36,117 bases of DNA from Sphaerochaetaceae bacterium. GTDB lineage: Bacteria; Spirochaetota; Spirochaetia; Sphaerochaetales; Sphaerochaetaceae. The notes under the pieces were generated by a model, which was not told where the DNA came from, searched no databases, and was given only the letters and a program-made list of their open reading frames with translations. Numbering within the stretch: position 1 is the first letter of the stretch; each line of letters starts with the position of its first letter. Shown here in pieces: positions 1-36,117 of this stretch. Where the stretch lies: contig JAIKXP010000028.1 in NCBI GenBank assembly GCA_024684115.1, positions 1-36,117 on the forward strand. The letters are read 5' to 3'. A program made the translations under genes and the position numbers.

Positions 1-1
1 G

Positions 2-130
2 GGACTGGGTCTTAACGGCATATGGCTTAACTTTACTTCATCCGCGTTTCTTACCGGAATCATGTGCATTTTCTTCACTGCAAAGACGCTGAAATACGTA
101 AAGAGTACAGAATTGAGCAGCAGGGTCTGA
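2..130 (+). CDS. C-terminal fragment of a MATE-like membrane transporter (partial, cut by window start)
   Basis: An open frame runs from the window edge to a TGA at 128-130 and encodes 42 residues. It contains a GLNGIWLNF stretch, a hydrophobic helix (SSAFLTGIMCIFFTAKTL) and a short basic tail. A Gly-x-x-Gly-Ile-Trp turn before the last membrane helix is common at the end of MATE/NorM-type multidrug exporters, so that is the best guess. Too little is visible to assign a substrate, and another polytopic transporter is possible. The following operon has its own candidate promoter, so co-transcription is not implied. Confidence 0.5.
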   Translation, partial: GLGLNGIWLNFTSSAFLTGIMCIFFTAKTLKYVKSTELSSRV

Positions 131-133
131 ATA

Positions 134-162
134 TTGACCATGATGTGTAGTTATGCTATTTT
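134..162 (+). promoter_or_regulatory. Candidate sigma70-type promoter of the CNNM/esterase operon
   Basis: TTGACC (134-139) and TATTTT (157-162) are separated by 17 bp. Initiation would fall near 169, giving a T-rich leader of about 40 nt with an AAGGAG ribosome site at 189-194. The -10 box is a weak match. Confidence 0.4.
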
Positions 163-208
163 TTTATCTAGTTATTTTTTTACTTTTTAAGGAGTTTTAA
201 ATCCTGTT

Positions 209-1264
209 ATGGATGATGGTAGTAAACCTCCACTGATATCATTACTTTTCCTGTTACTTTTTGCAGGAATCCTTTCACTTGCTGAAACAGCATTAGCTTC
301 TGTATCAAAAAACAAAGTCAAAATAGCCGCCGAAAGAGGAGACAGCCGTGCAGTTACTGCGCTAAAGGTCCTCGATCAGTTCGAAAAGGCTATTACAACA
401 ATTCTTGTACTTCATAACCTCTGCAGTGTTGCTGCTGCTACAATAGTTACAATCTATGTTACAAACAGATGGGGTCTCTCCTATGTTTCCATAGGTACGG
501 TCGTTACAACCATTGCAGCCTTCTTCTTCGGAGACATGCTTCCGAAAAGCATAGGAAAGAAGAAAAGCTACGCCATGACACTTGCAACAGCTGCCATGGT
601 CAACGTACTGATGAAAATACTCAGCCCTGTTTCAGGTTTCCTCTCCTTTATAGGAAACTCAGCTGCAAAGCTGGTTAAGGCAGATGAGGAAAGCGTCACG
701 GAAGATGAAATACAGGACATTATCGAAGATATGACAGAGGAAGGCACGCTGGATGAGGACCAGAGCGAACTCATTTCATCAGCCATCCAGTTCGGAGATG
801 TCAAGGCAAAGAATATTCTGACCCCGAGGGTAAAGCTTGTGGGTATAGATATAGATATGGAGAAGGACAAGATCCTTGACTTCATAAAGGCTCAGACCCA
901 CAGCAGGATTCCCGTCTACAAGGGCACCATTGATAATATTGTGGGAGTGCTTCAGATAAGAAAGTTCATCAAGGCCTACATTCAGACCGGTAAGGTACCT
1001 GATATTGCCGCCCTCATGGACAGAGTCCACTATGCAAATGCTGAAACCGAGATTTCAGAGCTCCTCCCGCTTATGTCAAAACACAAGATTACCATGGCAG
1101 TAATCAGGGACAGCTACGGCGGAACTCTCGGAATTATTACGATTGAAGATATTCTCGAGGAGCTTGTAGGAGACATTTATGACGAGAGTGACAGCATAAA
1201 TGAAGAAGAAACCGAAGAGAAGGATGAAGGAATAATTCTGGAAGAAGGAGGTAAGGAAGAATGA
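209..1264 (+). CDS. CNNM (DUF21) / CBS-pair membrane protein, short form without the CorC_HlyC domain
   Basis: This 351-residue protein has an N-terminal CNNM/DUF21 transmembrane domain (about residues 8-180). It carries the family-type segments SLAETALASVSKNKV and FFFGDMLPKSIGKKK. A cytoplasmic CBS pair follows (about 205-325), marked by ILTPRVKLVGIDID, SRIPVYKGTIDNIVGV and GGTLGIITIEDILEELVGDIYDE. Family members (CorC, YfjD, HlyC-like) are linked to Mg2+/Co2+ efflux or homeostasis. It ends in an acidic tail of about 25 residues where relatives carry a CorC_HlyC domain. AAGGAG lies 14 nt before the ATG, a long spacing. The stop overlaps the start of a full-length paralogue by 4 bp, so the two may act as a heteromer. 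The ion specificity is not visible. Confidence 0.85.
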   Translation: MDDGSKPPLISLLFLLLFAGILSLAETALASVSKNKVKIAAERGDSRAVTALKVLDQFEKAITTILVLHNLCSVAAATIVTIYVTNRWGLSYVSIGTVVTTIAAFFFGDMLPKSIGKKKSYAMTLATAAMVNVLMKILSPVSGFLSFIGNSAAKLVKADEESVTEDEIQDIIEDMTEEGTLDEDQSELISSAIQFGDVKAKNILTPRVKLVGIDIDMEKDKILDFIKAQTHSRIPVYKGTIDNIVGVLQIRKFIKAYIQTGKVPDIAALMDRVHYANAETEISELLPLMSKHKITMAVIRDSYGGTLGIITIEDILEELVGDIYDESDSINEEETEEKDEGIILEEGGKEE

Positions 1265-2547
1265 GTATAACAGTTATTATCCTTGCCGCCGGCATTATTC
1301 TCTGTCTTGCACTTTCAAGCTTCTTCTCAGGTTCTGAAATGGCCTACTCCAGCGCAAATACCGTAAGGCTTGAAAACCTCAGGGAAAAAGGAGACAAGAG
1401 AGCAAAGACTGCCCTCTACCTCTGCGAACATTTTGAAGATGCGCTTTCAGCCATACTGATCGGAAACAACCTGGTAAATATTGCCGCTTCATCAATGGCT
1501 TCTGTCCTGGTACTTCTTCTTATTGGAGAATCCTATGCCTGGGTTTCTACAGTTGCCATGACACTTCTTGTAATAATCTTCGGAGAAACTCTTCCCAAGA
1601 TTATCTGCACGAAGACAGCTACAAAAACTGCCCTGAAGAACTCTTTCGTTATCAGGACACTGATGATTGTTTTTGCCCCGATCTCTATTCCTGTAGTTGC
1701 CCTTACAAAGCTTATTACAAAACCGCTCAAGCAGACTGCGGAAGATAATGATGACGAGACAGTTGAAGAGCTGCAGTCAATTATTGAAACCGCCGGAGAC
1801 GAGGGAACTTTTGATGAAGATGATACTCTTCTCATCAAAAACGCAATTGACTTCTCAGACATATCTGCTTCTGAAGTCATGACAGCCAGGGTAGATGTAA
1901 TGGCAATAGATATTGATGACTCCTGGGAGGAGATCCTCAAGACGGTTGAAACCAGTCCCTATTCAAGAATTCCGGTTTACAAGGACAGCATTGATAATAT
2001 TATCGGTGTTCTTCATCTCAACAACTTCTACAAGAAGTACCTCGAGGTAAACGGACCTTTTGATATAAGGGAAATACTCAGCAAGCCATGCTTTGTCTAC
2101 AAGACCATGAAGCTTCCGGTAGTTCTTGAGCAGTTCAAGAAGGAAAGGCAGCACCTTGCAATAGTAACAGATGAATATAGCGGAACCATGGGCGTAATTA
2201 CCCTTGAAGATGTTCTTGAACAGCTTGTCGGCGAAATCTGGGATGAGACAGATACTGTTGAGTATGAAGTTGTAAAACATACTGATAACGAATTCGAAAT
2301 AGACGGAAACATGCCTATCGGCGATTTTCTTGACCTTCTTTCCATCGATGAAGATGAGTTTGAATGTGAAAGTGATACCGTAGGCGGCTGGGTTGTTGAA
2401 AGACTCGAGCACTTCCCTTCTGCAGGTGAATCCTTTGAGTACGATGAGCTTAAGGATAAAAAGCTCACGGTAAAGATTATCAGCATGGATGAAAGAAGAG
2501 TCGACAGGGTTCTCGTTGTTACAGAGAATAAAGAAGAGGAAAAATGA
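1261..2547 (+). CDS. CNNM (DUF21) / CBS-pair / CorC_HlyC membrane protein
   Basis: This is a 428-residue paralogue of the preceding gene with the complete family architecture. It has a CNNM transmembrane domain (about 1-185; FFSGSEMAYSSANTVRLE and IFGETLPKIICTKT), then a CBS pair (about 205-330; MTARVDVMAIDID, SRIPVYKDSIDNIIGVLHL, YSGTMGVITLEDVLEQLVGEIWDE). A C-terminal CorC_HlyC transporter-associated domain follows (about 340-422; EFEIDGNMPIGDF and GGWVVERLEHFPSAGESF). It sits in the inner membrane and is probably involved in divalent cation efflux or tolerance by family analogy. Both ends overlap neighbours by 4 bp (ATGA at 1261-1264 and 2544-2547), so three genes are probably translated in a coupled way. 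Confidence 0.88.
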   Translation: MSITVIILAAGIILCLALSSFFSGSEMAYSSANTVRLENLREKGDKRAKTALYLCEHFEDALSAILIGNNLVNIAASSMASVLVLLLIGESYAWVSTVAMTLLVIIFGETLPKIICTKTATKTALKNSFVIRTLMIVFAPISIPVVALTKLITKPLKQTAEDNDDETVEELQSIIETAGDEGTFDEDDTLLIKNAIDFSDISASEVMTARVDVMAIDIDDSWEEILKTVETSPYSRIPVYKDSIDNIIGVLHLNNFYKKYLEVNGPFDIREILSKPCFVYKTMKLPVVLEQFKKERQHLAIVTDEYSGTMGVITLEDVLEQLVGEIWDETDTVEYEVVKHTDNEFEIDGNMPIGDFLDLLSIDEDEFECESDTVGGWVVERLEHFPSAGESFEYDELKDKKLTVKIISMDERRVDRVLVVTENKEEEK

Positions 2548-4280
2548 AGGCTCTCTTCTGGATTATCTTTGGTTTTGTAACTCTACTCTTCGGTGCTTTT
2601 TTAGAGCTTAATCAGAATACGATAGCAGGCTGGATTCTTTTCATACTCCTTGTCTCTGCCTTTGTATTCTTCAGCTGCAGAAACATATCCAGACCCCTGT
2701 TATGGGTTTTATACATAGTCATCTATGCTCTGATTGTCTTTATTACATGGCCTCCGGTAAAGGCTGTTCCTGCTGCAGACTGTTCAAACCCCGTTAAAAC
2801 CGGGACGGTTATGACTGAAAACGGACTTGTAAGGGGTGTTTATACTGAAGATAAGTCAGTAGAAGTCTATACAGGAATTCCCTATGCAAAACCACCTGTG
2901 GGGGAACTCAGATGGTGTTCTCCTCAGGACCCGGATTCATGGGAAGGAGTCAGGGAGTGTGACAGCTTTGCCCCAATGTCCATGCAGGTTACAAATCTTC
3001 CTGTCTACGATTCTCTTACAAGGATAATAGGCTTTCACGACTACAGGATAAGCCTTAAGGATAACTGGATTCCGCCGGTGAGCGAAGACAGTCTGTACCT
3101 AAACGTGTGGAAGCCATCTGGCGAACATGAAAAGCTTCCTGTAATTGTCTATATTCACGGAGGATCTCTTCAGACAGGTCAGAGCTGGTACAGCAGTTAC
3201 AACGGAGAAACCTTTGCATCAAACGGAATTGTTACAGTAACCTTCGGCTACAGGCTCGGTGTTTTCGGTTTCTATGCAGACAGAGAGCTTCCGGGAAGCG
3301 GAAACTTTGGACTTGAAGATCAGATAAAGGCTCTTGAATGGGTCAGGGATAATATAAGCGCTTTCGGTGGAGATCCTGATAACGTAACTATTGTAGGTGA
3401 ATCTGCCGGTGCAGTCTGTGTAGACGCCCTCTGTGTAAGCCCTCTTGCAAAAGGACTGTTCAGACGCGCCGTTCTTGAAAGCAGTACCCTCTCCTCTGTT
3501 GCTCCTCCCCACTCTTTCAGAAGCTATGAGGAAGCTCTTGAAAGCTCAGATGATCTTAAAGCCAGATACTCCGTCTCTTCTGTTTCGGAGCTCAGAAAGC
3601 TGGATGCCTCAAAGATAGTTAAGGAGATGAACACTCAGCACCATGTGACTGTAGACGGCAGGCTCCTGCCGGATACTCCATACAACCTGAGAAAAAGCGG
3701 CATCCATAATGAAGAAGCCCTTCTTCACGGCTACAACCTTGAAGAAAGCGGTCCGTTCATTATCTTCAGCCGTGCAAAGCTCTCAAACTATGAGAATAAG
3801 GTCCGCGGCTATTTCAAAGAATATGCTGATGATATTCTTTCTCTTTACAATCCGTCCACAGATGAAGAAGCAGACAGGTACTGGGCGCTTATCTATGGAG
3901 CCGTGTTCTTCAACTACCCTCACTACTGTCTTCAGCGAATAGCCTCCTCTCAGGGAGAAGATGCCTACGAGTACCTCTTTACAAAGAGTAACGGCATGCT
4001 TTCAAGCTGGCACAGCGGAGAGATTATGTATGCTTTCGGAAACATTCCTGAAGACTCAAATCTGTTTGATGAATCAGACAGGAACCTCAGCTTCATCATG
4101 AACAGCTACTGGTCAAACTTTGCAAGATACGGTAAACCAGACGGAGAAGGACTTCCGGAGTTTTCAGTCTCAGCAGATGGCAGTAAGCTTCTTGAGCTCG
4201 GCAGTGATGTAAAAATGACCGGTGAACCCTATTTAAAACTCTACGAAATCTTCGATAAAATGTACGGTTTTAAAATTTGA
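2544..4280 (+). CDS. Membrane-anchored type-B carboxylesterase (alpha/beta hydrolase)
   Basis: This is a 578-residue protein. Residues 1-72 form three hydrophobic helices separated by the basic loop CRNISR, which by the positive-inside rule puts the rest outside the cytoplasm. The remainder is a type-B carboxylesterase: GIPYAKPPVGELRW, EDSLYLNVWKP and the oxyanion-hole segment YIHGGSLQTG. The nucleophile is Ser287 in GESAGA. The candidate acid is Glu401 (NLEESGPF), and the catalytic His490 lies in WHSGEIMYAFGN. The triad is therefore complete and the enzyme should hydrolyse carboxylic esters. Most relatives are secreted or cytosolic and lack a triple-helix anchor. It is translationally coupled to the CNNM gene through an ATGA overlap. 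The natural substrate is unknown; dietary or hydroxycinnamate esters are only a possibility. Confidence 0.88.
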   Translation: MKALFWIIFGFVTLLFGAFLELNQNTIAGWILFILLVSAFVFFSCRNISRPLLWVLYIVIYALIVFITWPPVKAVPAADCSNPVKTGTVMTENGLVRGVYTEDKSVEVYTGIPYAKPPVGELRWCSPQDPDSWEGVRECDSFAPMSMQVTNLPVYDSLTRIIGFHDYRISLKDNWIPPVSEDSLYLNVWKPSGEHEKLPVIVYIHGGSLQTGQSWYSSYNGETFASNGIVTVTFGYRLGVFGFYADRELPGSGNFGLEDQIKALEWVRDNISAFGGDPDNVTIVGESAGAVCVDALCVSPLAKGLFRRAVLESSTLSSVAPPHSFRSYEEALESSDDLKARYSVSSVSELRKLDASKIVKEMNTQHHVTVDGRLLPDTPYNLRKSGIHNEEALLHGYNLEESGPFIIFSRAKLSNYENKVRGYFKEYADDILSLYNPSTDEEADRYWALIYGAVFFNYPHYCLQRIASSQGEDAYEYLFTKSNGMLSSWHSGEIMYAFGNIPEDSNLFDESDRNLSFIMNSYWSNFARYGKPDGEGLPEFSVSADGSKLLELGSDVKMTGEPYLKLYEIFDKMYGFKI

Positions 4281-4374
4281 ATTGAGTTTTTTAACAAAAA
4301 TTAAATAAAATATTTATCTATTCCTAAAAATTTGATTTAATTATTTACAAGACGCTTCAGAATTTGAAAATTTG

Positions 4375-4403
4375 TTGCATTGTGTTGCAACGCGTTGTAA
4401 GAT
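4375..4403 (+). promoter_or_regulatory. serC promoter
   Basis: TTGCAT (4375-4380) and TAAGAT (4398-4403) are spaced by exactly 17 bp, so initiation is expected near 4410. The AAAGGA ribosome site (4433-4438) precedes the serC ATG at 4448. The spacer and -10 are overlapped by a near-perfect palindrome, listed separately. Confidence 0.6.
4385..4400. promoter_or_regulatory. Operator-like palindrome TTGCAACGCGTTGTAA in the serC promoter
   Basis: This 16-bp palindrome has one mismatched pair and a central CG. It covers most of the spacer and the first three bases of the -10 box, where a bound repressor would block RNA polymerase. The central CG flanked by AA/TT half-sites resembles LacI-family operators, but the regulator is not in this window. 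Confidence 0.45.
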
Positions 4404-4414
4404 TTAAACATAAG

Positions 4415-4428
4415 GCAGATTAATCTGC
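4415..4428. repeat. Perfect 14-bp palindrome GCAGATTAATCTGC in the serC leader
   Basis: It lies about 5 nt after the expected transcription start and 5 nt before the ribosome site of serC. It could be a second protein-binding site or a small leader hairpin. Its half-sites differ from the 4385-4400 palindrome, so the same protein need not bind both. Confidence 0.4.
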
Positions 4429-4447
4429 ATTTAAAGGATGGATTTAT

Positions 4448-5533
4448 ATGAAATACGGCCGTACTTACAATTTCTCAGCTGGTCCTGCAATCATGCCGGA
4501 ACCCGTACTCGAAGAAATACGTGATGAAATGATGAACTATCGTGGAAGTGGCATGTGTGTCATGGAAATGAGTCACAGATCCAAAGTTTATCAGCAGATT
4601 ATTGATGAAGCTGAACAGGATCTCAGAGACCTTATGGGTATTCCTGATAATTATAAGGTACTCTTTATCCAGGGCGGAGCTACACTTCAGTTCTCCATGA
4701 TTCCTATGAACCTCATGAAGAATAAGAAAGCTGTCTATATTGAAACCGGTGCATGGTCAAGCAAGGCCATCAAGGAAGCAAAGAAGGTCGGAGAGGTAAT
4801 CGTAGCCGCTTCTTCAAAGGATAAGAACTATACATACATACCAGACTGCAGCGACCTTGATATTCCTGAAGATGCTGATTATGTATACATCTGTGAAAAT
4901 GAAACAATTCACGGACTTACCTACAACACACTTCCAGACACAAAGGGACACATCCTGGTTTCTGACCAGTCATCCATGTTCCTTTCACGCCCGTGCAACG
5001 TTTCTGATTACGGCCTCATCTACGCCGGTGTTCAGAAGAACGTAGGACCTGCAGGAATGGTAGTTGTAATCATCCGTGAGGATCTTATCAGAGATGACCT
5101 TACAGACCTTCCTATCTATCTCCAGTACAAGACACACGCAGACAACGGTTCCATGTACAATACTCCTAACTGCTGGGCCATCTACTGCTGCGGCAAGGTC
5201 TTCAAGTATCTGAAGAAACTCGGTGGTCTCGAGGCTATGGAGAAGATCAACCAGGACAAGGCAAAAGTATTCTATGACTTCCTTGATTCTTCAAAGATGT
5301 TCAGAGGAACAGTCGAGAAGAAAGACCGCTCCCTTATGAATATTCCGTTCGTCACCGACAGTGCAGAGCTTGATGCAGAAGTTGTTGCTGCAACAAAGGC
5401 TGCAGGTTACGACAACCTCAAGGGACACAAGAGTGTCGGAGGTCTCAGAGCTTCCGTCTATAACGCCATGCCTAAGGAAGGCGTTGAAGCCCTTGTAAAA
5501 TTCCTCAAGGAATTTGAAGCAAATAAGAAATAA
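4448..5533 (+). CDS. serC: Phosphoserine aminotransferase
   Basis: This 361-residue PLP enzyme converts 3-phosphohydroxypyruvate and glutamate to phosphoserine and 2-oxoglutarate in serine synthesis. It can also act on the equivalent vitamin B6 intermediate. Family landmarks are YNFSAGPAIMPEPVLEE at the N-terminus, MEMSHRSK, FIQGGATLQFSMIPMNL, and the Schiff-base Lys197 in YAGVQKNVGPAG. The C-terminus has LKGHKSVGGLRASVYNAMP. The length is normal. The start follows an AAAGGA site 9 nt upstream. It appears monocistronic, with its own promoter and a strong hairpin terminator at 5569-5602. No serA or serB is adjacent. Confidence 0.96.
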   Translation: MKYGRTYNFSAGPAIMPEPVLEEIRDEMMNYRGSGMCVMEMSHRSKVYQQIIDEAEQDLRDLMGIPDNYKVLFIQGGATLQFSMIPMNLMKNKKAVYIETGAWSSKAIKEAKKVGEVIVAASSKDKNYTYIPDCSDLDIPEDADYVYICENETIHGLTYNTLPDTKGHILVSDQSSMFLSRPCNVSDYGLIYAGVQKNVGPAGMVVVIIREDLIRDDLTDLPIYLQYKTHADNGSMYNTPNCWAIYCCGKVFKYLKKLGGLEAMEKINQDKAKVFYDFLDSSKMFRGTVEKKDRSLMNIPFVTDSAELDAEVVAATKAAGYDNLKGHKSVGGLRASVYNAMPKEGVEALVKFLKEFEANKK

Positions 5534-5568
5534 CCAGTTTAACCAGTATTCTGAAAACTCCTAAAAAT

Positions 5569-5602
5569 TCAGGTCCGGAAATTTCCGGACCTGATCTTTT
5601 TA
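5569..5602. terminator. Bidirectional intrinsic terminator between serC and the exchanger gene
   Basis: A perfect 26-nt palindrome at 5569-5594 (arms TCAGGTCCGGAAA and its complement) is followed on the + strand by ATCTTTTTA. On the - strand it is followed by the complement of CTAAAAAT. Both convergent genes (serC and the exchanger) can therefore terminate here. Confidence 0.85.
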
Positions 5603-5625
5603 TCTCCTGAAATACTGTATAGTTG

Positions 5626-6585
5626 TTATCCCAGAAACTGGAAACCGCAGTATACTGCGTAAATACAGAGAAGCAGAATTCCCTGCCATCTTTTGACCTT
5701 CTTTGAAATAAAGGTCGGAACAATCAGTATACATGAAACCAGGAATACAAGCGGAATGTCTATAACAAGTGATGCATTCATTCCTCCTATAAGTTTCTCT
5801 GAAGGAATCTTGAAAGGTCTGATTGTAATTGCAGCTCCGCTTACAAGAACAAGGTTGAAAAGGTTTGCACCTATAATGTTTCCAAGTGAAAGCGAACTGT
5901 GCTTCTTGATGAGGGAAGTAATGGCGGTAACAAGCTCAGGAAGTGAAGTACCCAGAGCTATGAATGTCAGGGCAATTACAGACTCAGGCACGCCTAAACC
6001 GGCGGCAATGATCTGACCGTTATCTACAAGTTCATTTGCTCCGAGGGCAATAAGAACGGCACCACCGGCCAGAAGAAGGAGGTCTTTCCAGAGAGGATTC
6101 TGCTCTTCTTCCTCGACTTCTCCTTCCTCTCCTCCCTTAAGAGCCTTTTTTGCACTTATGAACATGTATACAACAAACATGGAAAGAAGGATTATACCTG
6201 TTACCCTGAAGAATTCTCCAAAGAAGTAGGCACAAAAAGAATAGAACAGAGCAGATACCACAAAGAAGGCCACAGGAAGCTTGAGTGTCTTTATATCTAC
6301 ATCTGAAGGAGCAAAGGCCATGGTAATTGCACAGATAAGCGAGGTATTACAGATAATTGAACCGATTGCATTTCCGTATGCAGTCTGGCTCTGTCCCGAG
6401 AAAGCTGCAATAGATGAAACCATAACCTCAGGGATAGTTGTTCCGATTGAAACAACAGTAGCTCCAATGAGGATTTCTGGGATTCTGTAGCGTTTTGCAA
6501 TACCTACAGCACCGTCAACAAACCAGTCTCCTCCCTTAATAAGAAGAACAAGACCAATAACAAATAGAACAACTGCTTTTAACAT
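5626..6585 (-). CDS. Calcium/sodium exchanger-like membrane protein (CaCA superfamily, YrbG type)
   Basis: This 319-residue inner-membrane protein has about ten hydrophobic helices and the two inverted alpha-repeats of the CaCA family. Repeat 1 is near residues 35-75 (ATVVSIGTTIPEVMVSSIAA and GNAIGSIICNTSLI). Repeat 2 is near 205-250 (LTFIALGTSLPELVTAITS and LGNIIGANLFNLVLVSG). The paired G-T-(T/S)-x-P-E motifs carry the ion-binding acidic residues, so exchange of Ca2+ against Na+ or H+ is expected. An acidic hydrophilic loop (EEGEVEEEEQNP) separates the halves. The ATG at 6583-6585 has only a poorly spaced AAGG and lies where transcription should begin, so the mRNA may be leaderless. It is divergent from rex. 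Confidence 0.9.
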   Translation of the reverse strand: MLKAVVLFVIGLVLLIKGGDWFVDGAVGIAKRYRIPEILIGATVVSIGTTIPEVMVSSIAAFSGQSQTAYGNAIGSIICNTSLICAITMAFAPSDVDIKTLKLPVAFFVVSALFYSFCAYFFGEFFRVTGIILLSMFVVYMFISAKKALKGGEEGEVEEEEQNPLWKDLLLLAGGAVLIALGANELVDNGQIIAAGLGVPESVIALTFIALGTSLPELVTAITSLIKKHSSLSLGNIIGANLFNLVLVSGAAITIRPFKIPSEKLIGGMNASLVIDIPLVFLVSCILIVPTFISKKVKRWQGILLLCIYAVYCGFQFLG

Positions 6586-6591
6586 GGCCTT

Positions 6592-6620
6592 AATATAGAT
6601 GATTTAGGTACACTTTTCAA
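6592..6620 (-). promoter_or_regulatory. Promoter of the exchanger gene, predicted to give a leaderless transcript
   Basis: On the - strand TTGAAA (6620-6615) and TATATT (6597-6592) are 17 bp apart. Only six bases (AAGGCC) separate the -10 box from the start codon, so +1 should be the A of the ATG. Confidence 0.6.
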
Positions 6621-6664
6621 CTTTCACAATATTAGAAATAAGCTCTAAACCGATATACTGATTC

Positions 6665-6694
6665 TTGACATTTAATTTTTAATATGGCTAAGTA
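6665..6694 (+). promoter_or_regulatory. rex promoter, predicted to give a leaderless transcript
   Basis: A consensus TTGACA (6665-6670) is followed after 18 bp by TAAGTA (6689-6694), then six bases and the rex ATG at 6701. No Shine-Dalgarno-like sequence precedes the ATG. Confidence 0.55.
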
Positions 6695-6700
6695 ATTTCC

Positions 6701-7321
6701 ATGCAGACAGTTTCTAAACAGACTTTATTAAGAATGCCCTACTATCTTGAGCACCTGAGGGACATGCAGAAAAACGGAGAAACCGTTGTTTCAGCTCCTG
6801 TTCTTGCCCAGCACTTTAAATATACAGAAATTCAGGTCAGAAAAGACCTGGCTTCAGTCAGTTCCGTTCCCGGTAAGCCTAAAATCGGATTTAAGATTGC
6901 TACCCTTATCGTAGATATTGAAAACGTTCTCGGTTACAAGAGGCTCAACAAAGCCGTTCTCGTAGGTTGCGGAGCTCTTGGAAGTGCTTTTCTTAAATTC
7001 AAGGGTTTCAGTGAATACGGCTGTGAGATTGCAGCAGGCTTTGATGCAAACACTGAAAAGCTTGGAAGCTTTGCAGATGTACCGGTTCTTCCCATGGAAG
7101 AGCTCTCTGAATTCTGCAAAAATGAGAATATAAAGCTCGGAATCATAACTGTTCCGGCTATTGCAGGCCAGAGGGTCTGTGACCAGCTTGTTGAAGCCGG
7201 AATCAAGGCCATATGGAACTTTGCACCGATACACCTGATTGTTCCTGAAGGAATACTGGTTCAGAATGAAAACATGCCGGCAAGTCTGGCCATGCTGTTC
7301 AACCATCTTAATTCAAGATAA
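6701..7321 (+). CDS. rex: Redox-sensing transcriptional repressor Rex
   Basis: This 206-residue repressor senses the NADH/NAD+ ratio; NADH binding releases it from DNA. The N-terminal winged-helix domain (about 1-75) has TLLRMPYYLEHLRDMQKNGE and the recognition-helix segment TEIQVRKDLASVS. The C-terminal Rossmann domain begins at LVGCGALGSAF (dinucleotide motif from Gly89), with GFDAN as the second strand. Late motifs are GIITVPAIAGQRVCDQLVEAGIK and IWNFAPIHL. The length is normal. The start is fixed by the conserved N-terminus and has no ribosome-binding site. No clear full Rex operator (TTGTGAA-N4-TTCACAA type) is seen nearby, so its targets are probably elsewhere. Confidence 0.93.
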   Translation: MQTVSKQTLLRMPYYLEHLRDMQKNGETVVSAPVLAQHFKYTEIQVRKDLASVSSVPGKPKIGFKIATLIVDIENVLGYKRLNKAVLVGCGALGSAFLKFKGFSEYGCEIAAGFDANTEKLGSFADVPVLPMEELSEFCKNENIKLGIITVPAIAGQRVCDQLVEAGIKAIWNFAPIHLIVPEGILVQNENMPASLAMLFNHLNSR

Positions 7322-7353
7322 AAAACAGAGGGACTGCCGCAAGACAGTCCCTT
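7320..7353 (-). terminator. Intrinsic terminator of the coiled-coil gene, overlapping the rex stop codon
   Basis: AGGGACTG (7329-7336) pairs with CAGTCCCT (7345-7352) around an 8-nt loop. On the - strand the hairpin is followed by a run of six T (complement of 7320-7325). On the + strand there is no T run, so it should stop the leftward gene better than rex. Confidence 0.7.
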
Positions 7354-7372
7354 AAAAACTATACCAGAATAA

Positions 7373-7936
7373 TCACTCGCCGTATTTTTCAAGATAGTCA
7401 GCCATTTCAGCTGCAGCTTCGAGGAATGTAAGTTCTGACTCAAGAGCCATGGCAACAGCCATTTCCTGGCATCTGTCAGCGTAGTCAAGAAGGTCTGAAA
7501 TGTGGTCTTCAGCCTTAGCCATGTCCTTCTCTGTCTTCTTCTCCTGAAGCTTTGCCTTAGCAGCATTAACATTCATGGAAGCCTTGAGTTTAAGAGTATT
7601 GAGGCTTCGGCTTAAGCTCTCTCCTGCAAGTCTTGCGTTCTCCTTACCTGCTTCTACATTTCCCTTAACTGTCTTTGCTGTATCCTTTACGAGGAAATCC
7701 AGATTTGAATCAATATCTGAAAGCTTCTTCTCTGTCTCAGCAAGCTTCATGTCAAAAGCCTCATCGACAAGTTCATTAAATGCATCAATTTCACCATTGA
7801 CATATTTAATGCTCTCCTCAAGTTCTTCCTTCTTCATGTTTCTTGCTTCTTTTGCCTTTTCAGATGCGGCGTTGATTTTTGCCTTCATCTCATCCATCTT
7901 CTTCTGAGAATCAGAAAGCCTTTCTTTAAGTCCCAT
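7373..7936 (-). CDS. Helical coiled-coil protein of unknown function
   Basis: I do not recognise this 187-residue protein. It is highly charged and almost entirely helical, with Lys, Glu and Ala dominating. It has no signal peptide, membrane segment, cysteine-based metal site or enzymatic motif. Heptad-like hydrophobic spacing is visible through about 5-35, 40-90 and 110-150. The C-terminal 40 residues (LLDYADRCQEMAVAMALESE) look like a compact helical pair. The start is well supported by AAAGGAG 9 nt upstream of the ATG. It is monocistronic, with a hairpin terminator at its end. A structural or envelope-stabilising role, or a phage-shock PspA-like helical fold, would be guesses. Confidence 0.8.
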   Translation of the reverse strand: MGLKERLSDSQKKMDEMKAKINAASEKAKEARNMKKEELEESIKYVNGEIDAFNELVDEAFDMKLAETEKKLSDIDSNLDFLVKDTAKTVKGNVEAGKENARLAGESLSRSLNTLKLKASMNVNAAKAKLQEKKTEKDMAKAEDHISDLLDYADRCQEMAVAMALESELTFLEAAAEMADYLEKYGE

Positions 7937-8032
7937 AGTTTTTACTCCTTTTTATGAGAATTGTTTATACCTGAATAATACATAAAAGAGAAAAATTATA
8001 GAATCAGGTCTTCTCAGAAACCTCCTCAAGGC

Positions 8033-8062
8033 TTGTTCTTCATGCCTTTAATCTTGTAAAAT
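8033..8062 (+). promoter_or_regulatory. Candidate promoter of the alpha-glucan operon
   Basis: TTGTTC (8033-8038) and TAAAAT (8057-8062) are separated by 18 bp, giving a leader of about 50 nt. The leader contains a small CCGC-AAC-GCGG inverted repeat around 8074-8084. It is a moderate match only. Confidence 0.35.
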
Positions 8063-8118
8063 CTTCATGTTTACCGCAACGCGGAATGTACTTAGCAAAG
8101 AAATGGGAAGGTTGAGGT

Positions 8119-8838
8119 ATGCTTCTTTTAAATATTGGAACCCTTTCAGATTCCGAGCTCAAATATATGGCTGAGCAGGAAGGAATTGAAGATTGGGAAG
8201 ACATGGACAGAGATGAACTCATTGAGAATCTTGAGGAACTGTACGGAGATTCCTCGGATGAGAGTTCTCCACTGTATGGCAACTACAGATTTGTAAAAGG
8301 ATTGACAGATGTACCACCTGGAAGTATCAGTCTGCCCGGAGTAACACCGCTGCCGGAATCTTACAATGATACAGATCTTTATGCAGTAATAAAAGATTCC
8401 AACTGGGCTTATGCCATGTGGAGTATTTCACATCTGAAAGAGGAAGAACTCAGAGAGAAATCAATGAACCTCCGCCTGAGGGTAAGTGCCGGTGACCATT
8501 CATATGATATTGAAGTCGGTTACGAAGACTCTTCATGGAATATTGAACTTCCCTGGCCGGGAAAAACATACACAATCTCCCTCATAGCCACAGACAAGGT
8601 TGTAGATTCAGACGGAGTGGAAGGAGAAGGAACTGAAGAAGAAATCTGCAGTGCCGGTAACCTCTGCTGCCCTGACTTTTATTTCATTAACCATGTCAGC
8701 CAGCTTAAGAACAAGAATACATTCAAGCTCATATTTGATCCTCTGTTTACCAACGGAGGAGTTCTTGTAAAGAACAATATTGTTGACAGGATTTTCTCAC
8801 AGGTAATTGCAGACAGGAAGAAGGGAGAAAAGAAATGA
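8119..8838 (+). CDS. DUF4912 domain protein with N-terminal SAP/Rho-N-like helix-extension-helix
   Basis: This 239-residue protein has an acidic N-terminal segment (about 8-50; LSDSELKYMAEQEGIEDW and DRDELIENLEELY) resembling SAP or Rho-N-type helix-extension-helix modules. A beta-rich DUF4912 domain follows (about 70-225), with LYAVIKDSNWAYAMWSIS, LRLRVSAGDHSYDIEVGYED and ELPWPGKTYTISLIA. DUF4912 has an Ig/CBM-like flavour and in spirochaetes is commonly found beside GH57 enzymes. It overlaps the GH57 start by 4 bp. By context it probably assists alpha-glucan synthesis or anchors the polysaccharide enzymes, but the molecular role is unknown. Confidence 0.8.
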   Translation: MLLLNIGTLSDSELKYMAEQEGIEDWEDMDRDELIENLEELYGDSSDESSPLYGNYRFVKGLTDVPPGSISLPGVTPLPESYNDTDLYAVIKDSNWAYAMWSISHLKEEELREKSMNLRLRVSAGDHSYDIEVGYEDSSWNIELPWPGKTYTISLIATDKVVDSDGVEGEGTEEEICSAGNLCCPDFYFINHVSQLKNKNTFKLIFDPLFTNGGVLVKNNIVDRIFSQVIADRKKGEKK

Positions 8839-10463
8839 AAAGCTATTTAAACTTTATATTCAACGCACATCTTCCGTTTGTAAGACATCCGGAATATGAG
8901 AAGTTCCTCGAGGAAGACTGGCTGTATGAAGCCATCAACGAGTCCTATATTCCTCTTCTCAGAATGATGAGGAAACTCCATGCAGAGGAAGTGCCTTTCA
9001 AACTTACATTTTCTATCTCCCCCACTCTTGCATGCATGCTCAGCGATCCGCTTCTCAAGGAGCGCTTTTCTGCCTACATGGAGAAGCATATTGAGCTTGG
9101 AGAAAAAGAAGTAAACAGACTTCAGGGCAGAGAGGAAGAGCGTCTTGCCCGCATGTACCTGAAGATTCTCAATGAAAACTATTCATTCTGGAGGGATGAG
9201 TGCGGAACAGACCTTCTGAAGGCCATGAACCAGCTGAACAACGAGTGTTGCATTGAGCTTATCACTACCTCCGCAACACACAGCTATCTCCCGCTTTACA
9301 AGAATTTTGAAATAGCAACGAACGCTCAGATTGAAACCTCAGTCATCAACCAGATAAGCACATTTGACCGTTACAACGGCGGATTCTGGCTCCCTGAGTG
9401 CGGCTTCTATCCGGGTCTTGAAGAAATACTCAAGAGACACAACGTTAGCTGGACATCTCTTGCTGCTCATGCCTTTGCCCTCTCTCCAGAGAAAGTACTC
9501 AGAGGAAACTATGCCCCTATTCAGTGTCCTAACGGACTTTACTGTTTCGCAAGGGACTTCAACCTCTCCTCCCTCGTATGGTCAGCTGAAGAGGGTTATC
9601 CTGCAGATCCTGATTACAGGGAGTTCTACAGGGACATTGGTTACGATTTACCTCTTGATTACATTTCTCCATACATCCATGAACCGAATGTAAGAGTTTT
9701 CACAGGCTTCAAGTACTGGGCCATAACAGGCAAGACAGCAGACAAGGTTCTATACAATCCTGAAAAGGCACAGGCAAAGACAAAGCTTCATGCAGGAAAC
9801 TTCCTCTACAACGTAAGCTCAAGAACAAGGTCTGTAGACGGCATTCTGGATACAAATCCATGTTACACAATAAGCTTTGACGCAGAGCTCTTCGGACACT
9901 GGTGGTTTGAGGGCATTGCATGGCTTGAAAACGTAATCAGGCTTGCAGCAGAAAGCAAGGATATAGAGCTTACAACAGCCTCTGATTTCCTCACAGAGAC
10001 AGACAGGATACAGAAACTCACTCCGGGCTTCTCTTCATGGGGTAGCGGCGGTTTCTCACAGGTCTGGAACGACCACAGCACAAATGCCTGGCTTCTCAGA
10101 CACTGCTTCAAGTCTGTTGAGAGAATGCAGGAACTTGCAGTAAGATTCCCTGCCCAGACTTCTCTCAAGAAGAGGTTCCTTTCCCAGGCAGCAAGGGAAA
10201 CACTTCTTCTCATGGCAAGTGACTGGCCGTTCATGATTCATAACCACACAACCGAAGAATATGCATTAAAGCGTATAACCGGCCATATTGAGAACCTCAA
10301 CCTTGTCTATGACAACATGAGCAAGAATGCGGTTAACACTGAGTGGCTTGTAAAGGCTGAAAAGAGAAATAACATTTTCCCTCATATTGATTACAATATT
10401 TTCAATCCAGAACACTTAAAGGAGCCAAGTCTGGTTTACACTGCCGAGTACCAGAAACTTTAA
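8835..10463 (+). CDS. Glycoside hydrolase family 57, probable 1,4-alpha-glucan branching enzyme
   Basis: This 542-residue cytosolic enzyme has a GH57 (beta/alpha)7 barrel followed by a helical DUF1957-like domain. Motif 1 is NAHLPFVRHPEYEKFLEEDW at the N-terminus. The catalytic nucleophile is Glu188 in GGFWLPECGFYPG. The acid/base is Asp349 in TISFDAELFGHWWFEG. The C-terminal part has SSWGSGGFSQVWND and the helical stretch LLMASDWPFMIHNHTTEEYA, typical of GH57 branching enzymes. It should transfer alpha-1,4 segments to form alpha-1,6 branches in glycogen-like polymer. The length matches the family. A GH57 amylase or 4-alpha-glucanotransferase is the alternative. It is coupled upstream by ATGA (8835-8838), and the next gene starts 3 bp after its stop. 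Confidence 0.87.
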   Translation: MKSYLNFIFNAHLPFVRHPEYEKFLEEDWLYEAINESYIPLLRMMRKLHAEEVPFKLTFSISPTLACMLSDPLLKERFSAYMEKHIELGEKEVNRLQGREEERLARMYLKILNENYSFWRDECGTDLLKAMNQLNNECCIELITTSATHSYLPLYKNFEIATNAQIETSVINQISTFDRYNGGFWLPECGFYPGLEEILKRHNVSWTSLAAHAFALSPEKVLRGNYAPIQCPNGLYCFARDFNLSSLVWSAEEGYPADPDYREFYRDIGYDLPLDYISPYIHEPNVRVFTGFKYWAITGKTADKVLYNPEKAQAKTKLHAGNFLYNVSSRTRSVDGILDTNPCYTISFDAELFGHWWFEGIAWLENVIRLAAESKDIELTTASDFLTETDRIQKLTPGFSSWGSGGFSQVWNDHSTNAWLLRHCFKSVERMQELAVRFPAQTSLKKRFLSQAARETLLLMASDWPFMIHNHTTEEYALKRITGHIENLNLVYDNMSKNAVNTEWLVKAEKRNNIFPHIDYNIFNPEHLKEPSLVYTAEYQKL

Positions 10464-10466
10464 TAT

Positions 10467-12746
10467 ATGAAAACCTCTATTATTGTTCACGGACACTTTT
10501 ACCAGCCCCCACGCGAGGACCCTTATACCGGTATAGTCCCATTTCAGGAAACACCTGATAACTGTATTAACTGGAATGAGCAGATCTACAGAACCTGCTA
10601 CCTTCCAAATGCATATTCAAGATACCTGGACTTCACCGGCAAGGTTTCTTCAATAACAAACAATTATTCATATATCTCATCCAACTTCGGGCCAACCCTG
10701 CTCAAGTGGATGGATGAAGCACACCCTGAGTTTCTTCCCAAGCTCAAGGAAGCTGACAGAATAAGCATGAAGCAGACAGGTCATTCAAACTTTCTTGCCC
10801 AGTGCTACAACCATACAATTCTTCCGCTTGAAAACATCCGTACAAAGAATACAGAGGTAAAGTGGGCCATAGAGGACTACTGCTACAGATTCGGTCACAG
10901 ACCTGAAGGTTTCTGGTGTGCCGAGTGTGCAATAGACAAAGAGACCGTAGACGTACTTGCCGACAACGGCATACTTTTTGTTGTTCTCTCCCCGTGGCAG
11001 GCTTCTGCAATAGACGGAAAACCCCTTAACGGCAAGAGTGCTCCATGTGACAGGGCCTTCTATATTGAAGGTTTCAGAAATAAGATAGTTGCCTTCTTCT
11101 ACGACCCTGAACTGGCCAGCGGAATAAGCTTCGGTCATCTTTTAAGAGATGCAGACGGGCTTTTTGAAAAACTCAGACAGATGAGGACCAAACGCCACAA
11201 CCCTGCCCTGATTCACTGGGCAACAGACGGAGAGATCTACGGTCATCATGAATCCTTCGGAGACATGGCTCTTGCAGCCCTCATCAGAAAACTCAGGGAA
11301 TCAGACGAGTTTGAGATTACAAACTACGGCGCATTTCTCGAAAAGCATGGAGTCAGCGGCACAGCAGAGCTCTACCTCGGCGTAGACGGCAGGGGCTCTT
11401 CATGGTCATGCAGTCACGGAGTCGGCAGATGGCACAGAAACTGCGGCTGTCACACCGGTGGACCTGATACATGGAACCAGAAGTGGCGCGGGCCAATGAG
11501 AACTGCCTTCAACCACCTTGAAGAAAAGACAAGAGAAATCTTTGACAGGGAAATCAGGAGCATGCTGGGCAGCAGCATAAACCCTGATACAGTAATTGAA
11601 GGATTCGGGAAGGTTCTTTCAGGAAGATTTTCAGTTGACTCCTACGTCAAATCATTTAAATCTGCAGAAGGAATGAACCTGACAGATGAACAGGCTACTA
11701 ACCTTGCAATTCTTCTGGATGCCATGAAGAACTGTATGTTCTCATACACAAGCTGCGGCTGGTTCTTCAACGACATATCGGGAATTGAACCTGCACAGTG
11801 TATCCGGTACGGTATCTGCTGTGCAAACAGGCTCCAGCCCTTTGCTCCGAGGGAAAATCTTCTTGTTTCTCTTATGAAGGACCTCTCAGAAGCTCACAGC
11901 AACATCAGTTCCGTAGGAACCGGAGAGGACATTGCAAAGCACCTTGTGCGCTCCGTACCAGGGTCAGCAGAGGCTTCAGGCTTCTTCATCCTGAACAGAA
12001 TCCTTGCAAATCCTTCCATGTACAGAAACACTTACGGTATTTTCAAGCTTGTAGATATAAATGACACTCAGGTAACCGTCAGGGATAACCTGACCCTTGA
12101 AGAAATTGTCTACACCTACGAGGAAGACCTGATTTCAAATGACACGCTTTCAATCAATCTTAGAAACAGGATTAACGGCTTCACCTATTCCTTTACTAAC
12201 AAGGAAATAACAAAGCTTACCAAGATTGACATAACAAAGTGGACAAATGAGAACCTTTCCATTCTCTACACTGACAGCGTGGTAAACAAGGTTTCGCTCA
12301 ACATAGAGAAGTACATGTTCCTCTTCGAGTCAGACATTGGAGCCTCAATTGACAACATGAGTGAAGAAAACGCCTCCTTCTGTGCAAAGCTTGTTGCTTC
12401 CTACGTAAGAAGAAGGACAACAGACTCACTTGCAAAGGAGTTTAATGTAGTCTGGCCCATAGTAAATTACGTAAAGAACGCAGGAAAAATGAGCGACTAC
12501 AGGACAATTAAGAACGCTTTTGACAGACTCATAAACCTCTATGCAAAACTTGCTGAAGGTCCGGGTTTCACACAGAAAGCTGCTTCAAACATGCTCCAGA
12601 TCCTCTCCCGTGCAAGAAAAGAACAGGTCTATCCGGATATTACCAGCATACAGAACTCAATCTACCCTGTAATTGAAGGGGCAGAGAGCTCACTGGACGA
12701 GGAAACCGTATACAACCTCAGAAGAGATTTAAACTTTGTTTACTGA
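10467..12746 (+). CDS. GH57-type protein with C-terminal DUF3536
   Basis: This 759-residue protein has an N-terminal GH57-like domain (about 1-300). Motif 1 is IIVHGHFYQPPREDPYTG. The putative nucleophile is Glu153 in GFWCAECAIDKETVDVL, and the putative acid/base is Asp254 in IHWATDGEIYGHHESFGD. A DUF3536 region covers the remainder (about 400-755), including FSYTSCGWFFNDISGIEP. It is likely a cytosolic alpha-glucan-active enzyme; the reaction is not established for DUF3536 proteins. It follows the branching enzyme after 3 bp without its own ribosome site, implying coupling. Its last 7 bp overlap the convergent recN stop, and no terminator separates them. Confidence 0.82.
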   Translation: MKTSIIVHGHFYQPPREDPYTGIVPFQETPDNCINWNEQIYRTCYLPNAYSRYLDFTGKVSSITNNYSYISSNFGPTLLKWMDEAHPEFLPKLKEADRISMKQTGHSNFLAQCYNHTILPLENIRTKNTEVKWAIEDYCYRFGHRPEGFWCAECAIDKETVDVLADNGILFVVLSPWQASAIDGKPLNGKSAPCDRAFYIEGFRNKIVAFFYDPELASGISFGHLLRDADGLFEKLRQMRTKRHNPALIHWATDGEIYGHHESFGDMALAALIRKLRESDEFEITNYGAFLEKHGVSGTAELYLGVDGRGSSWSCSHGVGRWHRNCGCHTGGPDTWNQKWRGPMRTAFNHLEEKTREIFDREIRSMLGSSINPDTVIEGFGKVLSGRFSVDSYVKSFKSAEGMNLTDEQATNLAILLDAMKNCMFSYTSCGWFFNDISGIEPAQCIRYGICCANRLQPFAPRENLLVSLMKDLSEAHSNISSVGTGEDIAKHLVRSVPGSAEASGFFILNRILANPSMYRNTYGIFKLVDINDTQVTVRDNLTLEEIVYTYEEDLISNDTLSINLRNRINGFTYSFTNKEITKLTKIDITKWTNENLSILYTDSVVNKVSLNIEKYMFLFESDIGASIDNMSEENASFCAKLVASYVRRRTTDSLAKEFNVVWPIVNYVKNAGKMSDYRTIKNAFDRLINLYAKLAEGPGFTQKAASNMLQILSRARKEQVYPDITSIQNSIYPVIEGAESSLDEETVYNLRRDLNFVY

Positions 12747-14392
12747 TCTTCAGAAAGAAGACTGCGTGCATGCTCAAGCGTGAGGGAGTGTTCATCTCCT
12801 GAGAGCATGCGTGCAATCTCATGCACCCTGTTCTCCCCTTCACATGCTTCAAGACGGGTATAGGTTCTTCCGTCCTCAACACTCTTTCTTACGACAAACT
12901 GTGAATGTGCCCTGGCAGCAATGGATGCAAGGTGAGTAATTGCAATTACCTGCTTCTTCTCTGAGAGCTTTCTCATGCACTGTGCAAGACGCAGGGCAAT
13001 AGCTCCGCCTATTCCGGAATCAACCTCATCAAAAACCTGGGTCTGTATGTCATCAGAATCTGCAAGGACCGTCTTAAGGGCCAGCATGACTCTGCTTAAC
13101 TCTCCGCCGGAGGCTATCTCCTTCATCTTCTTAACAGGCTCACCCGGGTTCGCACTTATGAAAAACTCTACACTGTCTGAGCCGCTGGAAGAGACCTTAT
13201 CCTCACTGTACTCAATCCTTATTTCAAACCTGCACTGAGGCATACCTAGGGTTCTGAGAGTCTCTTCTATCTTCTTTTCAAGAACGGAGGCAGCCTTTTT
13301 TCTCTTCTCATGAAGACTCAGGGCTGTTTTTCTATACTCTTCCTCTGCCTTACCTATCTTCTTTTCAAGTGCGGAAAGCTCCCCTTCCGAGTCCTCGGCA
13401 AGGTCAAGTTTTCTCCTTGCATCTTCAGCAAATGAGAGTACATCTGAAACAGAAGGTCCATACTTTCTCTTGAGCTTCTGGATGAGTGAAAGCCTTTCCT
13501 GCATCATGTTAAGAGATTCTTCAGAGTAGTCTACATCTGAAAGATAGTCCCTGAGTCCCTGACAAATGTCTTCAGCGTCTATCCTCACACTCTCAAGCCT
13601 TGATGTGAACTCTGTAAGACTGCCGTCAAGCTTAGCAGCCTTTGCAGCGTAGGAAGAAGAATCATGCAGCAGGTGCCCGGCTTCCTTAAGCTTTTCAGTG
13701 CTGAAATTCAGGTTGTCATAGATCTGCTCAAAATGGCTGAATACGCTGACCTTTTCCTTGAGCTCGTCCTCTTCTTCAGCCGTAATGGCAGCTTCACTTA
13801 TCTCCCTGCAGGCATAGCTCAGGTAGTCTTCCTGACGCCTTGCTTCAAGGGCAAGTTCATTTGTCTTTTCCCACTCTTCCTTAAGGGTATTTATGGTTCT
13901 GTATAGGGAAGAAACGTTTTCAAGAAGCTCTTCATTTGAAGCATAGGTATCAATTACCCTCTTCTGTCTTTCCGGAGAAAGAAGGCTCTGGTGCTCACTC
14001 TGTCCGTGCATGTCTATGAGAATTTCAGAGAGGGACATAAGCTCGCTTCTGGTTATTATCTGGCCCTGAACTGAGACCAGGGACCTGCCGTTTCTCCTCA
14101 CGGTTCTTTTTATGATTATGGCCCCGTCCTCAGCTTCCAGAGAGTGCTCTTCAAGCCAGGCGTTTGCCTCGTGTCCGGGTGGAATTGAAACTACGGCATT
14201 TACCGTCATTTCATCAGAACCTGTTCTTATAGCAGAAGAATCTGCCCTCTCTCCCATAAGAAGCCCCAGGGCTCCGAGAATAATGGACTTTCCTGCTCCG
14301 GTTTCACCGGTAATTACGTTAAATCCTTCATGAAAGTCAGCAGAGAGGTTTTCTATAAGTGCAAAGTTCCTGATTTCCAGATGCTCAAGCAT
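12740..14392 (-). CDS. recN: DNA repair protein RecN
   Basis: This 550-residue SMC-like ATPase acts in double-strand break repair. The N-terminal half has MLEHLEIRNFALIENLS and the Walker A GETGAGKS (residues 29-36). The middle is a long coiled coil (about 165-365). The C-terminal half has the ABC signature ASGGELSRVMLALKT, Walker B TQVFDEVDSGIGG and the switch segment VIAITHLASIAARAHSQF. The ATG at 14392 is chosen because it begins the conserved N-terminus and has GGAGG (14398-14402 complement) 5 nt upstream. A longer frame from 14461 adds 23 unrelated residues read from nadK. It overlaps the end of nadK by 8 bp and is last in the degT-like/nadK/recN operon. Confidence 0.95.
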   Translation of the reverse strand: MLEHLEIRNFALIENLSADFHEGFNVITGETGAGKSIILGALGLLMGERADSSAIRTGSDEMTVNAVVSIPPGHEANAWLEEHSLEAEDGAIIIKRTVRRNGRSLVSVQGQIITRSELMSLSEILIDMHGQSEHQSLLSPERQKRVIDTYASNEELLENVSSLYRTINTLKEEWEKTNELALEARRQEDYLSYACREISEAAITAEEEDELKEKVSVFSHFEQIYDNLNFSTEKLKEAGHLLHDSSSYAAKAAKLDGSLTEFTSRLESVRIDAEDICQGLRDYLSDVDYSEESLNMMQERLSLIQKLKRKYGPSVSDVLSFAEDARRKLDLAEDSEGELSALEKKIGKAEEEYRKTALSLHEKRKKAASVLEKKIEETLRTLGMPQCRFEIRIEYSEDKVSSSGSDSVEFFISANPGEPVKKMKEIASGGELSRVMLALKTVLADSDDIQTQVFDEVDSGIGGAIALRLAQCMRKLSEKKQVIAITHLASIAARAHSQFVVRKSVEDGRTYTRLEACEGENRVHEIARMLSGDEHSLTLEHARSLLSEDQ

Positions 14393-15236
14393 TGAATCCT
14401 CCGGCCCATCCGAGCTTTTCCCTGAGAATCTCGATTGAGTTTCTTGCCTTGTTCCTGACAAATCTGGTCACATAATCACTGCGTGTTATTACTATTCTGT
14501 CTCCCGGATGCACCTTGTGAATACCATGTCCATCACTGATTACTTCTATCTCTGCATTCTGAGGCGGAAGATCTACATTTATTCTTGAATTCTTATTTAC
14601 TACAAGAGGCCTTGCACTGATTGTAAACGGACTTATAGGACTTATGATTATGGCATTTATGTTTGCATCAAGAATAGGTCCGCCTGTTGAAAGGCTGTAG
14701 GCAGTAGAGCCTGTGGGGGTTGCAAAAACAACACCGTCAGCCTTGAGACTGGCTGCAAACACATCATTGATATAGAGGTTGAGTTTTGCAGTCTTTGCGT
14801 GAGAAAGGGTGGAAACGGTAATCTCATTTAAGGCAGAGTCTGAGAATTCAAGTTTTCCGTTTCTGAAAACGTTTACCTCTACCCTCATTCTGTCTTCAAT
14901 AATTTCTCTGCCTTCAATTATATCCTGAAGAACATAGTTAATCTCATCTGTTCCCGTATCCGTAATGTAGCCGAAGTGGCCCATATTCACGGCAAGCAGA
15001 GGCACATTTGTACCCCTCATGATCCATGCACAGGTAAGAACCGTTCCATCTCCGCCAAGGGAGATAGCAAGGTCACAATCTGGGGAACCTATAAGTGAAT
15101 CTGCAGTACCTGAGACCAGGCTTACCAGCTCGGTTTCTATGTTTCTTTCCGAGAGAAAGTCCCTGATTGAAGAATAGACTGAAAGAACATTCATCCTACC
15201 CGGATTTGCAAATACAGCGACCTTTTTAAGTTCCAT
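14385..15236 (-). CDS. nadK: NAD kinase
   Basis: This 283-residue cytosolic enzyme phosphorylates NAD to NADP with ATP or polyphosphate. Diagnostic segments are SLGGDGTVLTCAWIMRG (GGDGT at 61-65, catalytic Asp63), NMGHFGYITDTG, the NE-containing DSALNEITVS, and ADGVVFATPTGSTAYSLSTG. The length is typical. GGGAGG lies 5 nt upstream of the ATG. It sits 15 bp after the degT-like gene and overlaps recN by 8 bp. nadK next to recN is a common bacterial arrangement. Confidence 0.95.
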   Translation of the reverse strand: MELKKVAVFANPGRMNVLSVYSSIRDFLSERNIETELVSLVSGTADSLIGSPDCDLAISLGGDGTVLTCAWIMRGTNVPLLAVNMGHFGYITDTGTDEINYVLQDIIEGREIIEDRMRVEVNVFRNGKLEFSDSALNEITVSTLSHAKTAKLNLYINDVFAASLKADGVVFATPTGSTAYSLSTGGPILDANINAIIISPISPFTISARPLVVNKNSRINVDLPPQNAEIEVISDGHGIHKVHPGDRIVITRSDYVTRFVRNKARNSIEILREKLGWAGGFNA

Positions 15237-15251
15237 AAAGCCTCCCGCGCC

Positions 15252-16286
15252 TTAGAGAAGATGGCCAATAACCTTTCCGACAAGATCTATTTCCGTATTC
15301 TTCAGAAACGGATAGACAGGAAAGGAAACCGTCCTGTAATAGTATGCAGCACAAACAGGAAAATCTCCAAACAAATCTCCCCCGTAAACACTGCAAATAC
15401 TGTCCGCAAAAGTTTTTTTCACCGGCACACCGTTCTTTTCCGCAAACTTAATCGAATCCTCCGGCTTTGAATCAAGAAAAACGCTGAAAGAAGAATAGGA
15501 CGGATTAAAGTCAGCAAAACTCAGCCCGAAGGCCCTGTGTCGTGTCTGAAGCACCTTCTGCGTGTAAATTCGACCGATCTCCCTGTTCTTTCCGCAGTTC
15601 ACATCAAGGTTCTGAAGCTGCACAAGCCCGAGAGAAGCATTAAGGTCCGTCATGCTCTTAAGAGGGTCCCTAATGGCCTCAAGATCGCACTCAAAACCTT
15701 TCTTTACAGCCAGGGCTGCGCCTCCTGCACAGGAGACAATGTTCTCCTCTTCGAAAGAAGAGACCACTACACTGCCCCAGTCACCCGGGGCAAACTCTTC
15801 CCCGCAGTAAGAGCCAAGGGACTCTGATACGTCTTCAAGAATCTTTATCCCTTCATAGCTCACCTTCTCAGCAAAGGTAGTTTCCCTGTTGTACTTTATT
15901 GGAAGCATGCCGCATGATTCGTAAAGAATGAGAACATCTGCTCCGCTTTCCATGACAGCCTTTTCATCTGCAAGCCCGTTTTCCCTGTCTGCATCAACAT
16001 AAACAACCCTGCACCCTGTCTTTTCGAGGGCAGAGAGGTACACAGACGGAGAAAGCATACTTATGGCAACACAGCTCTCCTTTCCCACTCCCAGAGCCTT
16101 GAGGGCAGCATCTATACAGTCAGGATAGGTTCTGAAAGATAAACCCCTGCTGCATTTTACACGGGAAGAGAACAGCTCCGTAAAAGCCTTTGTGCTTCTT
16201 GAGGGGCCTATTTCTTCATCTACCATGGTCTGAAGAACACTGTCCATGTCTTTTCTTTTAAGTGTGGGTTTGTAGAAACGAATCAT
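15252..16286 (-). CDS. DegT/DnrJ/EryC1-fold protein lacking the PLP lysine
   Basis: This 344-residue protein has the fold-type I aminotransferase pattern of the DegT family. It begins MIRFYKPTLKRKDMDSVLQ; residues near 145 (ILEDVSESLGSYCGEEF) supply the acidic residue that normally contacts the PLP ring. The segment corresponding to SFhxxKNxxxxxGG reads SFEEENIVSCAGG (residues 177-189). Three glutamates (179-181) replace the region of the Schiff-base lysine and one position is missing. The protein may therefore be a non-aminotransferase, such as a dehydratase-like, binding or scaffolding homologue. An in-frame TTG at 16323-16325 extends the frame, but it is the -35 box of the promoter. The ATG at 16286 is the better start and is predicted to be leaderless. 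First gene of the operon with nadK and recN. Confidence 0.78.
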   Translation of the reverse strand: MIRFYKPTLKRKDMDSVLQTMVDEEIGPSRSTKAFTELFSSRVKCSRGLSFRTYPDCIDAALKALGVGKESCVAISMLSPSVYLSALEKTGCRVVYVDADRENGLADEKAVMESGADVLILYESCGMLPIKYNRETTFAEKVSYEGIKILEDVSESLGSYCGEEFAPGDWGSVVVSSFEEENIVSCAGGAALAVKKGFECDLEAIRDPLKSMTDLNASLGLVQLQNLDVNCGKNREIGRIYTQKVLQTRHRAFGLSFADFNPSYSSFSVFLDSKPEDSIKFAEKNGVPVKKTFADSICSVYGGDLFGDFPVCAAYYYRTVSFPVYPFLKNTEIDLVGKVIGHLL

Positions 16287-16300
16287 ACGTATAGTATAAT
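16270..16300 (+). promoter_or_regulatory. Candidate promoter of the Pr6Pr-like gene
   Basis: A consensus TATAAT (16295-16300) is preceded at 19 bp by TTGTAG (16270-16275). The spacing is long. Its -10 overlaps the opposing -10 of the degT-like gene, so the two promoters should compete. Confidence 0.35.
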
Positions 16301-16322
16301 CAATACCGGCAGGAAGTGACAA
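16293..16322 (-). promoter_or_regulatory. Promoter of the degT-like/nadK/recN operon, predicted leaderless
   Basis: On the - strand TTGTCA (16322-16317) and TATACT (16298-16293) are 18 bp apart. Six bases (ATACGT) separate the -10 from the ATG at 16286, placing +1 on the A of the start codon. No ribosome site is present. Confidence 0.6.
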
Positions 16323-16368
16323 CAATCATACTATGTGTTATTCTTTGGAACAAATTGAGGGTCACACT

Positions 16369-17007
16369 ATGGAGAAAAAGAAAGTAATACTTGCTCTGGC
16401 AATAAATTCCGTCATAACGGTACTCGAATTAATCGCAGTCATCCGCTCATTCATGGAAATGAAACTGTACATGTTCTGCTACTACACCGTACTGAGTAAT
16501 CTTTTCCTTCTGGTTGCTTCCATTCTCTGCATTCTGGGTGAAATAAAAATCCTCAGGGGAGAAGAGGAATTTCTTTCTCAGAAAGTTTCAAGAATTAAGT
16601 ACATGGCAACCTGTACCGTCTCCGTTACATTCCTTGTGGTTGTGTTCATACTAACCCCGACAACAATTGGTGAAAACAGCAGCCTTATCAAAAACTTCAT
16701 ACACCTCATGGTTGACGGATCCATGCTTTACATGCACTTTCTCTGCCCTGTTCTGGCCTTCATCTCATACACAGTACTTGAAAAGCCTCAGGTCTATAAC
16801 AGAAAGCTGCCCCGTCTTGCAATAATACCGACACTCATCTATGCAGCAGTACTCATAATTTTAAACATTGCACGTGTAGTAGTCGGCCCATACCCATTCC
16901 TCATGGTCATGTACAACCCGGTACATATGAGCATTATATGGGCTTTCGGTGTTATTGGCTTTGCATACCTTATTGCCATTATGGTTAACGTAGTTTCAAA
17001 GAGATAA
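16369..17007 (+). CDS. Six-helix membrane protein, Pr6Pr-like
   Basis: This 212-residue integral membrane protein has about six hydrophobic helices. The features FCYYTVLSNLFLLVASIL in helix 2 and the His-Phe-Leu-Cys-Pro turn in MHFLCPVLAFISYTVLEKP resemble the Pr6Pr / FAR-17a-AIG1-like family of small membrane proteins. No enzymatic role is established for bacterial members. The chosen ATG (16369) follows a GAGGG ribosome site; an upstream in-frame ATG at 16333 would add 12 residues and has no such site. It is convergent with pyrG, with only 8 bp between stops and no hairpin terminator. The family assignment is tentative; membrane localisation is clear. Confidence 0.65.
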   Translation: MEKKKVILALAINSVITVLELIAVIRSFMEMKLYMFCYYTVLSNLFLLVASILCILGEIKILRGEEEFLSQKVSRIKYMATCTVSVTFLVVVFILTPTTIGENSSLIKNFIHLMVDGSMLYMHFLCPVLAFISYTVLEKPQVYNRKLPRLAIIPTLIYAAVLIILNIARVVVGPYPFLMVMYNPVHMSIIWAFGVIGFAYLIAIMVNVVSKR

Positions 17008-17015
17008 ACAGTAAT

Positions 17016-18620
17016 CTATAACAACAGCGAAGCTGATATGAAGCCCAGAAACAGCGGATGAGGCCTGTTAGGTCTGCTCTTGAACTCTGGATGAAACTGT
17101 ACTCCTGTAAAGAATGGCCTGTTTTCAAGCTCTATTGTCTCAACAAGATTCGAGTCAGGAGACAGGCCTGAAAGAACAACTCCGTTCTGTGTGAGAACTT
17201 CTCTGTATGAATTGTTGAACTCATACCTGTGCCTGTGTCTTTCGCTTATCTCTTTTGTACCGTAGAGCTTTCTTATGCCCGTGTTATCCATGAGGACACA
17301 GGGGTACTTACCGAGCCTCAGTGTTCCGCCCTTGTTTATCTCATCATTCTGACCGGGCATGAAGTCTATAACCGGGTATGGAGTCTTTGAGTCAAACTCC
17401 CTTGAGTTTGCTCCCTTAAGGCCACAGAGGTTCCTCGCTGCCTCTATTACGGCTATCTGCATGCCGAGACATATTCCGAAGTACGGTTTGTTATTCTCCC
17501 TTGCATACCTGCAGGCGCTGATCATACCCTCGGTTCCACGGGTACCGAAGCCACCGGGAATTATTATGCCATGGGCTTCTTCCAGTACAGACCCGACATT
17601 TTCATCATTTAAGTCTTCAGAGTCCACCCATTTAATCTCAACCCTTGTATCAAGGGCAAAGCCTGCGTGGCGCAGGGCCTCAGTTACTGAGAGGTAAGCA
17701 TCATGAAGCTGAACATATTTACCGACCAGGGCTATTCTGACGCTTCTTTCTGCGTGTTTTATTCTATCAACCATCTTCTCCCAGTCATTAAGATCCGGTT
17801 CCCTGCATTTAATACCCAGCTCCCTGCAGACAATCTCAGAAAGCCCTGCCTTTTCAAGCATGAGCGGCGCTTCATAGAGTATGGGAAGAGTGAGGTTTTC
17901 GATTACACAGTCATTCTTAACGTTGCAGAAGTTGGCAATCTTTCTGAAAACAGACGGATCAGTTATCTTCTCATCAGTTCTGAGGATAATTATGTCTGGA
18001 GAAATACCCATGCCCTGAAGCTCTTTTACGCTGTGCTGGGTAGGTTTAGATTTATGCTCCCCGCTGGCCTTCAGGTAAGGAACAAGGGTTACGTGAATAT
18101 AGAGTACGTTTTCCCTTCCGACCTCAAGACCTACCTGCCTTATGGCTTCAATGAAGGGCTGACTTTCAATGTCTCCTATTGTTCCGCCGGTTTCAGTTAT
18201 GACTACATCTGCATCAGTCTCAGCACCTACCCTGTAGATGAAGTGCTTGATTTCATCGGTTATGTGGGGAATGGTCTGTACGGTTGAACCGAGGTAGCCG
18301 CCCTTTCTTTCCCTCTCAATTACGTTGTTGTAGACCTTTCCTGTTGTAAGGTTTGAGAACCTGTTGAGATCTTCATCTATGAATCTCTCATAGTGACCGA
18401 GGTCCAGGTCTGTTTCAGCTCCGTCTTCCGTAACATAAACTTCTCCGTGCTGGTACGGACTCATGGTACCCGGATCTACATTGATATAGGGATCAAGTTT
18501 CTGGGCTGCAACCTTAAGTCCCCTTGCCTTCAGCAACCTTCCGAGGGAGGCTGCAGTAATTCCTTTTCCGAGTCCTGATACAACTCCGCCGGTTACGAAT
18601 ATGTACTTACACTGCCTCAT
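17016..18620 (-). CDS. pyrG: CTP synthase
   Basis: This 534-residue enzyme makes CTP from UTP, ATP and glutamine. The N-terminal amidoligase domain (about 1-265) begins [20 protein letters not shown] and includes [19 protein letters not shown] and [14 protein letters not shown]. The C-terminal class I glutaminase has Cys384 in YFGICLGMQ with His510 and Glu512 in GVQFHPEF, so the triad is complete. The ATG at 18620 is chosen because AAGGAGG (18626-18632 complement) is 5 nt upstream and the conserved N-terminus starts there. A frame from 18686 would overlap nadE by 56 bp. It begins 10 bp after the nadE stop and is the last gene of the six-gene nitrogen operon. Confidence 0.97.
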
Positions 18621-18630
18621 GGGTTCCTCC

Positions 18631-19359
18631 TTAAATTGACGGTTCAAAACACGGGATGGGCTGAAGCTTGAAGAGGTTTCTTTCATGAAGGGAGTCTATG
18701 AGCTTCTTATGCTCTGCGTTTTCTATCTTTCCCTCCCTTATGTATCTGTCCAGCTCTTCATAGGTAAAGCCCAGGTTCTGTTCATCAGACTTTCCGGTAA
18801 GTCCGTCTTCCGGTACCTTGTCTACAAACTCGGACGGCAGTCCCAGAACACGTCCTATCTCCTTGACCTCATGAACGGTCAGACGGGATAGCGGACTGAA
18901 ATCTCCGGCTCCGTCTCCGTAACGGGTTGCGTAGCCTACCCAGTCCTCTGAAAGATTACATGTGTTTGCAACCCTGCCGTTACAGCTCTGGGAGACTGCA
19001 TAGAGCACACTCATACGTATTCTGGCAGGCAGATTTGTCGTGCTCTGCTTTGAAAGAGTAAATGGAATATTTCTTACAACAGCATCTACCGCTTCCTTTA
19101 TGTTTATCTCATAACTCTTTATATCAAGAAAATTTACAAGTCTTCTTGATACGTCTATATCATGCTGATTGCCCTGAGGAAGAAGTACTCCCGTTACACG
19201 GTCCCGTCCAAGAGCCTTTACGCAGAGGGCGGCAGTAACGGAGCTGTCTTTGCCTCCGGAAATTCCAACAATTGCATTACAACCTTCTCCGTTTGAGGCA
19301 AAGAAGCTCCTGATCCATTTAATACAGTTAAGCGTTGTTTTTTCGTAGTCCATAGTCAT
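18631..19359 (-). CDS. nadE: NH3-dependent NAD+ synthetase
   Basis: This 242-residue cytosolic N-type ATP pyrophosphatase converts deamido-NAD to NAD using free ammonia. The PP-loop is SGGKDS (residues 34-39) in [41 protein letters not shown] forms the deamido-NAD/ATP site, quoted here as two parts: [18 protein letters not shown] and DFSPLSRL. There is no fused nitrilase-type glutaminase, so it depends on ammonia. The first ATG (19357-19359) overlaps the glmS stop as ATGA; a second ATG two codons later fits the GGTGG site better. Its place between glmS and pyrG makes sense as an ammonia consumer in the operon. Confidence 0.93.
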
Positions 19360-21200
19360 TCCACCGTTACGCTTTTAGCAAGATTTCTTGGTTTATCAAC
19401 ATCAAGACCCCGGCTGAGGCTTGTGTAGTAACTTAGTAGCTGGAGAGGTACTACTGCAAGGGAAGCCATGAACAGTCCGTTTACAGACGGTATTTTAATC
19501 ATGTAATCGCAAACGCTCTCAATTCCCTTATCCTCAAGGTCCGTGACGGTAATCAGCCTGGCTCCGCGGGACTTACACTCAATCATGTTGGAAAGTGTTT
19601 TATCCGCTATATGAGGGCAGGTTATGACTCCCACTACCACGGTTCCGTCCTCAATCAGGCTTATGGTTCCGTGTTTAAGTTCCCCGGCAGCATAGGCCTC
19701 TGAGTGTATGTAGCTTATTTCCTTCATCTTGAGGCTTCCCTCAAGGCATATGGCATAATCCATGTTTCTTCCTATGAAGAACATATCCTGTCTGGAAGAA
19801 AACACGGTGGCTAGTCTCTGGTACTTCTCCTTGTCCGAGAGAATGGAACTTATCTTATCCGGCAGTTCCTTCAGTTCTCCTATCATCTGCGAATACATAA
19901 CTGCATCCAGATTTCCCCTGATGAAGGCCATCTGAATTACAAGAAGATAGAGAGCTATAAGCTGGGCACTGTAGGCCTTGGTTGTTGCTACTGATATCTC
20001 AGGTCCGGCCAGTGTCAGTATTACATGATCAGCTTCATTTGCTATTGATGAGCCGTTTACGTTTACTATGGCAAGGGTTCTGATTCCCAAGCTCTTTGCC
20101 TTTCTCAGGGCTGCAAGACTGTCAGCGGTTTCTCCAGACTGGGAGATTACTATGAAGAGGCACTCCTTACAGGCGTACATGCTCCTGTATCTGAACTCTG
20201 AAGCAAGTTCAACACGTACGGGAACATCCGTTACGGCCTCCGTCATATACTGGGCAGCAACTCCTGCATGCCAGGCTGAGCCGCAGGCCACAATTATTAT
20301 CTGTTTTAAATCCTGGAAGAAGGATTCATCAAGCTGGTCATCACAGATACAGATTCCTTCATCCTCAATATACCTGTCCAGCATGCGTCTGATTACATCA
20401 GGCTGTTCATGTATTTCCTTGAGCATGAAGTGCTCGTATCCGTGCTTTTCGGCACTGTCTGTTTCCCAGTCTACGGTCTTCTTCCTTATGCTTATCCTGT
20501 CTCCGTTCAGATTGAAGAACTCGACCTTCCCCTTTTTAAGTCTGGCAGCCTGAAGGTTGCCAAGGTAATAGAAACTGCGGGTGCGGGAGAGTATGGCAGA
20601 AACATCTGAAGCAAGAAATGAGGAATCCTGTGTTGTTCCTATTACAAGAGGTGAGTCGTTTCTTGCTGCATATATTTCTTCAGGATAGTCATCGAACATG
20701 AGGGCAACAGCATAACTGCCCTTGACCCTTACCATTGTTCGGTTAATTGCATCTATAGGACCGATACGGTACTTCCTGTAGTAGTAATCTACGAGTTTAA
20801 TCAGCACCTCAGTGTCTGTTTCACTGTAAAATTCATAACCGTTGTCTGTAAGTTTCTGTTTAAGTTCTGCGTAGTTCTCAATAATACCGTTATGGACACC
20901 GGTAACGGTACTTCTGACTCCGCCGCTTACATGCGGATGTGCGTTCTGAACGCTGGGCGCTCCGTGAGTTGCCCACCTTGTGTGCCCTATTCCGCTCATT
21001 CCCTTAAGGGCCTTCCCGCCGTGTGTCCTGTCAGAGAGTGCCTTAAGCTTTCCCGTGGTTTTTTCTATTACGACAGGAAGACTGCTGTCCCTTACTGCTA
21101 TTCCAGCTGAGTCATATCCCCTGTATTCCAGCTTCTTAAGGCATTCAAGCAGTATGGGAGCTGCCTGTTCACGCCCCGTAAAACCTACTATTCCGCACAT
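19356..21200 (-). CDS. glmS: Glutamine:fructose-6-phosphate aminotransferase (isomerizing)
   Basis: This 614-residue enzyme makes glucosamine-6-phosphate, the first step to UDP-GlcNAc and peptidoglycan. The N-terminal class II glutaminase starts at MCGIVGFTG with Cys2 as nucleophile after Met removal. It continues with GIGHTRWATHGAPS and GVHNGIIENYAELK. Two SIS sugar-isomerase domains follow (about 290-600), with ACGSAWHAGVAAQYMTE, ISQSGETADSLAAL and SEAYAAGELKHGTISLI. The C-terminus [11 protein letters not shown] is the conserved glmS end that contributes to the sugar site. It starts 8 bp after the glnN stop. No glmS ribozyme leader can fit in that gap, so regulation must come from the operon promoter. 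Confidence 0.97.
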   Translation of the reverse strand: MCGIVGFTGREQAAPILLECLKKLEYRGYDSAGIAVRDSSLPVVIEKTTGKLKALSDRTHGGKALKGMSGIGHTRWATHGAPSVQNAHPHVSGGVRSTVTGVHNGIIENYAELKQKLTDNGYEFYSETDTEVLIKLVDYYYRKYRIGPIDAINRTMVRVKGSYAVALMFDDYPEEIYAARNDSPLVIGTTQDSSFLASDVSAILSRTRSFYYLGNLQAARLKKGKVEFFNLNGDRISIRKKTVDWETDSAEKHGYEHFMLKEIHEQPDVIRRMLDRYIEDEGICICDDQLDESFFQDLKQIIIVACGSAWHAGVAAQYMTEAVTDVPVRVELASEFRYRSMYACKECLFIVISQSGETADSLAALRKAKSLGIRTLAIVNVNGSSIANEADHVILTLAGPEISVATTKAYSAQLIALYLLVIQMAFIRGNLDAVMYSQMIGELKELPDKISSILSDKEKYQRLATVFSSRQDMFFIGRNMDYAICLEGSLKMKEISYIHSEAYAAGELKHGTISLIEDGTVVVGVITCPHIADKTLSNMIECKSRGARLITVTDLEDKGIESVCDYMIKIPSVNGLFMASLAVVPLQLLSYYTSLSRGLDVDKPRNLAKSVTVE

Positions 21201-21208
21201 TTCAGGCC

Positions 21209-23296
21209 TCAGACTGAAAACAGAAGCTGTCTGTAGGAAGGATAAGGCCAGAGTCTTTCAGGAATCATCTCCTCTTCGCAGTCAACTGTCTTTCTTATCT
21301 CATCCATCAGGGAAAGAATACTGTCATGACAGTAAGCAACTGCCCTGTAATCATTATCCCCGGGTGCATTTTCAAGGGCGTTCTTAAGCCTACCGTTAAG
21401 AATATAAAGCTGTGCATTGAGATCAGACAGTTTTTCAAGAATCTCTTCTTCAATATGGACTGCTGAAGAATAAAGAACCTTTCTCTTCTCAGAAGCTGCT
21501 TCACAAAGCTCTCTTTCATAGGAAGAGACAGACGGGATTATTTCCCTCTGTACCATGTCTGAAAGAGTTGCTGCCTCAATGGTGCAGATACTGCAGTACT
21601 TCTGCATGTGTATCTCATCCCTGGCCCTCATCTCAGCTTCAGTCATGACAGAGTTTCTGACCATAAGATCAATGTTTTTCTTCTCAAGGTACCTTGGAAT
21701 GGCTTCACATGTAGTTCTGAGGTTTGACAGTCCCCTTGCAGCAGCTTCCTCTATCCACGTACTGTCATAGCCGTTTCCGTTGAAGATAATCCTTCTGTGC
21801 AGGGTAAACTCTTCCTTAATCAGAGAGTGAAGGTCCTCTCCTTTTTCAAGCCTGTCGGCATAGAGCCTGAGCCTGTCTGCGACAATCGTGTTGAGCACGG
21901 TATTTGGGCCGGCTATTGACTGGCTTGATCCCGGCATACGGAACTCAAACTTGTTTCCGGTAAAGGCAATGGGGCTTGTTCTGTTTCTGTCAGTGTTGTC
22001 TCTCGGAATAAACGGCATGGTATCTATTCCAACCTTAATTGGCTTGATTACAGTACCGTTATAGCTCTTTTCTTCTATTATAGACTCAACTATATTTCCG
22101 AGTTCGGTACCAAGGAAGATAGAGATAATAGCTGGAGGGGCTTCATTTCCTCCGAGTCTGTGGTCGTTTCCGGCATAGGAAACACTGCATCTGAGAAGGT
22201 CCTGATATTCATCTACTGCACTGACAAAGGCAGAGAGGAAGAGAAGGAATCTTGCATTCTGCTGAGGAGTCTTTCCCGGAGAAAGAAGGTTCTCTCCCCT
22301 GTCTGTTGCAATGGACCAGTTGTTGTGCTTACCGCTGCCGTTTACACCGTCAAAAGGTTTTTCGGAGAGTATACATACAAGGTTGTGTCTGTCAGCTACC
22401 TGCCTCATTACGTTCATGGTAAGCTGGTTCTGGTCGTTTGCACTGTTACAGTCAGTGTACACCGGAGCCATTTCATGCTGGGAAGGAGCCACCTCATTAT
22501 GCTTTGTTTTGGCAGGAATGCCGAGCTTCCAGAGTTCTTTCTCAAGGTCCTTCATGAACTCTGAAACTCTTGGCTTGATAGAACCGAAGTAGTGGTCATC
22601 AAGCTGCTGTGTTTTAGGAGGTTTTGCTCCGAAAAGGGTCCTTCCGCATATACGGAGGTCCTCCCTTTTAAGGTACAGCTCTTTGTCAATAAGAAAATAC
22701 TCCTGCTCAGATCCGGCCATAGATGTAACGGAGACTGTGTTTTCATCACCCAGGAGTCTCAGAACCCTGAGAGCCTGAGTATTTAGGGCCTTCATGGATC
22801 TGAGCAGGGGAGTTTTCTTATCAAGGGCTTCTCCGGAATAGGAGAAGAACATGGTTGGAATGCATAGGCTTCCATCCAGAACAAAAGCATGGGATGAAGG
22901 ATCCCAGGCGCTGTATCCGCGGGCTTCAAAAGTAGCCCTCAATCCTCCGGAAGGAAATGAAGAAGCATCTGGCTCGCCCTTTATGAGTTCTCTGCCTGAA
23001 AACTCAGTAACAGCTGAGCCCTTCCCGTCCGGAGATATAAAACTTTCATGTTTTTCTGCGGTTCCGCCGTTCAGTGGCTGGAACCAGTGGGTATAGTGGG
23101 TTGCCCCGAGACCTAAGGCCCATTTCTTCATGCCTTCAGCAATTGCATCTGCTGCTTCTATACTCAGGCTTTTACCTGAGTCAATGCAGTCCCTGTATTC
23201 AGTGAGGAATTTCTCTTCAACATATTCCTTCATGACCGGGTAATCAAATACGCATGAACCGTAAATCTTTTCAAGACTGTTTTTTCCTTCCATCAT
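21209..23296 (-). CDS. glnN: Glutamine synthetase type III
   Basis: This 695-residue enzyme makes glutamine from glutamate, ATP and ammonia. Its size and motifs are those of GSIII rather than the 440-470-residue GSI. Segments include YTHWFQPLNGGTAEKHESF, the glutamate/metal-site region KHNEVAPSQHEMAPVY, GVNGSGKHNNWSIATD, and DRNRTSPIAFTGNKFEFRMP. The C-terminal helical region (about 560-690) is specific to type III. No GSI adenylylation loop is visible, so control is probably transcriptional or through product inhibition. The start overlaps the asnB stop (ATGATGG at 23296). GSIII is frequent in Bacteroidetes, some Firmicutes, cyanobacteria and spirochaetes. Confidence 0.95.
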   Translation of the reverse strand: MMEGKNSLEKIYGSCVFDYPVMKEYVEEKFLTEYRDCIDSGKSLSIEAADAIAEGMKKWALGLGATHYTHWFQPLNGGTAEKHESFISPDGKGSAVTEFSGRELIKGEPDASSFPSGGLRATFEARGYSAWDPSSHAFVLDGSLCIPTMFFSYSGEALDKKTPLLRSMKALNTQALRVLRLLGDENTVSVTSMAGSEQEYFLIDKELYLKREDLRICGRTLFGAKPPKTQQLDDHYFGSIKPRVSEFMKDLEKELWKLGIPAKTKHNEVAPSQHEMAPVYTDCNSANDQNQLTMNVMRQVADRHNLVCILSEKPFDGVNGSGKHNNWSIATDRGENLLSPGKTPQQNARFLLFLSAFVSAVDEYQDLLRCSVSYAGNDHRLGGNEAPPAIISIFLGTELGNIVESIIEEKSYNGTVIKPIKVGIDTMPFIPRDNTDRNRTSPIAFTGNKFEFRMPGSSQSIAGPNTVLNTIVADRLRLYADRLEKGEDLHSLIKEEFTLHRRIIFNGNGYDSTWIEEAAARGLSNLRTTCEAIPRYLEKKNIDLMVRNSVMTEAEMRARDEIHMQKYCSICTIEAATLSDMVQREIIPSVSSYERELCEAASEKRKVLYSSAVHIEEEILEKLSDLNAQLYILNGRLKNALENAPGDNDYRAVAYCHDSILSLMDEIRKTVDCEEEMIPERLWPYPSYRQLLFSV

Positions 23297-24876
23297 TTTC
23301 CACTCTCCCCATAGTTTGACAGTACACGTGCTGAAGGATCATCTACGTTGCACCCTTCCCATTCCCTGTTCGGCATCCAGTAATCAGGAATCATCCTTTC
23401 CTGAGAGGGATAGTATTTTTCAAATATTTCCCTGTAGAGAAGGCTTTCCTTTGTAAACGGGCAGCAGTACTCATACCTGTTTCTTCTCACCTCAAAGTCA
23501 TAATCTGTATATTTCTTTTCAGCGTAAGCCTTCAGTCCGTCTACCATACTGTGCCCGACAGCGTCTGAGAAGGCTGCCTTCTGGCGGAAGAGTATGCTGT
23601 CAGGAAGAATATGGTCCTTTTCAAAGGCCTTCCTTAAAAGATACTTTCCCATACCGTATGTGTTCATCTTTAGAGAGGGATCAATGGAGAGCACATAACG
23701 CACAAAATCAAGGTCTCCGAACGGAACACGTGCCTCCAGACTGTTGTCTGAAATACAACGGTCTGCCCTCAGTACATCATAGTAATGAATCTCCCTTATC
23801 CTCTTTTCAGCCTCCTTCTGGAACTCTGATGGGGAAGGAGCAAAGTCAGTGTACTTGTAACCGAAGAGCTCATCAGAGATTTCACCTGTAAGGAGGACCT
23901 TAACATCTGTATTCTCATGTATTTTCTTGCAGCACAGATACATACCGAGACTTGCCCTTATGGTGGTTATATCCCATGTTCCAAGAATGGATATAACCTC
24001 CTCAAGACTGTCCAGCACTTCCTGCATGCTCATATGAAACTCCATATGATCACTGCCCATAAAGGAGGCGGCTTCAGCTGCGTACCTTAAATCAATAGGG
24101 TCGGTGTCCATTCCTATTGCAAAGGTCCTTATTTTCTTACCGAGTATTGAAGAAGAGATGGCACAGACAAGACTTGAATCAAGACCTCCGGAAAGGAGGA
24201 ACCCGAGCGGAGCATCTGAATCCAGTCTTTTCCTGACACCTTCAATCAGTTTTTCCCTGATCTCAGAGCATACCTTATCAATAGAGTCACTACTGAAGGA
24301 GGAAACTGAAGATATATCCATATAACTTACAAACTCTCCATCCTTGTAGTAGTGGCCGGGAGGAAAAGGAATAACCTTGTCGCAAAGCCCTATAAGGCAT
24401 CTGGCTTCGCTGCAGAAAATAATGTTTCCATCACCAAGGTATCCGTAAAACAGCGGACGGATACCAATGGGGTCTCTGGCAGCAACAAGACTGCCGCTTT
24501 CCCCGTCATATATAACAAGAGCAAACTCAGCGTCCAGTTCCCTGAACATATCCGTTCCCTTCTCCTTATAGAGAGGAAGGAGAATTTCACAGTCCGAGTC
24601 GCTTTTAAACTCATATCTGTCCTTAAGAGATTCCTTTATCGGTCTGAAGCCGTAAATCTCACCGTTACATACCAGGCTCATTCTCTGCAGACGGAATGGC
24701 TGCATACCCAGATTACTACAGTCCATTATTGAGAGTCTGTTGAAGCCGAGATATGTATTATCTCCTACATATTCAAAAGAAGAATTGTCCGGACCCCTCA
24801 TTGAGGATCTGTTAAAGAATCCCTTTATGTAATCTGTAGAATAATGAGTTGAGCTGTAACCGATAATGGAACACAT
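23293..24876 (-). CDS. asnB: Asparagine synthase (glutamine-hydrolysing)
   Basis: This 527-residue enzyme converts aspartate and glutamine to asparagine and glutamate with ATP. The class II glutaminase begins MCSIIGYSS (Cys2 nucleophile) with MRGPDNSSFEYVGD and LVCNGEIYGF. The ATP-pyrophosphatase domain (from about 200) has the PP-loop FLLSGGLDSSLVCAIS and GEISDELFGYKYTDFAP. NSLEARVPFGDLDFVRYVL and the helical C-terminus complete the AsnB pattern. The length is slightly short of the E. coli enzyme but no motif is missing. It starts 3 bp after the gdhA stop and overlaps glnN by 4 bp. Confidence 0.95.
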   Translation of the reverse strand: MCSIIGYSSTHYSTDYIKGFFNRSSMRGPDNSSFEYVGDNTYLGFNRLSIMDCSNLGMQPFRLQRMSLVCNGEIYGFRPIKESLKDRYEFKSDSDCEILLPLYKEKGTDMFRELDAEFALVIYDGESGSLVAARDPIGIRPLFYGYLGDGNIIFCSEARCLIGLCDKVIPFPPGHYYKDGEFVSYMDISSVSSFSSDSIDKVCSEIREKLIEGVRKRLDSDAPLGFLLSGGLDSSLVCAISSSILGKKIRTFAIGMDTDPIDLRYAAEAASFMGSDHMEFHMSMQEVLDSLEEVISILGTWDITTIRASLGMYLCCKKIHENTDVKVLLTGEISDELFGYKYTDFAPSPSEFQKEAEKRIREIHYYDVLRADRCISDNSLEARVPFGDLDFVRYVLSIDPSLKMNTYGMGKYLLRKAFEKDHILPDSILFRQKAAFSDAVGHSMVDGLKAYAEKKYTDYDFEVRRNRYEYCCPFTKESLLYREIFEKYYPSQERMIPDYWMPNREWEGCNVDDPSARVLSNYGESGK

Positions 24877-24879
24877 AAG

Positions 24880-26226
24880 TTAAACTACCCCCTGAGTCTC
24901 CATGGCCTCAGATACCTTTAGGAAGGCAACAATGTTTGCACCTGCAACATAGTCTTTTTCCATGCCGTACTCTCTGGCCGCCTTGTCTATCTTGTGGAAA
25001 ATCTTAACCATAATATGCTTGAGCTTGCTGTCTACCTCATCAAAACTCCAGTAGAGTCTTTCTGAGTTCTGGCTCATCTCAAGAGCTGAAGTTGCAACTC
25101 CTCCGGCATTTGCTGCCTTTCCGGGGAGGAAGAAGACTCCATTTTCCTTAAGGAAAGCTGTAGCATCTGCAGTGGTCGGCATATTTGCACCCTCACAGAC
25201 TGCAATAACTCCGTTTTCAACAAGTGTCTGTGCATCTTTGAGATTAAGCTCATTCTGTGTTGCACACGGAAGGGCTACATCTGTCTTAATGATCCACTGG
25301 TTGTTGTTTTCCTTCTTCTTGTCGTGGTATACGGCACTCTTTCTCTGTGCAGCATAGGCTGTGAGTCTCTGTCTTTTCTTCTCCTTAACATCCTTGAGAA
25401 GTTCAACATCTATACCCTCCGGGTCATATACCCAGCCTGTTGAATCTGAGCATGTTACAACCCTGGCTCCAAGCTGCTGAGCCTTTTCAATTGCATAGAT
25501 AGCTACGTTTCCGGAACCGGAAACAGAAACAGTCTTATCCTTTATACTCATTCCGTTGCTGTTGAGCATTTCTTCAGTTATATAAAGAAGACCGTAACCT
25601 GTAGCCTCTACCCTTCCCTTTGAACCACCAAAGGTCTTGCCCTTTCCGGTAAGTACGCCCTCAAATCTTCCTGTGAGCTTCTTGTACTCTCCGTAAAGAT
25701 ATCCAATTTCCCTTCCGCCGGTTCCAATATCTCCGGCAGGAACGTCAGTATCTGCACCTATGTGTCTGTAAAGCTCCTGCATGAAGGCCTGGCAGAAAGC
25801 CATGACTTCCCTGTCGGATTTTCCCTTCGGGTCAAAGTCTGAACCACCCTTACCACCACCGATTGGAAGGCCTGTAAGTGCATTTTTGAAAATCTGCTCA
25901 AAACCGAGGAACTTAATAATACTCGGGGTTACGCTAGGGTGCAGTCTCAGTCCGCCCTTGTAAGGACCGATTGCAGAGTTGAACTGAACTCTGATTCCAT
26001 TGTTGACATGGACCTGTCCCTTGTCATCAATCCATGGAACTCTGAAGATAATCTGACGCTCCGGGGCAACAAGGCGCTCAAGAAGAGCTTCCCTTCTGTA
26101 TTCTTCTTCCCTTCTGGCAATTACAGGACGTATTGAATCCAGTACTTCCTTAACTGCCTGATGGAATTCCGTCTGAGAGGGGTTCTGATCAACAACTCCT
26201 CTGTAAACATCATCTACATATGACAT
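24880..26226 (-). CDS. gdhA: NADP-type glutamate dehydrogenase (hexameric)
   Basis: This 448-residue enzyme reductively aminates 2-oxoglutarate to glutamate, the entry point for ammonia. Lys90 (GPYKGGLRLHPSV) and Lys126 (LPIGGGKGGSDFDPKGKSD) match substrate and catalytic lysines. The catalytic Asp lies in VPAGDIGTGGREIGYLYG. The Rossmann domain has VSVSGSGNVAIYAIEKA, followed by CATQNELN and EGANMPTT. The length and motifs fit the small hexameric GDH (E. coli GdhA type), usually NADPH-specific, though cofactor use is not proven here. AGGAGA precedes the ATG, and that site lies in one arm of an inverted repeat. First gene of the operon, divergent from the LysR gene. Confidence 0.96.
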   Translation of the reverse strand: MSYVDDVYRGVVDQNPSQTEFHQAVKEVLDSIRPVIARREEEYRREALLERLVAPERQIIFRVPWIDDKGQVHVNNGIRVQFNSAIGPYKGGLRLHPSVTPSIIKFLGFEQIFKNALTGLPIGGGKGGSDFDPKGKSDREVMAFCQAFMQELYRHIGADTDVPAGDIGTGGREIGYLYGEYKKLTGRFEGVLTGKGKTFGGSKGRVEATGYGLLYITEEMLNSNGMSIKDKTVSVSGSGNVAIYAIEKAQQLGARVVTCSDSTGWVYDPEGIDVELLKDVKEKKRQRLTAYAAQRKSAVYHDKKKENNNQWIIKTDVALPCATQNELNLKDAQTLVENGVIAVCEGANMPTTADATAFLKENGVFFLPGKAANAGGVATSALEMSQNSERLYWSFDEVDSKLKHIMVKIFHKIDKAAREYGMEKDYVAGANIVAFLKVSEAMETQGVV

Positions 26227-26235
26227 ATATTTTTT

Positions 26236-26271
26236 TCTCCTGAAATTTTTTTGATGATTATATTCAGGAGA
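26236..26271. repeat. 9-bp inverted repeat TCTCCTGAA-N18-TTCAGGAGA upstream of gdhA
   Basis: The arms are at 26236-26244 and 26263-26271, a perfect match with an AT-rich 18-nt spacer. One arm contains the complement of the gdhA Shine-Dalgarno AGGAGA; the other contains anti-SD-like TCTCC. If the transcript starts upstream of both arms, the hairpin would hide the ribosome site. If it starts near 26250, the repeat instead brackets the -10 box as a DNA element. Confidence 0.5.
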
Positions 26272-26285
26272 TGAAAAATAAACAA
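26257..26285 (-). promoter_or_regulatory. Candidate promoter of the gdhA-pyrG nitrogen operon
   Basis: On the - strand TTGTTT (26285-26280) and a consensus TATAAT (26262-26257) are 17 bp apart, with initiation near 26250. A second TATAAT at 26297-26292 lacks a good -35 but would give a transcript containing the whole inverted repeat. Confidence 0.5.
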
Positions 26286-26307
26286 ATACATATTATATTA
26301 TGAATAC

Positions 26308-26324
26308 CATATCTTTTTGATATG
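26308..26324. promoter_or_regulatory. LysR-type T-N11-A dyad CATATCTTTTTGATATG
   Basis: Perfect 6-bp arms surround a TTTTT spacer, with the T-N11-A pattern formed by positions 310 and 322 of this 26-kb interval. Its centre (26316) lies about 66 bp upstream of the predicted gdhA start, the usual recognition-site position for LysR-type activators. It also overlaps the likely lysR -10 (TATGAT, 26321-26326), as expected for autorepression. Confidence 0.5.
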
Positions 26325-26337
26325 ATAGAGGTGAAGC

Positions 26338-27219
26338 ATGGAAATAAGGGTACTTAAATACTTTATAGCGGTAGCTGAGGAGCTGAATATTACAAGAGCT
26401 GCGGAAAAGCTCAATATAAGCCAGCCCCCATTGAGCAATCAGATAAAAAAGCTTGAAGAAGAGCTGGACACACAGCTTTTCATAAGGGGCAAACGCCACC
26501 TGGAACTCACTGAATCCGGGAAACTGCTCTACAGATATGCAAGAGAAATACTCAACCTGACTGAAAAGAGCACAAATGAGATCATAATGATGGATAAGGG
26601 CATGAACGGAACCATAGCAATAGGACTTGTTGAAGGCTCTGCTCCGGACATTGCTTCAGCATGGGTCAGCTCCTTCATGAAAAAGTACCCGGAGGTCAGG
26701 TTCAGGATTATGGACGGCAACAGTGACGAGCTCATAGACATGCTCAGAAGCGGCCTGATAAACCTGGCAGTCATCACCTCACCATGCGACCACACCCTTC
26801 TTCACAGATTCAAGGTCGGCAGGGAGTACATGGCAGCCTTCATGAGCCCGGACAACCCGCTGGCGCAGAAGGAAGGAGACACCGTGGAGCTTTGCGACCT
26901 CAAGGACCAGCCCCTCATTGTACCAAGCCGAGAGTACATAATTAACATGATATACAAATGGTTCAGGGAGATAGATGCAGAGCCGAGGATAGTCTGCCGC
27001 ATGGACAACTATCTGGACGTAGCGGCCCTCTCCGGTGCAGACTGCGGAATAAGTATATTCCCGAGGACCTGTTGCATAAAAAACGACAGTATAATTGCCA
27101 GGAACATATCAAATCCCGCGAGAATGGTTGAATACCTGTTTGTATGGCTCAAGGGAAAGCCCCTGCCTATTGCAGACAGAGCTTTTATTGACCATGTGAG
27201 GGAGCAGATTACCGGATAG
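26338..27219 (+). CDS. LysR-type transcriptional regulator, probable regulator of the gdhA operon
   Basis: This 293-residue regulator has an N-terminal winged helix-turn-helix (residues 1-60; VLKYFIAVAEELNITRAAEK and LNISQPPLSNQIKKLEEEL). A linker helix follows, then a periplasmic-binding-like effector domain (about 90-290) starting at GTIAIGLVEGSAPDIA. The sub-type looks like CynR/BenM-like regulators; the effector is not evident. An AGAGGTGA ribosome site precedes the ATG. It is divergent from gdhA with a 111-bp shared control region containing a T-N11-A dyad. The divergent layout makes gdhA the natural target (inference). Its 3' end overlaps the convergent thioesterase gene by 11 bp. Confidence 0.9.
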   Translation: MEIRVLKYFIAVAEELNITRAAEKLNISQPPLSNQIKKLEEELDTQLFIRGKRHLELTESGKLLYRYAREILNLTEKSTNEIIMMDKGMNGTIAIGLVEGSAPDIASAWVSSFMKKYPEVRFRIMDGNSDELIDMLRSGLINLAVITSPCDHTLLHRFKVGREYMAAFMSPDNPLAQKEGDTVELCDLKDQPLIVPSREYIINMIYKWFREIDAEPRIVCRMDNYLDVAALSGADCGISIFPRTCCIKNDSIIARNISNPARMVEYLFVWLKGKPLPIADRAFIDHVREQITG

Positions 27220-27988
27220 GCTTGAAATCTATACGGCCAAGGGCAGCGGTCTCATCCTTTGAGAGGTTTTTGACAACATATCCGAAGGAATCATCCGAGA
27301 GGGAGTAAGCCTCAACTTCCACGCTGTCCGTGTAGTGAACCTCATGGACCCAGTTAATATCTATATAGGAAGGAAGATGCTCTTTCATGTAATCAAAATC
27401 CATGGATTCAAGCATCCACCTGAGGTAGACAATGTTATTCACATGCCCGTTTATATCCGTATCATAGAACTTGTGGTTAACAGGGTACAGGGAGATTCTG
27501 GGGCTCTGTTCCATGACCTCACGGTCAAGTTTAGGCACGCGTTTACCACACTCAATAAACGGACCGTCTACGTAGTCCACCGGACCTATCTTCTGGGTAA
27601 TCTCCGCCATTTTCTGCGGCATGCGTGTTTCAATATCAATTACTGCCCACATTGATTTAGCGGAGAAAACAGGGTTGCCGGAGCTGTCAAAAGCAAGAAC
27701 GGCACGAGGGGCAAAATAGCTCTTTGCAAAAGGAATACCTGTTTCAAGTTTGAGCACCTCCGGCCATACCGGGTAGCTGTAGATTTCCATGATTGTCCTG
27801 GTTATGACCCAGCTCTTTCCTTCCTTCATAAGGTAGGGAACAGAGACCTTTCCCTCGCCGCTGTGAGTACCTGAAATTTCCTGAAGTATACCGAAATAGA
27901 ACTCAGGCAGAGGCCTGTATGCAGAATCCGCACCGAATGTTGTTACCTTGAAATCCTCATGACACACGTTATGACTGTCTATATACAC
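27209..27988 (-). CDS. Acyl-ACP thioesterase (double hotdog)
   Basis: This 259-residue protein matches the bacterial FatA/FatB-like acyl-ACP thioesterase family. The N-terminal hotdog has WVITRTIMEIYSYPVWPEVL, and the C-terminal hotdog has VNHKFYDTDINGHVNNIVYL, with the conserved Asn-x-His-x-Asn-Asn active-site region. It should release free fatty acids from acyl carrier protein in the cytosol. It overlaps the start of an aminotransferase gene by 10 bp upstream and the lysR 3' end by 11 bp downstream. The chain-length preference cannot be read from the sequence. Confidence 0.85.
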   Translation of the reverse strand: MYIDSHNVCHEDFKVTTFGADSAYRPLPEFYFGILQEISGTHSGEGKVSVPYLMKEGKSWVITRTIMEIYSYPVWPEVLKLETGIPFAKSYFAPRAVLAFDSSGNPVFSAKSMWAVIDIETRMPQKMAEITQKIGPVDYVDGPFIECGKRVPKLDREVMEQSPRISLYPVNHKFYDTDINGHVNNIVYLRWMLESMDFDYMKEHLPSYIDINWVHEVHYTDSVEVEAYSLSDDSFGYVVKNLSKDETAALGRIDFKPIR

Positions 27989-29127
27989 TTTTTAATCCTC
28001 CTTACAGCTTCCTCCAGGTCCTTCATTGAATAAGCAAAACAGAACCTGAGAAACTTTTCTCCACCCTTTCCGAATGAGCTCCCCGGGACCGTCACCACGC
28101 CGGCCTTTTCAAGAAGCCACATTGCAAGTTCTTCAGAGTTCATACCGTTCTTTTCAATTCTGACCCACAGATAGAAGGCACCCTGAGGAACAACAGCTTC
28201 AAAGCCCTCAAGAGAGGAAAGCTCCTTCACAAGATAGTCTCTTCTTCTTTCATACTCGCGGGCCATCATAAGGCTCTCTTCCCTGCATTCAAGAGCTGTA
28301 ATTCCCGCGTACTGAACAAACTCATTTACACAGGAAATCTCATGGGAAAGAACAGTGGCAATTACATCTGTAATTTCTTCAGATGCACAGAGATAGCCCA
28401 TTCTCCAGCCTGTCATGGCGTAAGCCTTTGAGAAGCTGTTGACGGTAATTACCCTTGGTGAAATATCTAAAAAAGACGCAGGACTTATATTCTTCCTGCC
28501 GTCAAAAATAATTGATTCATAAACCTCATCAGAGATAAGGTACAGTTCATGATCCCTGACAAAATCCCTGACAGTCTGCCATTCATCTGAGCTTAAGACA
28601 TGGCCCGTGGGATTATTGGGTGAATTGATTACAATGGCCTTTGTTCTGTCAGTGCAGTTTTCTTCCAGAAGGGAGCGGGTTATTTCATAACCGTTTTCCA
28701 CACTGAGCGGGAATCCAACCGGAAGAGCCCCGCCAAGGCGGGTCATGGCTTCATAGGAAACCCAGGAAGGCTGGGGAATCAACACCTCATCCCCTTCTCC
28801 CGCCACAGCCATTATGGCAAGGCATACTGCATACTTGGCTCCGGGAGTGACTATTATGTTTTTCTCAGAGCACATTATGTTGTTCTCTTCCCTGAGCTTA
28901 AAAGAAAGCTTCTCCCTCAAAGCCTTCAAACCGCGCACATCACAGTAGTGGGTGTGGCCGCAGTTCAGAGCCCTTACAAGAGAAGCCTTAATCTTTTCCG
29001 GTGTATCAAAATCAGGGTCTCCACCGGCAAGGGAAACAATGGATTTCCCTTCACTTTTGAGTCTGGAGGCAAGATTGTTGAATGATACAGTGGCTGAAGC
29101 ACTTATACCGGAAAGAAGCTTATTCAT
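27979..29127 (-). CDS. Class I/II pyridoxal phosphate aminotransferase
   Basis: This 382-residue fold-type I aminotransferase is of the aspartate-aminotransferase-like (Ib) type. Motifs are SLAGGDPDFDTPEKIKASL, SPNNPTGHVLSSDEW (Asn172 near the PLP), the Asp-Glu-x-Tyr of ISDEVYESIIFDG and the Schiff-base Lys234 in VNSFSKAYAMTGWRMGY. The late substrate-carboxylate arginine lies in KFLRFCFAYS. It probably transfers amino groups between an amino acid and 2-oxoglutarate; aspartate, aromatic or alanine substrates are all possible. It has a strong promoter (29152-29180) and overlaps the thioesterase gene by 10 bp. Confidence 0.9.
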   Translation of the reverse strand: MNKLLSGISASATVSFNNLASRLKSEGKSIVSLAGGDPDFDTPEKIKASLVRALNCGHTHYCDVRGLKALREKLSFKLREENNIMCSEKNIIVTPGAKYAVCLAIMAVAGEGDEVLIPQPSWVSYEAMTRLGGALPVGFPLSVENGYEITRSLLEENCTDRTKAIVINSPNNPTGHVLSSDEWQTVRDFVRDHELYLISDEVYESIIFDGRKNISPASFLDISPRVITVNSFSKAYAMTGWRMGYLCASEEITDVIATVLSHEISCVNEFVQYAGITALECREESLMMAREYERRRDYLVKELSSLEGFEAVVPQGAFYLWVRIEKNGMNSEELAMWLLEKAGVVTVPGSSFGKGGEKFLRFCFAYSMKDLEEAVRRIKKCI

Positions 29128-29151
29128 GTTTTACCCTGGTTAACAGGTGTA

Positions 29152-29180
29152 ATTATAGTGTTTGAAAAAACCTCTATCAA
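29152..29180 (-). promoter_or_regulatory. Promoter of the aminotransferase/thioesterase operon
   Basis: On the - strand TTGATA (29180-29175) and TATAAT (29157-29152) are 17 bp apart, close to consensus. Initiation is expected near 29145, inside an imperfect palindrome CCTGGTTAACAGG (29135-29147) that could be an operator. Confidence 0.65.
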
Positions 29181-29186
29181 TACAGC

Positions 29187-30473
29187 TTACTTTGACTTCT
29201 GAAGCTTTACCTCAACAGTTGAGTAAGTTGTTTTTGTAACATACTCATTACTGTCTTTCTCATATCCTGCAGGAACCTTGAGAATATGAACAGTATAAAG
29301 GGCCTCAGCAACATCAAAAGAAGCAACACCGTCGGCGTCAGTCTTACCGACAAGGCATGAGTTATCATCACAGAACTGAACGGTAACTCCCTTAACGGGA
29401 TTACCATCCTCATCCTTTACAACAACCCTGTAAGAAGTTTCAGAAGAAGTCTCTGCTGCTGCAGCAGTCTCCTGAACTTTTCCCTCAAGCAAGATGTCCA
29501 CTATATCTTCATAAACTGACATGAGGGATGGAGCTCCGACAACTGGAGCTGAAAGAATATAGCCCTCACTGTCTACAAAAATGCTTGTAGGATAGCCCTG
29601 AAGCTCCAGGCTCTCATTCATTCCCTCATAAGGCAGGATATTAAGATATTTTACTCCGTTCTTACTGAGCAGATTCAAACAGGCAGCAGAAGAATCTTCA
29701 AAATCAGTACAGATTCCAATAATTGATGCACCCTTCTTCTCAAGACTCTGATTAAGCTCTGCAAGTCCTGAGAGCTCTCTTACACACGGGCCGCACCAGG
29801 TTGCCCAGATGTTTATCATGGTAACCTTATTTTTACTGAAAAGCTCCTGACTTGTAACAGTGTTCCCGTTTATATCCTTTGTAGTAAATTCAACCTTCAT
29901 ACCGATCAGTCCGTCCCCGGCAGCACGGATCGGAGAGTAAGTTGCTTTCTGCAGCACTTTCAACAGTTCCTTGCCAAGATTGTTGAACTCATACTTATAT
30001 ATAAAAGACACTTCTGAAAGGTACTCGTTTACATCCGGAAAACAGGCATAGAAAGTTACATCTTCAACCCTGGCCAGCTGAATCATTTCATACTGTGTCT
30101 TAAGGGCCTGATAGTACGGAGAGGATTCTTTTCCATCCTGAACGGAAATAACCTGAGCAAGAACACCTCTCTTTTCAAGCAGATTTTCAAAAACCTCTAC
30201 ATTTCCGCTTTCAGCCTCATATACCATGTTCTGGAATTCACCCGGAGACATGGCAAAATAAAGGTAAGTCAAGGTTCCAGCATTAAGGTAGTCTTCATAC
30301 CCATTAGCACTGGCAACAAGAACTCCCTTCATGTTTTTACTATCAAAAGCTGATGTGTACTGAAGTTTAATACCGTTATTCCTGTACTCTACTACTCCTG
30401 AATCTGCATAAAGGGCAGAGACTGCAAGAAAGAAAACAAGAGCTAAAACAAATAAATTTCTTACCTTTTTCAT
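29187..30473 (-). CDS. Exported TlpA-type thioredoxin-like protein with C-terminal Ig-like domain
   Basis: This 428-residue protein starts with a signal peptide (MKKVRNLFVLALVFFLAV, probable cleavage after ALYA near residue 23). Residues about 25-185 are a domain I do not recognise. A TlpA/ResA-type thioredoxin fold (about 195-335) has NIWATWCGPCVRELSGL with Cys227 and Cys230, followed by GICTDFEDSSAACLNLL and the cis-Pro region GYPTSIFVDSEGY. A linker and a C-terminal Ig-like/carboxypeptidase-regulatory-like beta domain (about 345-428; VVKDEDGNPVKGVTVQF) follow. It should reduce or exchange disulfides outside the cytoplasm. The start overlaps the stop of the ferredoxin-TlpA fusion as ATGA, so electrons may flow between them (inference). 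Confidence 0.85.
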   Translation of the reverse strand: MKKVRNLFVLALVFFLAVSALYADSGVVEYRNNGIKLQYTSAFDSKNMKGVLVASANGYEDYLNAGTLTYLYFAMSPGEFQNMVYEAESGNVEVFENLLEKRGVLAQVISVQDGKESSPYYQALKTQYEMIQLARVEDVTFYACFPDVNEYLSEVSFIYKYEFNNLGKELLKVLQKATYSPIRAAGDGLIGMKVEFTTKDINGNTVTSQELFSKNKVTMINIWATWCGPCVRELSGLAELNQSLEKKGASIIGICTDFEDSSAACLNLLSKNGVKYLNILPYEGMNESLELQGYPTSIFVDSEGYILSAPVVGAPSLMSVYEDIVDILLEGKVQETAAAAETSSETSYRVVVKDEDGNPVKGVTVQFCDDNSCLVGKTDADGVASFDVAEALYTVHILKVPAGYEKDSNEYVTKTTYSTVEVKLQKSK

Positions 30474-31981
30474 ATACTGTTACCTTCTTTTATCTCTGAA
30501 GCCTGTTCATAAAGCGTTTGAAGCAGCTCTGGAGTAACCGAACCGCACTGGTTATAGATTACTTCCCCGTAGCGGTTGAGAACAACTGTCTGAGGAAGGG
30601 CTGAGAGCGCACCGAGCAGGTCCCAGAGCACTTCATCATCCGTCTCAACGGCAAAGCGCATTTTCCAGTTCTTTCCACGCTCCTGAACAAAATCTTCAGG
30701 GTCATCCGTAATTATATCTGAATGGAGCATGAGTATTTCTATCTCACCTTCATATTTATCATACAGTTCACTGAAATGAGGAATCTCATTTACGCACGGG
30801 CCACACCATGTTGCCCAGAGGTTTATGATTACAGGCTTTCCCCTGTTTTCAGAGAGCTTGAAAACGCTCCCGTCCATACATGTTATGCTGAAATCCGGAA
30901 GAAGACAGCCCGCCGTGTTACCGGCAGGGGCTGAGCTTTCATATACTGGCTCTTCTGCTGCCTGTACTGCCACCGGCTCTTCACTCTTGACTTCCTTAGC
31001 CCTGATTTCCGGATCAAGAACGTTAAACCACAGCAGAGCAAAACAGAGCACTGCAAGGGCTACTGCCCTTACGGCTGTGGCCTTTTTACTTCCACAGGTC
31101 TTCCCTTCACTTGAGACCAGGGTAAACCTTCCTGCCTTAAGGCTCAGAGCCTGCTCAGGGCAGGACTGAATGCACTTGCCGCAGTGAATACACTCATGGT
31201 CTCCTACATGTCGCACATCCATCTGACAGTTTCTGACACAGTTTCCGCACCCGTTACAGCGGGATGAATCAACCTTAACACCCACTACTGCTATCCTGCT
31301 GAAAAATCCGTATATGGCTCCAAGAGGACAGAGGAAACGGCAGAAACTTCTGTAACAGAAAATACAGAGAAGCAGAATCAGCACCATGATTACGAACTTG
31401 TTGGTAAAGATGCTGCCGAGCATGCTGAAGAAATCACCGTTTGCAGGATTTGCAAGAAGAGGAAGAGCTCCTCCAAAGGTTCCTGCAGGACATATGTACT
31501 TACAGAAAGCCGGGACAGCTACCCCGTGGGCTATTCCGTACCAGGCTGTTACGGCAAATACAAATACAAATAGAATTATATATTTAAGATATGAAAGAGC
31601 GCGTGTTATGCGGCTTTTCTTAATCTTGGGTGTAGGTATTTTATGAAGCAGTTCCTGAACAAGACCAAACGGACAGAGCCAACCGCAGATGGTGCGTCCA
31701 AGCATGAGTCCGTAGAGCATGAGTATACCGAAGACGTAGAAACCGGCCTGCTTTCCTGAAGCGGAGACTGCATTCTGTAAGGATCCGAGCGGACAGGCTC
31801 CCACGGCTCCCGGGCAGGAGTAACAGTTGAGCCCCGGCACACAGAGGGCCTTGGTTGTTATGTTTCTGCTCCTGTATATGTCTCCCTGTATAAAGCCCCT
31901 TAAGTGAGCATTGTATAGAAGTGCACAGTAGAGCTGTATGAGGCGTCTTTTTGATGGCAATAAACTTCTTTTCTTATCCAA
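30470..31981 (-). CDS. Fusion of a membrane polyferredoxin (NapH/YccM-like) and a TlpA-type thioredoxin domain
   Basis: This 503-residue protein has several transmembrane helices with conserved cysteine loops. These are LNCYSCPGAVGACPLGS near 55, GRTICGWLCPFGLVQELLH near 95, a Cys-Lys-Tyr-Ile-Cys-Pro motif near 160 and RSFCRFLCPLGAIYGFFSR near 215. Two [4Fe-4S] motifs follow, CNGCGNCVRNC and CIHCGKCIQSCP (about 240-280). After another membrane helix, a TlpA-like domain carries NLWATWCGPCVNEIPHFSEL, with Cys393 and Cys396. The layout suggests electrons passing from a cytosolic donor through Fe-S centres to an extracytoplasmic dithiol, as in CcdA-type systems but with Fe-S chemistry (inference). 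The start is TTG (31979-31981) with GGAG upstream, overlapping the previous gene by 8 bp. Confidence 0.85.
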   Translation of the reverse strand: MDKKRSLLPSKRRLIQLYCALLYNAHLRGFIQGDIYRSRNITTKALCVPGLNCYSCPGAVGACPLGSLQNAVSASGKQAGFYVFGILMLYGLMLGRTICGWLCPFGLVQELLHKIPTPKIKKSRITRALSYLKYIILFVFVFAVTAWYGIAHGVAVPAFCKYICPAGTFGGALPLLANPANGDFFSMLGSIFTNKFVIMVLILLLCIFCYRSFCRFLCPLGAIYGFFSRIAVVGVKVDSSRCNGCGNCVRNCQMDVRHVGDHECIHCGKCIQSCPEQALSLKAGRFTLVSSEGKTCGSKKATAVRAVALAVLCFALLWFNVLDPEIRAKEVKSEEPVAVQAAEEPVYESSAPAGNTAGCLLPDFSITCMDGSVFKLSENRGKPVIINLWATWCGPCVNEIPHFSELYDKYEGEIEILMLHSDIITDDPEDFVQERGKNWKMRFAVETDDEVLWDLLGALSALPQTVVLNRYGEVIYNQCGSVTPELLQTLYEQASEIKEGNSI

Positions 31982-32720
31982 GGCCTATACACTCCGTACA
32001 TATTCTTATGGCTTTTGCCAGAACGGCACTCATACTTCCGTTGAAAATTCCGAGAACAATAAAGATAAGCGCTGCTGCCAGTACAGCAATCCTTACTCCT
32101 GTTACAGGGAAAGCTGAAGAAGAGACTGCCTCCTGCCTGAGGCCGTCCTTCCTGCAGGCAAGAGCTGCCTTGAACTCGGTCTTCATGCTCTTTTCTGTGA
32201 GTATGAAGAATAAGGTAAGTATTCCTGTTCCTGCAGTCACCCATGGAAGGTTAAAGAGAAGAAGATTTACAGCCTCTTTCTTAAGGTCTTCATTCATGAA
32301 ATTTGAAGGGGTTAATAAATAGACACAAACCGGAGCCATGCAGAGGAAGAATCCCGTCCATCCGAAGATAAGATATTTCATCTGCCTCTTCTGCTCTAAA
32401 AACATGGTTCTATCCTGCTTCACAAGGTGTGCTCTTAAATACTTAAGGTTTAACTCCGTATCCTTTACCGGTGTGTCCTTTCCCTTTGCACCGAGAACAA
32501 AGGCCGCAGCGGATACACAGACAGAGAGAAGAACAGCAGGAAGTACCGGTTTTAACACAAGAAGGGTTTTCTCCCTTGTATAGATAGGACTGAGGGGGTT
32601 CTTTTCTTTTTCAATAAGTCCGTCCCTGTAAAGATTGAGGACAGAAAAGCAGAGTATGATGGCAACAGCTATACAGAGAATGCTCTGAATCAGTAAAAGA
32701 ATGGTTTTTCTGTCTGTCAC
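31974..32720 (-). CDS. Membrane protein with CD1871A-like C-terminal CxxC tail
   Basis: This 248-residue protein has about five hydrophobic helices. The N-terminal 200 residues are not a family I recognise. The last 25 residues (FNGSMSAVLAKAIRICTECI) end in Cys241-Thr-Glu-Cys244-Ile-Gly-Leu-Gly. They closely resemble the short CD1871A-type CxxC proteins that often sit beside TlpA and membrane ferredoxins. Here that motif is appended to a larger membrane protein. Its start is GTG (32718-32720) with GGAGT 7 nt upstream. First gene of the redox operon; the CxxC probably exchanges electrons or thiols with the downstream fusion protein (inference). Confidence 0.72.
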   Translation of the reverse strand: MTDRKTILLLIQSILCIAVAIILCFSVLNLYRDGLIEKEKNPLSPIYTREKTLLVLKPVLPAVLLSVCVSAAAFVLGAKGKDTPVKDTELNLKYLRAHLVKQDRTMFLEQKRQMKYLIFGWTGFFLCMAPVCVYLLTPSNFMNEDLKKEAVNLLLFNLPWVTAGTGILTLFFILTEKSMKTEFKAALACRKDGLRQEAVSSSAFPVTGVRIAVLAAALIFIVLGIFNGSMSAVLAKAIRICTECIGLG

Positions 32721-32806
32721 TTTTTACTCCGGCCAACTTTTTCTATTATCACATAGAAAACAATAATTCAATATACTTAAAAATCAAAATACTTAGACAT
32801 CAGGTC

Positions 32807-32812
32807 TATAAT
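32807..32812 (+). promoter_or_regulatory. Consensus -10 box upstream of the DUF554 gene
   Basis: TATAAT at 32807-32812 predicts initiation near 32819. No convincing -35 is seen at 16-18 bp. The transcript would begin too close to the ATG at 32821 for that codon to be used normally, supporting the ATG at 32860. Confidence 0.35.
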
Positions 32813-32859
32813 TTCATGTTATGCAATATTATAGTAATAAGGGGAGGATTTACACCTAT

Positions 32860-33555
32860 ATGCCGATCGGCCTTATAACTGATATTGCAGCAATAACCCT
32901 TGGTGGTTTAACAGGTGGTCTTTTAGGCCGCCATCTTAAAGATAAATTCAAACAGGAAATGAACAGCATGGTCAGTATTATGGCCATGGGAATAGCCCTC
33001 TATATGATTCCTAAAATGGAGATTATGGGAGCTGTCATGCTGTCGGTAGTAGGATGTTACTGCTTAGGCAGTGCTATGGACATTGACGGTCACGTCAACA
33101 GGACCATACTCAAGCTCACAGGTAAGGTCTTCAGGGGAAACCAGAGTTTTGACGTGAGCACCCTTTCTGTTTTAATTGTCCTGATGGGCTTCGGAGGCGG
33201 AGGGATTATGGGCTCCATGACAGAATCCATGACAGGTGACTCCTCCCTTCTCATGGGAAGGGCTGTGTGCGACTTCATCAGCTCCCTCATGTTCGGTACT
33301 ACCCTGGGTCCTGTTGCTGCTCTTGCGGGAGGAACGAGTCTGATCAGCCTGTCCTTCTTCTACCTCTCGGCACGCCTTCTTCTGCCGTATATGAGTAATG
33401 TGGTATATGCAAATTTCATAGCAACAGGCGGCATGCTTACCCTTATCGGCTCACTTCGAATGTTCGGGCTGTCAAAGGCCAAACCCATGAATGCAGTTCT
33501 GAGCGTTATTTTTATTATTCCTGTTACAATACTGTGGCAGAAATTTATACCTTAA
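32860..33555 (+). CDS. DUF554 family membrane protein
   Basis: This 231-residue inner-membrane protein has about seven hydrophobic helices. Family features are the start MPIGLITDIAAITLGGLTGG, a Gly-rich central helix and the repeated acidic/Gly motifs around SMTGDSSLLMGRAVCDFISS and FGTTLGPVAALAGG. The YdfK/YqgA-like DUF554 family has no established function, though transport is often suspected. The ATG at 32860 is chosen over the in-frame ATG at 32821: a GGGGAGG site (32841-32847) lies 12 nt upstream of it and DUF554 proteins begin with this motif. It appears monocistronic. Confidence 0.82.
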   Translation: MPIGLITDIAAITLGGLTGGLLGRHLKDKFKQEMNSMVSIMAMGIALYMIPKMEIMGAVMLSVVGCYCLGSAMDIDGHVNRTILKLTGKVFRGNQSFDVSTLSVLIVLMGFGGGGIMGSMTESMTGDSSLLMGRAVCDFISSLMFGTTLGPVAALAGGTSLISLSFFYLSARLLLPYMSNVVYANFIATGGMLTLIGSLRMFGLSKAKPMNAVLSVIFIIPVTILWQKFIP

Positions 33556-33605
33556 AAAAATGTATTATGATACTATTTTCATATTCTTGAATTGAAGGGT
33601 TTCCG

Positions 33606-35735
33606 ATGGATATTTATGTTTTTGTATCAGTTGTCAGTCTTGTATTCATGATTGCAGGAGTGCTGTTCATTCTGTTCAGTATTGTTCTCCCCTATCTGAA
33701 AAAAGGTGAGAAATCAAAACAGAGGGAAGAGAGAATCCTTTTTCTGAGAAGTTTCAAGAAAGGCAAGATGGGTATTATCTGTATTCCTGCTTTTGCCCTC
33801 TACCTGATAGGTATTCTTTACTCCGGCAAAACCCTTACTGTTGCAATAGCAGAAACCATACCCCTTACCCTCAGACTTCTGACTCTGGGCTACAGGCTTG
33901 ATCCTGTCAGACAGCTGTCAGAGGCCTGTCCGATTTACCATTTTACCATGGTATTTGTCTGCTATATGTCTGTTGTCAACGCATCTCTGTTTGCCATCTC
34001 CCTGTTTGAACAGAGAATTTCTTTTCAGTTTTCTACAAGAAATAGAAAGACAAGCTGCTCAAAGATTATGGATACTGAAACATGCTGGATTTTCGGGAAC
34101 AATACTCAGAACAACATGCTTTACAACTCAGACCCTGAATACGGCTTCAAGAGAAGAATCATTATTGATAAGTTCCCGTACGGCGGAGATGAAAACCTCT
34201 TTCTGAAAGGTATTCATTATGGAGCTATGGGCACTCTTGAGGAGGAAGCAAACCTTCTTAAAGACTATCTTGAACACCTGAGTGATAATAAGCAGAAGAG
34301 CTTTACAATAGTCATTAACTGGGATAGTGATGATAGCAATATAGACCTTGCAAACACCTATTCAAAAGTAATCATGGATTACGCCAGTGGAAAAACAGCT
34401 GAAGAGATAAATTCCAGTCTGTCAAAGCTGTCCATCTTTATCTTTGGCAATGAGAAGTACTACTCCATCTACAATGAGATTGAAAAGAAATCTTTTGGCT
34501 GTTTTATCCACGTCAACAAGCATAGAATCATTTCCCAGAACTTCATCTGGAACCATCCTTTTACAGATGTACTGGCAAAAGACTGTATAGACTGCGACAA
34601 GGCTCTCCTCAGGGAAGATACCGGAATAAATGTTTTTATGATTGGTTTCGGAAAGACAAACAACAGGCTGTTTGCTGATCTGGTTTCCAGCAACCAGTTT
34701 ATAATTGAGGACAAAAAGGCTGAAAAAGGCTGCAGACCTTTTACTGCAAACTACTATCTCTACGATTCAAAAGAAAATATCTATTCAAAGGAACTCGATC
34801 ATAATTTCTTCAGATATCTGGATTTCTATAATAAACATAAAGATGACGGGAGATACCTGCCCATGGCAGATATTCCGGCAAATGTTTACCAGAAATTCAA
34901 TACTGATATAAACTCTCCTGACTTCTATAAATCATTGTCAACTGTTCTCGGCACAAAGAAAAAAGACCATAATATTTTCATTGTTGCGTTTGGAGATGAT
35001 CTCGAAAACATTGACTTTGCAAATAAGCTTTACTACAAGAAAGTTGAATGGAATATTCCATGCATGAAGATTTTTGTTAAGGTTTGCAGTTCAAAGTACA
35101 AGGACCAGTGCTGCAGTGAAGATATCTGTGTTTTCGGAGCTGACAGGGAAATATACTCCATGATGAACATACATGCTCAGGGACTGTTTAATTTAGCTTT
35201 GTATGCTGACATGGAGTTTGAGAGGCTTACGGCAGAAACAGACCCGGACGTTCCGAAAGTGGCTGACAGAAAGTGGTATACGTTCACCAGAAACAATATT
35301 GAAAGACAGAACAGTTACTACGCCGGAATTAACTACAAGCTCAAGCTTGGCCTTATGGGTCTTGAATTAGTTTCAGATGGCACAGATGGTATTATCTCTA
35401 ATGAGGAGTTTAAAGAGCATTATAATAAATGCAGGGACAGCCTTGCCATCCAGGAACACCTTAGGTGGAATGCCTTCATGATCTGTAACGGCTATGTTCC
35501 TTCAACAATTAAGGAGATTCTCAATCCAGAGAACAAGGGAATTGTTCATGAAGAGAAAAGACACGGCTACCTGACAAACCATGATGGTCTTGACCAGTAT
35601 GCTTCCCTTCTCTCTGAGAACTTCGGCAAGCCAAAAGAAGTCTATGACGTCAAGAAGTATGACACCATCATGATGGATAGGTGCTATGAAATCCTGCAGT
35701 CCCAGGGCGCCTCTATAAAAAGAAAGGATTCATAA
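33606..35735 (+). CDS. Membrane-anchored protein with TrkA-N/Rossmann-like motifs and RyR-like C-terminal domain
   Basis: This 709-residue protein is not in a named family I know. Three clear membrane helices (about 4-30, 55-72 and 109-131) plus a possible one at 77-96 anchor it, with a basic loop (KKGEKSKQREER) inside. The soluble part has several strand-then-glycine motifs of the kind that start nucleotide-binding folds: WIFGNNTQNN (Gly164), FIFGNEKYY (Gly281), FMIGFGKTNN (Gly347, Gly349), IVAFGDDLEN (Gly463) and CVFGADREIY (Gly511). The C-terminus (about 600-705) has SLAIQEHLRWNAFMICNGY (Glu617-His618, Arg620-Trp621) and later KRHGYLTNHDGLDQ, close to the RyR repeat pattern. A nucleotide or ADP-ribose-like sensor is an inference. 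AAGGG precedes the ATG. It stands alone. Confidence 0.6.
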   Translation: MDIYVFVSVVSLVFMIAGVLFILFSIVLPYLKKGEKSKQREERILFLRSFKKGKMGIICIPAFALYLIGILYSGKTLTVAIAETIPLTLRLLTLGYRLDPVRQLSEACPIYHFTMVFVCYMSVVNASLFAISLFEQRISFQFSTRNRKTSCSKIMDTETCWIFGNNTQNNMLYNSDPEYGFKRRIIIDKFPYGGDENLFLKGIHYGAMGTLEEEANLLKDYLEHLSDNKQKSFTIVINWDSDDSNIDLANTYSKVIMDYASGKTAEEINSSLSKLSIFIFGNEKYYSIYNEIEKKSFGCFIHVNKHRIISQNFIWNHPFTDVLAKDCIDCDKALLREDTGINVFMIGFGKTNNRLFADLVSSNQFIIEDKKAEKGCRPFTANYYLYDSKENIYSKELDHNFFRYLDFYNKHKDDGRYLPMADIPANVYQKFNTDINSPDFYKSLSTVLGTKKKDHNIFIVAFGDDLENIDFANKLYYKKVEWNIPCMKIFVKVCSSKYKDQCCSEDICVFGADREIYSMMNIHAQGLFNLALYADMEFERLTAETDPDVPKVADRKWYTFTRNNIERQNSYYAGINYKLKLGLMGLELVSDGTDGIISNEEFKEHYNKCRDSLAIQEHLRWNAFMICNGYVPSTIKEILNPENKGIVHEEKRHGYLTNHDGLDQYASLLSENFGKPKEVYDVKKYDTIMMDRCYEILQSQGASIKRKDS

Positions 35736-35824
35736 AAAGCAAGAGCTGTAACAATAATCAGAATTACAAATCTCAGGCGCATTCAGGGAAAGGTCAGAAG
35801 CTGGCTGTTTGAGCTGCAATTTTT

Positions 35825-35873
35825 ACAAAGTGGTCAGAACCAAGCACTTTGTCAATAAATCCTAGACAAAGTG
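35825..35873. repeat. Interlocking inverted repeats with arms ACAAAGTG / CACTTTGT / ACAAAGTG
   Basis: The middle arm (35845-35853) can pair with the left arm (35825-35832, 8 bp, 12-nt loop) or with the right arm (35865-35873, 9 bp, 11-nt loop), but not both. Neither hairpin is followed by a T run on either strand. Confidence 0.55.
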
Positions 35874-35912
35874 AGGAAAATGAGGCTCCTTGTCTACAAT
35901 TTTCATATTCTG

Positions 35913-35962
35913 AAAAAAGAGAGGCTGTAACTTCAGCCGGAAATACGACTTTTGTTACAGCC
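35913..35962 (-). terminator. Intrinsic terminator of the gene entering from the right
   Basis: On the - strand GGCTGTAAC (35962-35954) pairs with GTTACAGCC (35931-35923), followed by TCTC and six T (35918-35913). The loop is 22 nt, which is long. It lies 57 bp after the stop codon of the ABC-transporter-like tail. Confidence 0.6.
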
Positions 35963-36019
35963 CTTCTATTTTCTTGATACACGCTATTGATGGCGGGAAA
36001 TTTAACAGTCTTTTACAAT

Positions 36020-36115
36020 TTAGCCTTTAAATCCCCATTCTGCGCTTTTACTCTGCAGTTCAGCCATGTGTCTGAATCTGCTGTTTTCATTTTTCCTGAG
36101 CTCTTCAGGCCTTCC
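36020..36115 (-). CDS. C-terminal fragment of a probable ABC transporter ATP-binding/permease protein (partial, cut by window end)
   Basis: A leftward open frame enters from the window end and stops at TAA (36020-36022). It encodes 31 residues: GRPEELRKNENSRF, then RHMAELQSKSAEWGFKG. A Gly-x-x-Glu-Glu-Leu turn followed by an F-x-x-M-x-E-L-Q helix is the usual tail of exporter-type ABC ATPases (GTHEELL...F..M...Q), so that family is the best guess. Other frames across this stretch are interrupted or less protein-like. A hairpin terminator follows. Confidence 0.55.
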   Translation of the reverse strand, partial: GRPEELRKNENSRFRHMAELQSKSAEWGFKG

Positions 36116-36117
36116 CT

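What the first reader, a model, noticed from the sequence alone, without database searches (positions are those of the whole stretch)
33606..35735. Orphan membrane-anchored RyR-like protein with repeated nucleotide-binding-like motifs
The protein couples membrane helices to several strand-glycine motifs of TrkA-N/RCK flavour and a C-terminal EH-x-RW plus KRHG...L pattern like RyR repeats. RyR and TrkA-N domains co-occur in bacterial systems proposed to sense nucleotides or ADP-ribose derivatives in conflict and stress responses. Here they may form a stand-alone receptor. This is the best candidate in the window for an undescribed system.
Basis: partly seen in the sequence, partly recalled or inferred. 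Interest (0 to 1): 0.6.

Follow-up and report, generated by a model that had tools for sequence, protein, structure and literature searches.

The report
TIR-linked RyR-sensing channel-like membrane protein
This bacterial gene encodes a membrane protein built like a nucleotide-gated potassium channel, with a ryanodine-receptor-type pocket at its end; close relatives sit beside TIR immune-signal genes, so it is probably a previously undescribed switch that responds to ADP-ribose-like alarm molecules.

Summary
A confident AlphaFold2 model (pLDDT 88.8, pTM 0.83) shows three membrane helices with a pore-helix-like segment, two Rossmann/RCK-like lobes and a helical C-terminal domain. All six solved-structure matches at E<=0.001 are chains of GsuK, a NAD+/ADP-gated tandem-RCK K+ channel. 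The C-terminal domain is a divergent RyR domain, below Pfam's cut-off alone but tied to Pfam-level RyR domains by profile-profile comparison. The four ligand-contact residues reported for the cADPR-binding phage RyR protein RyDEP map, by my alignment, to H618, W621, H653 and D686, conserved in essentially all 45 relatives. The gene is accessory: absent from 3 congeners, lower in G+C, patchy elsewhere. In the same class, 4 of 5 relatives have a TIR gene within 5 kb (0.08 expected), three of them directly downstream. Most likely it is a RyR/RCK-gated, channel-like effector or sensor of TIR-made ADP-ribose signals. Open points: the canonical K+ filter is not met (TLGYR), no TIR_2 gene was found in this genome, the contig ends 382 bp downstream, and nothing is tested experimentally.

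The parts
33606..35735 (+). gene of the RCK-RyR membrane protein ('type A'), 709 aa
   Evidence: relatives
33594..33599 (+). GAAGGG, ribosome-binding-site-like, 6 nt before the ATG
   Evidence: read from the sequence
33609..33698 (+). TM helix 1 (residues 2-31)
   Evidence: AF2; hydropathy
33765..33821 (+). TM helix 2 (residues 54-72)
   Evidence: AF2; hydropathy
33834..33896 (+). pore-helix-like segment (77-92) followed by T93-L94-G95-Y96-R97 at the place of a K+ filter (TxGYG)
   Evidence: AF2; alignment; residues
33930..34052 (+). TM helix 3 running on into the cytoplasm (residues 109-149)
   Evidence: AF2
34080..34571 (+). first Rossmann/RCK-like domain (residues 159-322)
   Evidence: AF2; Foldseek GsuK; weak profile match to TrkA protein TM1088B (3l4b, E=0.62)
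34623..35174 (+). second Rossmann/RCK-like domain (residues 340-523): GFGKTN glycine loop and D387 at the end of a later strand
   Evidence: AF2; conserved columns; Foldseek
35400..35732 (+). RyR-like domain (residues about 599-709)
   Evidence: AF2; hhalign to type B RyR E=6.7e-12 and type C RyR E=4.2e-5; types B and C match Pfam/PDB RyR
35457..35468 (+). H618 ... W621, counterpart by alignment of RyDEP H75 ... W78
   Evidence: 45/45 relatives; RyDEP roles from PMC13232231
35562..35564 (+). H653, counterpart of RyDEP H100
   Evidence: 45/45 relatives
35661..35663 (+). D686, probable counterpart of RyDEP D117 (about 16 extra residues precede it)
   Evidence: 44/44 relatives with a residue there; the correspondence is by alignment and the least certain of the four
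32821..33555 (+). upstream neighbour, DUF554 family membrane protein, 50-nt gap; possibly co-transcribed but not part of the conserved context
   Evidence: Pfam PF04474 E=7.9e-31; its 82%-identical orthologue in a congener has no RCK-RyR gene beside it

Best explanation
The protein is a ligand-gated, channel-like membrane protein of a conflict (probably anti-phage) signalling module. Its C-terminal RyR domain binds an ADP-ribose-type nucleotide, most likely a cyclic ADP-ribose isomer made by a TIR enzyme. Binding is passed through a tandem-RCK gating assembly to the three-helix membrane module. The module then changes ion permeability and arrests or depolarises the cell. Shown here by computation: the domain order, the GsuK/Slo-like architecture, the RyR homology with conserved pocket residues, and the TIR linkage in relatives. 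Inferred: ligand identity, tetramer and pore formation, gating, and the effect on the cell.
For: AF2 model pLDDT 88.8, pTM 0.83; Foldseek against PDB: all 6 hits with E<=0.001 are GsuK chains (best 1.5e-4, prob 1.00), TrkH-TrkA ranks 12th. The partner family ('type B'), modelled separately, retrieves three entries titled potassium/ion channel, then GsuK, Slo2.2, MthK and Slo1. GsuK is activated by NAD+ and ADP (PMC3510474). Type B members carry a conserved pore-loop-like motif IGGLTFEG; two read FGTLGFGG and IGSVGFGG, close to the K+ filter TxGFG. RyR: type A versus B hhalign E=6.7e-12, B versus C 2.8e-10, A versus C 4.2e-5; type C passes Pfam RyR (5.8e-9) and a type B protein matches an animal RyR repeat construct (1.4e-6). 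The four RyDEP ligand-contact residues map to four (nearly) invariant residues. RyR domains of this Pfam family bind or cleave 2'/3'cADPR (PMC13232231). TIR within 5 kb of 4/5 family genes in the same class (0.08 expected, P about 1e-6) and 5/51 in a Bacillota order (0.98 expected, P about 0.003). One locus reads RyR-only - this gene - TIR, same strand. RyR matches occur in only 2 of 247 genomes of the phylum, both of which carry relatives of this gene.
Against: P0001 itself does not reach Pfam's RyR or TrkA_N thresholds. No TIR_2 match in its own assembly (93% complete), where the control genomes did ring, and no type B or C gene. The canonical K+ filter is not met in P0001 (TLGYR) and most type A relatives have VVLKY there. 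TM-scores to GsuK are low (0.28-0.30 by query), so relative domain placement is uncertain. Known PADLOC defence genes are not enriched next to family genes compared with genes further off. In the Bacillota order most copies have ordinary-looking neighbours and only 5 of 51 have a TIR within 5 kb.
Confidence: 0.55

Rival explanations
1. A housekeeping nucleotide- or NAD-responsive K+ (or cation) channel of the GsuK/Slo type, in which the RyR domain reads ordinary adenine nucleotides and there is no immune role.
For: Top fold match GsuK is an NAD+/ADP-gated channel with no immune role described in its abstract. Most Bacillota copies lack conflict neighbours, and PADLOC near/far shows no enrichment. 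Animal R12 domains bind ADP/AMP-PCP (abstract of PMC12627627). No TIR_2 gene in the window's genome.
Against: Accessory distribution: absent from 3 congeners, 1/139 genomes of the family with a full-length match, 6/393 of the phylum including itself. Strong TIR linkage in the same class. Clustering with RyR-only and RyR-SLOG-like proteins.
Confidence: 0.2
2. A membrane-anchored regulator that removes or buffers the signal (RyDEP-like glycosidase or sponge), keeping a TIR system off, with the channel-like part vestigial.
For: All four RyDEP residues, including the catalytic pair H75/D117, have counterparts (H618, D686); phage RyR proteins act as glycosidase or sponge; the K+ filter is degenerate.
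Against: A channel-like three-helix plus tandem-RCK body kept over most of 45 relatives is unneeded for a sponge. The other tested RyDEP homologues did not cleave and six of eight bound, so conserved residues argue for binding rather than catalysis.
Confidence: 0.12
3. A non-conducting regulatory subunit: type A proteins have lost the filter and work only with a type B channel or as a membrane-tethered sensor for another effector; the window's orphan copy may be idle.
For: Type A and B genes are adjacent in 7 loci; in five of them (L001, L069, L076, L078, L079) the A protein has no predicted N-terminal TM helices while B keeps them. Type A 'VVLKY' versus type B 'GGLTFEG'. No type B gene found in this genome.
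Against: Most full-length type A proteins stand without a B gene beside them and keep the N-terminal TM helices and the pore-helix-like segment. P0001 keeps T-L-G-Y of a TxGYG filter.
Confidence: 0.13

Closest known systems
GsuK, tandem-RCK NAD+/ADP-gated K+ channel (PDB 4gx0/4gx2/4gx5)
   Same: Order TM - pore helix - TM - RCK1 - RCK2; all top fold hits; Rossmann glycine loop in RCK2 (GFGKTN)
   Different: P0001 has one extra N-terminal TM helix and a C-terminal RyR domain, and lacks an intact TxGYG filter; sequence identity about 10%
Slo (BK) channels, MthK
   Same: Tandem-RCK gating-ring channels found as top hits of the partner type B model
   Different: No voltage sensor seen; RyR domain added; type B filter reads IGGLTFEG
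RyDEP and other phage RyR (PF02026) proteins (PMC13232231)
   Same: RyR domain; the ligand-contact residues H75, W78, H100, D117 have conserved counterparts H618, W621, H653, D686
   Different: RyDEP is a small phage counter-defence protein; here the domain is fused to a host-encoded channel-like body
Thoeris (TIR signal enzyme plus ADPR-nucleotide-activated effector)
   Same: In relatives, a TIR gene directly beside a protein with a predicted ADPR-nucleotide pocket
   Different: Described ThsA effectors use SIR2-SLOG or a macro domain (abstract of PMC11204291); a RyR/RCK channel-like effector was not found in the papers searched
Animal ryanodine receptors
   Same: RyR repeat (R12-type) domain on a cation-channel-like protein
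   Different: RyR repeats inside 5000-residue Ca2+ channels without RCK domains; the similarity of plan is modular, not orthology

Membership tests
RyR domain (Pfam PF02026) | Score over Pfam's gathering cut-off | tested here: not met
   P0001 no hit; own-genome PF02026 search empty; type B 26.0 bits against 27.4 and type C 36.5 bits
RyR domain (Pfam PF02026) | Profile-level homology to accepted RyR domains | tested here: met
   hhalign A-B E=6.7e-12, B-C 2.8e-10, A-C 4.2e-5; these E-values are for single pairwise comparisons
RyR domain (Pfam PF02026) | Ligand residues equivalent to RyDEP H75, W78, H100, D117 | tested here: met
   H618, W621, H653 in 45/45 and D686 in 44/44; the equivalence of D686 rests on alignment across an insertion
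RyR domain (Pfam PF02026) | Binds adenine or ADPR-type nucleotide | not testable with these tools
   needs a binding assay
Tandem-RCK ligand-gated K+ channels (GsuK/MthK/Slo) | TM-P-TM followed by two RCK (Rossmann) domains | tested here: met
Tandem-RCK ligand-gated K+ channels (GsuK/MthK/Slo) | K+ selectivity filter TxG[YF]G | tested here: not met
   T93-L-G-Y-R97 in P0001; VVLKY in most relatives
Tandem-RCK ligand-gated K+ channels (GsuK/MthK/Slo) | GxGxxG nucleotide loop in RCK | tested here: inconclusive
   RCK2 GFGKTN (third G replaced by N) with conserved D387; RCK1 only GNNTQN
Tandem-RCK ligand-gated K+ channels (GsuK/MthK/Slo) | Conducts ions as a tetramer | not testable with these tools
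   needs flux or patch-clamp work
Thoeris | TIR-domain signal enzyme encoded next to the effector | tested here: inconclusive
   Met in relatives; none found in the window's assembly, whose contig ends 382 bp downstream
Thoeris | ThsA-type effector (SIR2-SLOG or macro domain) | tested here: not met
   No such domain in P0001

The most novel reading that the evidence does not exclude
A family of bacterial immune channels in which a RyR domain reads TIR-made cyclic ADP-ribose isomers and opens a Slo/GsuK-like tandem-RCK pore: a channel-type Thoeris-like effector, and a bacterial parallel to cADPR control of animal ryanodine receptors.
Probability: 0.38. Interest if true: 0.87.

Novelty: new variant of a known kind. 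Interest (0 to 1): 0.68.

Why it matters
TIR-made cyclic ADP-ribose signals are immune messengers in bacteria and plants, and in animals cADPR has been implicated in ryanodine-receptor control without a settled mechanism. A bacterial protein that joins a RyR pocket to a tandem-RCK channel-like body, encoded in relatives beside TIR genes, would offer a small system in which RyR-domain sensing of cADPR isomers and its coupling to a membrane pore can be tested directly. It would also add a membrane-permeability output to TIR signalling.

Tried and rejected
Pfam, NCBIfam, PADLOC and PDB sequence searches with the single protein: no significant hit; the best weak ones (PCIF1_WW, CyanoTRADDas_TM, blaHMB) were judged chance. 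Plasmid and phage collections and viral contigs: no relatives. G111 match in the same family (E=7e-4, interrupted frame): not a full-length match and not pursued. Viral structure library: no credible match. Looking for an empty site in a congener: the DUF554 orthologue is there but nothing else is syntenic, so no clean empty site. PADLOC near-versus-far test: no enrichment of known defence models near family genes. Idea of an operon with DUF554: not conserved. Large-serine-recombinase fusion as the general architecture: confined to three genomes. One reference with a wrong frame failed.

Full report
OBSERVATION. The ORF 33606-35735 (+) codes for 709 aa, starts with ATG and has GAAGGG six bases upstream. 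The window is the whole of contig C7, which ends 382 bp past the stop codon, so the downstream neighbour is mostly lost. Upstream on the same strand lies a DUF554 gene. G+C of the gene is 39.7% against 44.9% for the window up to 33555.

DISTRIBUTION. Within its family (139 genomes) the only full-length match is in the window's own genome; the three other held genomes of the genus lack it. In 393 genomes of the phylum five others carry a relative. The one named relative found in genome contigs is from an 'uncultured Firmicutes' assembly. In the order of that genome 68 of 297 genomes have a match to a three-sequence profile. I examined 61 fetched neighbourhoods plus the window and found 45 type A proteins, like the window's, and a partner family, type B, of which 24 sequences longer than 600 aa were used (mostly 770-1320 aa).

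ARCHITECTURE. An AlphaFold2 model of the window's protein from a 26-sequence alignment has mean pLDDT 88.8 and pTM 0.83. It shows helix 2-31, helix 54-72, a short helix 77-92, a long helix 109-149, two alpha/beta (Rossmann) domains at about 159-322 and 340-523, and a helical C-terminal part. Against the PDB, all six matches with E<=0.001 are chains of GsuK, a tandem-RCK K+ channel activated by ADP and NAD+; TrkH-TrkA ranks 12th. TM-scores are modest (0.28-0.30 by query), as expected for a multidomain protein whose domains sit differently, so I take the match as evidence for the order and kind of domains and not for their exact placement. A type B protein modelled from its own 23-sequence alignment (pLDDT 84.6, pTM 0.85) retrieves three entries titled potassium or ion channel, then GsuK, Slo2.2, MthK and Slo1. 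Two independent models of the two branches thus point to the tandem-RCK channel class.

PORE. Between TM2 and TM3, at the place of a channel pore loop, type B proteins conserve aIYxxIGGLtFEGL; two members read FGTLGFGG and IGSVGFGG, which resemble the K+ filter TxGFG. The window's protein has T93-L-G-Y-R97, four of five filter letters; most type A relatives have VVLKY. So a channel-derived membrane module is likely, but the canonical K+ filter is not met, and ion selectivity, or conduction at all, is open.

RYR DOMAIN. The window's protein alone does not reach Pfam's RyR model. Type B proteins do marginally (best 1.1e-5 and 26.0 bits against a cut-off of 27.4), and one matches an animal RyR repeat construct at 1.4e-6. 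A third family, type C, has an RyR domain over Pfam's cut-off (5.8e-9, 7.7e-8). By eye it also has an HD-phosphohydrolase-like N-terminus and a SLOG-like C-terminus, which Pfam did not report. Profile-profile comparison links A to B (E=6.7e-12), B to C (2.8e-10) and A to C (4.2e-5). Eight of the ten invariant columns of the 26-sequence alignment lie in this domain. A 2026 preprint on phage RyDEP (PMC13232231) names H75, W78, H100 and D117 as contacts of a cyclic-ADP-ribose-derived ligand, with H75 and D117 as the catalytic pair. By alignment these correspond to H618, W621, H653 and D686 here, present in 45/45, 45/45, 45/45 and 44/44 relatives. The D686 correspondence crosses an insertion of about 16 residues and is the least certain. 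In that study six of eight homologues bound 2'/3'cADPR but only the founding protein cleaved it, so conserved residues argue for binding rather than for catalysis.

NEIGHBOURS. In the window's class, five relatives have readable surroundings. G659: a stand-alone RyR protein, the type A gene, then a TIR protein 30 bp on, all on one strand. G787: trypsin-like protein, type A, two TIR proteins, then a WD40-caspase protein. G593: type A, a 2045-aa protein with a TIR_2 match, then a TIR-NPHP3 protein. G746 copy 1: TIR_2 matches 2-6 kb away. G746 copy 2: a DUF4062-NACHT-TPR protein that also carries SecA domains, then an NPHP3-N/TPR protein. Four of these five genes have a TIR within 5 kb where 0.08 is expected by a Poisson estimate (P about 1e-6), and three have it within 1 kb. 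The five come from only two families, so they are not fully independent. In the Bacillota order the figure is 5 of 51 against 0.98 expected (P about 0.003). Other links: type C directly beside type A in L044, L053 and L066 and within about 5.5 kb in L059; a DUF4231 protein next in L066; a RyR-only gene beside type B in L082; a DUF4011-helicase beside the family gene in L064 and L078. RyR matches occur in only 2 of 247 genomes of the phylum, and both genomes carry a relative of this gene.

COUNTER-EVIDENCE. A blind test with PADLOC models on 102 near and 100 far genes gave no enrichment near family genes (47 versus 60 families matched). The window's own assembly (93% complete) has no TIR_2 match although control genomes rang, and no type B or type C gene. 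The copy here may therefore be an orphan, may depend on an unrecognised signal enzyme, or its partner may lie in the missing 7% or past the contig end.

MECHANISM. The best-supported reading is a nucleotide-gated, channel-like membrane protein: the RyR domain takes up an ADP-ribose-type signal, the RCK pair couples binding to the TM module, and the outcome is a change of ion permeability that stops growth or phage production. Domain anatomy, RyR homology and TIR linkage in relatives are shown by computation. Ligand, oligomer, gating and phenotype are inferred. Confidence in the RyR assignment about 0.93, tandem RCK about 0.9, channel-derived pore module about 0.65, conflict signalling about 0.65, whole chain 0.55.

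TWO FORMS. In five of seven loci with adjacent A and B genes the A protein has no predicted N-terminal TM helices and B keeps them. This suggests that A can serve as a soluble regulatory subunit of B, and that a lone full-length A, as here, combines both roles.

NOVELTY. The parts are known (RyR nucleotide-binding domain, tandem-RCK channel, TIR signalling). Ten full-text searches of the held open-access library did not turn up the combination, but the library is incomplete and a 2015 survey of nucleotide-centred conflict systems, which I recall as relevant, was not held. I therefore call it a new variant of a known kind.

Noticed in passing
L056:7059-10319, L057:8653-11913, L062:7158-10418: In three genomes of the Bacillota order the type A protein is fused in frame behind a large serine recombinase (Resolvase, Recombinase, Zn ribbon, found by Pfam in L056; 1087 aa) and has a shortened TM part: a mobile-element protein joined to a sensor/channel protein.
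   Followed up: partly
L072:10802-17092: A 2097-aa protein directly downstream of a type A gene combines DUF4062, NACHT, TPR repeats and SecA motor domains (SecA_DEAD E=4e-100), an odd mixture of STAND and SecA parts.
   Followed up: no
L044:6242-8494, L053:9575-11836, L066:11256-13523, L059:1741-4104: About 750-aa proteins with an HD-like N-terminus, a Pfam-level RyR domain and a SLOG-like C-terminus lie beside type A genes; HD and SLOG readings are by eye, since Pfam reported only RyR.
   Followed up: partly
L064:8862-18725: A type A gene lies beside a DUF4011-helicase (MTES_1575), a protein kinase and a PP2C phosphatase: possibly another composite conflict island.
   Followed up: no
L063:8363-11458: A 1032-aa type A protein with about 280 extra N-terminal residues of unknown nature.
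   Followed up: no
window 36022-36117 (-): A minus-strand frame reading about 30 residues to a stop codon runs off the contig end, convergent with the RCK-RyR gene; its identity is lost with the assembly break.
   Followed up: no
window 29187-31981 (-): A thioredoxin-like (TlpA-type) protein next to a NapH/YccM-like 4Fe-4S membrane protein that carries its own thioredoxin-like tail; read by eye from the translations, ordinary-looking redox pair.
   Followed up: no
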